64,000 nucleotides of DNA from positions 2,108,001-2,172,000 of the forward strand of contig NZ_CP041198.1 of the NCBI RefSeq assembly GCF_006517815.1, in the 5' to 3' direction. A program made the position numbers and the translations under genes. Source of the DNA: Pseudarthrobacter sp. NIBRBAC000502770. Its GTDB lineage: Bacteria > Actinomycetota > Actinomycetes > Actinomycetales > Micrococcaceae. Below the pieces are notes generated by a model, which was not told the origin of the DNA, ran no database searches, and saw only the letters and a list, made by a program, of their open reading frames with translations. This document shows positions 1-64,000 of the stretch, in pieces (the stretch's first letter is position 1; every line of letters begins with the position of its first letter).

Positions 1-425
1 GACACGGCGAGGGGGCCGGTCAAGGTCAGCAGTTCGAGGGCAACGTCGTCGGCGGGCATCCGCAGTGCCACGGTCCCCTTGGTTTCGCCCAGGTCCCAGT
101 CGAGGGACGGCTGAGCGTGCAGGATCAGTGTCAGGCCACCGGGCCAGAAGGCCTCAGCCAGCTTGCGCGCTTCCGCGGACACCTCGGTGGCCAGGCCGTC
201 CAGCGCGTTGATGCGCGGGATCAGGACGGGCGGCGGCATGGTGCGGCTCCGCCCTTTGGATACCAGCAGCATGGTCACGGCCTGCGGCGAGAACGCGTCC
301 GCGCCGATCCCGTACACGGTGTCCGTGGGGAGCACGACGCACTTCTTTTCGCCGATGGCGCGCTGGGCGTCCTCGAGGCCGCGGGCGCGCTCGTCTTCAA
401 TGGTGCAGTCATAAGTTGTGGTCAC
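1..425 (-). CDS. Threonylcarbamoyl-AMP synthase (Sua5/YciO/YrdC family), 3' end missing
   Basis: This enzyme makes threonylcarbamoyl-AMP from threonine, bicarbonate and ATP, the first step of the t6A modification of ANN-decoding tRNAs in the cytosol. Reading leftward from a GTG at 425, the product contains VLPTDTVYGIGADAF near residue 35, then a KGRSR segment and an FWPGGLTLIL block, all hallmarks of the YrdC fold. The GTG overlaps the prmC stop as GTGA, so translation is probably coupled. The order prfA-prmC-sua5 is common in bacteria. About 141 codons are present and the C-terminus runs off the window, so it cannot be said whether a Sua5-type C-terminal domain follows. Family is sure; the exact start is well supported by the overlap. 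Confidence 0.9.
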   Translation of the reverse strand, partial: MTTTYDCTIEDERARGLEDAQRAIGEKKCVVLPTDTVYGIGADAFSPQAVTMLLVSKGRSRTMPPPVLIPRINALDGLATEVSAEARKLAEAFWPGGLTLILHAQPSLDWDLGETKGTVALRMPADDVALELLTLTGPLAV

Positions 426-1303
426 TGGCCCATTCTTTCATTCGGTGTGGCCTGGTCCGCGAGGACGGCGCTGGTGGCGCGGTCCTTGCCGTTGAGGTCC
501 AGGTGCGTCGTGATGTGCGTCCAGGCTCCGGTCCTGGCAAGCATGGCGGCAATCCAGCCGGCCTGCACTTCGGCGTGTTCCATAACGAAGTAACCCCCTG
601 GCCGCAGCAGCCTGGCAGCGGACTTTGCCGCCGCCGTCGGAAGTTCCATGCCGTCCGCTCCCCCGCCATACAAGGCCTCGGGCGGATCGTGCAGCGCTAC
701 TTCGGGTTCGTTGGGGATGGCTTCCGCCGGGATGTACGGCGGGTTGGATACTACGACGTCGACGCTTCCGTTGAGTTCCTGAAAGGCGTCGCGCAGGTCC
801 CCCAGGACAAGGTCCACGCCTAGCGGCACCAGGTTTTTGGCGGCCCAGGCGTGCGCAAAGGGGCTGAATTCGACCGCGTGCACCTCGGCACCGGGAACCT
901 CCGAAGCGAGCGAACCCGCAATGGCGCCTGAGCCCGTGCCGAGGTCCACGATCCTGGGAGCCTGCATCCCCTTGACGTGGTCGATGGCCAGCTGCACCAC
1001 CGATTCTGTCTCCGGACGCGGGATGAACACGCCAGGACCCACGGCCAGCTCCAGGTAGCGGAAATGCGCCACCCCGGTGATGTGCTGGAGCGGCACCCGC
1101 CCGGCCCGTTCAGCCACCAGCTCCGCATAGCCGTCGGGAGCCGGCGTGTCGCCCAGCATCAGCGCGCGGAGCCGGCCGAGGCCCACGTTCAGCAGGTGGT
1201 CGGCCAGGAGCTCGGCGTCCACCCTGGGGCTGGGCACGCCGGCGTCGCGGAGGACGGCCGTGGCCGCGCTAACGGCCTCGGCGAGGGTCTGGCCCGCGTT
1301 CAT
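422..1303 (-). CDS. prmC: Peptide chain release factor N5-glutamine methyltransferase PrmC
   Basis: PrmC (HemK) methylates the glutamine of the GGQ motif in RF1 and RF2 using S-adenosylmethionine, which speeds peptide release at stop codons. The 293-residue product has a helical N-terminal domain, the SAM-binding motif VDLGTGSGAIA near residue 120 and the catalytic NPPY motif (VVSNPPYIP) near 187. The gene starts 10 bases after the prfA stop, so the enzyme is co-transcribed with a substrate. Its stop overlaps the GTG of the downstream sua5-type gene. Length and motifs match the family and nothing is missing. Confidence 0.95.
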   Translation of the reverse strand: MNAGQTLAEAVSAATAVLRDAGVPSPRVDAELLADHLLNVGLGRLRALMLGDTPAPDGYAELVAERAGRVPLQHITGVAHFRYLELAVGPGVFIPRPETESVVQLAIDHVKGMQAPRIVDLGTGSGAIAGSLASEVPGAEVHAVEFSPFAHAWAAKNLVPLGVDLVLGDLRDAFQELNGSVDVVVSNPPYIPAEAIPNEPEVALHDPPEALYGGGADGMELPTAAAKSAARLLRPGGYFVMEHAEVQAGWIAAMLARTGAWTHITTHLDLNGKDRATSAVLADQATPNERMGQ

Positions 1304-1313
1304 ACCGGGAGGA

Positions 1314-2387
1314 CTAGTCGCCGATGGCGTCCAGGCGTGCCTGTTCGTCCATCTCGATCGCGGACTGGATCACCGGTTCCAGGTCGCCGTTCATGACCTG
1401 GTCAAGGTTGTACGCCTTGTAGCCGGTGCGGTGGTCCGCGATCCGGTTTTCCGGGTAGTTGTAGGTGCGGATCCGCTCGGAGCGGTCCATGGTGCGGATC
1501 TGCGACTTGCGCTGGGCCGAGTTCTCGGCGTCGATCTGCTCCTGCTGGTGGGCCAGGATGCGGGCGCGGAGCACGCGCATGCCGGCCTCGCGGTTCTGGA
1601 GCTGGGACTTCTCGTTCTGCATCGCGACGACGATGCCGGTAGGAAGGTGCGTGATGCGGACGGCCGAGTCCGTGGTGTTGACGGACTGGCCGCCGGGGCC
1701 GGAGGAACGGTAGACGTCGATTTTGAGGTCATTCTGGTTGATTTCGAGCTCTTCGGGCTCGTCCACTTCGGGCAGGACCAGCACGCCGGCCGCGGAGGTG
1801 TGGATGCGGCCCTGGGACTCAGTGACGGGCACGCGCTGGACGCGGTGCACACCGCCTTCGAACTTGAGCCGGGCGTACACGCCTTCGGCGGGGTCGTTGG
1901 AGTTGCCCTTGACGGCCACCTGGACGTCCTTGTATCCGCCCAGGTCCGACTCCGTGGCGGAGATGATTTCGGTCTTCCAGCCGCGGGACTCCGCATAGCG
2001 GGTGTACATGCGCAGCAGATCGCCGGCGAACAGGGCAGCCTCGTCCCCGCCTTCGCCGCCCTTGACCTCGAGGATCACGTTGCGGGCGTCGTCGGGATCG
2101 CGGGGAATCAGCAGGCGCCGCAGCTTGGCCGCGGCAGTTTCCAGGGCAGCCTCCAGTTCAGGGACCTCGGCAGCGAACTCGGGATCCTCGGCAGCCATTT
2201 CCTTGGCCGCGGCAAGGTCATCCCGGATGCCTTCCCACTTGTGGTAAGCCTCAACAATGCCATTGAGCTGAGCCGACCGCCGCCCCAGCTTCCGGGCAAG
2301 CCGCTGGTCAGCATAAACAGCAGGATCCCCCAGCTGCGCCTGGATAGCGTCATGCTCATCAAGCAGGCCCTGTACGGACTCAAACAT
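1314..2387 (-). CDS. prfA: Peptide chain release factor 1
   Basis: RF1 recognises UAA and UAG in the ribosomal A site and triggers hydrolysis of peptidyl-tRNA. The 357-residue protein has the peptidyl-transferase motif GGQ inside [17 protein letters not shown]. In place of the E. coli PAT anticodon tripeptide it has PVT ([10 protein letters not shown]); PxT with Val is a form I recall from actinobacterial RF1 and it still marks RF1 rather than RF2, which has SPF. The start is the ATG at 2387, preceded by an AAAGG-like ribosome site. It is the first gene of a prfA-prmC-sua5 group and lies downstream of rho, separated by a large inverted repeat. Confidence 0.97.
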
Positions 2388-2466
2388 TTTTCAAAACCTT
2401 TCGTTCTGTGCCCATCTTAAATCAGGCACAAGAAGCGGCGCGCCATGGTGAGCGAACCCCGCAACT

Positions 2467-2580
2467 GCCGCGCGGATGTTCCGCCCAGGGAGTGGCATCG
2501 GGCCTGTCGGAGCGTTGTAGCTGACGTACGCAGTACGTCAGCTACAACGCGAAGGGGCGGGGGCGGAACATCCGCGCGGC
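2467..2580. repeat. Nested two-tier inverted repeat between rho and prfA
   Basis: Two perfect inverted repeats are nested. The outer arms are 20 bp (2467-2486 and 2561-2580), beginning GCCGCGCGGATG and ending TTCCGCCC. The inner arms are 18 bp (2512-2529 and 2533-2550), GCGTTGTAGCTGACGTAC, separated by a 3-base loop. The 74 bases between the outer arms therefore contain a nearly loopless hairpin. It follows rho in the direction of transcription and precedes prfA. No U tract is seen, so it is not a standard intrinsic terminator. It could act as a transcript-end hairpin or be a dispersed palindromic element. I saw no second copy in the window. Confidence 0.85.
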
Positions 2581-2620
2581 ACCCACCGCACGAACGCACC
2601 AGCACCCGCCCCTAACTCAG

Positions 2621-4759
<2,139 letters not shown>

Positions 4760-5051
4760 GAAGGATCCTTCCCCCTCGACGGCGTCCAGACTGGGAGCTG
4801 GACGCGATGATTTGATCTGGGCTGCAGTTCAGATCTGCAGCCGGATTTCAGCCTTGCCGGTTGGATTTCGGCCAGCAGGGCCGGATACTGATTCACCTTG
4901 CGCTGCGCCCACGGCGCAACGCCTGACTGACGCTTCAGGGGCAGTTGGATGCTGCAGATTCCTGCGACAGACCAAGCAGGTGGCACCGGAATACATTCAC
5001 AGTGGTAGATCAAACAGCAACTGAATGCAGGAGCAGATCAGATAGGCGGAA
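4760..5051 (-). other. rho 5' leader / intergenic region with hairpin
   Basis: These 292 bases separate the thrB stop from the rho start and carry no convincing gene. A perfect 8-bp stem with a 7-base loop lies at 4820-4842 (GGCTGCAG / CTGCAGCC), in the stretch that would be the rho mRNA leader. Known rho genes are autoregulated by termination in their leader, so the region may serve that purpose, but this is inference. Just after thrB a short GGCGG/CCGCC stem appears, without a T run. I could not settle on a promoter. Confidence 0.5.
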
Positions 5052-6026
5052 TTACCGCCGGTGCACGTCCACCTTAGCACCTTCAACGTCCACTGCGAGC
5101 TTCAGCACGCGCCAGCCGATGTCCGGCGTGTTCTCCGCCGTAAAGGCTTCGATGAAGGCCACGGCGTCCGTGCCCTGCGCCTCTCCGTTGGCCAGCACCA
5201 GGACGGTGGGCCCTGCGCCGGAAACCACTGCGGCATGGCCTGCCTTGCGGAGGGCGCCGATCAGTGCCGCACTGGGCCGCATGGCCTCCGCGCGGTAGCT
5301 CTGGTGCAGGTAGTCCTCGGTGCCCGGCACCAGGAATTCCGGCTTTTGCGTGAGCGCGTGGATCAGCAGCGCTGCCCTGCCGGAATTCATGGCGGCGGCG
5401 TGGTGTCCCACAGAAGCCGGGAGCAGGGCGCGGGCAGCTTCGGTGGAGAGTTCGAAATCGGGCACCGCCACGACGGGGATCACGGATCCGGCAACTGTGG
5501 CACTGGTGCTGCTGTACTGCTCACTGTCCTGCCATGACAGCGCCAGTCCGCCGAAAATCGCGGGTGCGACGTTGTCCGGGTGGCCTTCCATCTCGCTGGT
5601 GAGCTGGAGGATCCAGTCCTTTCCGCGGCGGCTTTCGGCCGGAACCATGGCATTGGCAGCCGAGACTGCGGCCACCACGGCTGATGCGGAGGAGCCCAGC
5701 CCACGGCCGTGCGGGTTGACGTTGCGGGCCGTCACCTTCAGGCCTCCGTGCCGGTAGCCAAGCCGCCCAAACGCTGCGTCCATGGCCCTGATTACCAGGT
5801 GGCTGGCATCCCGCGGAAGGGTGTCTGCGCCCTCGCCGCTGAGCTCGAAGGCGAGTTCGTCCGTGTCCAGGCTTTCCACGGTCAGGGTGTCGTGCAACGC
5901 CAGGGCCAGTCCCAGGCTGTCGTATCCGGGGCCCAGGTTGGCTGTCGTGGCCGGGACGCGGACGGTAACGCGCTGGCCCGGCTCGATCAGTTGCAGTCCA
6001 ACGGCGGCCTGCGAGGTGGTGTCCAA
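5052..6026 (-). CDS. thrB: Homoserine kinase
   Basis: ThrB phosphorylates homoserine with ATP to give O-phosphohomoserine, the substrate of threonine synthase. The 324-residue GHMP-kinase protein shows the N-terminal VTVRVPATTANLGPGYDSLGL motif and the ATP-binding loop RGLGSSASAV near residue 113, followed by the C-terminal VSGAGPTVLVL motif. It is the last gene of argS-lysA-hom-thrC-thrB and starts two bases after the thrC stop, so the threonine genes are transcribed together. Length and motifs are normal. Confidence 0.95.
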   Translation of the reverse strand: MDTTSQAAVGLQLIEPGQRVTVRVPATTANLGPGYDSLGLALALHDTLTVESLDTDELAFELSGEGADTLPRDASHLVIRAMDAAFGRLGYRHGGLKVTARNVNPHGRGLGSSASAVVAAVSAANAMVPAESRRGKDWILQLTSEMEGHPDNVAPAIFGGLALSWQDSEQYSSTSATVAGSVIPVVAVPDFELSTEAARALLPASVGHHAAAMNSGRAALLIHALTQKPEFLVPGTEDYLHQSYRAEAMRPSAALIGALRKAGHAAVVSGAGPTVLVLANGEAQGTDAVAFIEAFTAENTPDIGWRVLKLAVDVEGAKVDVHRR

Positions 6027-6028
6027 GG

Positions 6029-7135
6029 CTATTTTTCTTCCAGTCCCAGCTCAGCGGCCACTGTGACAACGTCATTCGGAACCTTGACAGGTTGGACGTC
6101 GTTGCCGTCTTCGGTGCGGAGGGCCCACTGCGGGTCCTTGAGGCCATGGCCGGTGACGGTAATGACGATGGTCTTTCCGCTGGCGACCTCGCCGGCGGCG
6201 TGCTTCTTGAGCAGGCCCGCCACGCCGGCCGCGGATCCGGGCTCCACGAAGACGCCTTCCTTGGCTGACAGCCAGCGGTGGGCGTTCAGGATCTCCTCGT
6301 CGGTGACGGCTTCGATGAGCCCACCGGATTCGTCACGGGCGCCTACGGCACCATCCCAGGACGCCGGGTTTCCGATGCGGATGGCTGTGGCGATGGTGTC
6401 TGGTTCGGTGATGGGGTGGCCTGCGACAAACGGGGCGGCACCGGCGGCCTGGAAGCCCCACATTGCGGGCGTCTTGGTGGATACGGCGGGAAGCGTGCCG
6501 GCGGTATCCGATTCGAAGGGAGCGCAATACTCCTTGTAGCCCTTCCAGTAGGCCGTGATGTTGCCGGCGTTGCCCACGGGCAGAACGTGGATGTCCGGTG
6601 CATCACCCAGGGAATCGACCACTTCGAAGGCGCCGGTCTTCTGGCCCTGGATGCGGGCGGGGTTGACGGAGTTGACCAGGAAGACGGGGTAGGACTCCCC
6701 CAGCTTGCGGGCGATGTCCAGGCAGTTGTCGAAGTTGCCGTCCACCTGCAGCAAGGTGGCACCGTGCGCGATCGCCTGGCTGAGCTTGCCCATGGAGATC
6801 TTGCCTTCGGGCACCAGGACGGCGCATTTGAGGCCGGCGGCCGTGGCGTAGGCTGCGGCGGACGCGGAGGTGTTGCCGGTGGAAGCGCAGACCACGGCCT
6901 TGGCGCCGGAGGCCACCGCGGCAGTCATGGCCATGGTCATGCCCCGGTCCTTGAAGGAGCCGGTGGGGTTCATGCCCTCCACCTTCAGGTAGACCTCGGA
7001 CCCGGTGAGTTCTGAGAGCTTCTGCGCGTGAACCAGCGGGGTGCCGCCCTCGCCCAGGGTGATCACCCTGGTGGACTCCGTCACGGGCAGACGGTCAGCG
7101 TATTCGCGGATGACGCCGCGCCATTGGTGAGCCAC
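6029..7135 (-). CDS. thrC: Threonine synthase
   Basis: This PLP enzyme converts O-phosphohomoserine and water to threonine and phosphate. The 368-residue product carries the PLP lysine in [11 protein letters not shown] near residue 65, the phosphate/substrate segment [13 protein letters not shown] and the late VTGHGLKDP motif. It uses a GTG start at 7135 placed directly after the hom stop; the AAGGAG that would serve as its ribosome site lies in the last codons of hom, so translation is likely coupled. It belongs to the shorter, single-step class of threonine synthases typical of actinobacteria. Confidence 0.95.
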
Positions 7136-8452
7136 TTAGACTCCTTCTACCCGCAGAACGGATGTAACTGAATTGATGACGTCCAGGCCCTTTACGGCCT
7201 GGACGGTGGCTGCAAGGGCAGCCTCTGATGCGCGGTGGGTGACAATCCGCAGTTCGGCCGACTCCACGTTGGATTCCGCATCCCGGTGGATGGTCTGCCG
7301 CATGATTTCGATCGAGACGCCGTGCTCGGCGAACAGCTGGGCAATCCGGGCCAGCACACCGGGCTGGTCTGCAACGTCCAGGCCGATGTAGTAGCTGGTG
7401 GTGGCCGCTTCGATGGGCAGCGCCGGGACGTGGCCGGTGGTGGTTTCCGTGCGCTGGGGTCCGCCCAGGACCAGGCGGCGGGCGGCCGACACGAGATCGC
7501 CCATTACGGCAGACGCCGTGGGGGTTCCGCCGGCGCCCTGGCCGTAGAACATCAGCTCGCCGGCGTTCTCGGCTTCGATGAACACGGCGTTGAAGGCACC
7601 GCGGACCGCGGCCAGCGGGTGTTCGCGCGGCAGGAGGGTGGGGTGGACACGGACGGACACGCCTTCCTTGCCGTCAACGTCGGTCAGTTTCTCCGCGATG
7701 GCCAGCAGCTTGATGACGAAGCCGGCGTCTTTGGCCGCGGCGATGTCGGCAGCGCTGACGTTTGAGATTCCCTCGCAGTGGACGTTCTCCAGGGCGAAGC
7801 GGGTGTGGAAGGAGAGCGAGGCCAGGATCGCAGCCTTGGCGGCGGCGTCGTGGCCTTCGACGTCGGCCGTGGGGTCGGCTTCCGCGTAGCCAAGGCGCTG
7901 GGCCTCGGCGAGGGCGTCCGCGAACTGGGCGCCGGTGGTGTCCATCTGGTCGAGGATGAAATTGGTGGTGCCGTTGACGATGCCCAGCACGCGGGTGATC
8001 CGGTCGCCCGAGAGGCTGTCGCGGATGGGGCGCAGGATCGGGATGGCTCCGGCGACGGCGGCCTCGTAGGACAGCTGGACGCCGGCTCGGTCCGCCTCTT
8101 CGTAGAGCGTGGGGCCATCCTGCGCCAGGAGTGCCTTGTTTCCGGTTACCACGCAGGCGCCGTTCTGCAGCGCGGAGAGGATCAGCGTGCGGGCGGGCTC
8201 GATGCCGCCCATCAACTCGATGACAAGGTCGGCGTCCTTGACCAGCGTTTCGGCGTCGGTGGTGAAAAGGTCCTGCGGCAGGTCCACGTCGCGGGGGGCG
8301 TTGACGTTGCGCACGGCGATGCCGCTGAGCTGCAGGCGGGCACCGGCGCGGGCAGCGAGGGCGTCCGCGTCCTCAATGAGGATCCGCGCAACCTGGGCTC
8401 CAACGTTGCCACAGCCCAGCAGGGCTACTTTCAGCGTTCGCATTTCCGTCAT
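7136..8452 (-). CDS. hom: Homoserine dehydrogenase with C-terminal ACT domain
   Basis: Hom reduces aspartate semialdehyde to homoserine with NAD(P)H, the branch point toward threonine and methionine. The 438-residue protein has an N-terminal Rossmann motif (ALLGCGNVGAQVA), the catalytic domain with GIVNGTTNFIL and a lysine-containing EADPTADVEGHDAAAK segment, and a C-terminal ACT domain (YYIGLDVADQPGVLARIAQLF, given here in part as DQPGVLARIA) that in this family binds threonine for feedback inhibition. It abuts lysA, whose stop is directly upstream of its ATG. Feedback control by threonine is inferred from the ACT domain. Confidence 0.95.
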   Translation of the reverse strand: MTEMRTLKVALLGCGNVGAQVARILIEDADALAARAGARLQLSGIAVRNVNAPRDVDLPQDLFTTDAETLVKDADLVIELMGGIEPARTLILSALQNGACVVTGNKALLAQDGPTLYEEADRAGVQLSYEAAVAGAIPILRPIRDSLSGDRITRVLGIVNGTTNFILDQMDTTGAQFADALAEAQRLGYAEADPTADVEGHDAAAKAAILASLSFHTRFALENVHCEGISNVSAADIAAAKDAGFVIKLLAIAEKLTDVDGKEGVSVRVHPTLLPREHPLAAVRGAFNAVFIEAENAGELMFYGQGAGGTPTASAVMGDLVSAARRLVLGGPQRTETTTGHVPALPIEAATTSYYIGLDVADQPGVLARIAQLFAEHGVSIEIMRQTIHRDAESNVESAELRIVTHRASEAALAATVQAVKGLDVINSVTSVLRVEGV

Positions 8453-9925
8453 TCAGGCTCCCATGTCGCGGTTCAGCAGGTCTTCTTCGGTTTCCCCGCG
8501 GACAATCAGCCGGGAAGATCCGTCGCGCACCGCGACAACGCCCGGCCGGGCCAGATAGTTGTAGTTGCTCGAGAGGGCCCAGCAGTAGGCGCCGGTTCCC
8601 GGTACAGCAAGCAGATCACCGGCTGCCACGTCCTCGGGCAGATATACATCTCTAACAACTATGTCGCCGCTCTCGCAATGTTTGCCCACCACGCGGGACA
8701 GCTGCGGGGCGGCGCCGGACGTCCGCGAGGCCAGGACGGCCGAATAATCCGCGTCGTACAGCACCGGGCGGGCGTTGTCGCTCATGCCGCCGTCCACCGA
8801 AACATACCGGCGGGGATACGTAACGTTGTTGCCCGCGTCACCGTCGCCGGAGGTGCCGGGTACGTCCACGCGGACCGTCTTCAGCGTGCCCACTTCGTAC
8901 AGCGTGAAGGTGGTGCTGCCCACGATGGCGCGTCCCGGTTCGATGGAGATGCGCGGCGCGTCGATGCCCAGCTCGGCGCAGGTGGAACGCACGACAGCGG
9001 CCATCGCGTTGGCGATCTCCGCGGCGGGGCGGGGGGTGTCCACCGGCGTGTAGGCGATCCCGTAGCCGCCGCCAAGGTCCAGTTCCGGCAGGGTGATGGA
9101 GTACTTTTCCTGCATGGCGGCCAGGAAGCGCAGCAGTTTCTCGGCGGCCAGCGCAAACCCGTCCGGCTCGAAGATCTGGGAGCCGATGTGGCAGTGCAGG
9201 CCCAGCAGCTCGATGCCAGGATGCGCTGATGCGGCTGCCACCGCTTCCTCGGCAGCGGAGATCCCGGCTTGATCGGTGGTATCGGCAGCCATCGAGAGGC
9301 CGAACTTCTGGTCCTCGTGGGCGGTGGCGATGAATTCGTGCGTGTGGGCATGCACGCCGGGGGTGAGCCGCAGCATGACCTTCGCCTGCTCCCCGCGACC
9401 CTGCGCGATCGCGCCGACCCGCACGAGCTCATCGAGGCTGTCCACCACGATCCGCCCCAGGCCCATGTCAAGCGCCCGGTGGATCTCGCCGTCGGACTTG
9501 TTGTTGCCGTGCAGGGCTACGTCCGCGCCGGGAATTCCGGCCCGGTAGGCCACGGCGAGTTCGCCGCCCGAGGCCGTGTCCAGCCGCAGCCCTTCTTCCT
9601 CCACCCAGCGCACCACCGCGGTGCAGAGGAATGACTTGCCGGCGTAGTACACATCCACTCCCCCGCAGATATCCGCGAAGGCGTCATTAAAGGCGTCGCT
9701 GAATGCCCTGGCGCGGGCACGGAAGTCGTTCTCGCTCATCACGAAAAGCGGGGTCCCGTATTGCCGCTGCAACTCGCTGACGGGGATGCCGCCGATGCTG
9801 AGTTCACCGTCCCCGTTGCGTGCTGCGTCGCCGGCCCACATCGGTTCGTGGAGGGCATTGAGGTCATCCGGAACGGTAAGCCATTCCGGGGCAAGCGGAG
9901 ATCCCTGTGCTGCTGCGTGCGTCAT
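8453..9925 (-). CDS. lysA: Diaminopimelate decarboxylase
   Basis: LysA decarboxylates meso-diaminopimelate to lysine, the last step of lysine synthesis. The 490-residue PLP enzyme of the alanine-racemase fold has the PLP lysine in VYYAGKSFLC near residue 72, the HCHIGSQ motif (LLGLHCHIGSQ), the glycine-rich LDLGGGYGIAY, and the C-terminal CESGDIV and GAYCWA motifs with the catalytic cysteine. It starts five bases after argS, an arrangement long known from Corynebacterium, and precedes hom. The product is somewhat longer than the E. coli enzyme because of an N-terminal extension of about 40 residues. Confidence 0.95.
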   Translation of the reverse strand: MTHAAAQGSPLAPEWLTVPDDLNALHEPMWAGDAARNGDGELSIGGIPVSELQRQYGTPLFVMSENDFRARARAFSDAFNDAFADICGGVDVYYAGKSFLCTAVVRWVEEEGLRLDTASGGELAVAYRAGIPGADVALHGNNKSDGEIHRALDMGLGRIVVDSLDELVRVGAIAQGRGEQAKVMLRLTPGVHAHTHEFIATAHEDQKFGLSMAADTTDQAGISAAEEAVAAASAHPGIELLGLHCHIGSQIFEPDGFALAAEKLLRFLAAMQEKYSITLPELDLGGGYGIAYTPVDTPRPAAEIANAMAAVVRSTCAELGIDAPRISIEPGRAIVGSTTFTLYEVGTLKTVRVDVPGTSGDGDAGNNVTYPRRYVSVDGGMSDNARPVLYDADYSAVLASRTSGAAPQLSRVVGKHCESGDIVVRDVYLPEDVAAGDLLAVPGTGAYCWALSSNYNYLARPGVVAVRDGSSRLIVRGETEEDLLNRDMGA

Positions 9926-9930
9926 GGGTC

Positions 9931-11595
9931 CTACATCCGTTCCGGCGCGGAAACGCCCAGGAGGTCAAGGCCATTCGCCAGTACCTGGCTGGTGGCGTCA
10001 TTCAGCCAGAGCCGGGTGCGGTTGAGGTCCGTGACGGGTTCTTCACCCATGGGGGCAATGCGGCAGGCGTCATACCAGCGGTGGTAGGCCCCGGCGATGG
10101 CCTCGAGGTGGCGCGCCACGCGGTGCGGTTCGCGCAGTTCCGCGGCCTTGGCCACGATGGACGGGTAGCTGCCCAGGTAGGAGAGCAGCTCGTTTTCCGT
10201 GGCGTGGTCCAGGAGCGAGGCGTCGAAGCTGTCCTGGCCGTCCACCTGGCGTTCGACGCCGGCAGCCACCGCGTTGCGCGCGGCGCCGCGGGAACGGGCG
10301 TGGGCGTACTGGACGTAGAACACTGGGTTCTCGTTGCTGTGCTTCTTCAGCAGCTCCGGATCAAGCGTCAACGGCGAGTCCGCGGGGAAACGGGCCAGGG
10401 AGTAGCGGACGGCATCCTTGCCCAGCCACTCAATCAGGTCCTTGAGCTCGATGATGTTGCCCGCGCGCTTGGACAGCTTGGCTCCATTTACCGAAACCAG
10501 CTGGCCAATCAGCACCTCGATGTTGACTTCTGGATCATCCCCGGCCGCGGCCGCAATGGCCTTGAGCCGGTTGATGTAGCCGTGGTGGTCGGCGCCCAGG
10601 AGGTAGATCTTTTCCGTGAAGCCGCGGTCCTTCTTGGACAGGTAGTAGGCGGCGTCCGCGGCGAAGTAGGTGGGCTCGCCGTTGGCGCGGATCATCACGC
10701 GGTCCTTGTCGTCGCCAAAGTCCGTGGTCCGCAGCCAGACCGCACCGCCGTCGTCGAACACGTGGCCCTGCTCGCGAAGGCGCGCCACGGCGCTCTCGAT
10801 CGCGCCGGCGTCGTGCAGTTCCTGCTCGGAGAAGAAGACGTCGAACTCGACGCCGAACTCTGCCAGCGTGGCCTTGATGTCCTTCATCTGGGCTTCATAG
10901 GCCGCGGCCCGGATGACGGGCAGGGCCGCAACTTCGGTGAGCTCGCGGATGTCGGGGTGGGCGGTGAGCACTTCGTGGCCAAGGTCCGCGATGTACTGCC
11001 CGGGGTAGCCGCCGTCGGGCACGGGAAGGCCGTGCAGCCGGTTGTAGACGGAGGTGGCGAAGGTGTTCATCTGCGAGCCGGCGTCGTTGATGTAGTACTC
11101 CGCAGTGACGTCGGCGCCGGAGGCGCGCAACACCCGTGCAATCGAGTCACCCAGGGCTGCCCAGCGGGTGTGTCCGATGTGCAGCGGCCCGGTGGGATTG
11201 GCGGACACGAACTCCATGTTGACCGTGCGGCCGGCGAGCGCCGTATTGGTGCCGTAGCTCCGGCCGGCCTCAACGATGACCTTGGCCAGGGCACCGGCTG
11301 CCGCGGCGTCAACGGTGATGTTCAGGAATCCCGGGCCGGCGATGTCCACCGCGGAAACACCATTGATGGACTTCAGCCGGGCACTGAGGATGGCAGCGAA
11401 TTCACGCGGGTTGGTCCCTGCCGGCTTGGCGAGCTGGAGGGCGATGTTGGTGGCCCAGTCGCCGTGGTCCCTGTTCTTGGGTCGCTCCACGCGCACCTCA
11501 GCGGGAATTGCTGATTCCGCAAGGGCGATTTCGCCGGCGGCGACGGCGTCCTTGAGGCAGGCGGATATGGCGAGGGAAAGTTCTTCGGGAGTCAC
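9931..11595 (-). CDS. argS: Arginyl-tRNA synthetase
   Basis: ArgS charges tRNA-Arg with arginine. The 554-residue class I synthetase has the N-terminal Add-1 domain, the HIGH motif in PTGPLHIGHTRWAALGD near residue 128 and a KLSKRAGN segment standing for KMSKS near residue 370, and the anticodon-binding DALR domain at the C-terminus (YHRWYDACRI). It is the first gene of the lysine/threonine operon. A tRNA-Arg gene lies about 3 kb away but is on the other strand and separately transcribed. Confidence 0.96.
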   Translation of the reverse strand: MTPEELSLAISACLKDAVAAGEIALAESAIPAEVRVERPKNRDHGDWATNIALQLAKPAGTNPREFAAILSARLKSINGVSAVDIAGPGFLNITVDAAAAGALAKVIVEAGRSYGTNTALAGRTVNMEFVSANPTGPLHIGHTRWAALGDSIARVLRASGADVTAEYYINDAGSQMNTFATSVYNRLHGLPVPDGGYPGQYIADLGHEVLTAHPDIRELTEVAALPVIRAAAYEAQMKDIKATLAEFGVEFDVFFSEQELHDAGAIESAVARLREQGHVFDDGGAVWLRTTDFGDDKDRVMIRANGEPTYFAADAAYYLSKKDRGFTEKIYLLGADHHGYINRLKAIAAAAGDDPEVNIEVLIGQLVSVNGAKLSKRAGNIIELKDLIEWLGKDAVRYSLARFPADSPLTLDPELLKKHSNENPVFYVQYAHARSRGAARNAVAAGVERQVDGQDSFDASLLDHATENELLSYLGSYPSIVAKAAELREPHRVARHLEAIAGAYHRWYDACRIAPMGEEPVTDLNRTRLWLNDATSQVLANGLDLLGVSAPERM

Positions 11596-11738
11596 CCCCC
11601 TAGCCTACCGGGGGCCAGTGACAGCAAAGAATTTAACGCCGGCCGAAGCCCCGGGGTGAACCTTTCGGGCAGATCCGGCGTTGTGCAGAGCGTAGCCACT
11701 GCCGCACGGCATGACCTCCGAGTGAAACGAGAGCCTTC

Positions 11739-12260
11739 ATGAGACCCTCCACCCGCAAAAGCCCGTCCATATCCTCAGGCTCCCCGGCAGCGGGCGGCGC
11801 CCTCCGCCGGACCCTCTACGCCGGAATCGCCGGTTTATCACTGGCCGGAACCGTGGCGGGCTGTGCACCCTCGGCGGCCGAAGCCCCGCCGGCCACCAAC
11901 GGCGCCATCGGCAACGCCTCGGCCGCGCCATCGGGCGGCTCCACCGCCCTGGCCGGCAGCGGTGGCAGCTACAAGGACGGCACCTACAGCGCGGACGGCA
12001 ACTACGTTTCCCCCAACGGCACGGAGACGGTCGGCGTGCAGTTAACCCTCGCCGCGGGAAGAGTCACCGATGTGCAGATCACCCAGCACCCGTCCAACCC
12101 GAATACCCGCAAGTTCCAGGGTGAGTTCGCCGGCGGCATCGCGGCGCAGGTGGTGGGCAAGAACCTCGACGAGCTCAACGTTTCCAAGGTTGCCGGCTCC
12201 TCCCTGACCAGCGGAGGCTTCAACCAGGCCGTGGGCAAGATCAAGTCGGAGGCGCAGTAG
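11739..12260 (+). CDS. FMN-binding domain lipoprotein
   Basis: This is probably a surface flavoprotein that carries covalently bound FMN for electron transfer outside the membrane. The 173-residue product has a basic N-terminus, a hydrophobic stretch and a lipobox-like TVAGC ending at about residue 42, then a Gly/Ser/Ala linker and an FMN_bind domain from about residue 75 (YKDGTYSADGNYVSP) to the end. The family's flavinylation site is a Thr in a GATxTS-like motif; here the matching stretch is SSLTSGGFNQAV near residue 158. The next gene, four bases away, is the ApbE-type enzyme that attaches FMN to such a Thr, which strongly supports the role. The redox partner is presumably the third gene. 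Confidence 0.85.
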   Translation: MRPSTRKSPSISSGSPAAGGALRRTLYAGIAGLSLAGTVAGCAPSAAEAPPATNGAIGNASAAPSGGSTALAGSGGSYKDGTYSADGNYVSPNGTETVGVQLTLAAGRVTDVQITQHPSNPNTRKFQGEFAGGIAAQVVGKNLDELNVSKVAGSSLTSGGFNQAVGKIKSEAQ

Positions 12261-12263
12261 GCG

Positions 12264-13136
12264 GTGTCCGGCACGGACTGGGAGGGCTTTGCGTTCCAGG
12301 GGATAGGCACCGACTGGGAGATCTCCACACCCCTGCCCTTGACGGCGGCGCTTCGGGAGAGCCTCCTGGACCACATTGAAAGGTTCGACGCCGCGTGGTC
12401 CCGGTTCAGGGCCGACTCGCTGGTGGCGGCGATGGCCCGCGCACCGGGACGCTACCGGTTTCCCGACGAGGCCGCAGCGCTCGGCCCGCTGTATTCCACC
12501 CTGTACGGTTTGACCGACGGCGCCATGACGCCGCTGATCGGCAGCAGCCTGGAACGGCTGGGGTACGATCCCGCCTACTCGCTCCGGCCGGCAGGTCCGC
12601 CACTCCCGGCGCCCCCTTGGGAGTCGGTCCTCAGCTGGTCCGGGACCAGCCTGACGGCCAGTGAGCCGGTGGTGCTGGACATCGGCGCCGCCGGCAAGGG
12701 TTTGTTGGTGGACCTGCTGGCCGCCGAACTGGAGGGCGCCGGCACCGGATCCTTCATCATTGATGCCAGCGGCGACCTGCTGGTCCGCGGCCCGGACCCC
12801 GTCAGTGTTGCCCTCGAACACCCCTACAACCCGGCCCAGGCCATCGGCGTCGTGGAGCTGGACGGGCGGGCCCTGTGTGCTTCGGCGGCCAACCGGCGTG
12901 CCTGGGGCGACGGACTGCACCACGTCCTGGACGGAACCACCGGGCAGCCGGTGCGGACCGCCGTCGCCACCTGGGCGCTGGCGGAAACAGCCATGGTCGC
13001 CGATGCCCTCGCCACCGCCCTCTTCTTCGTTCCGGGCGCCCTGCTCGCGGACACGTTCGATTTTTCCTGGCTGACAGTCTTTTCCGACGGCAGTGCAACC
13101 TACTCAGCCGAATTCGAAGGGAAGCTGTTCTCATGA
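12264..13136 (+). CDS. FAD:protein FMN transferase (ApbE family)
   Basis: ApbE-type enzymes transfer FMN from FAD onto a Thr of a target protein. The 290-residue product reads from a GTG three bases after the upstream stop. It shows the substrate-binding VVLDIGAAGKGLLVDLLA segment near residue 140, the FIIDASGDLLVRG motif and the metal-binding region HHVLDGTTGQPVRT near residue 217, which corresponds to the HIIDPRTG motif of the family. No clear signal peptide or lipobox is seen, so it may act inside the cell, unlike many ApbE proteins; this is uncertain. It lies between its likely target and a membrane oxidoreductase, whose ATG overlaps its stop (ATGA). Confidence 0.88.
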   Translation: MSGTDWEGFAFQGIGTDWEISTPLPLTAALRESLLDHIERFDAAWSRFRADSLVAAMARAPGRYRFPDEAAALGPLYSTLYGLTDGAMTPLIGSSLERLGYDPAYSLRPAGPPLPAPPWESVLSWSGTSLTASEPVVLDIGAAGKGLLVDLLAAELEGAGTGSFIIDASGDLLVRGPDPVSVALEHPYNPAQAIGVVELDGRALCASAANRRAWGDGLHHVLDGTTGQPVRTAVATWALAETAMVADALATALFFVPGALLADTFDFSWLTVFSDGSATYSAEFEGKLFS

Positions 13137-14698
13137 GTTCCGTGGACACACCCCAAACCGGCCCGGTTCCCTCCCTGAGGGGACGAATAGGGACCGCCGT
13201 GGGCAGGTTCACCATGTACCGGCTTATCCTCCTGGTCCTGGCCGCCCTTGCCGCCTACAGCCTGCTCCTTGACGTGCTGGGCTGGCTGACGTTCGGCATC
13301 CCCGAAATGCTGGCACACCTGGCACTGTGCCTGGGACTGACCTGGGCCACCAACCGGGCGCTTGCGGCGCTCTTCCGGGTTAATCCCCACACCGAGTCCT
13401 CCCTGATCACAGGCCTGCTGCTCTACTTCCTGTTCTGGCCCTCCCTGCAACCGATGGACCTGGCGGGGGTGGCGCTGGCGTGCGTCCTGGCGTCGGCGTC
13501 GAAATACGCATTGGCGTGGCGCGGACGGCACATCTTCAATCCTGCCGCGGCCGGCGCCTTCGCCACCGGCCTGACCGGGCTGAACGTCGCCACCTGGTGG
13601 GCGGCCACTCCGGCCATGCTCTGGCTGCTGGTGCCGGGCGTGCTGCTGGTCCTGCACCGCACGCGCAAGCTGTTGATGGCAGCCGTGTTCACAATAGTCG
13701 CAACCGCCATCATCAACGTTGAGCTGCTTCGCTCCGGCATGACCGCCGGGATGGGCCTCTGGCAGGCCCTCGCGCAGCGTCCGGTGCTCTTCTTCGTGGG
13801 TTTCATGCTGACCGAGCCCCTCACACTGCCGCCGCGGCGACGCCAGCAGCTGGTCCTTGCCGGCGTGGTGGGAGTGCTCTTCGCGCTCCCGTGGAACCTG
13901 GGTCCTGTGGCGAACTCCCCCGAGGCGGCGCTGCTGGCGGGCAACCTGCTGGCCTTCCTGTCCGGCCAGCGCGGGGCCGTGAAGCTCCGGTTTGCTGGAA
14001 GCCGCCCGCTGACGCCCACCACTGCCGAGTTCTCTTTCGAGCCCGCCAGGCCGGTGCGTTTCCTCCCCGGACAATACATGGAGCTGGACCTCCCGCACGC
14101 CAGGCCGGATGGGAAAGGCCGGCGCCGCGTGTTCAGCCTGACCGGTTCCCCTGGCGGGCGCCTGGTGTCCTTTGGCGTCCGCACGGCCGGTCCGGTGTCT
14201 GCGGCAAAGGAGGCGCTCCTGGCACTGCGGCCCGGCGACCCTGTGACGGCCACGGCGGTGGGCGGCGACTTTGTCCTGCCGCGGGATCCCCGCCGGCCGG
14301 TACTGCTCATCGCCGCAGGCATCGGCATCACGCCATTCGTGTCCCACCTGTCCTCCGGCGCCTTGCGGGAGCGGGATGCCATCCTCCTGCTCCTGGCCAG
14401 GAGCGCTGACGAAGTTCCCTACACAGACGAACTCCGGTCATCCGGCCTCCCGGTGATGGTGATGCTGGCAGACGGCTCCCGGCCGCCGTCGGGCCTGGCC
14501 TCAGCTTCACCCGGGGCGCGCGGCGAGCCCGGCGCTCCCGGCCGGCTGGATGGAAAGGCGCTTGCAGCGCTTGTCCCGGACATTGCCCGCCGGGAGGTCT
14601 ATGTCTCCGGCTCCCCGGCAAGCGTCGCATCCCTGCGCCGGGCAGCGCGGCGCGCAGGTGCGCGCCGGGTCAGAACCGACTCTTTCGCCGGCTACTGA
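13133..14698 (+). CDS. Membrane oxidoreductase: NqrB/RnfD-like domain fused to ferredoxin-reductase domain
   Basis: This fusion protein is likely to move electrons from cytosolic NAD(P)H to the flavin lipoprotein encoded upstream. Residues about 25-285 form eight or so membrane helices with an NqrB/RnfD-like segment HIFNPAAAGAFATGL. Residues about 285-521 form a ferredoxin:NADP reductase-like module with a flavin motif RVFSLTGSP and a nucleotide-binding GIGITPFVSHL. I chose the ATG at 13133 (521 residues) because it overlaps the upstream stop as ATGA; an open frame continues further upstream within the ApbE gene but has no support. Such fusions occur in post-translational flavinylation operons. 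The direction and donor of electrons are inferred. Confidence 0.82.
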   Translation: MSSVDTPQTGPVPSLRGRIGTAVGRFTMYRLILLVLAALAAYSLLLDVLGWLTFGIPEMLAHLALCLGLTWATNRALAALFRVNPHTESSLITGLLLYFLFWPSLQPMDLAGVALACVLASASKYALAWRGRHIFNPAAAGAFATGLTGLNVATWWAATPAMLWLLVPGVLLVLHRTRKLLMAAVFTIVATAIINVELLRSGMTAGMGLWQALAQRPVLFFVGFMLTEPLTLPPRRRQQLVLAGVVGVLFALPWNLGPVANSPEAALLAGNLLAFLSGQRGAVKLRFAGSRPLTPTTAEFSFEPARPVRFLPGQYMELDLPHARPDGKGRRRVFSLTGSPGGRLVSFGVRTAGPVSAAKEALLALRPGDPVTATAVGGDFVLPRDPRRPVLLIAAGIGITPFVSHLSSGALRERDAILLLLARSADEVPYTDELRSSGLPVMVMLADGSRPPSGLASASPGARGEPGAPGRLDGKALAALVPDIARREVYVSGSPASVASLRRAARRAGARRVRTDSFAGY

Positions 14699-14811
14699 GG
14701 CCTCGCCGGCAGCCTCCGCGGACAAGACCCTGCGCCTGTTTTCCCTTGCGGGCCACCTTCCTGCTAAGCTCTAGGACGTCCCGCCGGGAACGGCAGGATA
14801 TCCGGAAAATT

Positions 14812-14884
14812 GCCCTCGTAGCTCAGGGGATAGAGCGTCTGCCTCCGGAGCAGAAGGCCGTAGGTTCGAATCCTACCGAGGGCA
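14812..14884 (+). tRNA. tRNA-Arg (anticodon CCG)
   Basis: The 73-base sequence folds as a tRNA. The acceptor stem is GCCCTCG with CGAGGGC, the D arm is GCTCAGGGGATAGAGC, the anticodon stem is TCTGC/GCAGA around the loop CTCCGGA, and the T arm is GTAGG-TTCGAAT-CCTAC. The anticodon CCG reads CGG arginine codons. The discriminator base is A, as expected for arginine, and CCA is not encoded. An intrinsic terminator follows within ten bases, so the gene is a single transcription unit. Confidence 0.97.
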
Positions 14885-14890
14885 CATGGA

Positions 14891-14925
14891 AACCCCCGCC
14901 GCTTCTTGGAGCGGCGGGGGTTTTT
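14891..14925 (+). terminator. Intrinsic terminator after tRNA-Arg
   Basis: A 13-bp stem, AACCCCCGCCGCT with AGCGGCGGGGGTT, around a 6-base loop is followed by a run of T. It lies just after the tRNA. The A-rich start also makes it usable from the other strand for the convergent CDF gene. Confidence 0.92.
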
Positions 14926-14974
14926 CGTTCCCAAGGGTCCCCCCGCCCTGCGCCGGTCCACCCCGGGAACAGGG

Positions 14975-15925
14975 TCAGAAATTCAGTGCCGGCTCATCAA
15001 GGGTTGCCAGGGTCAGCACAGCTTCTTCAACTGTTGCGTGGTCTTCCAGCTCCCGCTCGATCCTGCGCAGGGCCACTGCCACCTCATGCTCCGGATGGTC
15101 CCCCTCCAGGTCCACCGCCGCCACGAGGTACAGCTTGCGCGGACCAACGAATTCCAGGTGCAGGTAGGTGAGCCGGGCGATGTCGCGGTGCTCCAGCACC
15201 CGCCGCGCCATGGAACGCTCAATATCGGGCGTGACGCCCTGGCCCACCAGGAAGCGCCGGTTCCGGTCGATCAGGACCACGGCGACGACGGCGAGCAACA
15301 CGCCCACGGCGATCGAACCAATGGCGTCGGGCAGCGGCGACCCGGTGACCTGGTGCAGGAACACGCCCACGAACGCTATGACAAGGCCGATCAGCGCCGC
15401 GGCATCCTCGGCAAAGACGGCGCGCAGCGTGGGATCAGAGCTGATGAGGACCTGTTCGAGGGTGTGCCGTTCCAGTTCGTGCGCCGCTTTCCGGGTTTGG
15501 CGGAACGCCTGGACGAAGGAGATCCCTTCGAAGACGAAAGCCACCGCCAGGACGATGTAGGCCACCATGAAGTCGGCGGCCGGCTCAGGGGAAACTATTT
15601 CCTGGATGCCGTGCATGATGGACACCACCGCACCTGCCGTAAAGAGGCCGAACGCGGCGAACATCGACCAGACGTAGGCTTCGCGGCCGTATCCCATGGG
15701 ATGTCCCTTGTCCCGGGGCCGGGCTGACCGCCGTTCCGCGAAAAACAGGAACACCTGGTTGCCCGTGTCCGCCCAGGAGTGCGCCGCCTCCGCCGCCATC
15801 GAAGCCGAGCCGGAGAGGACGGCCGCCACCGACTTTGCCGCCGCCACCAGCACATTCGCCACGAAGGCGATGATGACCGTCAGCAGGGTGGAACTGGACT
15901 TGGTTCGCTTTTCGGATTCAGCCAT
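14975..15925 (-). CDS. Cation diffusion facilitator family transporter
   Basis: Members of this family export divalent metals such as Zn, Co or Fe in exchange for protons. From the ATG at 15925 the product has 316 residues. It begins with a charged stretch and has about five or six membrane helices (for example LLTVIIAFVANVLVAAAK), with the metal-site motif HSWAD near residue 45 in the second helix (AAEAAHSWADTGNQ). The second HxxxD of classical zinc exporters is not evident in helix five, where EDAAALIGLVIAF appears, so the metal is uncertain. The C-terminal cytoplasmic domain is present (LTYLHLEFVGP). A longer upstream frame exists but has no ribosome site or family similarity. Confidence 0.88.
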   Translation of the reverse strand: MAESEKRTKSSSTLLTVIIAFVANVLVAAAKSVAAVLSGSASMAAEAAHSWADTGNQVFLFFAERRSARPRDKGHPMGYGREAYVWSMFAAFGLFTAGAVVSIMHGIQEIVSPEPAADFMVAYIVLAVAFVFEGISFVQAFRQTRKAAHELERHTLEQVLISSDPTLRAVFAEDAAALIGLVIAFVGVFLHQVTGSPLPDAIGSIAVGVLLAVVAVVLIDRNRRFLVGQGVTPDIERSMARRVLEHRDIARLTYLHLEFVGPRKLYLVAAVDLEGDHPEHEVAVALRRIERELEDHATVEEAVLTLATLDEPALNF

Positions 15926-16050
15926 GCGCCTACCGTACCCAGCGCGGGCTGCTGCAGCCCGTTGCAGGCTGCCGAATTCGTGGCGGTGGCGTCCCTCCCA
16001 ATGTCGGAGCCTGCTCATAGGCTGGGTCCACCTAGATGAGGGGGTACGCC

Positions 16051-17103
16051 ATGCACGTTCCGTTCTGTTCAATCGTTCCGCCGTACATGTTGCGGCGGCT
16101 GGCGCAGCAGGATGCGCCGGAGTTCTCTTCCGCGGCCAGCGCCGCCAGGAAAGCACTGGTCCACGTCGAATCGTTCCAGGCGGCCCGTTCACAGGCTGTT
16201 CCGGCCCTTCCGCCCGGACTGCGGCAGGACAAGGCGGGGCCGGTCAAGCGGGCCATCTACGATGCCGGCGGCGAGGAAACCCTCCCAGGCAATCCTGTCC
16301 GCAATGAAGGCGGAGCCGCCACGGGAGATGCCGCAACTGACGAAGCCTATGACGGGCTCGGATCCACTCACCGGCTCTATGCCGACGCCTTCGGGCGGGA
16401 TTCGGTGGACGGCCGCGGACTGAAGCTGGACGCCACGGTGCACTTTGGCAAGCTGTACGACAATGCCTTCTGGAACGGCAGCCAGATGGTCTTTGGCGAC
16501 GGCGACGGAGATGTCTTCGAACGGTTCACCAAGTCCCTGAGCGTCATAGGGCACGAACTGGCCCACGGCGTCACCCAGTACTCGGCCGGGCTTGCCTACC
16601 GGAACCAGGCCGGCGCCCTGAACGAATCCATGTCCGACGTCTTTGGCGCGCTCGTTGAGCAGCACGTGGAGAACCAAACGGCAGCGCAGGCCAGCTGGCT
16701 GATCGGGGAAGGGCTCTTCACGCCGAAGGTCCAGGGACAGGCGCTGCGGTCCATGAAAGCGCCGGGGACCGCATACGACGACGACGTCCTGGGCAAGGAC
16801 CCGCAGCCTGACTCCATGGACTCCTACGTCCGGACCAGCGCAGACAACGGCGGCGTCCACATCAACTCAGGCATCCCCAACCGCGCCTTCTACCTGGTGG
16901 CGGACGCGCTGGGCGGCTACGCGTGGGAGGCCCCGGGCCGCATCTGGTACGAGACCCTGACCAACGGTTCCCTGCCACCGTCGGCAACCTTCAGCGTCTT
17001 CGCCCGTGCCACGGTGCGCGCCGCCACGGACCTGTTCGGTTCCGGGTCCACCGAGCATGACGCCGTAGGGGCGGCGTGGGAAACTGTAAAGGTCAAACTT
17101 TAA
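16051..17103 (+). CDS. M4 family metallopeptidase, protealysin type
   Basis: This is a thermolysin-family zinc endopeptidase. The zinc ligands are in VIGHELAHGVTQYSAG (HExxH, near residue 170) and the glutamate of NESMSDVFGA; the catalytic histidine is in GGVHINSGIPNRAFY. There is no signal peptide and no FTP/PepSY propeptide. The N-terminus instead has the short protealysin-type propeptide with the IVPPYMLRRLA motif. I chose the ATG at 16051 (350 residues) because GAGGGGG lies seven bases upstream; another ATG at 16036 is in frame. An emfourin-like inhibitor gene follows 61 bases downstream, matching the protealysin pairing known in Serratia. The substrate and export route are unknown. Confidence 0.9.
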   Translation: MHVPFCSIVPPYMLRRLAQQDAPEFSSAASAARKALVHVESFQAARSQAVPALPPGLRQDKAGPVKRAIYDAGGEETLPGNPVRNEGGAATGDAATDEAYDGLGSTHRLYADAFGRDSVDGRGLKLDATVHFGKLYDNAFWNGSQMVFGDGDGDVFERFTKSLSVIGHELAHGVTQYSAGLAYRNQAGALNESMSDVFGALVEQHVENQTAAQASWLIGEGLFTPKVQGQALRSMKAPGTAYDDDVLGKDPQPDSMDSYVRTSADNGGVHINSGIPNRAFYLVADALGGYAWEAPGRIWYETLTNGSLPPSATFSVFARATVRAATDLFGSGSTEHDAVGAAWETVKVKL

Positions 17104-17164
17104 CCGTTGCCCCGGCGCCCCCTCCATCGGCTCCGGGTCCGGATGGAAGCCCAGGGGCCAGGCC

Positions 17165-17497
17165 ATGAAGATCAAGGTGGAACGCACGGGCGGAATCGCG
17201 GCGATTACGCGGGTATGGACGGTGGACGCCCGGACGGACAGCGACCTCAGCCAGTGGCAGCCCCTCGTCGAGGCTTGCCCGTGGGATGCGGTTCCCAGCA
17301 CCCCACGGGCAGCAGCGGCTGCCTTCGCGCCGCCCCAGCCGGACCGCTTCATCTACTCCATCACCGCAGGGCAGCGCAGGGCTGCCCTGCCCGAACAAGC
17401 CCTCACCGGACCCTGGCGCATCCTGGTTGACACCGCGCGGGCCGCCGCGGAGGAAGCCGGCGGACCGCTTCCCGGTGCTGGCAGCGGCCCTGCCTGA
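17165..17497 (+). CDS. Emfourin-like inhibitor of the M4 protease
   Basis: Emfourins are small proteins that bind and inhibit protealysin-like proteases inside the producing cell. The 110-residue product begins MKIKVERTGGIAAI, a start pattern I recognise from that family, followed by a WTVDAR strand, a segment FAPPQPDRFIYSITAG in the middle, and a C-terminal ILVDTARAA helix. It lies directly downstream of the M4 protease on the same strand. No other domain is visible. The identification rests on the N-terminal pattern, the size and the gene pairing; I did not run a profile search. Confidence 0.75.
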   Translation: MKIKVERTGGIAAITRVWTVDARTDSDLSQWQPLVEACPWDAVPSTPRAAAAAFAPPQPDRFIYSITAGQRRAALPEQALTGPWRILVDTARAAAEEAGGPLPGAGSGPA

Positions 17498-17559
17498 GGG
17501 CGGCCGGCTGCCCCGAGCCGAAGGAGGCGGTTCCCCACGGCAGTAGACTGTCTGCAGCC

Positions 17560-21540
<3,981 letters not shown>

Positions 21541-21565
21541 GCGGCGCCCCGTGTGCCATGCCCTG

Positions 21566-21593
21566 GGTGCCCGGCCTGCAAGGGCCGGGCACC
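21566..21593. terminator. Hairpin between convergent hrpA and HIT gene
   Basis: An 11-bp perfect stem, GGTGCCCGGCC with GGCCGGGCACC, surrounds a 6-base loop in the 68-base gap between convergent genes. There is no T run on either side, so it is a weak or I-shaped terminator that could serve both strands. Confidence 0.6.
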
Positions 21594-21608
21594 GCGCAGC
21601 AACCGCCG

Positions 21609-22037
21609 TCAGGCCGCCGGAACGGATTCGCCGTAACCGGCCGCCCGGAGCCCTTCGCGCAGCTTCTCGGCGTTGGCGTCCAGCACGGCGGGATCCGGGT
21701 TCTGGTCCGCTGAGCCGAAGTCGAAGTCGGCCATGCTCCGCGACGGCCATACGTGTACATGCAGGTGGTTGACTTCGTAGCCCGCCACGATCAGGCCGGC
21801 TCGCCTGGCTCCGAAGGTATCCACCTGGACCGCACCGATCCGCCGCGCCACTTCCATGACCCGGGCCAGGGTCTCCGGCGGCGCGTCGGTCCAGCGGTCC
21901 ACTTCTTCGGTGGGGACCACCAGGGTGTGGCCGTCGGCGAGCGGGCCGGTGGTGAGGAACGCCGCAACGTCGTCCTCGCGCCAGACGAACCGGCCGGGAA
22001 TTTCGCCCTTCAGGATCTTCGTGAACAGCGTGCTCAT
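21609..22037 (-). CDS. HIT family nucleotide-binding protein
   Basis: HIT proteins hydrolyse or transfer nucleotide phosphoramidates such as AMP-lysine. The 142-residue product has the N-terminal LFTKILKGEIPGRFVWRED segment in parts (KILKGEIPGRFVW), a GHTLVVPTEEV strand near residue 56, and the histidine triad HLHVHVWPS near residue 110. The order and spacing fit the HINT branch. Its ATG overlaps the stop of the upstream alcohol dehydrogenase as ATGA. Its substrate is unknown. Confidence 0.92.
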   Translation of the reverse strand: MSTLFTKILKGEIPGRFVWREDDVAAFLTTGPLADGHTLVVPTEEVDRWTDAPPETLARVMEVARRIGAVQVDTFGARRAGLIVAGYEVNHLHVHVWPSRSMADFDFGSADQNPDPAVLDANAEKLREGLRAAGYGESVPAA

Positions 22038-23182
22038 GCGTCTGCCTCCTCGGCTGCTGCCTGCAGCGTGCTGGTGTCCAGCACGAACCGGTACTTGACG
22101 TCCCCAGCGACCATCCGGTCGTAGGCTTCATTCAGCTGGCCGGCGGCCACCACCTCGATGTCGGCAACCACGCCGTGCTCCGCGCAGAAGTCGAGCATTT
22201 CCTGGGTTTCGGCGATCCCGCCAATCAGTGATCCCGCGTAGGCGATGCGGCGCCGGATCAGTGCACCCGGATTGACCGGCGGCATGGCGTCGGAGGGCAG
22301 CCCCAGCTGGAAGAGTGCTCCGTCCACGCGCAAGGTGCGGAAGAAGGGGTTCAGGTCGTGAGGTGCCGCGACGGTGTCGATAATGAGATCGATGGTGCGG
22401 TTCGCGGCGGCCATGGCTGCCTCGTCCCGGGACAGGACAACATCGTCCGCCCCAAGTTCCAGGGCGGCCGCAACCTTCGATTCGGAGGTGGTGAAAACCA
22501 CCACCTTCGCCCCCATGGCCTTTGCCAGCTTGACGGCCATGTGGCCGAGCCCACCCAGCCCCACGACGCCCACGACGTCGCCTTCTTCGACGTCGAAATG
22601 CCGCAGCGGCGAGAAAGTGGTGACACCGGCGCACAGCAGCGGCGCGACGGCGGCAGGGTCCAGCGAGTCCGGGACACGGAGGACGTAGCGGCGGTCCACG
22701 ACGATGGACGACGAATAGCCGCCCTGGGTGATGGCGTCGCCGTTGCGCCGGTCCTTTGCGCCGTAGGTGCCGGTCATGCCGTTTTCGCAGTACTGCTCAA
22801 GGCCGTCCAGGCAGCTCTCACATTCCCGGCAGGAGTCCACCATGCACCCAACGCCGACGCGGTCGCCCACGGCGAAGTCGGTGACGTTCGAACCGGTCCT
22901 GCTGACCGTTCCCACGATTTCGTGGCCGGGGACCAACGGGTAAGTCTGGCCGCCCCACTCTCCACGGGTGGCGTGGACGTCCGAATGGCAGAGCCCGCAG
23001 AACTCGATGGCGATCTCCACGTCGTCCGGCTTGGGGGCGCGCCGGGCGACTGTCAGCGGCACCAACCCGCTGTCGCCGGACACGGCGCCGTAGGCGGCAG
23101 CGCGAATGCCGGCTTCGGAGCCTGCGGGTGCGGGTGGGATGGGATTGGCTAGGGGCGGTGGTACGGGACGTCCTGGTGTCAT
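22034..23182 (-). CDS. Zinc-dependent alcohol dehydrogenase, NAD(P)-dependent (CAD/YahK-like)
   Basis: This medium-chain dehydrogenase interconverts alcohols and aldehydes. The 382-residue product has catalytic zinc ligands in CGLCHSDVHA and PLVPGHEIVG, a structural zinc site with four cysteines in CRECESCLDGLEQYC, and the nucleotide-binding GVVGLGGLGHMAVK near residue 208. The segment pattern places it in the cinnamyl-alcohol-dehydrogenase/YahK branch, which usually prefers NADPH; that is inferred from recall. It overlaps both neighbours by ATGA, giving a three-gene unit sulfurtransferase-ADH-HIT. Confidence 0.9.
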   Translation of the reverse strand: MTPGRPVPPPLANPIPPAPAGSEAGIRAAAYGAVSGDSGLVPLTVARRAPKPDDVEIAIEFCGLCHSDVHATRGEWGGQTYPLVPGHEIVGTVSRTGSNVTDFAVGDRVGVGCMVDSCRECESCLDGLEQYCENGMTGTYGAKDRRNGDAITQGGYSSSIVVDRRYVLRVPDSLDPAAVAPLLCAGVTTFSPLRHFDVEEGDVVGVVGLGGLGHMAVKLAKAMGAKVVVFTTSESKVAAALELGADDVVLSRDEAAMAAANRTIDLIIDTVAAPHDLNPFFRTLRVDGALFQLGLPSDAMPPVNPGALIRRRIAYAGSLIGGIAETQEMLDFCAEHGVVADIEVVAAGQLNEAYDRMVAGDVKYRFVLDTSTLQAAAEEADA

Positions 23183-24072
23183 AGTGCGACGCTACCCCCG
23201 GCTCCACCGGAGTTTCCACCCGGGCCCGGACCGGTCCCCGGTTCCGGGCCGGTGGCCACCGGCAGCTCCGGGCGGTTTGACCACTCCGAGAAGGAGCCCG
23301 GGTAGAGGGCAGCGGAGAACCCGGCCAGTTCCAGCGCGGCCACCTCGTGCGCGGCCGTGACGCCGGAGCCGCAGTAGACAGCTGCCGGCCGGCTGTCCTG
23401 GACCCCCAGCGATTCGAACCTCCTCCGCAGCTCCGCCGGCGGAAGGAACCGCCCGGAACCGTCCACGTTCGCAGCGGTCGGAGCGCTGACGGCTCCGGGG
23501 ATGTGGCCGGCACGGGGGTCGACGGGTTCCACCTCGCCCCGGTACCGCTCCCCCGCCCTTGCGTCGAGCAACAGGCCGCCCTGCGGCCAGGTGGCGGCAG
23601 CACCGCCGTCGATTACGGGCATCTGCCCGCTGCCCAACTCCACGTCGCCGGGAACAGGATGGACCGGTCCCGCCTCAAGCGGCAAGCCTGCGGCACGCCA
23701 GGCGCCCAGGCCGCCGTCGAGCAGGTACACCTCCGCCAGCCCGGCGTCGCGCAGCATCCACCACACCCTTGCCGCCGCCATGTTGGCGCTGTCATCGTAG
23801 GCAACCACGACGTCACCATTCCGCAGGCCCCACCGGCGGGCCGACTCCTGGAAGCGCGCGCGGGACGGCAGCGGGTGGCGCCCCCGGTCCGGAACGGCCG
23901 GATCCGCGAGCTCCGTGGCCAGGTCAACGAACACGGCGCCCGGAAGGTGCCCGACAAGATAGTGGTCGTGGCCATGCGGGTCGCCCAGCGCCCAGCGCAC
24001 GTCCAGCAGCACCGTCCGGCGCCCGGCGGCGAGCCTGGCTTCAAGGCCGGGGACGTCAATCAGCGGATTCAT
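23179..24072 (-). CDS. 3-Mercaptopyruvate/thiosulfate sulfurtransferase (tandem rhodanese)
   Basis: This enzyme transfers sulfane sulfur from mercaptopyruvate or thiosulfate to an acceptor such as thioredoxin or cyanide. The 297-residue product has two rhodanese domains (about 1-145 and 155-285). The active-site loop near residue 235 is CGSGVTA, the form found in mercaptopyruvate sulfurtransferases rather than CRKGVTA of thiosulfate sulfurtransferases. The N-terminal domain lacks a catalytic cysteine, as is normal. It is divergent from the cysteine desulfhydrase-like gene, suggesting a shared role in cysteine and sulfide handling. The ATG at 24072 follows an AAGGAG-type site. Confidence 0.9.
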   Translation of the reverse strand: MNPLIDVPGLEARLAAGRRTVLLDVRWALGDPHGHDHYLVGHLPGAVFVDLATELADPAVPDRGRHPLPSRARFQESARRWGLRNGDVVVAYDDSANMAAARVWWMLRDAGLAEVYLLDGGLGAWRAAGLPLEAGPVHPVPGDVELGSGQMPVIDGGAAATWPQGGLLLDARAGERYRGEVEPVDPRAGHIPGAVSAPTAANVDGSGRFLPPAELRRRFESLGVQDSRPAAVYCGSGVTAAHEVAALELAGFSAALYPGSFSEWSNRPELPVATGPEPGTGPGPGGNSGGAGGSVAL

Positions 24073-24165
24073 GGAGCTCCTTCTGCAGGATCCGGGCCAC
24101 CTGCCGGCGCAGGCAACGGTCCAACTCTAAACGGGCAAATCCGGCTGCGCGGGTAGGCTGGTGCG

Positions 24166-25269
24166 GTGAAGATCGAGGGCAGCACCGGCACGGGCAGCGG
24201 CGGAACGGACCGGGACTGGGCGGACCGGGCCATCCGCACCATCATGGCGGAGAACAACCGTTCCGCGGACACCCATCTCTACTCGGTGGCGCTGCCGGAA
24301 CATTGGGGCATCCAGCTGTACCTCAAGGACGAGTCCACGCACCGGTCAGGCAGCCTCAAGCACCGGCTGGCCAGGTCGCTGTTCCTGTTCGGCCTGGTCA
24401 ACGGCTGGATCAGGGCGGACACCACCATCGTGGAAGCCTCCAGCGGAAGCACCGCCGTTTCGGAGGCGTACTTCGCCCAGCTGCTGGGCCTCCCGTTCAT
24501 CGCCGTCATGGCGCGCACCACCAGCCCGGAGAAGATCGCCCTGATCGAACAGTTCGGCGGCTCGTGTTTGCTGGTGGAAAACGCCTCTGACGTGTACTCG
24601 GTGGCCGAAGACGTGGCAGCCACCTGCAACGGGCATTACATGGACCAGTTCACCTACGCCGAGCGGGCGACCGACTGGCGCGGCAACAACAATATCGCCG
24701 AATCGATTTTCGGCCAGCTGGACCTGGAGCCGCACCCGGTGCCTGAATGGATCGTGGTAGGCGCCGGCACCGGTGGAACGAGCGCCACAATCGGCAGGTA
24801 CCTGCGCTACCACAGCCATCCCACCAGGCTGCTGGTGGTCGACCCGGAAAACTCCGCTTTCTACCCCGGCTGGCTGGGGGAATCAGCCGGAAAGCCCACT
24901 GGCCTGCCGTCCCGGATCGAAGGCATCGGCCGGGCGCGGATGGAGCCAAGTTTCATTCCCACCGTCATCGACAGGATGGTCCAGGTGCCGGACGCGGCGT
25001 CGGTGGCCGCGATGCGGCACCTGCGGTCCTATGCCGGACTGCACGCCGGGCCGTCTACCGGCACCAACCTCTGGGGTGTGTGGCAGACAATTTCCGGCAT
25101 GCTCTCGGAGGGCCGCCGGGGAAGCATCGTGTCGTTGATGTGCGACGGCGGCGAACGCTACGCGGGCAACTACTGGAACCAGGACTGGCTGGCTTCCCAG
25201 GGGCTGGATCCGGCGCCGCATGAAGCAGTAATCAGCCGCTTCCTGGACACCGGGGACTGGACCGGCTAG
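24166..25269 (+). CDS. PLP-dependent cysteine synthase-family protein (Cds1-like cysteine desulfhydrase)
   Basis: Close relatives such as M. tuberculosis Cds1 break cysteine down to sulfide, pyruvate and ammonia. The 367-residue product belongs to the cysteine-synthase fold. The PLP lysine is in [16 protein letters not shown] near residue 62, the substrate loop is [19 protein letters not shown] ([14 protein letters not shown]), and the phosphate-binding glycine loop is [12 protein letters not shown] near residue 197. It starts with GTG. Its stop overlaps that of the convergent MBL gene within a single CTAG. It is divergent from the mercaptopyruvate sulfurtransferase. Assignment to desulfhydrase rather than synthase rests on recalled similarity. 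Confidence 0.8.
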
Positions 25270-25922
25270 ACCTCCACGGACTCGCCTGGTGCAAGGTGCC
25301 GGTACTCCGTGCCGTACTTGGCCCCGATCCGCTTGACATGCCCCTCAACGATGCCCAAACCGGTGTCGTTGAGCAGCCCGTCATGGATCTGGAACGCCCG
25401 CGGCGCACGCACGCCGATCACAAAGTCCACTACCTCGGCGGCCTTGCTCCAGGGCGCGTGCAGCGGCACCAGGAGTGTCTGGACCTGGATTCCGTCCGGG
25501 ATGACGAAGGAATCCCCTGGGTGGTAGAGATTCTGGTCCACCAGGAAACCGATATTGGCCACCATGGGAATTTGCGGGTGGATCAGGGCATGCTGGCCGC
25601 CGAAGCTGCGGATCTCGAAGCCCGCCGCCTGGAAGGACTGGCCGGGTTCCACGGTGTAAATGCGGTCCGCGGCGCCTGGAGCATCCTCGCGCAGTTGCTG
25701 TGCCACGCCCGCGGGAGCGTGGAGCTCGAGGTCCGGGTTGCCGTGCAGGGCTTCCACCACGGCCTTGGTGTCCAGATGGTCGGCGTGTTCGTGGGTTACC
25801 AGGACAGCCTGCGCTCCGGGCAGCGCCTCTGCGGTTTCGGAAAAGGTGCCTGGATCGAGGACCAGGACCCCGCCCTCCTTCTCGAGCCGGACACAGGCGT
25901 GGGTGTATTTGGTCAGCTTCAT
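25266..25922 (-). CDS. MBL-fold metallohydrolase
   Basis: This is a 218-residue metallo-beta-lactamase-fold protein of the small UlaG/YtnP-like type. It begins [20 protein letters not shown], with the first histidine of the fold in THAC, and has the metal motif THEHADHLD near residue 44. Later metal-site positions appear in GDSFVIPDG and at the C-terminal HDGLLND. The substrate is unknown. Its stop overlaps that of the convergent PLP gene. Divergent upstream is zur, but nothing in the protein itself links it to zinc beyond the metal site. Confidence 0.85.
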
Positions 25923-26012
25923 GGACGCCAGCCTAGGGTTCGTACCGGAACGCTGTCCATGAAGTTCAGGCTGGTAATCTTGATGTTTGCCCCCAAGGAA
26001 GCGAGTTCGTCC

Positions 26013-26474
26013 ATGCCGATCGGCGTCAAGGCTGATTCCGCCGCCCCGTCCCCGGCGGGAGGCGGCAAGGAACAGCGGGTTACCAAGCAGCGCAAAGCCG
26101 TCAGTGCTGCCCTGGACCGCCTGGATGACTTTGTCAGCACGCAGGAGCTCTACCGGATCCTGCAGAACCAGGGCGTGTCGGTTTCACTCGCTACTGCGTA
26201 CCGGATCCTGCAGTCCCTCGCTGATGAGGGCCTCGTTGACGTGCTGCGCAACGGCGACGGCGAGGCCGTGTACCGTCGCTGTGCGGTGACCGCACACCAC
26301 CACCACCTGCTCTGCAGGAACTGTGGAAAAGCTGTTGAAGTCGAAGCCCCGGCCGTAGAGACCTGGGCTGTTCGCACAGCTGCCGAGCACGGATTCACCG
26401 AAGTGGACCACACCGTGGAAATTTTCGGGCTGTGCCCGGACTGCACCGTCCTTAAGGCTGCCGGGAAGCTGTAA
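26013..26474 (+). CDS. zur: Fur-family zinc uptake regulator Zur
   Basis: Zur represses zinc uptake genes when zinc is plentiful. The product has a winged-helix DNA-binding domain (VTKQRKAVSAALDRLDDFVS; helix-turn-helix at VSLATAYRILQSLADEG) and a metal-binding domain with HHHHLLCRNC and a C-terminal CPDC, the structural zinc site. I prefer the ATG at 26013 (153 residues) because it gives the usual length and AAGGAAG lies upstream; in-frame ATGs at 25983 and 25959 are alternatives. Its 3' end overlaps the convergent znuB by 23 bases. The zinc-transport neighbours and a palindromic operator before znuA point to Zur rather than Fur. Confidence 0.88.
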   Translation: MPIGVKADSAAPSPAGGGKEQRVTKQRKAVSAALDRLDDFVSTQELYRILQNQGVSVSLATAYRILQSLADEGLVDVLRNGDGEAVYRRCAVTAHHHHLLCRNCGKAVEVEAPAVETWAVRTAAEHGFTEVDHTVEIFGLCPDCTVLKAAGKL

Positions 26475-27336
26475 GCACACGCCCGTTGAGGCCACGGGCC
26501 TCGCGCACGGACCCGATGGCACGGCACACCACATAAATCAGGAACGACAACGTGGTGACATAGGGGCTGATGGGAATCCGGCCGCCCAGGGCCAGCAGGA
26601 TTCCACCCACCGTGGCGGACACTGCGAAGACCACGCTGAGGACCACCGCCACCGCCGGCGAGGAGGTGACCCGGAGCGCGGCGGCCGCGGGGGTGATGAG
26701 CAGGGCGAGCACCAGCAGGGCGCCAACCACCTGGATGGACAGGGCCACACTGACGCCCAGGATGATCATGAACACGATCGCCAGGCTGCGGACGGGCACT
26801 CCACGGGCCTCGGCGAGTTCGGGATCCACGCTGGCGAAGTTCAGCGGGCGCCAGATGGCCACCAGCACGAGCATGACGACGACGGCCGTCACGGCGAGTG
26901 CCTGCAGCTGGACGGTGTCCACGGAGACGATTTGGCCGGTCAGCAGGCCGAACTTGTTCGCGGCACGGCCCTGGTACAGGGACAGGAACAGGATTCCCAG
27001 GCCCAGCCCGAACGGCATGATGACCCCGATGATCGAGTTCTTGTCCCGTGCACGGACCCCCATCAGCCCCAGCAGGAGCGCCGCCGCCACCGACCCCACC
27101 AGCGAGCCAAAGACCACGTCCGCCCCGACCAGCAGGGCGAAGGCGGCTCCGGCGAAGGAGAGCTCGGAAATGCCGTGGACGGCGAAGGCAAGATCACGCT
27201 TCATGACGAAAGTGCCTACCAGTCCACCAAGGAGCCCCAGGATGGCCCCCGCCCAGATGGAGTTCTGGACCAGGACCAGCAGTTCGCCGTAGTTGTCGAA
27301 ATTGAAGATGGCCCCCAGGATGCTGTCCGCGTCCAT
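26452..27336 (-). CDS. znuB: Zinc ABC transporter permease ZnuB
   Basis: This is the membrane channel of a zinc (or manganese) importer. The 294-residue ABC-3 family protein has eight or nine hydrophobic helices, for example AILGLLGGLVGTFVMKRDLAF and VGALLVLALLITPAAAAL in parts (AILGLLGGLVGTF; ALLVLALLITPAAAA), the latter being a family hallmark. The ATG overlaps the znuC stop by one base (TAATG). It is the last gene of znuA-znuC-znuB and its end overlaps that of zur on the opposite strand. Confidence 0.92.
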   Translation of the reverse strand: MDADSILGAIFNFDNYGELLVLVQNSIWAGAILGLLGGLVGTFVMKRDLAFAVHGISELSFAGAAFALLVGADVVFGSLVGSVAAALLLGLMGVRARDKNSIIGVIMPFGLGLGILFLSLYQGRAANKFGLLTGQIVSVDTVQLQALAVTAVVVMLVLVAIWRPLNFASVDPELAEARGVPVRSLAIVFMIILGVSVALSIQVVGALLVLALLITPAAAALRVTSSPAVAVVLSVVFAVSATVGGILLALGGRIPISPYVTTLSFLIYVVCRAIGSVREARGLNGRVLTASRQP

Positions 27337-28154
27337 TACGCCACCTCCCCTGCCATCGTGTCCGCCTCCGCGTGGTGGTGATGGGTGGTGGCGTCGGGGA
27401 GGCCGACCACCACGATCCGGCCATTGGCGCGGATCACCTCCACATGGCTGCCGTAGAGATCCGACAGGACTTCGGTGGTCATGACCTCGTCTGGCGCCCC
27501 GACGCGGAACCGTCCCCCGGCCAAGTAGAGGACCCGGTCCACATATTCGATGATCGGATTGATTTCGTGGGTAACGAAAACGACGGCGCTGTTGTGTTCC
27601 CGGCTTTGCTTGCTGATCAGGGCGCTGACTGCCTGCTGGTGGTGCAGGTCAAGGGACAACAGCGGCTCGTCGCAAAGCAGGACCTGGGGATCGGTGGCCA
27701 GGGCCTGCGCCACTCGAAGCCGCTGCTGCTCGCCGCCGGAAAGCTGCCCAACCGGGACGTTGGCGTAGTCGGAGGCTCCCACAAGCTCAAGGAGCTGGTC
27801 CACCTGGCGGCTGGTCCTGGCCGACGAGAGCCGGATACCCCAGCGGTGGCCGTCCACTCCGAGTGCCACCAGGTCCCGGGCCCGCATGGGCGTGTCAGGT
27901 GCAAAGGATTTCTGCTGGGGAATGTAGCCGATCAGGCTGCTGCCGCGCTCCACGGGGTGCCCGCCCAGGGCCGCTTCGCCCGAGTGCAGCTTCTGCAGGC
28001 CCAGCAGGACCTTGAGGAAGCTGGTCTTGCCGCTGCCGTTGGGGCCGAGCACCGCGAAGAACTCACCTGGCCTGATGTCGAGGTCGAGGTCCTCCCAGAG
28101 CGTGCGCTGGCCGAACTTGAGGCACGCCCCTTTGAGGCTGACGACGGATTTCAC
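27336..28154 (-). CDS. znuC: Zinc ABC transporter ATP-binding protein ZnuC
   Basis: This ATPase drives zinc import. The 272-residue protein has Walker A GPNGSGKTSFLK near residue 40, the signature LSGGEQQRL near residue 137, Walker B VLLCDEPLLSLD, and a His switch VTHEIN. The C-terminus contains HHHHAE, possibly metal binding. I chose the GTG at 28154 because it overlaps the znuA stop as GTGA; a longer frame reaches into znuA without support. It lies between znuA and znuB in one unit. Confidence 0.92.
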   Translation of the reverse strand: MKSVVSLKGACLKFGQRTLWEDLDLDIRPGEFFAVLGPNGSGKTSFLKVLLGLQKLHSGEAALGGHPVERGSSLIGYIPQQKSFAPDTPMRARDLVALGVDGHRWGIRLSSARTSRQVDQLLELVGASDYANVPVGQLSGGEQQRLRVAQALATDPQVLLCDEPLLSLDLHHQQAVSALISKQSREHNSAVVFVTHEINPIIEYVDRVLYLAGGRFRVGAPDEVMTTEVLSDLYGSHVEVIRANGRIVVVGLPDATTHHHHAEADTMAGEVA

Positions 28155-29137
28155 CTGTTTGTCTCCAGAACCTTGCCGATGTTGTTCACATTGTCCGTCA
28201 TCCACTGCAGGTAGGTCTTGCCTTCAGGCAGTGTCTCCGTGAAGTCCACGACGGGAACTCCGGCGTTCTCGGCTGCTTTCTTCAGCGCTTCAGTCTGGGG
28301 ACCTTCCGTCTGGGCGTTGTAGGCGAGCAGGCGGACTCCTTTGGATCCCACCAGGTCCGTGGCTTCCTTCAGAACGGCGGGAGGAACGTCGGTGCCCTCC
28401 TCAATGGCCGCCGTGTACTGTCCGGGCGTCGCGTTGTCCAGCCCCGCGTCCGCCAGCATGTACAGCGGTACCGGCTCGGTGACTGCCACCGTGCCCCCGC
28501 CACGGGAGGCCTTCATGGCATCGAGCCGGCCGTGCAGGGCAGACAGAGAGGACTTGAAGGAGTCCGCGTTTGCGGTGAAGGTTGCGGCAGAGCCGGGATC
28601 CAGGGCTGCCAGCTTTCCGGCGATGCCGTCTGCGAGCCGCTCCATCGCAGGAAGGCTGTACCAGACGTGCTCGTTGAGGTCACCGTGGTCGTGGCCATCG
28701 TGCGAGCCGGCCGCGTCCGTGTCGGCCGGTTGCGGTGACGGGGCAGCGTCGCCGGGATGGGCAAGGCCGGAAACGTCGACGGCGGTCAGCACCGAGGCGC
28801 TGTCAAGCTTGCTGCCCTCCACCAGGGTGTGGATGAAGTCGTCGTATCCCCCGCCGTTCTCAATGACAAGCCTGGCTTTGGACACCGCCAGCCGGTCCTG
28901 GGCGGTTGCCTCGTAGGAGTGCGGATCCTGGCCTGCATTGTTAATGATGGCGGTCACCTTCACCTTGTCCCCGCCGATAGTCCGGGCGATGTCACCGTAG
29001 ACGTTGGTGGACGCCACCACGGCGATCCCCTGGGCCGGGTCGACGGTTTGCGAGGGCTGGGGACTGCAAGCACTGAGCAGGAGGCCAACACCCGCGAGGG
29101 CGGCAAGGAAAGAGCTGGCAGCGGCTGGACGGCGCAC
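28151..29137 (-). CDS. znuA: Zinc ABC transporter substrate-binding lipoprotein ZnuA
   Basis: ZnuA captures zinc outside the membrane and delivers it to ZnuBC. From the GTG at 29137 the product has 328 residues. The N-terminal signal is hydrophobic with the lipobox LLSAC near residue 28. Metal ligands typical of cluster A-I proteins appear, including DPHSYE near residue 80, and a His/Asp-rich loop (HDGHDHGD) near residue 165, followed by NEHVWYS. The start was chosen because TGAGG lies about six bases upstream and because the operator and likely -10 region lie further upstream. A longer open frame crosses the operator and is rejected. Confidence 0.9.
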   Translation of the reverse strand: MRRPAAASSFLAALAGVGLLLSACSPQPSQTVDPAQGIAVVASTNVYGDIARTIGGDKVKVTAIINNAGQDPHSYEATAQDRLAVSKARLVIENGGGYDDFIHTLVEGSKLDSASVLTAVDVSGLAHPGDAAPSPQPADTDAAGSHDGHDHGDLNEHVWYSLPAMERLADGIAGKLAALDPGSAATFTANADSFKSSLSALHGRLDAMKASRGGGTVAVTEPVPLYMLADAGLDNATPGQYTAAIEEGTDVPPAVLKEATDLVGSKGVRLLAYNAQTEGPQTEALKKAAENAGVPVVDFTETLPEGKTYLQWMTDNVNNIGKVLETNR

Positions 29138-29186
29138 GGAAAACCTCAGTTCACGCAGGATGGGGGGACAACACTGCCAGCCTATA

Positions 29187-29213
29187 CCTAAATGCGAATG
29201 ATTCCTATTTAGG
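29187..29213. promoter_or_regulatory. Palindromic Zur operator upstream of znuA
   Basis: A 27-bp dyad reads CCTAAAT-gc-GAAT-g-ATTC-ct-ATTTAGG: all half-site bases match their partners and only two short internal steps and the centre differ. It lies 50 bases upstream of the znuA start, with a possible -10 (TATAGG on the minus strand) just downstream. The GAATNATTC core resembles Zur boxes of actinobacteria (AATNATT core). zur is 2.7 kb away in the same locus. Binding by Zur is inferred. Confidence 0.82.
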
Positions 29214-29276
29214 TTCGGTTGCCCGGGACCGCGAGGGGGCACCCCTTGCCGGATGGCAGGGGGCACCCCCCGGGCC

Positions 29277-30347
29277 TCAGTTGCCGTTCGGCTGTCCCAG
29301 GCGGCGGATGCCGGTGGCCTGCGTTGCATCGCGGATTTCGCCGACCAGTTGCTCGATCACGTCCTCCAGGAACAGGACCCCGCGCGTGGTGCCGTCCGGC
29401 CCAATCACGCGCGCAAGGTGGGAACCCGTGCGCTGCATGACGGACATGGCCTTCTCGATCTCGTCGCCCAGCGCCAGGTTTGCCAGTGACCGGACCCGGC
29501 TTTCCGCGATGGGCAGCTCGTAGGCGGACTCCGGGATGGACAGCACGTCCTTGACATGGAGGTAGCCGTACAGCATGTCCTCATCATCCAGCATGGGGAA
29601 CCGGGAGAAACCCGTACGGCTCACGGCCTTCTCGAACTCCACGGGCGTGGTGGAGGCGCCCAGCATGACCAGGTTCCCGATCGGGACCATGATGTCCTCC
29701 GCGGTGTGCTCCGAGAACTCGAGCGCTCCGGTAATGAGCCCGGCGTCGTCGTCCACGAGCCCGTGGCGGGTGGATTCCTGGACGATCGACTGGACCTCCT
29801 CCAGGGTGAACGAGGACGTGACTTCGTCCTTGGGTTCGATCCGCATCAGTTTGAGGATGTGGTTGGCTGACCAGTTCAGGACCGAGATCACGGGATGCAC
29901 CAGCCGTGAGACGAACAGCAGCGGCGGCGCGAGGAAGAGTGCTGCCTTGTCCGCCACGGACACCGAGATGTTCTTGGGAACCATCTCGCCAAAGGTGACG
30001 TGCAGGAAAGTCACCAGCATCAGGGCCACGGCGAAGGCTGCAACATCAGCCGCTTCCGCCGGCAGGCCCACCCTTTCGATGGGGACGGCCAGCAGGTGGT
30101 GGATGGCCGGCTCGGCCACCAGCAGGATCAGCAGCGAACAGACCGTGATGCCCAGCTGTGCACAGGCCAGCATCAGGGACACATTTTCCATGGCGCGCAG
30201 GGTGGTCTGGGCGCGCTTCGAGCCGGTATCGGCCAGGGGTTCGATCTGGCTGCGGCGCGCGGACATGATGGCGAACTCGGCCGCCACGAAGAAGGCGTTG
30301 CCCAGCAGGAGGACGCCCAGCCACAGTATTCCCGCCCAGTCACTCAT
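29277..30347 (-). CDS. CNNM/CorB-like membrane protein with CBS pair (short form)
   Basis: Members of this family (hemolysin-related, CNNM/CorB/YfjD) are linked to magnesium or cobalt export. The 356-residue product has a DUF21 (CNNM) membrane domain with about four helices (residues 1-200) and a CBS-domain pair (about 205-335, with the FSRFPMLDDEDMLYGYLHV-type strand, in part RFPMLDDEDMLYG). It ends soon after the second CBS domain and lacks the C-terminal CorC_HlyC domain that its upstream neighbour has. Its ATG overlaps the neighbour's stop (ATGA), so the two are co-translated. Confidence 0.88.
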   Translation of the reverse strand: MSDWAGILWLGVLLLGNAFFVAAEFAIMSARRSQIEPLADTGSKRAQTTLRAMENVSLMLACAQLGITVCSLLILLVAEPAIHHLLAVPIERVGLPAEAADVAAFAVALMLVTFLHVTFGEMVPKNISVSVADKAALFLAPPLLFVSRLVHPVISVLNWSANHILKLMRIEPKDEVTSSFTLEEVQSIVQESTRHGLVDDDAGLITGALEFSEHTAEDIMVPIGNLVMLGASTTPVEFEKAVSRTGFSRFPMLDDEDMLYGYLHVKDVLSIPESAYELPIAESRVRSLANLALGDEIEKAMSVMQRTGSHLARVIGPDGTTRGVLFLEDVIEQLVGEIRDATQATGIRRLGQPNGN

Positions 30348-31678
30348 GGCTTGCTCCCGTTGTCGGCATCCTGCGCAGCGGGTTCGCCGGCGGGATGGAA
30401 ACAGATGCGGTCGATCCTGCGGCCGTCCATCCTGGTCACGCTGAGTGTGCCGCCGTTCACCGGAACAGTGTCGCCTACGGCCCCGATCCTGCCGAGTTTG
30501 CTCATGACGTAGCCGCCCACGGTTTCATAGGCAGCTTCGTCGGGAACGCTGAGGCCTGGAATCTGTTCGGACAATTCATCGGGACGGAGAAGCCCAGGGA
30601 AGTACCAGTCGCCGGAGGCGCTTTGCAGGAGCCCCGGGCGGACTTTGTCGTGTTCGTCGGCCACTTCGCCGACAATTTCCTCCACCAGGTCCTCCAGGGT
30701 GGCGATGCCGGCGGTTCCCCCGTACTCGTCCAGCACGACGGCAAGCTGCAGGTTTCCCTCCCGGAGCTCGGCCAGCAGCGCGTCCAGATGGATCGTTTCG
30801 GGCACACGGAGCACCTCTGTCATGATGGCGCCCGCTTCAAGGTTTTGCCGGCGGTCCCATGGAACGGCAACCGCCTTCTTGACGTGCACCAGGCCGCGGA
30901 TGTCGTCGGCCGACTCACCGATGACGGGGAACCGCGAGTAGCCGGTCCTGCGCGCAGCATCCACGATGTCGGAGACGGGCTGGTCGGCGTCGATCGTCTC
31001 CAGCCGGATCCGGGGCGTCATGACGTCCGCAGCCGTCCGGGTGGAGAAGTTCAGCGTTCGGGCAATGAAGTTCGCCGTCCCGGCATCGAGCGTTCCCATG
31101 GCAGCGGACCTGCGGACCAGCGAGGCCAGCTCTGCCGGCGTCCGTGCCCCGGAAATCTCCTCTTTGGCTTCCAGGCCGAACACGTTCAGCACCTTGTTCG
31201 AGAATCCGTTGAGCACCAGGATCGCCGGCTTGAAGATGGTGGTGAAAACAAGCTGGGGGCCGGCCAGGGCACGGCCCACGGGAAACGCGAGGGCGATGGC
31301 CATGTTTTTCGGTACCAGCTCGCCCAGGAGCATGGACAGCAGGGTTGCCAGCACCATCGCCAGGATCAGGGACACGGATTCCACCGCGACGTCGGGAAGT
31401 CCGACGGCGACCAGCGGCGCACGGAGGAGCCGGCCAACCGAGGGTTCCATGACGTAGCCGGTGAGCAAAGTGGTCAGCGTGATGCCAAGCTGGCAGCTGG
31501 ACAGCTGGGTTGACAGGGACTTGAGGCAGGTGAGCAAAGGCACCGCGCCCGTATCGCCGTCGTCAATGGCGCGCTGGACGGTGGCCTGGTCCAGGGCGAT
31601 GAGGGAGAACTCGACGGCCACGAAGAATCCCGTACCGGCGATCAGCAGCAGGCCTGCTGCAAGAAGGAGCCACTCCAT
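30344..31678 (-). CDS. CNNM/CorB-like membrane protein with CBS pair and CorC domain
   Basis: This is the full-length partner of the next gene. The 444-residue product has an N-terminal DUF21 membrane domain (LLLAAGLLLIAGTGFFVAVEF at the start, in part AAGLLLIAGTGFFVAVEF), a CBS pair (about 215-340, with ATLEDLVEEIVGEVADEHD at the end), and a CorC_HlyC domain from about 350 (DWYFPGLLRPDELSEQIPG) to 425. Two such genes in tandem upstream of kgd is a familiar actinobacterial arrangement. The substrate is unproven; magnesium export is the usual suggestion. Confidence 0.9.
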   Translation of the reverse strand: MEWLLLAAGLLLIAGTGFFVAVEFSLIALDQATVQRAIDDGDTGAVPLLTCLKSLSTQLSSCQLGITLTTLLTGYVMEPSVGRLLRAPLVAVGLPDVAVESVSLILAMVLATLLSMLLGELVPKNMAIALAFPVGRALAGPQLVFTTIFKPAILVLNGFSNKVLNVFGLEAKEEISGARTPAELASLVRRSAAMGTLDAGTANFIARTLNFSTRTAADVMTPRIRLETIDADQPVSDIVDAARRTGYSRFPVIGESADDIRGLVHVKKAVAVPWDRRQNLEAGAIMTEVLRVPETIHLDALLAELREGNLQLAVVLDEYGGTAGIATLEDLVEEIVGEVADEHDKVRPGLLQSASGDWYFPGLLRPDELSEQIPGLSVPDEAAYETVGGYVMSKLGRIGAVGDTVPVNGGTLSVTRMDGRRIDRICFHPAGEPAAQDADNGSKP

Positions 31679-32206
31679 TCAGCATCCCGCCTGGGGCGGG
31701 GAGGAAAAGAGGGTGGAAAAACTGTTTCGTCCCGGCGGAGGATGATCGGCAGATACCGACGCTTGCTCCGTGCGGGTTGCGGCAAGCTGGGCCGTGGGCT
31801 GGTGATGGGCGCGTTGTCGGGGTTTGCCGGCTCTGGGGGCGGACTGCGCGGCGCTGCTCTTCAAGCTCCGCTGACAGCGCCCAGGCCGGCACCTAGATTT
31901 ACTGTCCATAAGAATTTCAGTCTACAGGAGCAGCCCCCCGGCCGGACGCCCGGGAACGGGCCGGAGACGCCCATTCCGCCCGCCTCGGAAACCCCTCTGC
32001 CGGCGGTCCTGCGCACCCCGCCGGCCGCCATATTCGGGCCCCGGTTCGTCACTTCATGATTTGAGTCACCCTTATTGGCAGTTAACACGGAATGCTCACT
32101 AGACTTGCAAAGGTCCGGGTTCAGCGGACAGAGACTGGTTCGAACGTAGTGCTGAAGCACCGGGGGGCCAAAGAGAAATCAAACTCATGGAAGAGGCGTA
32201 TTTCAA
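31679..32206. other. Intergenic region between CNNM genes and kgd
   Basis: This 528-base stretch holds the divergent promoters of the CNNM pair and kgd. I see no convincing gene. A possible rightward sigma-A promoter for kgd is TTGGCA at 32075-32080 with TAGACT at 32100-32105, spacing 19. The region 31870-32040 is rich in Pro/Gly-type codons on both strands but the frames lack start sites and any family pattern. Confidence 0.4.
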
Positions 32207-35200
32207 GTGCCAGAGCAGCCAAGCCACCGTCTACCAGAGGAATTTGGCGGAAACGAGTGGCTCGTTGACGAACTGTACGAGCAGTACCAGCAGGACAAGA
32301 ACGCCGTGGACGCCAAGTGGTGGCCGCTGTTTGAATCCTTCGACTCGGGCAACGGTTCTTCTTCCAATGGAAATTCCACGCATGCCGCCAATCCTCCCAC
32401 CCGGGAACTCCCCGTCGTAAAGCAGGCTCCCGCCGCACCGGCATCGTCGCCGGCCGCGGCACCCGCTGCGCCGGCCGCCGCCGCTGCCCCGGCGCCTGCC
32501 GCACCGGCAGCAGCCCCCGCCCCCGTCAAGAAGGCCCCCGCCACGGAAGCGCGCGACGGCGGCAAGAAGACCGAGGCCGGCACCGGCTCGCAGCCCATTC
32601 CGGCGCAGCTGCCCAAGAACGTCAAGGCGCCCACCGCGCCCGAGGAAGACGTCGTCTCCGTCCTTCGTGGACCGGCAAAGGCGATCGCCACCAACATGGT
32701 CACCAGCCTGCAGGTGCCCACCGCCACCAGCGTCCGTGCCATCCCCGCCAAGCTGCTCATCGACAACCGGGTGGTCATCAACTCCAACCTGGCCCGTGCC
32801 CGCGGCGGCAAGGTTTCCTTCACGCACCTGATCGGCTACGCCGTCATCCGCGCTCTGTCCCAGTTCCCCTCCATGAACGTGTACTACGACGAGGTGGACG
32901 GAAAGCCCGTCGCGGTGCAGCCCGCCCACGTCAACTTCGGCATCGCCATCGACATGCCCAAGCCCGACGGAACCCGGCTGCTGATGGTCCCGAACATCAA
33001 GAAGGCCGAGACCCTCAACTTCGCCGAGTTCTGGCACACCTACGAGGACCTGATCAAGCGGGCCCGCAACGGCAAGCTCACCGCCGAGGACCACCAGGGC
33101 ACCACGGTGTCCCTGACCAACCCGGGCGGCATCGGCACCGTTCACTCGGTACCGCGCCTTTCCAAGGGCCAGGCTGCGATCATCGGCGTCGGCGCCCTTG
33201 ACTACCCCGCAGAATTCCAGGGCGCCAGCGAAAAGATCATCGCCCAGAACGCCATCAGCAAGGTCCTGACCCTCACCTCGACCTACGACCACCGCGTCAT
33301 CCAGGGTGCCGGCAGCGGCGAGTTCCTCAAGCTGGTCCACCAGCTGCTGCTGGGCGCGCAGAACTTCTACGACGAGATCTTCGAAGCCCTCCGGATTCCC
33401 TACGAGCCCGTCCGCTGGAGCCCCGACCTGCAGGTGGATCCCGCCGACGAGATCAACAAGGTGGCCCGGATCCAGCAGCTGATCCACTCGTTCCGCGTTC
33501 GCGGCCACCTCATGGCGGACACCGATCCGCTGGAGTACGTCCAGCGCAAGCACCCGGACCTCGACGTCCTCACCTACGGTCTTACCCTCTGGGACCTGGA
33601 CCGCGAATGGCCCACCGGCGGGTTCGGCGGCAAGCCGATGCTGAAGTTCCGCGACATCCTTGGTGTCCTGCGTGATGCCTACTGCCGCACCACTGGCATC
33701 GAGTACATGCACATCCAGGAGCCTGCCGAGCGCAAGTGGTTCCAGGACCAGCTGGAGCACGCCTACTCCAAGCCCAGCCGCGAGGAACAGCTGCGGATCG
33801 TCTCCAAGCTGAACGCAGCGGAGGCCTTTGAGACCTTCCTGCAGACCAAGTTCGTGGGCCAGAAGCGCTTCTCCCTCGAAGGCGGCGAGTCCCTGATTCC
33901 GCTGCTGGACGCCATCCTGTCCGACGCAGCCGACGACGGCCTGGACGAGGTCGCGATCGGCATGGCCCACCGCGGCCGCCTCAACGTCCTGACGAACATC
34001 GCCGGCAAGACCTACGCCCAGGTGTTCCGCGAATTCGAGGGCACCCAGGATCCGCGCTCCGTGCAGGGCTCGGGCGACGTCAAGTACCACCTGGGCACCG
34101 AAGGCACCTTCACCTCGGACAACGGCAAGGAAACCAAGGTCTACCTCGCCGCCAACCCGTCACACCTTGAAGCAGTGGACTCCGTCCTCGAAGGCATTGT
34201 CCGCGCCAAGCAGGACCGGCTGGACCAGGGGGAATCGTTCCCGGTCCTGCCCATCATGGTCCACGGCGACGCCGCCTTCGCCGGCCAGGGAGTTGTGGCT
34301 GAAACCCTCAACCTGTCCCAGCTCCGTGGCTACCGCACGGGTGGAACCATCCACATCGTGGTCAACAACCAGGTCGGCTTCACCACCGCCCCGTCGTCGT
34401 CGCGGTCCTCCACGTACTCCACCGACGTGGCCAAGATGATCCAGGCGCCGGTCTTCCACGTGAACGGCGATGACCCCGAGGCTGTTGTCCGCATCGGACA
34501 GCTGGCCTACGAATTCCGGCAGCGCTTCCACAAGGACGTTGTCATCGACATGGTGTGCTACCGCCGCCGCGGCCACAACGAGGGCGACGACCCCTCGATG
34601 ACCCAGCCGCTGATGTACAACCTGATCGAAGCCAAGCGCTCCGTCCGCAAGCTGTACACCGAGTCCCTCATCGGCCGCGGCGACATCACCGAGGAAGAAG
34701 CCGAGCAGCTGCTCCGCGACTACCAGGAACGGCTGGAGCGTGTCTTTGCCGAGACGCACGCTGCGCAGACGTCTCCGATCCCGATTGTCACCGCAGACTC
34801 CGCCGCTGTGTCCGATATCGAACGGCCCAAGGCCCAGCAGTCCGATTCCAGCGTCAGCGCTCCGGCCTCGACGGCCATCAGCGCCGAGACCCTGGCCCGG
34901 ATCGGCAAGGCACACGTCGAGATTCCCGACGGTTTCACTGTCCACCCGAAGCTGAAGCAGCTGCTGGATAAGCGCGAACAGATGTCCCGCGAGGGCGGCA
35001 TCGACTGGGGCTTCGGCGAGATCGCGGCCTTCGGTTCGCTGATCATGGAAGGCGTCCCCGTGCGCCTCGCCGGCCAGGACTCACGGCGCGGCACGTTCGT
35101 GCAGCGCCACGCCGTCTTCCACGACCGCGCCAACGGCAAGGAATGGCTGCCCCTGGGCAACCTTTCGGACGACCAGGCCAAGCTGTGGATCTACGACTCG

Positions 35201-36022
35201 CTGCTGTCCGAATACGCCGCCATGGGCTTCGAATACGGCTACTCCGTGGAACGCCCCGACGCCCTGGTCCTCTGGGAGGCCCAGTTCGGTGACTTCGTCA
35301 ACGGCGCCCAGACCATCATTGACGAATTCATTTCATCCGCCGAACAGAAGTGGGGACAGCGTTCCTCGCTGGTCCTGATGCTCCCCCATGGCTATGAAGG
35401 CCAGGGACCGGACCACTCCTCGGCAAGGATCGAGCGGTTCCTTCAGCTGTGTGCCGAGGACAACATGATCGTGGCCAACCCGACCACGGCGGCCTCGCAC
35501 TTCCACCTGCTGCGCCGCCAGGCGTACAGCCGTCCGCGCAAGCCGCTGATCATCTTCACGCCCAAGCAGCTCCTCCGCCTGAAGGCAGCCGCTTCCTCCG
35601 TGGAGGACTTCACCACCGGCACGTTCCGGCCCGTCATCGGTGACCATGAGCAGCTGCCGGCCACCGCCGTCGAACGCGTGCTCCTGGTCTCCGGCCGCCT
35701 GTACTACGATCTGCTGTCCACCCGGCAGAAGACCGGTGACAAGACCACTGCGATCGTCCGCGTGGAGCAGCTTTACCCGCTGCCGCACGCCGAGATCGAA
35801 GCGGAGCTTGCCAAGTACCCCAATGCCGAGGTGGTGTGGGCCCAGGATGAGCCCGCCAACCAGGGACCCTGGCCGTTCATGGGGCTGCACCTGCCCGAAG
35901 CCCTGGACCGGCGCGTGCGCCTGGTGTCGCGGCCGGCCTCGGCCTCCACGGCAGCCGGTTCCATGAAGCGGCACGCCGCAGAGCAGGATGTCCTGCTGAA
36001 GCAGGCATTTGCCCGGAAGTAG
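32207..36022 (+). CDS. kgd: Multifunctional 2-oxoglutarate decarboxylase/dehydrogenase Kgd (E2-E1 fusion)
   Basis: Kgd decarboxylates 2-oxoglutarate in the TCA cycle and, with a lipoyl protein and E3, yields succinyl-CoA; it also makes 2-hydroxy-3-oxoadipate. The 1271-residue product starts with the E1 docking peptide (NEWLVDELYEQYQQDK), an Ala/Pro-rich linker to about 115, an E2 succinyltransferase-like domain (about 115-365, with STYDHRVIQGAGSGEF), then the ThDP-dependent E1 domain with GDAAFAGQGVVAETL and VVNNQVGFTT forming the cofactor site. There is no lipoyl domain. The start is GTG at 32207 with AAGAGG upstream. The fused architecture is specific to actinobacteria. Confidence 0.96.
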   Translation: MPEQPSHRLPEEFGGNEWLVDELYEQYQQDKNAVDAKWWPLFESFDSGNGSSSNGNSTHAANPPTRELPVVKQAPAAPASSPAAAPAAPAAAAAPAPAAPAAAPAPVKKAPATEARDGGKKTEAGTGSQPIPAQLPKNVKAPTAPEEDVVSVLRGPAKAIATNMVTSLQVPTATSVRAIPAKLLIDNRVVINSNLARARGGKVSFTHLIGYAVIRALSQFPSMNVYYDEVDGKPVAVQPAHVNFGIAIDMPKPDGTRLLMVPNIKKAETLNFAEFWHTYEDLIKRARNGKLTAEDHQGTTVSLTNPGGIGTVHSVPRLSKGQAAIIGVGALDYPAEFQGASEKIIAQNAISKVLTLTSTYDHRVIQGAGSGEFLKLVHQLLLGAQNFYDEIFEALRIPYEPVRWSPDLQVDPADEINKVARIQQLIHSFRVRGHLMADTDPLEYVQRKHPDLDVLTYGLTLWDLDREWPTGGFGGKPMLKFRDILGVLRDAYCRTTGIEYMHIQEPAERKWFQDQLEHAYSKPSREEQLRIVSKLNAAEAFETFLQTKFVGQKRFSLEGGESLIPLLDAILSDAADDGLDEVAIGMAHRGRLNVLTNIAGKTYAQVFREFEGTQDPRSVQGSGDVKYHLGTEGTFTSDNGKETKVYLAANPSHLEAVDSVLEGIVRAKQDRLDQGESFPVLPIMVHGDAAFAGQGVVAETLNLSQLRGYRTGGTIHIVVNNQVGFTTAPSSSRSSTYSTDVAKMIQAPVFHVNGDDPEAVVRIGQLAYEFRQRFHKDVVIDMVCYRRRGHNEGDDPSMTQPLMYNLIEAKRSVRKLYTESLIGRGDITEEEAEQLLRDYQERLERVFAETHAAQTSPIPIVTADSAAVSDIERPKAQQSDSSVSAPASTAISAETLARIGKAHVEIPDGFTVHPKLKQLLDKREQMSREGGIDWGFGEIAAFGSLIMEGVPVRLAGQDSRRGTFVQRHAVFHDRANGKEWLPLGNLSDDQAKLWIYDSLLSEYAAMGFEYGYSVERPDALVLWEAQFGDFVNGAQTIIDEFISSAEQKWGQRSSLVLMLPHGYEGQGPDHSSARIERFLQLCAEDNMIVANPTTAASHFHLLRRQAYSRPRKPLIIFTPKQLLRLKAAASSVEDFTTGTFRPVIGDHEQLPATAVERVLLVSGRLYYDLLSTRQKTGDKTTAIVRVEQLYPLPHAEIEAELAKYPNAEVVWAQDEPANQGPWPFMGLHLPEALDRRVRLVSRPASASTAAGSMKRHAAEQDVLLKQAFARK

Positions 36023-36031
36023 GCAGTAAGG

Positions 36032-36080
36032 CTGCCCGGCCGGAGTCGAAATACCAGACTCCGGCCGGGCAGTTCTGTTT
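36032..36080 (+). terminator. Intrinsic terminator after kgd
   Basis: A perfect 16-bp stem (CTGCCCGGCCGGAGTC with its complement at 36057-36072) and a 9-base loop are followed by TTCTGTTT, ten bases after the kgd stop. Confidence 0.9.
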
Positions 36081-36176
36081 AATGGACTGACAGCGCCTCC
36101 CCGAGCCTCCGCAAGGCGGCGGCAACGATGGCAGCGGCCGTATCGAAGTAACCCGTACCGAAGTAAAGAGGAACGC

Positions 36177-36776
36177 GTGGAAGACAGGAAGCTGCGGATC
36201 GCAGCTGTAGGAGACGAACTGCTGGCCGGACTGGGCGATCCCCGGGCCCTTGGCTGGCTGGGCCGCGTCCTGGCCCGCACTCCCCAGGACGGCATGCTCC
36301 TGGAAAGCTACGCCCTCCCCTGCCCGCAGGAAGGTACTGAAGGTTTGGCCGCACGGTGGCTGGACGAGGCCGGGAGGCGCTTCAGCCCGCAGGCGGAGAA
36401 CCGGCTGGTAATCGGCCTCTCGGGGCGCGACATCGAGTTCGGCCTCTCCACCGCGAGGAGCCGCCTGAACCTGGCCAACATCCTGGACTCGGCTTCCCAG
36501 AACCGTATCGAGGTGTTCGTTGTGGGTCCTCCCCCAACACTCGACCCCGCGCAGAACCGGCGGCTGGATGAACTGAACACGGCCTTCGCGGATGTGACCA
36601 CGCGCCGCAAGCACCTCTACGTCGACACCTTCTCCCCGCTGCTTAACCACGAACAGTGGCGCCAGGACCTGGCGGCAAACGGAGGCACGCCCGGCCAGGC
36701 CGGGTATGGGCTCATGGCCTGGCTGGTGCTGCACCGCGGCTGGTTCCAGTGGCTGGGGATGGATGCCCCCCAGTAG
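36177..36776 (+). CDS. SGNH/GDSL-fold protein lacking the catalytic serine
   Basis: The 199-residue product starts at a GTG with AGAGGA just upstream. The fold is suggested by the block I motif AAVGDELLAGLGDPRALGW near residue 12, a block II/III-like GLSGRDIEFGLS near residue 78, and VFVVGPPPT near residue 120 (block III-like). In active SGNH hydrolases block I reads GDS; here it is GDE, so the nucleophile is missing, and the DxxH block V is not evident (GGTPGQAGYGLMAW). It may bind rather than hydrolyse a ligand. It lies between kgd and the DUF4097 gene. Function unknown; a working enzyme using other residues cannot be excluded. Confidence 0.7.
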   Translation: MEDRKLRIAAVGDELLAGLGDPRALGWLGRVLARTPQDGMLLESYALPCPQEGTEGLAARWLDEAGRRFSPQAENRLVIGLSGRDIEFGLSTARSRLNLANILDSASQNRIEVFVVGPPPTLDPAQNRRLDELNTAFADVTTRRKHLYVDTFSPLLNHEQWRQDLAANGGTPGQAGYGLMAWLVLHRGWFQWLGMDAPQ

Positions 36777-36793
36777 CCTTTCGGGACCTGTTT

Positions 36794-36845
36794 TTGACCC
36801 TTCCGCCCGGCGGCGTTACGTTGGAGGATCAACGCGATATATCGC
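36794..36845 (+). promoter_or_regulatory. Promoter and GCGATATATCGC palindrome before DUF4097 gene
   Basis: TTGACC (36794-36799) and TACGTT (36817-36822) are spaced 17 bases and make a good sigma-A promoter. A perfect 12-bp palindrome, GCGATATATCGC, lies at 36834-36845, just after the expected start of transcription and before the GGAGGGG ribosome site. Its place suggests an operator for a repressor; ATAT-rich palindromes of this kind are known for PadR-type regulators. The regulator is not in the adjoining genes. Confidence 0.6.
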
Positions 36846-36861
36846 TTTTTTGGAGGGGACC

Positions 36862-37695
36862 ATGCCCGGAGGGAACTGGACCGTCACAGGCCCGCAGAGC
36901 ATTGAAGTCGACGCCGTGACGTCGCTGAAGCTGGGCCTGGTCAGGGGCAGCTTCACCATCACCGAACACGATGACCCGTCGGTCCGTCTCCAATTCTCGG
37001 AGGTCCATGGTGACCCCGTAGCGGTCTCCCTGAACGGCGGGCGGCTGGAAGTGCGGCATCAACTTCACGGCGCCCAGGGCTGGTTCAAGAACCTCATGGA
37101 GACTGTCAACCACAACAGCGACAATGCCGCGGCCGTCACTGTGGCAATTCCCCGTGGAGTGGAGGTGGAGGCCGGGACTGTGAGCGGCGAGGGCCTGGCG
37201 TCCGGCATTTCTGCCCACGTCCGGCTCAACACCGTGTCCGGCGCGGTCACGGCGGAGGACACCTCCGGAGAACTTCAGGTCAATACCGTCAGCGGCCAGG
37301 TGTCAGTCAGGAACCACCGGGGCGTCCTGACCGCCAAGAGCATCTCCGGCGAGGTCACCGCCTCCGGCCATTTCACGCACGTGCGCACCAATACCGTCAG
37401 CGGGCACCTTGACTTCAACCTGCTCGGTTACACCCAGGATTTTGGCTCCAATTCCGTGTCCGGAGACCTGACCATAACCCTCCCTGCCGACGTGGGGGTT
37501 GACATCGTGGCGAAGTCCGCAGGCGGAGCGGTCATCCTGGACGGCAGCCAGTGCCTGCCCACCAACGGCAAAGTGGAGACCATTGCAGGCCCTGACATGC
37601 AACTGATGCTCGTCAGGACCAATTCGCTGTCCGGCAAAACCACCATCATCCACGCTCCCGGCCCCGTTGGCGCCGAGGGGGACGCGGAACGCTGA
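36862..37695 (+). CDS. DUF4097 family beta-strand repeat protein
   Basis: The 277-residue product consists mostly of short repeats of the form NTVSG (LNTVSGAVTAEDTSG, QVNTVSGQVSVRN, RTNTVSGHLDFN), typical of DUF4097 proteins, which form a beta-helix-like adhesin fold. No signal peptide or membrane helix is seen. The ATG at 36862 has a strong GGAGGGG site; a longer frame begins in the upstream gene and is rejected. The role is unknown; members often sit beside PadR or anti-sigma genes. A promoter and palindrome lie directly upstream. Confidence 0.85.
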   Translation: MPGGNWTVTGPQSIEVDAVTSLKLGLVRGSFTITEHDDPSVRLQFSEVHGDPVAVSLNGGRLEVRHQLHGAQGWFKNLMETVNHNSDNAAAVTVAIPRGVEVEAGTVSGEGLASGISAHVRLNTVSGAVTAEDTSGELQVNTVSGQVSVRNHRGVLTAKSISGEVTASGHFTHVRTNTVSGHLDFNLLGYTQDFGSNSVSGDLTITLPADVGVDIVAKSAGGAVILDGSQCLPTNGKVETIAGPDMQLMLVRTNSLSGKTTIIHAPGPVGAEGDAER

Positions 37696-37852
37696 GGCTG
37701 CGCCGCGCACCCCACCCTGCCCGGGCAGTCTCGATGAATACGGCCGGGCGGCCCGGCCGCAGGTCATCCGAAGTTTCCCGGTTCGCGGGCCGCCGGATCA
37801 TGTGGGAGACTGGAGGGCAGCTCTTTTGAGTACAACATTAAGGAGGCCAGCT

Positions 37853-37927
37853 ATGAGCAAGCGTGCACGCAAGCGTCGTGACCGTAAGCGTGGCGGCGCG
37901 AACCACGGGAAGCGCCCCAACACCTAG
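37853..37927 (+). CDS. Ribosomal protein bL37
   Basis: The 24-residue, very basic product begins MSKRARKRRDRKRGG and ends ANHGKRPNT. This pattern matches the small actinobacterial large-subunit protein bL37, first seen in mycobacterial ribosome structures. A perfect AAGGAGG lies upstream of the ATG and a terminator follows 29 bases after the stop, so it is a single-gene unit. It is too short for most gene finders and easily missed. Confidence 0.9.
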   Translation: MSKRARKRRDRKRGGANHGKRPNT

Positions 37928-37955
37928 GCACATGCCAGGAACTACGGTTCAAGCG

Positions 37956-37993
37956 AAGGACCCCGCAAGCCAGTCGGCTTCCGGGGTCCTTTG
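37956..37993 (+). terminator. Intrinsic terminator after the bL37 gene
   Basis: The arms AAGGACCCCG and CGGGGTCCTTT pair around an inner AGCC/GGCT stem and end in TTT. It may also serve the convergent rsrA gene. Confidence 0.85.
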
Positions 37994-38028
37994 CTGTTTG
38001 CGGCCCTGGCGCGCAGGGGGCGCCGGTA

Positions 38029-38289
38029 CTACGCCTCGACGGGACGGATGGCGTGTATCCGGTCCAGGATGGCGTTCTTCAGGTTGTCCGGAGCGGACTC
38101 CTTGCAGGAACGCTTGACCATGTTGCGGATGACGCATTCGAGGTCGTACTGCTCCGTGCATTCAGGGCAGTCATCGAGGTGGTTCTTGATTTCGGTAATA
38201 TCTTCGCGGGTCAGTGCCCCGTCGAGGTACTCATAGATGCGTTGCATCCGGGTATCGTCGCAGTCGCCCAATCCCTGGCAGTCGCTCAT
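38029..38289 (-). CDS. rsrA: Anti-sigma factor RsrA (zinc-binding, thiol-responsive)
   Basis: RsrA holds the sigma factor SigR inactive until disulfide stress oxidises its cysteines and releases zinc. The 86-residue product shows the ZAS motif HLDDCPEC near residue 37 (HxxxCxxC), with further cysteines at positions 4 and 10. It overlaps the sigma gene by ATGA (38286-38289), the usual arrangement of sigR-rsrA. The family is clear; the link to mycothiol redox comes from knowledge of actinobacterial relatives. Confidence 0.92.
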
Positions 38290-39059
38290 TTCCTGTTCTC
38301 CTGTGCTTTGCTTCCTGCCGCATCCGACGCATCAGCGGCCGTTTTGAATCCCCGCTCGGCGGCGTATTCCGCGAGCATGTCCCGCAACATTCGGCGGCCG
38401 CGGTGGAGCCGGGACATCACGGTGCCGATGGGCGTATTCATGATGTCTGAGATTTCCTTGTAGGCGAAGCCCTCCACGTCAGCGAAGTAAACCGCCAGCC
38501 GGAACTCCTCCGGAATGTCCTGGAGCGCCCGCTTGACGTCCGAATCCGGAAGGTGGTCCAGTGCTTCTGCCTCAGCCGAACGTAGTCCGCTCGACGTGTG
38601 CGACTCCGCCCGGGCCAGCTGCCAGTCCTCGATGGTGTCCGAATTTGACTGCAGCGGCTCGCGTTGCCGCTTGCGGTACAGGTTGATGTACGTGTTGGTC
38701 AGGATCCGGTAGAGCCACGCCTTGAGGTTGGTGCCCGGCTTGTACTGGTGGAAGGCCGAGAAAGCCTTGGTGTAGGCCTCCTGGACCAAGTCCTCCGCGT
38801 CCGACGGGTTCCGCGCCATCCGCATCGCCGCAGAGTAGAGCTGGTCCACATACTGCATGGCGTCCCGCTCAAAGCGCAGGCGGCGCTGTTCCACGGTCTC
38901 CGCGGCAACGTCCAGCGTGCTGTCCTCGGCATCCGCTGCTGCGGCCGGTGGTTCGGTTGCTGCCTGCCCGGCGGGGAGCGGCGCTGCGCCTGCCCTGCCG
39001 TTCACTTCGCCGGGGGACGCCTCATACATGGCCGCGATGGCCGGATCCAGGGTACTCAT
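38286..39059 (-). CDS. sigR: ECF sigma factor SigR/SigH (thiol-oxidative stress)
   Basis: SigR directs RNA polymerase to thioredoxin, mycothiol and proteolysis genes after disulfide stress. From the ATG at 39059 the product has 257 residues. Region 2 lies near 75-145 ([20 protein letters not shown], in part [17 protein letters not shown]) and region 4 near 190-240 ([20 protein letters not shown]). An N-terminal stretch of about 60 residues precedes region 2, longer than most ECF factors. The open frame continues another 68 codons upstream with in-frame starts at 39098 (ATG, preceded by GGAG) and at 39134, 39140 and 39170 (GTG). rsrA follows with ATGA overlap. Autoregulation is suggested by the matching promoter upstream. 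Confidence 0.9.
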
Positions 39060-39244
39060 TGCCTTCAAGTCTACTGTCAGGCGCCCCGCCGGGGGCATGC
39101 CGTACTCCGGCGGCTCGGCGGCAAGCTTGTCCACTTCCACCGGTCCCGCCTGCCTGGTTCCGTCCAACACCTTCCGCAAGGCCCAACTCCGCTCTGTATC
39201 GGGTGATTGATCGCCAGGGCCCTCGTCGCGGACCCAGTCGACAT

Positions 39245-39270
39245 AACCGCCTCCCGCGGGCAAATATTCC
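39245..39270 (-). promoter_or_regulatory. SigR-type promoter upstream of sigR
   Basis: On the minus strand the sequence is GGAAT, then exactly 18 bases, then GTT, which is the consensus of SigR promoters in Streptomyces and SigH promoters in mycobacteria. It lies about 190 bases upstream of the sigR ATG at 39059. This predicts positive autoregulation. It also shows the long start at 39263 would lie upstream of the transcript from this promoter. Confidence 0.8.
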
Positions 39271-39335
39271 CCAAAAGTGCAAGACTAGGACCGACTCCGC
39301 CGCTTGCCGCGGCTCGTCCATCCAGGAGGAAATCC

Positions 39336-39884
39336 ATGCCCTTTGTCCGCACTCTCGCCAGGCCCATGCTCGCCTCCAGTTTCATCCTTGCCGGACTGGA
39401 CAAGCTCAAGAACTCCGACGACACCGCCCAGCAGCTCTCGCCGCTGCTGCGCAAGGCTGCAGCCTCGCTTCCCTTCCAGACGAACGAGAAGACCCTGGCC
39501 CGCGTCATCGGCGGTACCCAGGTGGGCGCCGGCGTCCTGTTCGGCCTTGGCAAGTTTTCCCGGCTCTCGGCCGGCCTGCTCACCGTCGTTTCCCTCCTGA
39601 ACACCTTCGTGGAATGGCGGAGCGCGGACATCAGCAGCAAGGAAGGGCGCGAGAACCGCAGGAACCAGTTGCTCAAGAACGTCTCCCTGAGCGGGGGTGC
39701 CCTGCTCGCCTCCGTGGACACGGCAGGCAAGCCCGGACTGGCCTGGCGTGCCGAGCACCTTGCCGCCGACGCGCGACGGAACGCCTCGCACCTGGCCGCC
39801 GACGCCCGCAGGACCACCACCAAGAAGCTGAACAAGGCGGACAAGGCTGTACGCCGCGCCGTCGAACACGCCGCGGGAGCCTAG
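39336..39884 (+). CDS. DoxX family membrane protein
   Basis: DoxX-family proteins are small membrane proteins of uncertain role, sometimes tied to redox stress and thiol metabolism in actinobacteria. The 182-residue product has about four hydrophobic segments in the first 110 residues (for example PMLASSFILAGLDKL and VGAGVLFGLGKFSRLSAGLL, in part VGAGVLFGLGKF) and an Ala/Lys-rich C-terminal tail with a repeat HLAADARR twice. The ATG has AGGAGGA upstream; a longer frame reaches the SigR promoter and is rejected. It is divergent from sigR and seven bases before aroA. Confidence 0.8.
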   Translation: MPFVRTLARPMLASSFILAGLDKLKNSDDTAQQLSPLLRKAAASLPFQTNEKTLARVIGGTQVGAGVLFGLGKFSRLSAGLLTVVSLLNTFVEWRSADISSKEGRENRRNQLLKNVSLSGGALLASVDTAGKPGLAWRAEHLAADARRNASHLAADARRTTTKKLNKADKAVRRAVEHAAGA

Positions 39885-39890
39885 GCACGA

Positions 39891-41276
39891 ATGACCGCAG
39901 CAGCTGCCACCCGGGAATCCGGAACACCTGTCCAGTACTGGGCCGCGCCTTTTGCGGACCGGCCCGTCAATGCAACCGTGACGGTGCCCGGATCGAAGTC
40001 CCTGACCAACAGGTACCTGGTCCTGGCCGCCCTGGCGGACGGACCATCGCGCCTTCGGGCTCCCCTGCACTCCAGGGACTCCGCGCTGATGATCGATGCA
40101 CTGAGGCAGCTCGGCGCCACCATCAGCGAAGTGCCCGGGGACGGCGCCTTTGGTCCTGACCTGGAAGTTGTTCCGATCCCGGCGTCAGCGGCGCCATCCA
40201 CCACCAGGATCGACTGCGGGCTGGCCGGCACCGTCATGCGGTTCGTCCCACCACTTGCGGCGCTCCGCAGCGGAGCCAGCGTGTTCGACGGCGATCCGCA
40301 CGCACGGAAGCGTCCCATGGGAACCATCATCGAAGCCCTCAAAGCTTTGGGCGTCGCGGTTTCCGCCGAGGACGGGAGCACGCCGTCGTCCCTTCCCTTC
40401 GTGGTGGAAGGGACCGGCGCGGTCCGGGGCGGCCACCTGGTGATCGATGCCAGCGCGTCGTCGCAGTTCGTCTCCGCCCTCCTGCTGGTGGGAGCAAGGT
40501 TCGACGACGGCCTGCACCTTGAGCACGTCGGGAAACCGGTGCCAAGCCTGGACCACATCAACATGACGGTGGCTGTCCTCCGCGGCGCCGGCGTCTCCGT
40601 GGACGATTCGGTCCCCAACCACTGGGTGGTGGCCCCGGGACCCATCCAGGCCTTCGACCAAAGAATCGAGCAGGACCTCTCCAACGCCGGGCCGTTCCTG
40701 GCAGCGGCCCTGGCATCGCAGGGCACCGTCCGCATTCCCAACTGGCCCACGGAAACGCAGCAGGTGGGCGACCTCTGGCGCGGCATCCTCACCCGGATGG
40801 GAGCCACGGTCACCCTGGAGGACGGACTCCTGACCGTCACTGGCGGCCCCGAAATCAAGGGCGGCGACTTTGCCGACACCAGTGAACTGGCTCCTACGGT
40901 CGCGGCACTCTGTGCCCTTGCCGCGGGGCCTTCCCGGCTCAGCGGAATCGGCCACCTTCGCGGGCACGAAACTGACCGGCTCGCCGCCCTGGTCACCGAG
41001 ATCAACCGGCTCGGCGGCGACGCCGAGGAAACCAGCGACGGCCTGGTCATCCGGCCCGCCCCGCTGCACGCCGGCGTCGTCCACAGCTACGCCGACCACC
41101 GCATGGCCACTGCCGGGGCAATCCTGGGCCTCTCGGTAAGCGGCGTCCAGGTGGAGGACATCGCCACTACCGCCAAGACCATGCCCGACTTCCCGCAGCT
41201 GTGGGCCGGCATGCTGGCCCAGGCTGCTCCCGAGGTACCGCGGCCGGAAGAGCGTGGCAGTGGCGCGGAGCACTGA
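39891..41276 (+). CDS. aroA: 3-Phosphoshikimate 1-carboxyvinyltransferase (EPSP synthase)
   Basis: AroA joins shikimate-3-phosphate and phosphoenolpyruvate to make EPSP on the chorismate pathway. The 461-residue protein has the two-domain inverse alpha/beta fold with GSKSLTNRYLVLAALADG near residue 25, the loop GLAGTVMRFVPP near residue 107, and the late SYADHRMATAGAI motif near 402. The spacing to doxX is seven bases. Its 3' end overlaps the rsgA start by 23 bases. The aroA-rsgA pair close to sigR-rsrA is conserved in mycobacteria. Confidence 0.95.
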   Translation: MTAAAATRESGTPVQYWAAPFADRPVNATVTVPGSKSLTNRYLVLAALADGPSRLRAPLHSRDSALMIDALRQLGATISEVPGDGAFGPDLEVVPIPASAAPSTTRIDCGLAGTVMRFVPPLAALRSGASVFDGDPHARKRPMGTIIEALKALGVAVSAEDGSTPSSLPFVVEGTGAVRGGHLVIDASASSQFVSALLLVGARFDDGLHLEHVGKPVPSLDHINMTVAVLRGAGVSVDDSVPNHWVVAPGPIQAFDQRIEQDLSNAGPFLAAALASQGTVRIPNWPTETQQVGDLWRGILTRMGATVTLEDGLLTVTGGPEIKGGDFADTSELAPTVAALCALAAGPSRLSGIGHLRGHETDRLAALVTEINRLGGDAEETSDGLVIRPAPLHAGVVHSYADHRMATAGAILGLSVSGVQVEDIATTAKTMPDFPQLWAGMLAQAAPEVPRPEERGSGAEH

Positions 41277-42375
41277 CTCCTGGGACGAATCCGACGTCCG
41301 GATCCGCCCCAGCAAGAAAGGTTCCCGTCCCCGCACCAAAGACCGGCCCAGCCATGACGACGCCGTTACCGGGCGGATCATTACGGTTGACCGCGGCCGG
41401 TACACGGCAGTGGTGGGCGAGGACTCGGACAACGAGCGCATCGTCATCGCAGCGCGTGCCCGTGAACTCCGCCGGTCACCTGTCGTTGCGGGAGACTTCG
41501 TATCGCTCGTGGGGGACGTGTCAGGCGCGCCGGACACGCTGGCCCGCCTGGTGAAAATCCAGGACCGCCACACCCTCCTGCGCCGGAGCGCCGACGATAC
41601 CGACCCCGTGGAGCGGGCCGTGGTGGCCAACGCGGACCAGCTGGTCATCGTCGTGGCGGCTGCCAACCCGGAACCCCGCACCGGGTTCATCGACCGCGCC
41701 CTGGTGGCTGCCTACGACGCCGGGATCGAGCCAATCCTGCTGGTCACCAAGGCCGACGTCAAGGACCCCGCCGAGCTCCTCTCCAATTACACGCACCTGG
41801 ACTTCCCGGTGATCATCAGCAAGACCGCCGACGCGCAGGCTTCCGGGATCGACGCACGCTCTGACGACGGCCTCTCCGCCCGGCTGGACAGCACTGCGGT
41901 GGCGGCCCTCCGCGCCCACCTCGACGGCAGGGTCACCGTGATGCTGGGGCACTCCGGCGTGGGCAAGTCAACCATGGTGAACGCGCTGACCGGTGCCGAG
42001 CGGGCCACCGGCGGCGTCAACGCCGTAACCGGACGTGGCCGCCACACGTCGTCGTCGGCCCTGGCCCTGCGCCTGGCTGACGCGCCGGCCGGAAGCTGGA
42101 TCATTGACACCCCCGGTATCCGTTCCTTCGGACTGGCCCATGTGGACCCGGACCGGATCCTGCGCTCCTTCCCGGACCTCTCCCCTGGCATCGAAAACTG
42201 TGAACGCGGGTGCAAGCACACGGCAAACGCGGTGAACTGCGGCCTCGACGACTGGGTGGCAGGCGGGCACGCAGGTCCCACCGGCCCGGCACGCCTGGCG
42301 TCGCTCCGGCGCCTGCTCGGCACGGATCCGCGCATGGAAGCACAGGAAACCAAGGAGCTCGGCAGCGTCAACTGA
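41254..42375 (+). CDS. rsgA: Ribosome small subunit GTPase RsgA
   Basis: RsgA is a GTPase that checks late 30S ribosome assembly. The 373-residue product has an N-terminal OB fold, a circularly permuted G domain with the order NKxD-like TKADV near residue 166, P-loop GHSGVGKST near residue 230 and DTPGIRSF near 288, and a C-terminal zinc knuckle CERGCKHTANAVNC. It starts at GTG 41254 inside aroA; a second GTG at 41260 is possible. The overlap implies translational coupling with aroA. Confidence 0.93.
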   Translation: MAVARSTDSWDESDVRIRPSKKGSRPRTKDRPSHDDAVTGRIITVDRGRYTAVVGEDSDNERIVIAARARELRRSPVVAGDFVSLVGDVSGAPDTLARLVKIQDRHTLLRRSADDTDPVERAVVANADQLVIVVAAANPEPRTGFIDRALVAAYDAGIEPILLVTKADVKDPAELLSNYTHLDFPVIISKTADAQASGIDARSDDGLSARLDSTAVAALRAHLDGRVTVMLGHSGVGKSTMVNALTGAERATGGVNAVTGRGRHTSSSALALRLADAPAGSWIIDTPGIRSFGLAHVDPDRILRSFPDLSPGIENCERGCKHTANAVNCGLDDWVAGGHAGPTGPARLASLRRLLGTDPRMEAQETKELGSVN

Positions 42376-42419
42376 CGCGTTCTCCCGGCAGAAGCGTCCG
42401 CAGACGGTAGTTTGTAACC

Positions 42420-43232
42420 ATGATCCAACCCGCTTCGAGCTACAACGATGACCTGCGCCTGGCCCATGTCCTGGCCGACTCCGTGGATGACCAGACCATG
42501 AGCCGCTTCAAGGCCCTGGACCTCCACGTTGAGACCAAGCCGGACCTGACGCCCGTCACCGACGCCGACAAGGCAGCCGAGGAAGCCATCCGCGGCCAGC
42601 TCTCCCGCTCCCGTCCCCGCGATGCCGTCCTGGGCGAGGAGTTCGGCAGCACCGGGCACGGTTCACGGCGCTGGATCATCGATCCCATTGACGGGACCAA
42701 GAACTTTGTCAGGGGCGTCCCGGTCTGGGCCACCCTGATCGCCCTGGTGGACGAAGGCGAACCCGTGGTGGGCGTGGTCAGCGCCCCGGCCCTCGGCAAG
42801 CGCTGGTGGGCGGCAAAGGGCATGGGCGCCTACATGGGCAGGTCCTTGGCAGCTGCCACCCGGCTGCGCGTCTCCAACGTGTCCAGCCTCTCCGACGCCT
42901 CCCTCTCCTACTCCAGCCTGAGCGGCTGGAAGGAACGCGGCAACCTCGACGATTTCCTCGGGCTGACCGAGGACGTCTGGCGGACCCGGGCATACGGCGA
43001 TTTCTGGTCGTACTGCATGGTGGCAGAGGGCTCCGTGGACATCGCCTGCGAACCGGAACTCAACCTCTACGACATGGCTGCGCTGGTGCCGATCGTGGTC
43101 GAGGCCGGGGGCCGGTTCACCTCCCTCGAGGGCGAGGACGGACCGTTCGGCGGGAACGCGCTGGCCACCAACTCGATCCTGCACTCCGAGGTCCTGCACC
43201 GTCTCAACCCTTACCTGGACGATCTGCTGTAA
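42420..43232 (+). CDS. hisN: Histidinol-phosphatase, inositol monophosphatase family
   Basis: This metal-dependent phosphatase likely removes phosphate from histidinol phosphate in histidine synthesis, the role of HisN in actinobacteria. The 270-residue product shows metal-binding motifs LGEEFG near residue 75, [13 protein letters not shown] near residue 90, and a late [16 protein letters not shown] motif near residue 217. It follows rsgA by 44 bases and is the last gene before a strong terminator. The exact substrate is inferred; the family also includes inositol phosphatases. Confidence 0.86.
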
Positions 43233-43264
43233 CTGCCACGGTTTGCCCGCTTGGGCGAATATTG

Positions 43265-43309
43265 CGACGCCGGACACCTTCAGAAGGAGGTGTCCGGCGT
43301 CGTTTATTC
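43265..43309 (+). terminator. Intrinsic terminator after hisN
   Basis: A perfect 15-bp stem (CGACGCCGGACACCT and its complement) with an 8-base loop is followed by TTTATT. It closes the doxX-aroA-rsgA-hisN unit and insulates the riboswitch region downstream. Confidence 0.93.
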
Positions 43310-43383
43310 GATATTGCGTAATAAAGCCCTTAACAATTGGCCCGGCTTCCAGCCTGGCCGCCCCATGTCCTACGCTTTTATGC

Positions 43384-43500
43384 AGGTCACGAGTGCCAGC
43401 GCAAAACCCCGGTTTGCTGGCCGGCAACCCTCCATTCGCGGCGGGGTGCCCCGGGTGACGACCAGGCCGGTCCGGAGTGGATGCGGCAAGCGCGGATTCC
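43384..43500 (+). promoter_or_regulatory. SAM-IV-type riboswitch
   Basis: The 5' leader of the next gene contains the conserved blocks of the SAM-IV riboswitch of actinobacteria in order: GGTCACGAGTGCCAGCG, AACCCCGGTTTGCTGGCC, GGCAACCCTCC, GCGGGGTGCCCCGGGTGA and CGACCAGGCC. GGTCAC near 43385 can pair with GTGAC-ACC near 43455-43463 to close the aptamer. SAM-IV elements in relatives repress sulfur-metabolism genes when S-adenosylmethionine is high. The boundaries are approximate; the identification is by pattern recall. Confidence 0.85.
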
Positions 43501-43534
43501 GTACGCCGGAGTCCTGTACACAAGTGAGGTCTCT

Positions 43535-44950
43535 GTGACAACTGCCACCGTCTCCCCCAAACCCGTCACCGAATCCGCCGTTGCTGCCGAACGCCGTGCC
43601 GCCGCCGGCCGCCCGCTCGCTGCAGTCACCGGGGCCGAAATCCAAGCACCATTGATAACCGGCGGCCACGTGCGGTACGCCAACCTTGATTACGGGGCAT
43701 CGGCCCCTGCACTCTCCGTGGTGTCCGCCTACCTCAACGAGATCCTGCCCTACTACGCCAGCGTCCACCGCGGGGCCGGGTACGCCTCCCAGATCAGCAC
43801 CTCCGTGTACGAGAACGCACGCAGCATTGTCCGGGACTTCGTGGGCGGCCGGCAGGACGATTCGGTCATCTTCACCCGGAACACCACCGATTCGCTGAAC
43901 CTCCTGGCGGGCTGCCTGCCCCGGACGGACGGACGGACCGCCGGTGACGTCCTCTACCTGGACATCGAGCACCACGCCAACCTCCTGCCGTGGCAGGGCG
44001 TCCCGCACCGCAGCATCGTTGCCGCGGACACCATCGCCGGCACCCTTGAGGCCGTCCGCGCCGAACTCGAACAGGGCGGCGTCAGCCTCCTGGCCGTCAC
44101 CGGCGCCTCCAACGTCACCGGCGAGATCCTCCCCATCCGGGCCCTGGCCGCGCTGGCCCACCAGCACGGCGCCCGGATCGTGGTGGACGCGGCCCAGCTC
44201 GCGCCGCACCGCCGGGTGGACATCAGCGCGGACGACGTCGACTACCTCGCCTTTTCCGGCCACAAGCTGTACGCGCCGTTCGGCGCAGGTGTCCTGGTAG
44301 GCCGGCCTGACTGGCTGGATTCCGGCGTCCCGCACCTCGCCGGCGGCGGGGCCGTCAAGGAAGCACGGCTCGACGGCGTCAGCTGGGCCACCGGCCCGGC
44401 CCGCCACGAAGGAGGCTCACCGAACGTCCTCGGCGCCGCCACCCTGGCACGCGCCACGCAGGTCATCGCCGAACTCGACCAGGACAGGTGGCATGCGCAC
44501 GAGTCCGCGATCCGGTCCTTCCTGGTGGAGGGCCTCCAGGAAATCGACGGCGTCACCGTCCACCAGATCTTCAAGGACACCAATCCGGAAACGGACACCA
44601 TCGGCGTGGTCAACTTCTCCGTCGAGGGCTACGACGCAGGGCTGGTGGCCGCCTACCTTTCCGCAGAGCACGGGGTGGGCCTGCGTGACGGACGTTTCTG
44701 CGCCCATCCCCTGCTGAAGCGCCTGGGCCTGCCGTCCGGCTCCCTCCGGGCGAGTTTCGGCGTGGGCTCGCGGCTGGAGGATGCTGAACGCCTCCTTGCC
44801 GGTATCCGGGCTTTGCGCAGCAACGGACTCGGGTGGGACTACGTGGTGGACGCGGGCCGCTGGGTGCCCGCCAACGACTTCCGCACCTACCCGCACTGGG
44901 CACCCAATACCCCCGGGACCGCCGGCGCGGCCCCCTGCCTCGACGACTAG
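43535..44950 (+). CDS. Class V aminotransferase / cysteine desulfurase-like protein
   Basis: This PLP enzyme of fold type I resembles cysteine desulfurases and isopenicillin N epimerase-like proteins. The 471-residue product from GTG 43535 has a YANLDYGASAPALS start near residue 47, VDAAQLAPHRRVDI near residue 221, and the PLP lysine in AFSGHKLYAPFGAG near residue 245. GAGG lies five bases before the GTG. A SAM-IV-type riboswitch in the leader indicates control by SAM, so a role in methionine or cysteine metabolism is likely. The reaction itself is not known. A longer frame exists through the riboswitch and is rejected. Confidence 0.85.
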   Translation: MTTATVSPKPVTESAVAAERRAAAGRPLAAVTGAEIQAPLITGGHVRYANLDYGASAPALSVVSAYLNEILPYYASVHRGAGYASQISTSVYENARSIVRDFVGGRQDDSVIFTRNTTDSLNLLAGCLPRTDGRTAGDVLYLDIEHHANLLPWQGVPHRSIVAADTIAGTLEAVRAELEQGGVSLLAVTGASNVTGEILPIRALAALAHQHGARIVVDAAQLAPHRRVDISADDVDYLAFSGHKLYAPFGAGVLVGRPDWLDSGVPHLAGGGAVKEARLDGVSWATGPARHEGGSPNVLGAATLARATQVIAELDQDRWHAHESAIRSFLVEGLQEIDGVTVHQIFKDTNPETDTIGVVNFSVEGYDAGLVAAYLSAEHGVGLRDGRFCAHPLLKRLGLPSGSLRASFGVGSRLEDAERLLAGIRALRSNGLGWDYVVDAGRWVPANDFRTYPHWAPNTPGTAGAAPCLDD

Positions 44951-45034
44951 CGGGGTAACGGCGGCTGCCTGCAGGCACCGGCCATGCGGTAAATTCGAAG
45001 GACATCCGCAGGCAGCACCGGAAGGAGGCCACGC

Positions 45035-45793
45035 GTGGTTCGGGGTGGCCCCAGGCTTGATCACGGCCGGCGCACGGAGCTCGGGCAGAGCTTCCAGGAC
45101 GGCGGCCGCCACTACCAGCGCGTCCGCCCCGGCTATCCGGCGGAATCCGCACGGTGGCTGGTGCCTGCCGGGGCCCGTGAGGCCCTGGACGTCGGGGCGG
45201 GTACCGGTAAATTCACCGCCTTGCTGCTGGCCATGGGACTGGATGTCACCGCCGTCGACCCTTCTGCGGACATGCTCGCCCAGCTGAAGGCCCACTGCCC
45301 GGCCGCCACGGCTGCGGCGGGGACGGCCGAGGCGACAGCCCTTCCCGACGCGGCCTTCGACGTGGTCACCGTTGCCCAGGCGTGGCACTGGTGCGATCCC
45401 CTCGCTGCGAGCACCGAACTGGCCCGCGTCCTGCGCCCGCACGGAACCCTGGGCCTGGTCTGGAACCAGCTGGACACCTCTGTCCCCTGGGTGCACCGGC
45501 TCTCCCGGATCATGCACGCCGGCGACGTCTACCGGCCCGGCCACAAGCCCGTCGTCGGGCCCGAATTCCACGGGCTTAAGGGGCATGTGACGCACTGGCA
45601 GGACAGGGTGACCACCAGTGACCTGATGGAGCTCACCAAATCGCGCAGCTACTACCTGCGGGCCGGCGAGTCGACGCGGGCGAAGGTCCTTGCCAACCTG
45701 GACTGGTACCTGCACGAACACCTGGCCCATGCTCCGGGGCAGGAACTCGACCTCCCCTACCTGACGCTGGCCTGGCGCGCCGCCAAGGCCTGA
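45035..45793 (+). CDS. Class I SAM-dependent methyltransferase
   Basis: The 252-residue product shows the SAM-binding motif ALDVGAGTGKFTALLLAMG near residue 50, an acidic VTAVDPSADML strand end, and AAFDVVTVAQAWHW near residue 108 in the Methyltransf_11 fold. It starts with GTG preceded by GGAAGGAGG. Its gene follows the riboswitch-controlled aminotransferase by 84 bases on the same strand and may share its transcript, which would also place it under SAM control. The substrate is unknown. Confidence 0.82.
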   Translation: MVRGGPRLDHGRRTELGQSFQDGGRHYQRVRPGYPAESARWLVPAGAREALDVGAGTGKFTALLLAMGLDVTAVDPSADMLAQLKAHCPAATAAAGTAEATALPDAAFDVVTVAQAWHWCDPLAASTELARVLRPHGTLGLVWNQLDTSVPWVHRLSRIMHAGDVYRPGHKPVVGPEFHGLKGHVTHWQDRVTTSDLMELTKSRSYYLRAGESTRAKVLANLDWYLHEHLAHAPGQELDLPYLTLAWRAAKA

Positions 45794-45840
45794 TCCGGGG
45801 CCGCCCCTGCCGGACCGGCCAAACCGGTAGGCTTGGACCT

Positions 45841-46551
45841 GTGAAGACCAGCGCGCCCTCCTCCTCGATCGAGGACTACGTCAAGGTCATCTATTCATTC
45901 ACTGAATGGCAGGACAAGCCCATCACGTCCTCCCAGCTGGCACAGCGGCTGGGCGTGGCGAATTCCTCTGTGTCAGAGATGGTCCGCAAGCTGAAGGACC
46001 AGGGGCTGGTGGACCACAAGCCCTACAGCGCAGTCACCCTGACCGATTCCGGCCTGCGCCTGGCCCTGTCGATGGTCCGGCGCCACCGGCTCATCGAGAC
46101 CTACCTCGTCCAGCGTCTTGGCTACAGCTGGGACGAGGTCCACGATGAAGCCGAACAGCTGGAGCACGCGGTCTCGGATACGTTCATCGAACGCGTCGCA
46201 GCCAAACTCGGAAACCCGGAACGGGACCCCCACGGCGATCCCATTCCCACCGCGGACGGCCAGGTGCTGATGCCCAGCGCCCATCTCCTCGCCGGGCTGG
46301 ACCAGGGGCACAGCGGCAAAATCACCCGTATCAGCGATGACAATCCTGAGCTCCTGCGGTATCTCGCCGCGCAGGACATCGATCTCGACGCCGAGGTTGA
46401 GGTGCTGGGTCGGCGCCCGTTCGGTGGTGCACTGATGGTGCGCATCGCCGGCCCCGGCGGCACCCGCGACTTCGACCTTGCGGATGAGATCGCCTCGGCG
46501 TTGTGGGTCTCCACCGAAACGCCCCACCCCGGATGCATCCTGGGAAGCTGA
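45841..46551 (+). CDS. DtxR/MntR family metalloregulator, likely manganese-responsive
   Basis: DtxR-family proteins repress metal uptake genes when bound to Fe or Mn. The 236-residue product has an N-terminal winged helix (SQLAQRLGVANSSVSEMVRK), a dimerisation/metal domain with RRHRLIETYLV and VHDEAEQLEHAVSD near residue 100, and a C-terminal SH3-like domain. At the position of Cys102 of DtxR this protein has Glu105, in the pattern H-D-E-A-E-Q-L-E-H; Glu there is typical of MntR, so manganese is the likely metal. It starts with GTG. No transporter lies beside it. Confidence 0.85.
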   Translation: MKTSAPSSSIEDYVKVIYSFTEWQDKPITSSQLAQRLGVANSSVSEMVRKLKDQGLVDHKPYSAVTLTDSGLRLALSMVRRHRLIETYLVQRLGYSWDEVHDEAEQLEHAVSDTFIERVAAKLGNPERDPHGDPIPTADGQVLMPSAHLLAGLDQGHSGKITRISDDNPELLRYLAAQDIDLDAEVEVLGRRPFGGALMVRIAGPGGTRDFDLADEIASALWVSTETPHPGCILGS

Positions 46552-46599
46552 ATCACCGGCGCACCGCCGATTTGGCCGCCTCCCGTATCGTGGAACGTG

Positions 46600-46977
46600 A
46601 TGATCAGCAGACGCGACGCAGCAATAACCCTGGATGTTCCCCTTGAGATGGCGCAGCGCCATGGCCTGCCGAAGTGGATGTCTGAGGCCGAGCTCCGCAG
46701 CATCCTGGACAATCCCCCGCCCTGGCTGGTGCAGTCACGGGCCAACCGCACCGGCAAACGGCCCGTCTGGGTGCACCTTGAGTGCGCCGTGTGCGGGTAC
46801 GAGGAGGCTGCCCGGCCCAAGAAGTGGTGGCCGGACTTCACCTACGTGGTGTGCGGCCACCACGCGCCGTCCGAGGTTCCCGCCGTGCGTCCCGGGTGCG
46901 TGCGCAGCGAGTACGACGGCGTGGGGCCGCGTTTCGTAGGCATCGCTGACGTGGAAGCCCCCCAGGTCAGCCCCTAG
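46600..46977 (+). CDS. Hypothetical protein with CxxC and CGHH motifs
   Basis: I do not recognise the 125-residue product. It starts at ATG 46600 (a GTG three bases earlier is in frame). It has VPLEMAQRHGLPKWMSEAE near the start and a likely zinc-binding core: ECAVCGYEEAARPKKWW near residue 61 and VVCGHHAPSE near residue 82. There is no signal peptide or membrane segment. It lies downstream of the MntR-like gene and may share its transcript. Function unknown; nucleic-acid or metal binding is possible. Confidence 0.7.
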   Translation: MISRRDAAITLDVPLEMAQRHGLPKWMSEAELRSILDNPPPWLVQSRANRTGKRPVWVHLECAVCGYEEAARPKKWWPDFTYVVCGHHAPSEVPAVRPGCVRSEYDGVGPRFVGIADVEAPQVSP

Positions 46978-47021
46978 CCTTTCGTATGTGCCTGCCCATG
47001 GTGCCGGCCCGCCGTCGGCCG

Positions 47022-48005
47022 TTATCCAGCTCCGTTGGCCGTCATTTCCTCCGGAACCGCCGTCAGGTGGCGTTCTGCGCCATCGCGCAGCACGGCAAGG
47101 TTGAGCGGCTGGCCGATGGCATCGGCGAACAGCAGGCGCTGCAGGCTTTCGGCGTTGCTGACCGGGCGGCCCCCGGCCGTGACGATGACGTCCCCTGCCG
47201 ACAGGCCTGCCTTGTCTGCAGGCGACCCGGGCAGTACCTCTACGACGCGGAGCCCTTCACGCAGCCCGGTGCGGATCACGGCGCTGGATCCGAGCTGCAT
47301 CGGGGTACTCACCAGGCCCAGGTACGCGCGGCGCACCCTTCCGTCTGACAACAGCGCGGAGATGATCCTGCGGGTGGTCGCGTTGATCGGAATTGCCAGT
47401 CCCAGGCCGGCTCCGGCCACTGCGGTGTTGATGCCCACGATCCTGGCGTGAGTATCCGCCAAGGCACCGCCGGAGTTGCCGGGGTTCAGTGCCGCATCGG
47501 TCTGGATGACGTCCTCGATGACCCGCCGGTTACCGCCCGACCAGACTGGAATGGCCCTGCCCAGCCCGCTGACCACCCCCGCGGTCACCGAACCGGCCAA
47601 GCCCAGCGGGTTGCCCACGGCCACAACCAGCTGCCCGACCCGGAGGGATTCCGCCGCGCCGAACACGGCGGGCCGGATTCGCGGCCGCGAACCGTGCACC
47701 ACCGCAAGGTCGGACAAGGGGTCCGCGCCAACGAGTTCCAGCTCCATCCTGCTGCCGTCGCCGAAGACCGCGAAGCCGTGCCGGGTGCCGGCCACCACGT
47801 GGGAATTGGTGAGCAGGTAGCCGTCCTCGGTGAAGAGGACGGCCGAACCTGCGCCCACCCGGGCCCGGCCATTGCGGCGCTGCGCCGTCATCTCGATTGC
47901 TGCCACGTGGGGCGTCACGGCAGCTGCCACCCGCATCACTGTTTGCGAGTACGAGTCCAGGACATCGTCATTGTCCGCTGTTATTGGTACCTGCGCCTGG
48001 TCCAT
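47022..48005 (-). CDS. HtrA-type S1C serine protease with PDZ domain, no membrane anchor
   Basis: The 327-residue product is a trypsin-fold protease with the triad His in LLTNSHVVAG near residue 70, Asp in PLSDLAVV near 98, and Ser in NPGNSGGAL near 175, followed by a PDZ domain (about 235-320, with GSPADKAGLSAGDVI). The ATG at 48005 has GGAGGTG upstream. Most actinobacterial HtrA proteins carry an N-terminal membrane helix or signal; I see neither here, so this one appears to be cytosolic. An upstream extension exists in frame but is hydrophilic and has no ribosome site. The substrate is unknown. Confidence 0.88.
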   Translation of the reverse strand: MDQAQVPITADNDDVLDSYSQTVMRVAAAVTPHVAAIEMTAQRRNGRARVGAGSAVLFTEDGYLLTNSHVVAGTRHGFAVFGDGSRMELELVGADPLSDLAVVHGSRPRIRPAVFGAAESLRVGQLVVAVGNPLGLAGSVTAGVVSGLGRAIPVWSGGNRRVIEDVIQTDAALNPGNSGGALADTHARIVGINTAVAGAGLGLAIPINATTRRIISALLSDGRVRRAYLGLVSTPMQLGSSAVIRTGLREGLRVVEVLPGSPADKAGLSAGDVIVTAGGRPVSNAESLQRLLFADAIGQPLNLAVLRDGAERHLTAVPEEMTANGAG

Positions 48006-48167
48006 GGCGCACCTCCGGCTTTGAGTGCCGCTTCCGGCTGTTCCGTGCCCTCTGGGGCCCCTACGGGAATCAACGGTGAACGGCCTGGATCCAGTCCCGT
48101 CGCGGCTACGCCTTGGGTGAACGCCCCAGCAGTGCACACCCGCGCTCCAGGCCCTAGGATCGGTACC

Positions 48168-48632
48168 ATGGCTGATTCCGCTGGTGGGTCTCGAACAGAA
48201 GTGCTGAATCCCGATGAATGCTGGCGGTACCTTCGGTCCTCATACATCGGCCGGCTGGCAGTCATCAATGGTGACGTTCCCGAGATTTTTCCGGTCAACT
48301 TTTCCGTTGCCGGGGAATCGCTGGTGTTCCGTACCGCGCCCGGCACCAAGCTGCGCGCCCTGCTCAGCGGCGCAGTCGCGGCACTCGAGGTGGATGGACT
48401 GAACCCTTACGCCACGGAAGTCTGGAGCGTGGTGGCTAAGGGCAAGCCGGAAGAATTCGATGGGACCCGGATGACGCTCCCCGACTCCGATGCCGACCGC
48501 GAGCCGTGGGAGCCCGGGATCAAGGACCACCTGGTAGCTTTGACCCCCACGGAGCTCACCGGACGGCGGTTCGCCGTCAGGTCCCGGACACGGTGGTGGC
48601 CGCCGGTGGACTTCTCCGCAGACTGGCTGTAG
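48168..48632 (+). CDS. Pyridoxamine 5'-phosphate oxidase-family flavoprotein (first of three)
   Basis: The 154-residue split-barrel protein likely binds a flavin or F420. Its opening CWRYLRSSYIGRLAVINGDVPEIF (in part SSYIGRLAVINGDVPEIF) is closely like those of the two related genes in this region, and it has the FRTAPGTKLRAL loop near residue 63. A -10-like TAGGAT lies at 48155-48160, so the ATG at 48168 may be the first base of the mRNA. I found no GGGCC-type box at the expected distance, unlike the related genes. Function unknown; several such proteins belong to the mycobacterial DosR regulon. Confidence 0.83.
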   Translation: MADSAGGSRTEVLNPDECWRYLRSSYIGRLAVINGDVPEIFPVNFSVAGESLVFRTAPGTKLRALLSGAVAALEVDGLNPYATEVWSVVAKGKPEEFDGTRMTLPDSDADREPWEPGIKDHLVALTPTELTGRRFAVRSRTRWWPPVDFSADWL

Positions 48633-48644
48633 CGGTGGCCGGAT

Positions 48645-49700
48645 TCACGCCGTGATGATCACTTTGAGGGCCTTGGTTTCGGCAGCCCGGGAAAAGGTGT
48701 CGTAGGCGTCAAGGAACTGATCGAAACCAAAATGGTGCGTGGCGAATTTCTCCGCCCTGATCTTTCCCTGGGCCACCAGCTTGAGCAGCATGGGCGTCGT
48801 GTTGGTATTCACCAGCCCCATGCTGATGCTGATGTTTTGGATCCACAGGTTTTCCAGGTGCAGCTCCACGGGTTTTCCATGCACCCCGACGTTCGCCACC
48901 GAACCACCGGGCCGTACGATGTCGGTGCACATGCCAAATGTTGCCGGCACGCCAACAGCTTCAATGGCCACATCGACTCCCTGTCCCCCTGTCAGGGCCA
49001 GGACCTGTTCCTTCCAGTCACGGCTGCCTGACAGGACCGTGTCCGTGGCGCCAAACTCCTTTGCCTTCTCCAGGCGGTTGGCGTCCAGGTCGATGGCCAC
49101 CACCGTAGCGGCGCCGTACAGCCCTGCTGTGGTGATCGCCGCCAGTCCCACCGGCCCGGCACCGACCACGGCCACGGTGTCGCCGGGCTTTACCCGGCCG
49201 TACTGGACGCCGATTTCGAATCCCGTGGGGAGGATATCGGAGAGCATGACGGCCTGTTCGTCGCTGACGCCGGCAGGCAGCAGGTGCAGGGAATTTTCGG
49301 CATAGGGCACCCGGACGTACTCCGCCTGGGTACCGTCAATGAGGTGCCCGAAGATCCATCCCGTGCCTTCCTGGCCCTCGCCGCCCAGGCAGTGCGAGTA
49401 GAGTCCGGCCTTGCAGTTGGCACAGTGGCCGCAGGACTTGATGCACGAGATGATGACACGGTCGTTCACGTTTAGCCCCGTCACGGAAGGCCCGGTTTCC
49501 ACGATGGTTCCCACCCCCTCGTGGCCCAGGATCCGGCCTTTTTCGACGGCGGGCACGTCACCTTTGAGGATGTGCAGGTCGGTACCGCAGATGGTGGTGG
49601 TATCGATTTTGACAATGACGTCGCCGGGTTGCTGGATCCGGGGGTCCGGAACATCCGTCCATGACTTGTTGCCGGGTCCGCCGTAGACGAGGGCTTTCAT
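48645..49700 (-). CDS. Zinc-dependent alcohol dehydrogenase
   Basis: The 351-residue medium-chain dehydrogenase has the catalytic zinc site in ICGTDLHILKG and RILGHEGVG, a structural site with four cysteines in CIKSCGHCANCKAGLYSHC, and the NAD-binding AVVGAGPVGLAAI near residue 173. The pattern is that of class III-like bacterial ADHs acting on small alcohols. From the ATG at 49700 it lies 115 bases after the membrane-protein gene, so both could share one leftward transcript. It overlaps nothing. With the other ADH in this cluster it may reoxidise NADH when oxygen is short; that is inference. Confidence 0.87.
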   Translation of the reverse strand: MKALVYGGPGNKSWTDVPDPRIQQPGDVIVKIDTTTICGTDLHILKGDVPAVEKGRILGHEGVGTIVETGPSVTGLNVNDRVIISCIKSCGHCANCKAGLYSHCLGGEGQEGTGWIFGHLIDGTQAEYVRVPYAENSLHLLPAGVSDEQAVMLSDILPTGFEIGVQYGRVKPGDTVAVVGAGPVGLAAITTAGLYGAATVVAIDLDANRLEKAKEFGATDTVLSGSRDWKEQVLALTGGQGVDVAIEAVGVPATFGMCTDIVRPGGSVANVGVHGKPVELHLENLWIQNISISMGLVNTNTTPMLLKLVAQGKIRAEKFATHHFGFDQFLDAYDTFSRAAETKALKVIITA

Positions 49701-49815
49701 GCGTTTCTCTTTACTGTGGGGGACGGCTTTTCGAGGGTTTGCCGGCCGGAGCGCTCGGATTGCTGAGGGATGGGTTGGGAGCCGGCGGCAGCTGCTGCCA
49801 GTGGATTCACGGCCT

Positions 49816-50589
49816 TCAGTTTGGCCAGATGCAGGCTTCCAAGCACCAGGAAGAGCCCGAGAGCCCAAGTGCGGGAAGGAAGGCGGCCAGGCTTGGTTCT
49901 GCACCGAAGAGGGGTTTGACCAGTTCACCCACCGCCAGGGAGAAGATGAGGGTGAAGCCGAGGACGTACAGGGCCGGGAGAAGCAGCAGACCCGTACGGT
50001 GGTTCCGGTACGTGAGGAAGGCAAGGATCAGGAATCCGGGCATGATGAAACAAAGGTCCAGGATGAAGATCGAGTAGAGGGAATCGATTTGTTCGCCGCT
50101 CCGCATGAGGGGCAGGAGCATGCCAATCCACAGGGGGTAGAAGATGAGCGGCTGAAGGATGGCGCCGGCTGCTGAAGCAATCCTGGGTGCACGAGAAAGG
50201 GAGACGGATGGCGCGTCGCGGGCCACGGTGGCCCCGGCGGTGACCAAGGCCCAGAATGACAGGGCGAAGACTGCCATGTAGAGCAGGTACAGGCCGTTGT
50301 AGGTCCGCTCAATGACATAAATCCCGTAGGCGTAGAAGAGGTAGCCAAGGAGTCCCAGGGCCACGATCTGGAATTTGGCCCTCTGGGGCCTTGCCGCATA
50401 CGACAGGTACAGCAATCCGAGCCCGGCCGCCACTGACAGCAGGTCCTGGGAGTAGGCGCCGGGGACCAGGTCGGGGGCCACCACGCGGTTGTAGATTCCA
50501 GGGCGCCAGACCCCGGTTGCCGCAGCAGCCAGCGCCAGCAGTCCGGCGACGGCCCACAGCACGCGGTTGAGGAACAAGTGCGTCAGCAT
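49816..50589 (-). CDS. Multispanning membrane protein of unknown function
   Basis: The 257-residue product has about seven hydrophobic segments (for example VLWAVAGLLALAAAATGVW, LYLLYMAVFALSFWALV, FIMPGFLILAFL, LYVLGFTLIFSLAVGEL). The ATG at 50589 has GGGAGGT upstream; an open frame extends further but is less hydrophobic. I do not recognise the family. It is divergent from the PPOX gene at 50740 with two GGGCC-type sites between them, so it may belong to the same regulon. ADH follows downstream. Confidence 0.72.
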   Translation of the reverse strand: MLTHLFLNRVLWAVAGLLALAAAATGVWRPGIYNRVVAPDLVPGAYSQDLLSVAAGLGLLYLSYAARPQRAKFQIVALGLLGYLFYAYGIYVIERTYNGLYLLYMAVFALSFWALVTAGATVARDAPSVSLSRAPRIASAAGAILQPLIFYPLWIGMLLPLMRSGEQIDSLYSIFILDLCFIMPGFLILAFLTYRNHRTGLLLLPALYVLGFTLIFSLAVGELVKPLFGAEPSLAAFLPALGLSGSSWCLEACIWPN

Positions 50590-50663
50590 GGCCACCTCCC
50601 GCAGGAAGATCAGGGTTTCCCGGGTGTTCCCACAGCGTCCCATTAGGCCGCCCCGGGCCCCAA

Positions 50664-50677
50664 GGGCCATTGGTCCT
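50664..50677. promoter_or_regulatory. GGGCC-type palindromic site 1 (DosR-like box)
   Basis: The site reads GGGCC-ATTG-GTCCT. It is one of four like sites in this cluster. It lies between the divergent membrane-protein and PPOX genes. A leftward -10-like GACGCT (50634-50639, minus strand) would give a start near 50627, putting this site about 43.5 bp upstream. It is also 26 bp from site 2, on the same helix face within about half a turn. Confidence 0.6.
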
Positions 50678-50689
50678 GCCCTTGACGCC

Positions 50690-50703
50690 GGGCCTTTGTG
50701 CCC
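50690..50703. promoter_or_regulatory. GGGCC-type palindromic site 2 (DosR-like box) and PPOX promoter
   Basis: The site reads GGGCC-TTTG-TGCCC. A -10 TACGCT follows at 50727-50732, and the PPOX ATG at 50740 coincides with the predicted transcription start. The site centre is 43.5 bp upstream of that ATG, the class II activator position used by DosR in mycobacteria. No separate -35 is visible. Confidence 0.68.
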
Positions 50704-50739
50704 TTTCCCGATGCCGAAGAGTTGCCTACGCTGTGCCCT

Positions 50740-51210
50740 ATGACTGACAAATCAAACGTACCCGTGCCGGAAATCCTCGACCCTGAAGAGTGCTGGGACC
50801 TCCTGGGCCAAACCGGGGTGGGACGGCTCGCCGTCATCGCCGATGGCCACCCCGACGTGTTTCCCGTCAACTTCAAGGTTGATGGTGACACGCTGGTTTT
50901 CCGCACCGGGTCAGGAACCAAGCAGCAGGCCATCCAGTCGGATGCCACGGTGGCCCTGGAAGCAGACGCCGTCAGTTCGCAATTCGGGCTTGCGTGGAGC
51001 GTCGTCGTTAAGGGCAAGGCTGCCGAGACAACACCCACCGGACCCGACCTGGATGACATCCGGCGCGCCTTGTTCCCCTGGCAGGGCGTGGGCCAGGAGT
51101 ACTTCATCCGGATTACACCGGAGTCGGTGACGGGCAGGCGCTTCACGATGAACGCCCCGCTGCTGTGGCAGGCCCCGCTGGACGAGGCAACCCGCGCCGG
51201 TCTCGAGTAG
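50740..51210 (+). CDS. Pyridoxamine 5'-phosphate oxidase-family flavoprotein (second of three)
   Basis: The 156-residue split-barrel protein has [20 protein letters not shown] (in part [18 protein letters not shown]) near residue 22, an [13 protein letters not shown] loop near 61 and [14 protein letters not shown] near 135. I place the start at the ATG at 50740 because it lies at the expected transcription start, giving a leaderless mRNA; upstream in-frame ATG 50698 would sit before the -10. An ADH gene follows at 51255 and is probably co-transcribed. Cofactor could be FMN, FAD or F420. Two GGGCC-type sites lie upstream. Confidence 0.85.
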
Positions 51211-51254
51211 GCGGCCCGGACCGGCAGGTGCGCAGGTTCCAGGCAGGAGATTCA

Positions 51255-52265
51255 GTGCGTGCATGGTGGGTAGGCGAGCCCGGTCCCATGTCCACCCGCC
51301 CGCTGGTCCAGGGGATCCGTGCAGTTCCCAGGCCTGCGGCCGACGAGATACTGGTGGACGTGACCGTCTGCGGTGTGTGCCGGACCGACCTCCATCTCGC
51401 CGAAGGTGACCTCTCCCCGCGGCGCCCCCACGTGGTGCCGGGGCATGAAGCTGTCGGAGTCGTGGTCGAAACCGGAGCGGATTGTTCCCGTTTCGCGGCA
51501 GGCGACAGGGTTGGCGTGGCTTGGCTGGGTGGCGTTTGTGGCAGCTGTGCTTACTGCCGCCGCGGCGACGAGAATCTGTGCAGGTCACCGGTGTTCACGG
51601 GCTGGGACAGGGATGGGGGCTATGCCGAGCAACTGGTTGTCGCGGAGGATTTCGCCTACCCGGTGCCAGCTGGCTTCACTGACGAACAGGCCGCGCCGCT
51701 GCTGTGCTCGGGGATCATCGGATACCGGGCCCTGAAGCGTGCGGCCCTGCCCGTTGGCGGGCGCCTTGGCATCTACGGTTTTGGCAGCTCCGCGCACATC
51801 ACCGCCCAGCTTGCCATCAAACAGGGTGCCTCCGTGTTTGTCATGACCCGGTCTGACAGTGCCCGGTCCCTCGCCCGGGAGTTGGGAGCCGACTATGCGG
51901 GGGACGCTTATGATGAGCCGCCGGTACCCCTCGATTCCGCGATTCTTTTCGCACCGGTGGGAGAACTTGTCCCGGCCGCGCTGCGCGCCCTGGACAGGGG
52001 TGGAACCCTCGCCATCGCCGGAATCCACCTGAGCGACATCCCGGCCCTCAATTACAGCAGGGAACTCTACTACGAACGTCAGGTGCGGAGCGTAACAGCC
52101 AATACCCGGGCTGACGGGCATGAGTTCCTGACTCTCGCAGCCAGGCTGTCCCTGGCCCTCACCACGACGACCTACCCGTTCGACGCAGCAGACAAGGCCC
52201 TCGACGACCTGGCCGCCGACAGGATAACCGGTTCAGCGGTCCTCCGGGTCCGGGCGGAACGGTAG
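51255..52265 (+). CDS. Zinc-binding alcohol dehydrogenase (AdhA-like)
   Basis: The 336-residue medium-chain dehydrogenase begins at GTG 51255 with AGGAGA upstream. It has [15 protein letters not shown], the GHE motif in VVPGHEAVG, a structural zinc site in [15 protein letters not shown], and the NAD-binding [14 protein letters not shown] near residue 175. The C-terminus has [19 protein letters not shown], which I associate with the AdhA-like group in mycobacteria. It follows the PPOX gene by 44 bases on the same strand. The substrate is unknown; ethanol or other fermentation alcohols are possible. Confidence 0.87.
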
Positions 52266-52289
52266 GCTCTGCTCAACAGGTCCCCTGCC

Positions 52290-53315
52290 TCATCCAAACA
52301 GGACAGCGGCCTCCTCGTACCGTGCTTCAGGGACCACCTTCAGTTCTCCCAGCGCTTCCCCCAGGTCAACATTGACTATGTCCGTACCACGCAGCGACAC
52401 CATGGTGCCCCATCTGCCGGCGGCTGCCGATTCGACAGCGGCCAGCCCCAGCCTGGTGGCAAGGACCCGGTCGAAGGCCGTAGGTTCGCCGCCACGCTGA
52501 ATGTGGCCCAAAACGGTGGCGCGCGTTTCGATGCCGGTCCGTGTCTGCAGTTCCCCTTCGAGCAGCAGGCCGATCCCTCCCAGTCGCGGCCGCCCAAAAG
52601 TATCCAGGCCACGGGGTGCGTAGGGTGCTTGGTGACCCTCGGGAGCGAAGGCCTCGGCCACCACCACAAGGGGAGCCCGGCCTCGGTCCCGGGCTGACAG
52701 TACCCACGAACATATTTGGTCCAGGGACACCGGATGTTCAGGTATCAGGATGGCGTGCGCGCCCGACGCCATGCCGGAATGCAGTGCTATCCAGCCGGCA
52801 TTCCTGCCCATGACCTCTGCGACCATGCACCGGTGGTGCGATTCGCCAGTAGTCCGGAGGCGGTCGATGGCTTCTGTGGCAGTCTGGACCGCGGAATCAA
52901 AGCCGAAGGTGTAGTCCGTGGCACCGAGGTCATTATCGATGGTCTTTGGGACACCCACCACATTGATGCCCTGCCCGCACAATTCCCGGGCAGCTGCCAG
53001 TGTCCCCTCTCCCCCAATGGCAATCAGGCCGTCCAGTTCGTGGCGCCGGACGCAGGCGCGGACCCCTTCGATCCCCTTCCCCACCAACGGATTGGTCCGG
53101 GACGTGCCCAGGATGGTTCCGCCCAGGCGGGAGATACCGCGGACACTCGTCCGGGGCAAAGGAAAAACGTCCTGCTCCAGGACACCCCGCCACCCGTCCC
53201 GGAACCCGATGAATTCGTAGCCATGCGCCACGTCTCCGCCCAGCACGGCTCCCCGGATGACCGCGTTGACGCCGGGGCAGTCACCGCCGCTGGTGAGGAT
53301 GCCCAGCCGCTTCAC
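52290..53315 (-). CDS. 6-Phosphofructokinase, actinobacterial G104/K124 type
   Basis: This group A phosphofructokinase makes fructose 1,6-bisphosphate from fructose 6-phosphate. The 341-residue product has LTSGGDCPGVNAVIRG at the N-terminus and the catalytic TIDNDL motif. Two residues that tell the phosphate donor are visible at E. coli numbering: Gly104 in GGEGT, the ATP form, and Lys124 in PKTIDND, more common in PPi enzymes. Gly104 with Lys124 is found in ATP-using actinobacterial PFKs, so ATP is likely. The ATG overlaps the stop of the HAD-GH65 gene (ATGA), so the two are translated together. Confidence 0.92.
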   Translation of the reverse strand: MKRLGILTSGGDCPGVNAVIRGAVLGGDVAHGYEFIGFRDGWRGVLEQDVFPLPRTSVRGISRLGGTILGTSRTNPLVGKGIEGVRACVRRHELDGLIAIGGEGTLAAARELCGQGINVVGVPKTIDNDLGATDYTFGFDSAVQTATEAIDRLRTTGESHHRCMVAEVMGRNAGWIALHSGMASGAHAILIPEHPVSLDQICSWVLSARDRGRAPLVVVAEAFAPEGHQAPYAPRGLDTFGRPRLGGIGLLLEGELQTRTGIETRATVLGHIQRGGEPTAFDRVLATRLGLAAVESAAAGRWGTMVSLRGTDIVNVDLGEALGELKVVPEARYEEAAVLFG

Positions 53316-56300
53316 GGCACCACCACCCCCGCAGCGCGGGCAGGGAGCGGGAAGTGGCGGGTCTGCCCGGCGGGAAGGAACTCGTCATTGCCATGGACCC
53401 GTACCTTGATGGGGCCGGCGTCACCTGGAGCGGAGGCGATACTCATATCCCCGCCCTTGAGATGAATGCGGAGGCGGTGCCCGCGGTAGAGGACCTCAAA
53501 AGCAACGGCCCGCAGCCCGGTGGGGAGGTTGGGGGCAAACAAGATGGTGTCGCCGCTGAACCGCAGCCCCGCAAAACTGCGCTGCACTACGTCGATGGTT
53601 CCAGCCATCGCGCCCAAATGGATGCCCGCGCGCGTGGTGCCATGCTGGGTATCGTCGAGGTCGGCGTCGAGCGCTTCCCGGAAGCTGTCCCACGCCCGGT
53701 CCGCGTCCAGGCCGGCCAGGACCGATGCGTGCGCAACCCGGCTCAGTGTGGAGCCGTGGGCCGTCCGGGCAAGGTAATACTCGACGGTCCGGTTGAGCTG
53801 TTCGTGCGTGAACCCGTAGCCCAAGCGCTGCAGCACGGTGACCAGCCCATCGTGTCCCAGGAGGTACGGGAGCATCAGGACATCCGCCTGCTTCGCCAGT
53901 TTGTAATGGTTGGTGGCGTCGTCTTCTGCCTCGAGGATCAGGTCCAGCCGCTCAATGTCGCCATAGGTGTCCCGGTAATGGTCCCAGTCAAGTTCCTGCA
54001 GATCCCCGTAACCAGCAAACTGGCTGATGACACCGTCGCTGTGAAAGGGCACGTACATCAAGGTCCCCAAACGCTCCCACCCGGCCGCTTCCGCATCCGT
54101 GACGCCAAGGCGGTCCATCAGCCCCGCGCGCTCGCTGCCGTGCAGGAATGAGAGGATGCCTGCTGCCTGGGAGCAAACCCAGGCGGCCATGACGTTCGTG
54201 TACGCGTTGTCATCCAGGCCCGGTTTGTCACGGTACGGGTAGCCAGTATGGTATTCATCCGGTCCCACCACGCCCCGCACGTGGTACCTGCCGCCTGTCT
54301 CGTCGTACTCCGCCAGGGAGCAGAAGAAGCGGGCAACTTCAACCACCAGCTCAGCACCCTTCTGCAGAAGCCAGATCTTGTTCCCGGTGGTCTGGAAGTA
54401 CTGCCATGCGTTGAAGGCGACGGCCAGGCCGGAGTGCACCTGCAGATGCGAATAGTCCCGGACCCATCTGCCGGACCTGTCGTTGTACAGCCATTTCGGG
54501 GTTTCCTCGCTCCCGTCGCTGCCGCTTTGCCAAGGAAACTTTGCTCCCTCCTGCCCGGCCAACGATGCTGCATGCCGGGCCGCGGGCAGCCTGCGCCACC
54601 GGTAGTCGAGTACCGAGCGGGCAATATCCGGAGTTCGTGAAGTCAGCACCGGAAGGACAAACAGCTCATCCCAAAAGACGTGGCCGCGGTAGCCCTCGCC
54701 ATGGAGTCCGCGTGCCGTCACGCCGGCATCCAGTTCCGCCGTGTGGTGGGTCAAGGTCTGCAGCAGGTGGAAGATATGCAGGTTAAGGACCATGCGCACG
54801 GGCAGCGGGGCGTCAATCTCCACCAGGAAAGGTCGGAGCTCACGCCGCCAGGCCTCCTCGTGGGCGGCGAGCAGCACATCGAAATCCCCGGGCGCGCGCT
54901 CAAGCACTGAACGGGCACCCGTTTCGGGCGAGGAGATGGCACGGTCGCGGGAGGTCACCACCGCCACTGACTTGGTGATCCGCGCCGTGGTACCGGTTTC
55001 AAGGGAAACCGGCAGGGTCTGGAAATGGAAGGCTCCGATCGCGCCCCCGGTAATGTGTGCGGCGGCCGGCGAGACCTGCGTCCGGTAGGCCACGGCGATG
55101 CGGATGAGGCTTTGGGTGGTTTCAACCTCAACGACGGAGGTACCGTCAGGGCGCACCTCCGGGTCCGGGCGCTGCGGGGCCGTCTTGTCGGCCAAGTGGA
55201 CATCGGAGCCCTGGGCACGCTCGGGGAGGTTCGCGTTGCGGACTCCGGCGTCAATTCCGCTGCGGACCTCCACCATGCCCCTCCAGCCCAAGGCCGTGAT
55301 CGCCGTCTGAAGGACCAGCAGGTGAGGCTCGGCCATGGATGCAAATCGTGTCTGCACCACCTCCAGGCGCCGCCCGTCGGCACCTTCCAGCAACAGCCTT
55401 CGCTCCAGCACCGCTTTTTTGAGGTCCAGGACCCTGCGCTCGCGGACGACGTACAGCCCGCCCGCAGACCACCATTCCTGCCCGGCCAGGCGCAGGTCAA
55501 GCGGAAGGCAGTTGGGCGCGTTGACCATGTGTTCTTCCAACAGCATCTCGTCGGCGGACTTCGCCCTGACCCGGTTGTAAATGCCGGCGAGGTACATGCC
55601 TGCGTAGCTGTACGGACCGCCCTCGGGGGCCGCTCCACGAACGCCCAGGTAGCCGTTGCCCAGGGTGGTCAGGGCCTCCCGGTGTCCTTCGTGCCCGGCG
55701 TCAAAACCTTCAAACACAAGGTGCCAGGCATTGCCGATCACCTGGCCCAGGTCCAGCTCGCCCACATCGTTGAGGACAGTGTCCGCCCCCGCGGCTTCAA
55801 GCTGGCGGCGGTTCCCGGCCCGGTCGATTCCCACCACCAGGCCAAAACCGCCGCGCCGCCCGGCCTCGACACCAGCGGCCGAATCCTCAATCACCACGAC
55901 ATGTGACGGACTGACGCCAAGCCTTGCTGCGGCAGCCAGGAAGACGTCAGGGGCAGGCTTTCCCTGCAGCCCAAGCCCTGCCGCCGTCGTCCCGTCCATG
56001 ACGACGGTGAAGAGATCCTGGACGCCCGCTGCTTCCAGGACCGATGCCGCGTTTCGGCTCGAGGTGACAACGGCCATGGGCACTGCAGCCTCGGTGAGCC
56101 GGCGCAGCAGCTGCAGGGTCCCGGGGTAGCTTTGGACCCCGTCCCGCCGGAGATGTTCCAGGAACAGCTCGTTCTTCCACTGGCCCAGGCCGAATCCTGT
56201 CCAGGCACCGGCTTCATCTGTTTCGTGCCCCTTCTCAAGAAGCACTCCCCTGGCTGCCAGAAACCGCACCACTCCTTCCTCGCGCGGCATGCCGTCGATA

Positions 56301-56500
56301 TAGGTGAGGTAGTCGGCCCTGCTGAGCGGGGCACGGTCGGTGCCCCGCGGAATCCTGGGGTCGTGCAGGATCCGGGCGAACGCGTCCTTCCACGCTGCCT
56401 GATGCAGCAGTGCCGTGTTGGTGACCACCCCGTCCAGGTCGAAGATGACGGCGTCAAACGGTGGCTTGGCAGCGGCAGCGGCGGTGGGCGACGCAATCAT
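53312..56500 (-). CDS. HAD phosphatase/beta-phosphoglucomutase fused to GH65 glycoside phosphorylase
   Basis: The 1062-residue product joins two enzymes. Residues about 1-235 form a HAD domain of the beta-phosphoglucomutase type, with DLDGVVTN (Asp21 nucleophile, Asp23) and late VVIEDSAAGVEAGRRGGFG near residue 195 (in part IEDSAAGVEAGRRG). Residues about 250-1060 form a GH65 enzyme with general acid Glu749 in GPDEYHTGYPY. GH65 enzymes split trehalose, maltose or kojibiose with phosphate to beta-glucose 1-phosphate, which the HAD part could turn into glucose 6-phosphate. The PFK gene follows with an ATGA overlap. Mycobacterial OtsB1 has a related architecture. The disaccharide is not determinable from sequence alone. 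The ATG at 56500 appears leaderless. Confidence 0.9.
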   Translation of the reverse strand: MIASPTAAAAAKPPFDAVIFDLDGVVTNTALLHQAAWKDAFARILHDPRIPRGTDRAPLSRADYLTYIDGMPREEGVVRFLAARGVLLEKGHETDEAGAWTGFGLGQWKNELFLEHLRRDGVQSYPGTLQLLRRLTEAAVPMAVVTSSRNAASVLEAAGVQDLFTVVMDGTTAAGLGLQGKPAPDVFLAAAARLGVSPSHVVVIEDSAAGVEAGRRGGFGLVVGIDRAGNRRQLEAAGADTVLNDVGELDLGQVIGNAWHLVFEGFDAGHEGHREALTTLGNGYLGVRGAAPEGGPYSYAGMYLAGIYNRVRAKSADEMLLEEHMVNAPNCLPLDLRLAGQEWWSAGGLYVVRERRVLDLKKAVLERRLLLEGADGRRLEVVQTRFASMAEPHLLVLQTAITALGWRGMVEVRSGIDAGVRNANLPERAQGSDVHLADKTAPQRPDPEVRPDGTSVVEVETTQSLIRIAVAYRTQVSPAAAHITGGAIGAFHFQTLPVSLETGTTARITKSVAVVTSRDRAISSPETGARSVLERAPGDFDVLLAAHEEAWRRELRPFLVEIDAPLPVRMVLNLHIFHLLQTLTHHTAELDAGVTARGLHGEGYRGHVFWDELFVLPVLTSRTPDIARSVLDYRWRRLPAARHAASLAGQEGAKFPWQSGSDGSEETPKWLYNDRSGRWVRDYSHLQVHSGLAVAFNAWQYFQTTGNKIWLLQKGAELVVEVARFFCSLAEYDETGGRYHVRGVVGPDEYHTGYPYRDKPGLDDNAYTNVMAAWVCSQAAGILSFLHGSERAGLMDRLGVTDAEAAGWERLGTLMYVPFHSDGVISQFAGYGDLQELDWDHYRDTYGDIERLDLILEAEDDATNHYKLAKQADVLMLPYLLGHDGLVTVLQRLGYGFTHEQLNRTVEYYLARTAHGSTLSRVAHASVLAGLDADRAWDSFREALDADLDDTQHGTTRAGIHLGAMAGTIDVVQRSFAGLRFSGDTILFAPNLPTGLRAVAFEVLYRGHRLRIHLKGGDMSIASAPGDAGPIKVRVHGNDEFLPAGQTRHFPLPARAAGVVVP

Positions 56501-56506
56501 AGGACA

Positions 56507-56549
56507 TTGCTACCAGCAAGCAGGACTTCAGCAAAGGGCCGATGGGCCC
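56507..56549 (-). promoter_or_regulatory. Leaderless promoter with GGGCC-type site 3 (DosR-like box)
   Basis: The palindromic site GGGCC-GATG-GGCCC (56536-56549) is centred exactly 42.5 bp before the A of the HAD-GH65 ATG at 56500. A -10 TAGCAA (minus strand, 56512-56507) occupies positions -12 to -7 relative to that A. No ribosome site precedes the ATG. This is the layout expected of a class II activated, leaderless promoter. Confidence 0.72.
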
Positions 56550-56557
56550 TCCACCCG

Positions 56558-57022
56558 CTAAGCCGTGTCCCTGGCCGCCGTCTCCCCTACATGGTTCCAC
56601 CACGTCAGCGGTGATGTGATGACGAAGCGCCGGCCTGTGACGGAGGTGGGGACGATGCGGACGAAGTGGTCCTTCTCTCCCGCCTGCCAGGGAAACAGCG
56701 TCAGGGCGGCTCCCGCCAGGAGTTCCTGGGTGGGCTCCAGGATGACGGCCTTGCCTTTGACCAGCACGCTCCAGGCTTTTGAGTCGTCGTGGCCGTCTGC
56801 TTCAAGCGCGACGGCGAGTGGTCCCCCGGCGGCCCGCAGCTTGGTTCCTTCCCCGGTGCGGAAGACAACTGATTGCTGGTCCACTTTGTAATTTACGGGG
56901 AAAACTTCCGGATATCCGTCCACCAGCACAGCCAGGTGGCCAACAGACACTCCATGCAGGAGGTCCCAGCACGTGGCGGCGTCCAGGACTTCAGTAGGCA
57001 GTTGTGCCGGGTCGTTGTGCAT
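56558..57022 (-). CDS. Pyridoxamine 5'-phosphate oxidase-family flavoprotein (third of three)
   Basis: The 154-residue protein has LLHGVSVGHLAVLVDGYPEV (in part SVGHLAVLVDGYPEVFPV) near residue 20, an FRTGEGTKLRAAG loop near 61 and VTGRRFVITSPLTWW near 130, all in step with the other two copies. It is closest in pattern to the second copy. It lies upstream of the HAD-GH65 gene with its own promoter and GGGCC-type box; the fusion also has a box, so both are independently controlled. ATG 57022 appears leaderless. Function unknown. Confidence 0.85.
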   Translation of the reverse strand: MHNDPAQLPTEVLDAATCWDLLHGVSVGHLAVLVDGYPEVFPVNYKVDQQSVVFRTGEGTKLRAAGGPLAVALEADGHDDSKAWSVLVKGKAVILEPTQELLAGAALTLFPWQAGEKDHFVRIVPTSVTGRRFVITSPLTWWNHVGETAARDTA

Positions 57023-57028
57023 GCCTTG

Positions 57029-57072
57029 ACGATAAGGGCGGGTGCGGCCGACCCGCTAGAGCCCTTAGGCCC
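57029..57072 (-). promoter_or_regulatory. Leaderless promoter with GGGCC-type site 4 (DosR-like box)
   Basis: On the minus strand the site reads GGGCC-TAAG-GGCTC (57072-57059) and is centred 43.5 bp before the ATG at 57022. A -10-like TATCGT (57034-57029) lies at -12 to -7 relative to the ATG. No ribosome site precedes the start codon. Confidence 0.65.
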
Positions 57073-57121
57073 TGCCGGTATTCCGGTGCGGGCGGCCCGG
57101 TACCCGGGCAGCCGGGCAAAG

Positions 57122-57158
57122 AAAAACACCCCGGTCAGGAGACCGGGGTGTTTTTCTT
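57122..57158 (-). terminator. Intrinsic terminator after ssrA
   Basis: A long perfect stem (AAAAACACCCCGGTC with its complement) around AGGA ends in TTTTT on both strands, so it can terminate in both directions. It lies 46 bases beyond the tmRNA 3' end. Confidence 0.93.
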
Positions 57159-57203
57159 TGATGATCCGACCCATCCGCAAAGGATGTCCCGATTCATCTC
57201 GGG

Positions 57204-57571
57204 GGTGGAGATGGGGGGAATTGAACCCCCGTCCGATGTCGTGTTGTCAGGGCTTCTCCGGGCGCAGTTTGCGTCGGATTTTCTCGGCCCCAGCCATGCT
57301 GCAAACAGCTGGCTGATCCGGGCCCAGTCACCTAAAAGTCCCGTTTACTCCGATGACGGGAGCAAACAGCAGTGGCTATCTAAATGACGCCAGGATCCGG
57401 GGCGATAGCAACCTCGGGCTGACGGACTGTCTTACTGCTTAGGCAGCAAGAGCGAAGTCAGTGCGCTTAGAATTGGCACTTATTGGTTTGCAGACAGCGT
57501 TTACGAGATAAATCTGCATCCTCGGCCCGCTTCACCTGTCGCGACTAACATCGTCGAAACCGATCATCCCC
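57204..57571 (-). ncRNA. ssrA: Transfer-messenger RNA (tmRNA)
   Basis: This RNA frees stalled ribosomes and tags the incomplete protein for destruction. The tRNA-like ends pair: 5' GGGGATG with 3' CATCTCC, and the T arm reads GGGGGTTCAATTCCCCCC. Near the 5' end GGTTTCGACGATG is conserved. The tag frame starts at a GCC resume codon and reads ANSKRTDFALAA then TAA, an actinobacterial-type tag ending in ALAA for ClpXP recognition. smpB, its protein partner, lies 74 bases upstream on the same strand. The exact 3' end is uncertain by two or three bases. Confidence 0.95.
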
Positions 57572-57644
57572 GTATTTTGTTGCCAAACCGGCTGGCACGC
57601 CGGCCGGACTACCCATACTAACGCATACCCGCCCGAAATAATTC

Positions 57645-58118
57645 CTAGCGGCGCCGGTTGCGCTCCCGCATCTCGCGCTGCGCCTCACGGTTGTCCTGCT
57701 GCTCGCGCAGGGTCTGCCGCTTGTCGTACTCCCGCTTGCCCCGGGCAACCGCGATTTCCACCTTGGCCCGGCCGTCGACGAAGTAGAGCTGCAGCGGAAC
57801 GACGGTGTACCCGGCCTCCTGGACTTTGCGGGAGATCTTGATGAGTTCCTCGCGGTGCAGCAGCAGCTTCCGCCGCCGCCTGGCGGCATGGTTGGTCCAG
57901 CTTCCCTGGTTGTATTCGGGAATGTGGATCGCTTCCATCCACAGTTCGTCGTTATAAAAGGTGCAGAATCCGTCCACCATGGAGGCATGCCCCTCGCGCA
58001 GGGACTTCACTTCGGTGCCCATCAGCGCGATGCCGGCCTCGTACGTGTCCAGCACGTGGTAGTCATGCCGGGCCTTGCGGTTGGTGGCCACCACCTTACG
58101 GCCACTTTCTTTCGGCAC
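57645..58118 (-). CDS. smpB: SsrA-binding protein SmpB
   Basis: SmpB binds tmRNA and places it in the ribosomal A site. The 157-residue product shows NRKARHDYHVLDTYEAGIAL in part (NRKARHDYHVLD), LREGHASMVDGF near residue 41, and a basic C-terminal tail ending REMRERNRRR. It uses a GTG start at 58118 with GAGGAG upstream. It is followed by ssrA on the same strand. Nothing unusual is seen. Confidence 0.96.
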   Translation of the reverse strand: MPKESGRKVVATNRKARHDYHVLDTYEAGIALMGTEVKSLREGHASMVDGFCTFYNDELWMEAIHIPEYNQGSWTNHAARRRRKLLLHREELIKISRKVQEAGYTVVPLQLYFVDGRAKVEIAVARGKREYDKRQTLREQQDNREAQREMRERNRRR

Positions 58119-58199
58119 GGGAAAACTCCTCAGGTTCAGGTTGGACGGCCCGGGCCAGTGGCGCCGGAGCTATACCAGTCTACGGCAGGCGGGTACTGC

Positions 58200-59630
58200 C
58201 TACAGCAGCCCCATGGGGTCGACGGCTCGGCCGTTGAGCCAAGTCTCGAAGTGGGCGTGGCAGCCCGTGGAGTTACCGGTACTGCCCGAGTATGCAATGA
58301 GTTGCCCCTGCGAGACCTTTTGGCCGTTCGAGACCACGATGCTGGAGTTGTGGTAGTAGATGGTGGTGAGGGTGTTGCCCTGCACCATGCCGTGATCGAT
58401 CTTGACACGCCAACCACCGCCGTCGGCGGAGTTCCATCCTGAGCTGAAGACTTCCCCGGCTGCGGCCGCGTACACGGGCGTTCCGCAGGCTGCACCGAAG
58501 TCGATGCCGGTGTGCATGTACCCGCCCGTGCCGTAGAAGTCGATAGTTCCCGGCGGAGTGGTGCGGTAGCCAAAGCCGGAGGTGATGGGGATGCTGCCGT
58601 CGAAGGGGTGGCGGAGGCCAAAGGCCGACGGCGAACCGGCGGCCGGCGGGACGTAAGGCTGGACGGGCGGGGCGGGGCGGTTCGCTGCCGCGGCTGCGGC
58701 GGCGGCAGCAGCGGCGGCCGCGGCAGCCTGACGGCGCTGCTCCGCTTCCCATGCCTCGCGGGCCTTGCGGTCTCGTTCGGCAATTTCGTTGGCCACCTGG
58801 TTTTGGTTGGCCTGGACGCCCGCCAGTTGCGCCTGGATTCCGGGCTTGGCAGCCTGGAGCTCGGCGTCGAGGCGGGTGGTGTCGGCAATCAACTGGTCCA
58901 CCTGGGCCTTTTTGGCGGCTGCCTCGTCGCGTGCCGCCTTCTCCCGCTCAAGCGCGGCGTCGGCTTTGGCCTTGAGGTCCTTGATTTCCGCTTCCACGGC
59001 CTGGAGCCGGGCTTCCGAGTTCACGTTGGTCGCGTTCTGCTGGCTCAGCTTGTCCATGGCGGCGTTCTGGCTGCGCATGGCCTGGTCCGCCAAGTCCATG
59101 GTGTCGGTGAGGCTGCCCCCGCCGTTGGAGCCGAAAAAAAGCGACAGGTTGGAGGGGACACCGCCGGACTTGTAGGCCTGGGTCGCGATCTGGCCGATCA
59201 GCTTCTTGGTATCGGCAATTTTTTGCTTGTCGGTTTCCAGCTGCTGGGTGATCTTGGCTTTGTTTTGCTGGGCCATGTCGACACGTGCAGCCAGTGCTTC
59301 CGATTCTTTGACTGCGCTGGCAACGCGGCCCTGCGCGTCAAGCAGTGCTTGCTGTGCCGCCGGGAGCTGGCCCTGGTAGATCACAAGGTCGCCGGCGGCC
59401 TTTGCGATTCGGGAATCGACAAATTCAAGCGACGCCTGGACGCGGGCAGCTTCGGCCTCGAGCGCGGCTTTCCGGTCTTCGAGGTCGTCTGCGAAAGCCA
59501 CGGGGGTGGCTACGGCCATGCCTGCTGAAAGAATGACGGTGAGCAGGCCGCTCACAAGTCCCCACCGGCGGGCAGCGGACCGTCCCCGGCTTCGCTGGGC
59601 GCGGGGCGCGGTTTGAGCAGTAACGTTCAT
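58200..59630 (-). CDS. Secreted M23 peptidoglycan endopeptidase with coiled coil (FtsEX partner)
   Basis: This is a murein hydrolase likely activated by FtsEX at the division site. The 476-residue product (ATG 59630, AAGGAA upstream) has a signal peptide ending near VAFA-DD at residue 47, a long coiled coil from about 50 to 265 rich in Glu, Ala and Lys, an Ala/Pro linker, and a C-terminal M23 domain with zinc ligands HTGIDFG near residue 375 and CHAHFE near residue 460. The gene lies directly after ftsX. EnvC in E. coli and RipC in mycobacteria are analogues, though this protein keeps the HxH ligand and should be active. Confidence 0.9.
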   Translation of the reverse strand: MNVTAQTAPRAQRSRGRSAARRWGLVSGLLTVILSAGMAVATPVAFADDLEDRKAALEAEAARVQASLEFVDSRIAKAAGDLVIYQGQLPAAQQALLDAQGRVASAVKESEALAARVDMAQQNKAKITQQLETDKQKIADTKKLIGQIATQAYKSGGVPSNLSLFFGSNGGGSLTDTMDLADQAMRSQNAAMDKLSQQNATNVNSEARLQAVEAEIKDLKAKADAALEREKAARDEAAAKKAQVDQLIADTTRLDAELQAAKPGIQAQLAGVQANQNQVANEIAERDRKAREAWEAEQRRQAAAAAAAAAAAAAAANRPAPPVQPYVPPAAGSPSAFGLRHPFDGSIPITSGFGYRTTPPGTIDFYGTGGYMHTGIDFGAACGTPVYAAAAGEVFSSGWNSADGGGWRVKIDHGMVQGNTLTTIYYHNSSIVVSNGQKVSQGQLIAYSGSTGNSTGCHAHFETWLNGRAVDPMGLL

Positions 59631-59657
59631 TGGCATTCCTTGGTCGGTGTGCACAGC

Positions 59658-60572
59658 CTAAACGCGCAAATATCTGCGAAGGGTCAAGAGGGACGAAATT
59701 CCTGCCAAGGATCCGCCAAGGACCAGCAGCGCCGGCGCGAGGATGAGGGTCTGGCCTGCCGAAATGAAGGCCGTGTCAGGGTATTGGCGGGACATGTAGT
59801 CACCCAGGAAGAACTGCGCTACGGCCCACAGGGTGCCCGAGGCCAGGGCTGCGCCGATGACGGCCGCGATGACGCCTTCGAGGATGAATGGCAGCTGGAT
59901 GACGGTTTTGGACGCCCCCACGAGCCTCATGATGCCGGTCTCCCGGCGCCGGCTGAAGGCGGAGAGCCTGATCGTCGTGGCGATGAGCAGGATCGCGCAG
60001 ACGATCATCACTCCTGCGATGCCCACTGCCACCAGGGACGCCCCATTCATCACCGAGAAAAGACGTTCCAGCAGCTGCCGCTGGTCGATGACCGTCTCCA
60101 CGCCGGGCTGGGAGGAGAACGTCTCGCTGATGATTTGGTACTTCTCCGGATCCTTCATGTTGATCCGGAAGGAAGCCGGCAGCTGGTCCGGGGTCACGGA
60201 ATCCACAATGGGCGAATTGGAGAACTGGTCCTTGAAGTGCTTGTAGGCCTCATCCTTGGACTCGAACTGGAAGTCGTTGATGTACTGCGCCACAGCCGGG
60301 GATTCCAGGAGTGCGTTCAGGCCCTGCTGCTGTTCAGGGGTCACGGGTCCGGACGCGCACCCGGGCGCGGTCGACCCGTCGCTGCAGAGGAAGATGGCCA
60401 CCTGGACCTTGTCGTACCAGTAGCCCTTCATCTGGTTGATCTGCATTTGCAGCATGCCCGCCGCGCCCACGAATGTCAGGGACACGAAGGTCACCAGGAT
60501 GACCGATACCACCATGGACAGGTTCCGGCGCAGGCCGCTGCCAATCTCGGAGAGAATGAATGCGAGCCTCAC
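59658..60572 (-). CDS. ftsX: Cell division protein FtsX
   Basis: FtsX is the membrane part of FtsEX, which passes signals to a peptidoglycan hydrolase outside. The 304-residue product has an N-terminal helix, a large external loop with two cysteines ([10 protein letters not shown]) near residue 65, and three C-terminal helices (for example [19 protein letters not shown]). Its ATG overlaps the ftsE stop (ATGA). The order ftsE-ftsX-M23-smpB is conserved in actinobacteria and the M23 gene is 27 bases downstream. Confidence 0.94.
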
Positions 60573-61357
60573 CGCTGGGCCTCGCCTTCAGCGCCGTTGC
60601 CACGCAGGCCGGCGTCGGGAGCCTCCCTGCCGCTGGCGTCCTTCAGGCGCCGGGACTGTCCGACGACGGGAATCATCGAGGTGTACAGGGCCTTGGCTTC
60701 GTCGCGGATCACCACGCCGTTCTTGAGTTCGACCACGCGCTTGCGCATCTCGTTGACGATGTCGTCGTCGTGGGTGGCCATCACCACGGTGGTTCCGTTC
60801 TGGTTGATCTTGTCCAATACGCCCATGATTCCCATGGACGTGGTGGGATCGAGGTTTCCCGTCGGCTCGTCTGCGAGGAGGATCCCGGGGCGGTTGACCA
60901 CGGCACGCGCGATGGCGACGCGCTGCTGCTCTCCGCCGGACAGCTCGTGCGGCATGCGGTGTTCCTTGCCTTCGAGCCCTACTGTCTTAAGGACCTCCGG
61001 GACGGTATCGCGGATCACGCTGCGGCTCTTGCCGATGACCTGCATGGCGAACGCGACATTGGCGAACACGTTCTTCTGGGGAAGGAGGCGGAAGTCCTGG
61101 AAGACGACTCCGATTCCGCGGCGGAGGCGCGGAACCCGCCAACTGGAAATTTTGGCGACGTTTTGGCCGGCGACGTACACGGCACCGGAGGTGGCGCGGT
61201 CTTCCTTCAACACCAGCCGGAGGAAGGTGGACTTTCCGGAGCCCGAGGCGCCGACGAGGAAGGCGAATTCGCCACGGTCGATCTCAAGGTCGATGGAATC
61301 CAGTGCCGGTCGGGCTTTCTGGTCGTAAACCTTGGTGACATTTTCGAATCGGATCAT
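60569..61357 (-). CDS. ftsE: Cell division ATP-binding protein FtsE
   Basis: FtsE is the ATPase of FtsEX. The 262-residue protein has Walker [16 protein letters not shown] (in part GASGSGKST), the signature [14 protein letters not shown] near residue 138, Walker [13 protein letters not shown] and switch ATHDDD. A C-terminal tail of about 35 residues ([16 protein letters not shown]) is longer than in E. coli. The start is ATG 61357 ([12 protein letters not shown]); an upstream ATG in frame is less likely. It is preceded by prfB. Confidence 0.95.
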
Positions 61358-61543
61358 GGCCCTAAGTACCCTGCAGGGCATGGCTCATCGGTCTGATGCA
61401 GCCCAGTTCTGCAGCCGGTGCACGGGTTTTTCGCTTGGGGAAAGTAGGGCCCCGGCCCCTCGACTATACGCAGGATCGGTGCCTGCCGGGCGGGCTTTCG
61501 GGGGCGTGTCGCCGCATCGTCCCGCAGCCCGCCGGAGGGCATC

Positions 61544-62659
61544 CTACTTTTCGGCGTTACGGTTATCCGTCCGCCACCGGATTCCGGCGTCGATAAAGTC
61601 GTCGATTTCACCGTCGAACACTGCCGATGTGTTGCCCACTTCGTGTTCTGTGCGCAGGTCCTTGACCATCTGGTACGGATTCAGGACATAAGAGCGCATC
61701 TGGTCACCCCAGGACGCCTTGACGTCTCCGGCCAACGCCTTCTTCTCCGCGTCCTCCTGCTCCTTCTTCAGGAGCAGGAGCCTGGACTGCAGCACGCGCA
61801 TGGCAGCGGCACGGTTCTGAAGCTGGGACTTCTCATTCTGCATCGAAACCACCGTTCCGGTGGGGATGTGCGTGAGGCGGACCGCCGAGTCAGTGGTGTT
61901 GACCGACTGGCCACCCGGACCGGATGAGCGGAAGACGTCAACCCTGATCTCGTTGTCCGGGATGTCGATGGAATCGGTCTGTTCAATCAGCGGGATGACT
62001 TCAACAGCCGCGAACGAGGTCTGGCGGCGGCCCTGGTTGTCGAACGGGCTGATCCGGACCAGGCGATGGGTCCCTGCTTCAACACTGAGGGTGCCGTAAG
62101 CATAGGGCGCCTTGACCTCAAACGTGGCCGATTTCAGCCCGGCTTCCTCGGCGTACGAGGTGTCCATGACGGTGGTGGGGTAACCGTGCCGCTCGGCCCA
62201 CCGGAGGTACATGCGCATCAGCATTTCGGCGAAATCTGCCGCGTCGACACCGCCCGCTCCCGCACGGATGGACACCACGGCTTCGCGCTCGTCATATTCT
62301 CCGGACAACAGGGTGACCACTTCCAGGTCCTTGAGGGCCTTCTTGATGGATTCGAGTTCGGCAGCGGCCTCCCCCATCGAGGCGGCGTCGTCCTCGTCCT
62401 GGCCCAGTTCCACCAGGACTTCGAGATCGTCGATACGCGAGGCCAGGTTGGTGAGGCGTTCCAGCTCGGACTGTCGGTGGGAGAGACGGGAGGTGATCTT
62501 CTGCGCCGCTGCGGGGTCGTCCCACAGGTCCGGCTCCCCTGCCCGCTCGCTGAGTTCGGCGATGTCTTCACGGAGTGCATCAACGTCGGAGACGCGTTCG
62601 ATGGACTCGTAGGTGGCGCGGAGGGCGCGGATTTCAGCAGAAAAATCAATATTGGCCAT
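61544..62659 (-). CDS. prfB: Peptide chain release factor 2
   Basis: RF2 recognises UAA and UGA. The 371-residue product has the SPF anticodon motif ([19 protein letters not shown] in part, [14 protein letters not shown]) near residue 206 and GGQ in [18 protein letters not shown] near residue 250. The reading frame is continuous: there is no in-frame UGA near codon 26, so the programmed +1 frameshift of E. coli prfB is absent, as in many actinobacteria. prfB-ftsE-ftsX is a standard order. A 186-base gap follows before ftsE. Confidence 0.96.
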
Positions 62660-62706
62660 GGTGGTTTAACCCTACGCTATCGCCGAATCCTGCCCGTTCC
62701 GGTGTC

Positions 62707-63153
62707 CTAACGGGTCAACCGCGAGCGCGCGGTTGACGTTGCCTCGATGGCGATCCCGTCAGGAATGAGGAAGTTCACCACCGGCGGGTGGACGGCGGCC
62801 GTGAGGACAACGACGGCGGTGGAACCGTCCGGCGTTCCCGTCGCCCCGGTGACCGCAAGGCTGGAGAAACGCTGCGAAGCGGGACTTCTTGCAACGAAGT
62901 CTGCCGCGACGTTCCGGACGCGTGCCGGGTTGAGGACAGCAGAGGGGCTGCCGCCTTGCGTTGAGACTTCGCCAAGGGTGTAGCTGCCGGCAGCGGCAAG
63001 CGATGCACCGTCTGCCAAGGACAGCAGGCGTTTGTGCTCCAGGTAAACGGAGGAAATGCCGATGACCACCGTCGCCACCAGGAGTGCGATGAGCACGTAG
63101 CCGAGGATCATGACCATCAGCTGGCCATCCTGGTCCGGTTCCCGGCGGTTCAT
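62707..63153 (-). CDS. TadG-like Flp pilus-assembly protein
   Basis: The 148-residue product has an N-terminal DGQLMVMILGYVLIALLVAT segment (in part QLMVMILGYVLIALLV) that is the Tad/TadG-type membrane anchor, followed by a DGASLAAAG helix that recurs in this family. It is much shorter than TadG and has no von Willebrand domain. It overlaps the upstream TadE-like gene by ATGA and belongs to a run of three pilus-type pseudopilin genes. Function is inferred from family membership. Confidence 0.82.
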   Translation of the reverse strand: MNRREPDQDGQLMVMILGYVLIALLVATVVIGISSVYLEHKRLLSLADGASLAAAGSYTLGEVSTQGGSPSAVLNPARVRNVAADFVARSPASQRFSSLAVTGATGTPDGSTAVVVLTAAVHPPVVNFLIPDGIAIEATSTARSRLTR

Positions 63154-63713
63154 CGGTAGCGGCCCACCAGCTGGGAAGAAGAGGCCTGGACCTCCGTGGC
63201 GGACAACCCCTCGGCAAACGGCATGAAGGGCAGGGGCACGCTGAGACTGACGGTCACCGTTACCGTGCTGCCCGCGGCCTGGCAGTCGGCCGGGCTGCAG
63301 AGGGTGCTCAAGGTGGCCTGGTCCCCCTGGTGGCCGAAGTCGGAGAGTGCAAGTGCCACCGCCTGCTCCGCAGCAGCCTGGGCGCTCCCGGCATCGGGTT
63401 GGGCTACATAGACCTTGGCGGCCTGGTCCGCGGCGCCCACTACGGCGAAGGATCCCCCTTGGATCTGCGCGACAGTTATTACGAAATAAACCAGCGGGAC
63501 CATCAGCAGGAGTGCAAGGAACGTAAACTCGACCACCGCGCTTCCCTGTTCACGGCCCAGGCCAGGCTGACGGCGTTCCGCCCTCCTCACAGGTTCCGGA
63601 GCCTGGATGATGTCCCGGGGCTTCTCCTGGCAAAGTGCCTCTGCAAGGCGGCTCCTGAAGCTTGGCCCCTGCGATCTCCTGAAGCTGGCCGGTTCAGGGC
63701 TGGACGGCAGCAT
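63150..63713 (-). CDS. TadE-like pseudopilin
   Basis: The product carries the TadE hallmark GSAVVEFTFLALLLMVPLVYF (in part GSAVVEFTFLALLLMVPL) near residue 60, a glutamate near the start of the membrane segment, and a C-terminal beta-rich stretch with VTVTVSLSVPLPF. The frame starts at ATG 63713 (187 residues), overlapping the upstream gene by 20 bases; the first 50 residues are basic and not like TadE leaders, so an internal start is possible. Cysteines CSPADC suggest a disulfide. Confidence 0.8.
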   Translation of the reverse strand: MLPSSPEPASFRRSQGPSFRSRLAEALCQEKPRDIIQAPEPVRRAERRQPGLGREQGSAVVEFTFLALLLMVPLVYFVITVAQIQGGSFAVVGAADQAAKVYVAQPDAGSAQAAAEQAVALALSDFGHQGDQATLSTLCSPADCQAAGSTVTVTVSLSVPLPFMPFAEGLSATEVQASSSQLVGRYR

Positions 63714-64000
63714 GCCCCTTCACCTCCAGCATGTCCCTCGGTCCGATCAGGCCAATAACAGGCATTGGGGACCGGACCGTGACCTCCAGGGTACGCATGC
63801 CTTGGAACTGTACTTCCCTGGTACTGACCTGCTCAGCGAAGCCAGGGTTGAGGGCCATGCTGATGAGGCCGCGTGTCCGTTCTTCAGCATCGTTGGCGTT
63901 GCGGTCTGCGAGTGTCCCGTATCTCGCTCCGGATGCGGCGGCGTCAATGAGTGTGTTTCTGACGTGCAGGACCAGTATCAGTTGGAGTATCGCCAGGAAG
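63694..64000 (-). CDS. TadE-like pseudopilin, 5' end missing
   Basis: The frame enters from the window edge and stops at a TGA at 63694-63696. It reads FLAILQLILVLHVRNTLIDA in the membrane segment, then AAASGARYGTLADRNANDAE and ends HAAVQP. ASGARYGTLADRN is a typical TadE continuation. It overlaps the next gene by 20 bases. The start lies outside the window. Three such genes in a row suggest a tad locus extending beyond the end. Confidence 0.85.
   Translation of the reverse strand, partial: FLAILQLILVLHVRNTLIDAAASGARYGTLADRNANDAEERTRGLISMALNPGFAEQVSTREVQFQGMRTLEVTVRSPMPVIGLIGPRDMLEVKGHAAVQP

Follow-up and report, generated by a model that had tools for sequence, protein, structure and literature searches.

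Two described systems provide the closest comparisons for the locus reported here, OsdR/OsdK of Streptomyces coelicolor and DosR (DevR)-DosS/DosT of Mycobacterium tuberculosis. For OsdR, the published consensus is AGGGCCGATCGGCCCT; among its targets are narGHJI2 and universal stress proteins, as well as a zinc dehydrogenase and a pyridoxamine-phosphate-oxidase-like protein (PMC5069765). The mycobacterial DosR box is given as GGGACTTNNGNCCCT, with a GGGAC half-site (PMC6448022), and the proximal Dev box is described as overlapping the −35 element (PMC3029386). Genes listed under DosR include Rv2006 (trehalose/maltose hydrolase otsB1), ctpF and hspX (PMC2867773). The PPOX proteins Rv0080 and Rv3129/Fsq are placed in the dormancy regulon, as is Fsq of Mycobacterium smegmatis (MSMEG_5243), a flavin-sequestering member of that family (PMC13284343). 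A literature search, mostly of open-access papers, returned no paper on a DosR-type switch in Arthrobacter or its kin.

The DNA analysed (hereafter the window) is a 64,000 nt stretch of Pseudarthrobacter sp. NIBRBAC000502770 (GCF_006517815.1, NZ_CP041198.1, positions 2,108,001–2,172,000, forward strand), within which the segment at window positions 48,168–57,072 was considered. Judged by its sequence, this segment very probably carries boxes and genes belonging to a DosR/OsdR-type oxygen-responsive regulon. That reading is supported by a DosR-like regulator and its sensor, the register of the promoters, the conservation of the boxes, their clustering near dosR and their rarity in genomes without DosR. 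Both the box and its targets are alike to those published for OsdR/OsdK. The first-pass annotation had likened the box to that of DosR, and the 5-4-5 palindrome agrees with this; the half-site, however, is mostly GGGCC where the mycobacterial one is GGGAC, and the box as a whole is nearer to the reported OsdR consensus than to the mycobacterial one. Compared with OsdR/OsdK, the Pseudarthrobacter candidate sites display a nearly fixed spacing from box to ATG at predicted leaderless promoters, and the gene set is extended by a HAD-GH65-PFK unit.

Boxes, promoters and genes of the segment

The features of the segment are as follows (window positions, strand, description).

48168..48632, +, PPOXc, a third PPOX gene; −10 TAGGAT at 48155, box absent; 43 % to PPOXb
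48645..49700, −, ADH1, zinc ADH; box absent
49816..50589, −, membrane protein lacking a Pfam hit; divergent to PPOXa; Shine-Dalgarno-like GGGAGG
50664..50677, +, distal box GGGCCATTGGTCCT, from the motif scan; 26 bp 5′ of the PPOXa proximal box
50690..50703, +, proximal box GGGCCTTTGTGCCC; centre 43.5 bp 5′ of ATG 50740 (+); footprinted
50727..50732, +, −10-like TACGCT; 7 bp 5′ of ATG 50740; conserved in relatives
50740..51210, +, PPOXa, Pyridox_ox_2 flavoprotein; predicted leaderless
51255..52265, +, ADH2, zinc ADH; probably co-transcribed with PPOXa
52290..53315, −, PfkA-type phosphofructokinase; 4-bp overlap with the end of HAD-GH65
53312..56500, −, HAD (beta-PGM-like)-GH65 fusion, 1062 aa; predicted leaderless
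56507..56512, −, −10-like TAGCAA; 6 bp 5′ of ATG 56500
56536..56549, unstranded (.), box GGGCCGATGGGCCC, near palindrome; centre 42.5 bp 5′ of ATG 56500 (−); footprinted
56558..57022, −, PPOXb, Pyridox_ox_2 flavoprotein; predicted leaderless
57029..57034, −, −10-like TATCGT; 6 bp 5′ of ATG 57022
57059..57072, −, box GGGCCTAAGGGCTC; centre 43.5 bp 5′ of ATG 57022 (−); footprinted

The four near-palindromes of the first-pass annotation are all present as exact matches to GGGCCNWWGKKCYY, at 50664, 50690, 56536 and 57059, and the 64-kb window contains no others. The spacing it had given for three of them, 42.5 or 43.5 bp before an ATG, was likewise recovered (43.5, 42.5 and 43.5 bp), as were the −10-like hexamers, which lie 7, 6 and 6 bp upstream of the same starts; no clear Shine-Dalgarno sequence was seen 5′ of the ATGs at 50740, 56500 and 57022. 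Given the predicted leaderless start points, boxes centred at these distances would overlap the −35 region. The box at 56536–56549 matches exactly on the + strand and with one mismatch on the strand of its own gene. TAGCAA is the weakest of the three hexamers, and relatives display TAGCACT, TACCACT and similar sequences in its place.

Footprinting revealed conserved boxes at the three promoters in 14 genomes. Five loci from Microbacterium, Agromyces and Agrococcus (L050, L051, L052, L054 and L058) were dropped from the GH65 footprint, having ~54 % identity and no upstream box. Two Nocardia loci, L059 and L060, were also left out, the latter harbouring a single site (score 18, at 9710) ~290 bp upstream. 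Measured from its centre, the distal 50664 box is 81.5 bp away from the start codon of the membrane gene that diverges from PPOXa, and a second box resembling it was seen by eye in 6 of 13 relatives; its control of that membrane gene is uncertain.

PPOXa and ADH2 are probably carried on one transcript, as suggested by the 44-bp gap between them, and HAD-GH65 and PFK probably form one operon, as suggested by their overlap. It is only as downstream genes of such operons that ADH2 and PFK could be reached by the boxes. PPOXc and ADH1 were rejected as members for want of a box and probably lie outside the regulon. The proposal that the gene content is that of a DosR regulon holds in its overlap with known regulons, and does not extend to these two genes. 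The best solved-structure match of both PPOXa and PPOXb is 6eci, which we take to be Fsq. As far as the published description of Fsq goes, all three belong to one superfamily; the likeness is one of sequence similarity, with FAD binding and protection being putative for the Pseudarthrobacter proteins, and this genome, unlike the Fsq case, contains several PPOX paralogues (five matches).

The DosR-like regulator and its sensor

Homologues of DosR and DosS, which the first-pass annotation had suggested looking for, are indeed encoded elsewhere in the genome. The regulator, a NarL-family protein with receiver and GerE domains (G000:C2 1808715–1809389), scores 225 bits against DevR of M. tuberculosis (3c3w), the next protein reaching 124. 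It has the recognition-helix motif of DevR and retains the phospho-Asp and Lys104 positions; none of the NCBIfam models passed its cut-off on this protein. Convergent with it lies a haem-GAF sensor kinase gene (~1809405–1811087), the product of which matches DosT with 188 bits and DevS with 185, retains the His149 and Tyr171 positions, and is by these comparisons of the DosS/DosT type, with predicted haem binding. Regulator and sensor are close in sequence to the M. tuberculosis pair, with key residues kept; besides the half-site, the points of difference are the convergent placement of the sensor gene and the presence of narG itself among the candidate targets. Further likeness to the mycobacterial DosR genes cited above is found in the boxed HAD-GH65 gene and in the P-type ATPase and Hsp20 genes included in the dosR island. 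As to possible autoregulation of the regulator gene, the box belonging to dosR has one mismatch and is situated ~111 bp 5′ of the dosR ATG, outside of the −42.5/ATG register.

Position of the boxes in this genome and in relatives

The boxes are distinguished by position, not by number. With up to two mismatches, the window holds 54 motif matches against a shuffle mean of 91, and exact matches across the whole genome number 15 against 31 for the reversed pattern; neither comparison displays enrichment by count. Outside the window, 2 of 11 exact matches to the first-pass motif occur in the box/−10/ATG register, compared with 0.015 expected from other offsets. The argument that these sites are not a product of chance thus stands with regard to the shared register, but not with regard to abundance. 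Six of the 11 (L002, L003, L005, L011, L014 and L015) have no promoter register and were taken as background, a point against the first-pass reading. Two more, L006 (a USP gene) and L013 (DNA-glycosylase-like), have a box near the start with a poor or absent −10 and are possible members.

Using a refined 15-bp consensus, 8 of 63 genome sites within one mismatch lie in the leaderless register; over 137 other offset windows the mean is 0.088 and the maximum 2. Six of the eight are not independent of the setting of the pattern, which, like the −10 rule (T allowed at position 6 or 7), was fixed after the window promoters and footprints had been inspected. The remaining 55 of 63 are out of register.

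Amongst 120 sampled genomes, 38 were DosR-positive (including G042, G069, G089 and G107, which have distant homologues only) and 82 DosR-negative. In relatives, 24 of 86 boxes lie no more than 20 kb from a dosR-like gene, with 1.3 expected, and the ratio of pattern to control is 0.56 in DosR-positive and 0.22 in DosR-negative genomes, these co-occurrence tests being uncorrected for kinship. The DosR-positive genomes contain 95 motif matches and 171 of the reversed-pattern control, a count that is not above control.

At PPOX promoters, with a score threshold of 15.5, a box was present at 21 of 33 DosR-positive places and 2 of 17 DosR-negative ones (statistics ignoring kinship), leaving 12 of 33 places in DosR-positive genomes with none. 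The corresponding numbers are 20 and 1 at a score of 16 and 14 and 1 at 17, all three thresholds being reported as the choice was made after the scores were known. The sample was drawn from 86 places, of which all 17 DosR-negative and 33 of 69 DosR-positive ones were read, 22 of the latter being among the 30 best-scoring with loci and 11 picked before their DNA was read. For narG promoters, best-site scores are alike in DosR-positive and DosR-negative loci (P 0.9); by eye, 5 of 20 DosR-positive and 0 of 10 DosR-negative loci are in register.

Alternative readings and the proposed mechanism

The genome encodes two further DosR-like proteins, an orphan at 2891719 and one at G000:C2 539471 that is paired with a DosS-like sensor (47 % and 55 % identity, respectively), and either might read the box instead of, or alongside, the main DosR. 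Sites do gather near the 539471 gene (3 of 63 within 20 kb, 0.57 expected), but its recognition helix is different (TEAVVGASVS); conversely, the 2891719 protein retains the AEKTVKN recognition-helix motif, but its receiver is without the usual acidic pair and Lys, and 0 of 63 sites lie near its gene. With clustering highest at the main dosR (8 of 63 sites within 20 kb, 0.57 expected), a role for either paralogue as the reader of the box appears unlikely. A second possibility is that some unrelated regulator, such as one of the CRP/FNR type, recognises the box and that shared genome ancestry produces the link to DosR. This would suit the lack of kinship correction, and other anaerobic regulators commonly act on ADH genes and narG. 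Within genomes, however, boxes cluster around dosR genes, and G009, of the same genus but without DosR, has 0 consensus sites and a PPOX gene without a box. The consensus also agrees with that published for OsdR, for which EMSA support is reported (PMC5069765), and we regard an unrelated regulator as very improbable. Chance palindromes of a G+C-rich genome would account for raw counts no higher than controls, but are contradicted by the register, the footprint and the clustering at dosR, and can be given almost no credence. The observations counted against a DosR/OsdR-type regulon itself are the raw counts, the sites off register, the PPOX genes without a box, the narG scores and the off-register box of dosR, along with the lack of kinship correction, the four DosR-positive genomes whose homologues are distant and the late setting of the pattern and −10 rule.

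For the DosR/OsdR-type regulon, we infer the following course. Upon falling oxygen, the haem-GAF sensor kinase would phosphorylate the DosR-type regulator. The latter would bind the 14–15-bp box, whose centre at about −42.5 places it on the −35 side of RNA polymerase. The first transcribed base would be the A of the ATG or one next to it. The resulting mRNAs of PPOXa-ADH2, HAD-GH65-PFK and PPOXb would be leaderless, as would those of narG, a fourth PPOX gene and an Lgt-like gene at other places in the genome. The products may serve flavin protection and the rerouting of sugar and redox metabolism under limited respiration. If this is true, the DosR dormancy switch works in a family where the regulator comes and goes among genomes, providing a comparative system outside of pathogens for the gain, loss and rewiring of a regulon, as well as a tidy model for activator-driven leaderless transcription.

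More tentatively, and with somewhat less than even confidence, DosR control may, within this family, be a plug-in module, in which a 14–15-bp box, always placed at −42.5, comes and goes in front of leaderless promoters that otherwise stay unchanged. The two additional DosR-like proteins, of which one has a changed recognition helix and the other a degenerate receiver, may modulate the switch. At DosR-negative PPOX places, TANNNT was seen by eye 6–7 bp 5′ of the ATG at 12 of 17, including that of G009, with no box.

Boxed promoters in the window and their conservation

The four 14-bp near-palindromic boxes reported in the first-pass annotation (at 50664, 50690, 56536 and 57059) are all present, and are the only exact matches to its consensus in the window. 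Its shared register of box, -10-like hexamer and ATG likewise stands at three promoters, with the box centre 42.5–43.5 bp and the hexamer 6–7 bp before the ATG:

ATG 50740, + strand: PPOXa, a flavin PPOX (Pyridox_ox_2) gene
ATG 56500, - strand: HAD-GH65, a fusion gene
ATG 57022, - strand: PPOXb, a second Pyridox_ox_2 gene

PPOXa is followed, after a gap of 44 bp, by a zinc ADH gene (ADH2), whilst the 3′ end of HAD-GH65 is overlapped by a PfkA-type kinase gene (PFK). The proposed regulon takes in these three boxed genes, but apparently not PPOXc (ATG 48168), which has a -10 at leaderless distance (within 48155–48170) that recurs in relatives, and no box in the window or, by eye, in eight relatives. 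Bordering the PPOX/GH65 cluster are a tmRNA gene (57204–57571, - strand) and, by eye, an SmpB-like ORF (57645–58118).

For relatives of HAD-GH65 with organism names, 29 loci were fetched. Ten Arthrobacter/Pseudarthrobacter loci share the gene order PPOXb-GH65-PFK-ADH2-PPOXa, whilst three more (L046, L047 and L049) have it rearranged; these 13 loci and the window provided 14 sequences per gene for footprinting. Pairwise identity for GH65, PPOXb and PPOXa, respectively, is 0.84, 0.82 and 0.87 in the box columns, compared with 0.57, 0.44 and 0.55 for the spacer and 0.39, 0.33 and 0.38 for the stretch preceding the box, with the box ranking second, first and second among 60 windows. The box-to-ATG distance is constant to approximately two bases across relatives (by eye). 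Five further loci, from Microbacterium, Agromyces and Agrococcus (L050, L051, L052, L054 and L058), display near-identical DNA upstream of position 10001, before the GH65 gene (by eye), which suggests that recent transfer may have occurred.

Number and position of the motif across the genome

The earlier argument that this shared register is unlikely by chance is upheld, the register lying far above other offsets. The exact consensus occurs 15 times genome-wide and its reversed pattern 31 times; by count, the motif is unremarkable. Outside the window there are 11 exact matches; two of them, one before narG and one before an Lgt-like gene, are in register, compared to 0.015 expected from the rate at other offsets. 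A refined 15-bp pattern, derived from the footprints and allowing one mismatch, has 71 matches (148 for the reversed control), which reduce to 63 distinct sites once palindromic pairs are merged. Eight of these 63 are in register at offsets 41–44, as opposed to a mean of 0.088 and a maximum of 2 across 137 other four-base windows.

In-register sites (numbers are host genome coordinates)
PPOXa, PPOXb, HAD-GH65: promoters of the first-pass annotation
narG, Lgt-like gene, PPOXd: known before the refined pattern was set
G000:C2:3194010, G000:C2:3453392: new with the refined pattern

The two new boxes stand in leaderless register before genes for proteins of 272 aa (3194010; L219) and 466 aa (3453392; L222), the latter of which looks like a transporter; both genes are candidate regulon members. 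Elsewhere, an exact box with a -10-like CATGCT (G000:C2:1284151; L033:6152 onward) precedes a 39-codon ORF resembling a PPOX gene start (by eye), possibly a decayed target whose promoter was left behind.

The putative regulator and its co-occurrence with the box

The genome has 14 GerE-domain matches, and includes the NarL/LuxR-type DosR homologue that the regulon calls for: the dosR product (G000:C2:1808715-1809389) scores 225 bits to M. tuberculosis DevR, with the next solved protein at only 124 bits. Its recognition-helix motif, AEKTVKNYVS, is the same as in the DevR alignment. Of 30 loci from relatives, 28 carry it (one lacks it and one was not parsed). A DosS-type sensor was also found, as a GAF-HisKA_3-HATPase kinase convergent with dosR; among solved proteins, it matches DosT (188 bits) and DevS (185 bits) best. 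It keeps the residues aligned with His149, which is haem-ligating, and Tyr171 (roles of both from an excerpt of PMC4082495). The dosR island contains genes for universal stress proteins (Pfam confirms two), a P-type ATPase and Hsp20, a PEP-synthase-like gene and PPOXd, a fourth PPOX gene whose ATG has a box 42 bp upstream. Eight of the 63 sites fall no more than 20 kb from dosR, where 0.57 would be expected. Upstream of dosR itself is a one-mismatch box, approximately 111 bp before the ATG and out of register. Two other DosR-like regulators are encoded: one (G000:C2:539471-540067; L029, L231) lies beside its own DosS-like sensor, but its recognition helix is altered (TEAVVGASVS) and its acidic pair includes an Asn, and another (G000:C2:2891719-2892351; L028) has a degenerate receiver and an AEKTVKN helix.

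Across 120 family genomes, dosR is present in 38 (E 1e-40 or better), four of which (G042, G069, G089 and G107) have distant homologues only. The consensus occurs 95 times in these 38 and 41 times in the 82 others, with reversed-control counts of 171 and 185; as the control is unequal because DosR-positive genomes are larger, the consensus/control ratio was used, giving 0.56 vs 0.22 (Fisher P 1.3e-5, kinship ignored). In DosR-positive genomes, 24 of 86 merged boxes have a dosR-like gene no further than 20 kb away, compared to 1.3 expected (kinship ignored). Of the PPOX places read, 21 of 33 in DosR-positive and 2 of 17 in DosR-negative genomes have a box 40–46 bp before a start (P 0.0007, kinship ignored); each of the latter two has a Shine-Dalgarno-like sequence and lacks an in-register -10. 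Inspection by eye of all 17 DosR-negative places shows TANNNT 6–7 bp before the ATG at 12, a Shine-Dalgarno-like sequence at four and neither at one. Scores of narG promoters did not separate DosR-positive from DosR-negative loci; on visual inspection, 5/20 and 0/10, respectively, have their best site in register. Two of the named genomes with footprinted boxes, Pseudarthrobacter sp. Fe7 (complete chromosome) and Pseudarthrobacter sp. GA104 (4.8-Mb contig), also encode DosR, at 97 % and 87 %, respectively.

Known systems and possible target functions

In S. coelicolor, OsdR has the consensus AGGGCCGATCGGCCCT, with EMSA support, and targets including narGHJI2, USP, PPOX and zinc-dehydrogenase genes (excerpts of PMC5069765). 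Judged against those excerpts, the window system is of the same kind, with a box nearer to that of OsdR, but is distinctive in that its predicted leaderless promoters hold the box at a near-fixed distance from the ATG. Mycobacteria commonly have leaderless mRNAs (PMC8022548, in excerpt). A literature search returned, among the matches listed, no paper on a DosR/OsdR-type regulon in Arthrobacter or its kin. The DosR-type reading of the first-pass annotation is backed by register, footprints, DosR and DosS/DosT-type homologues, and co-occurrence. A newly recognised regulon of the DosR/OsdR kind is well supported, with its binding, signal and start points predicted.

The best solved match of PPOXa and PPOXb is 6eci (108 and 84 bits), which we take to be Fsq of M. 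smegmatis, and HAD-GH65 has a parallel in M. tuberculosis Rv2006, presumably of the same domain order. Fsq belongs to the dormancy regulon, sequesters flavin and, under hypoxia, protects FAD (PMC13284343), and Rv2006 is listed among DosR genes (PMC2867773); as far as excerpts of these papers extend, the gene kinds overlap with those of the DosR regulon, as had been claimed. A sensible reading is that, under limited respiration, the targets would protect flavin and change the flow of sugar and redox metabolism.
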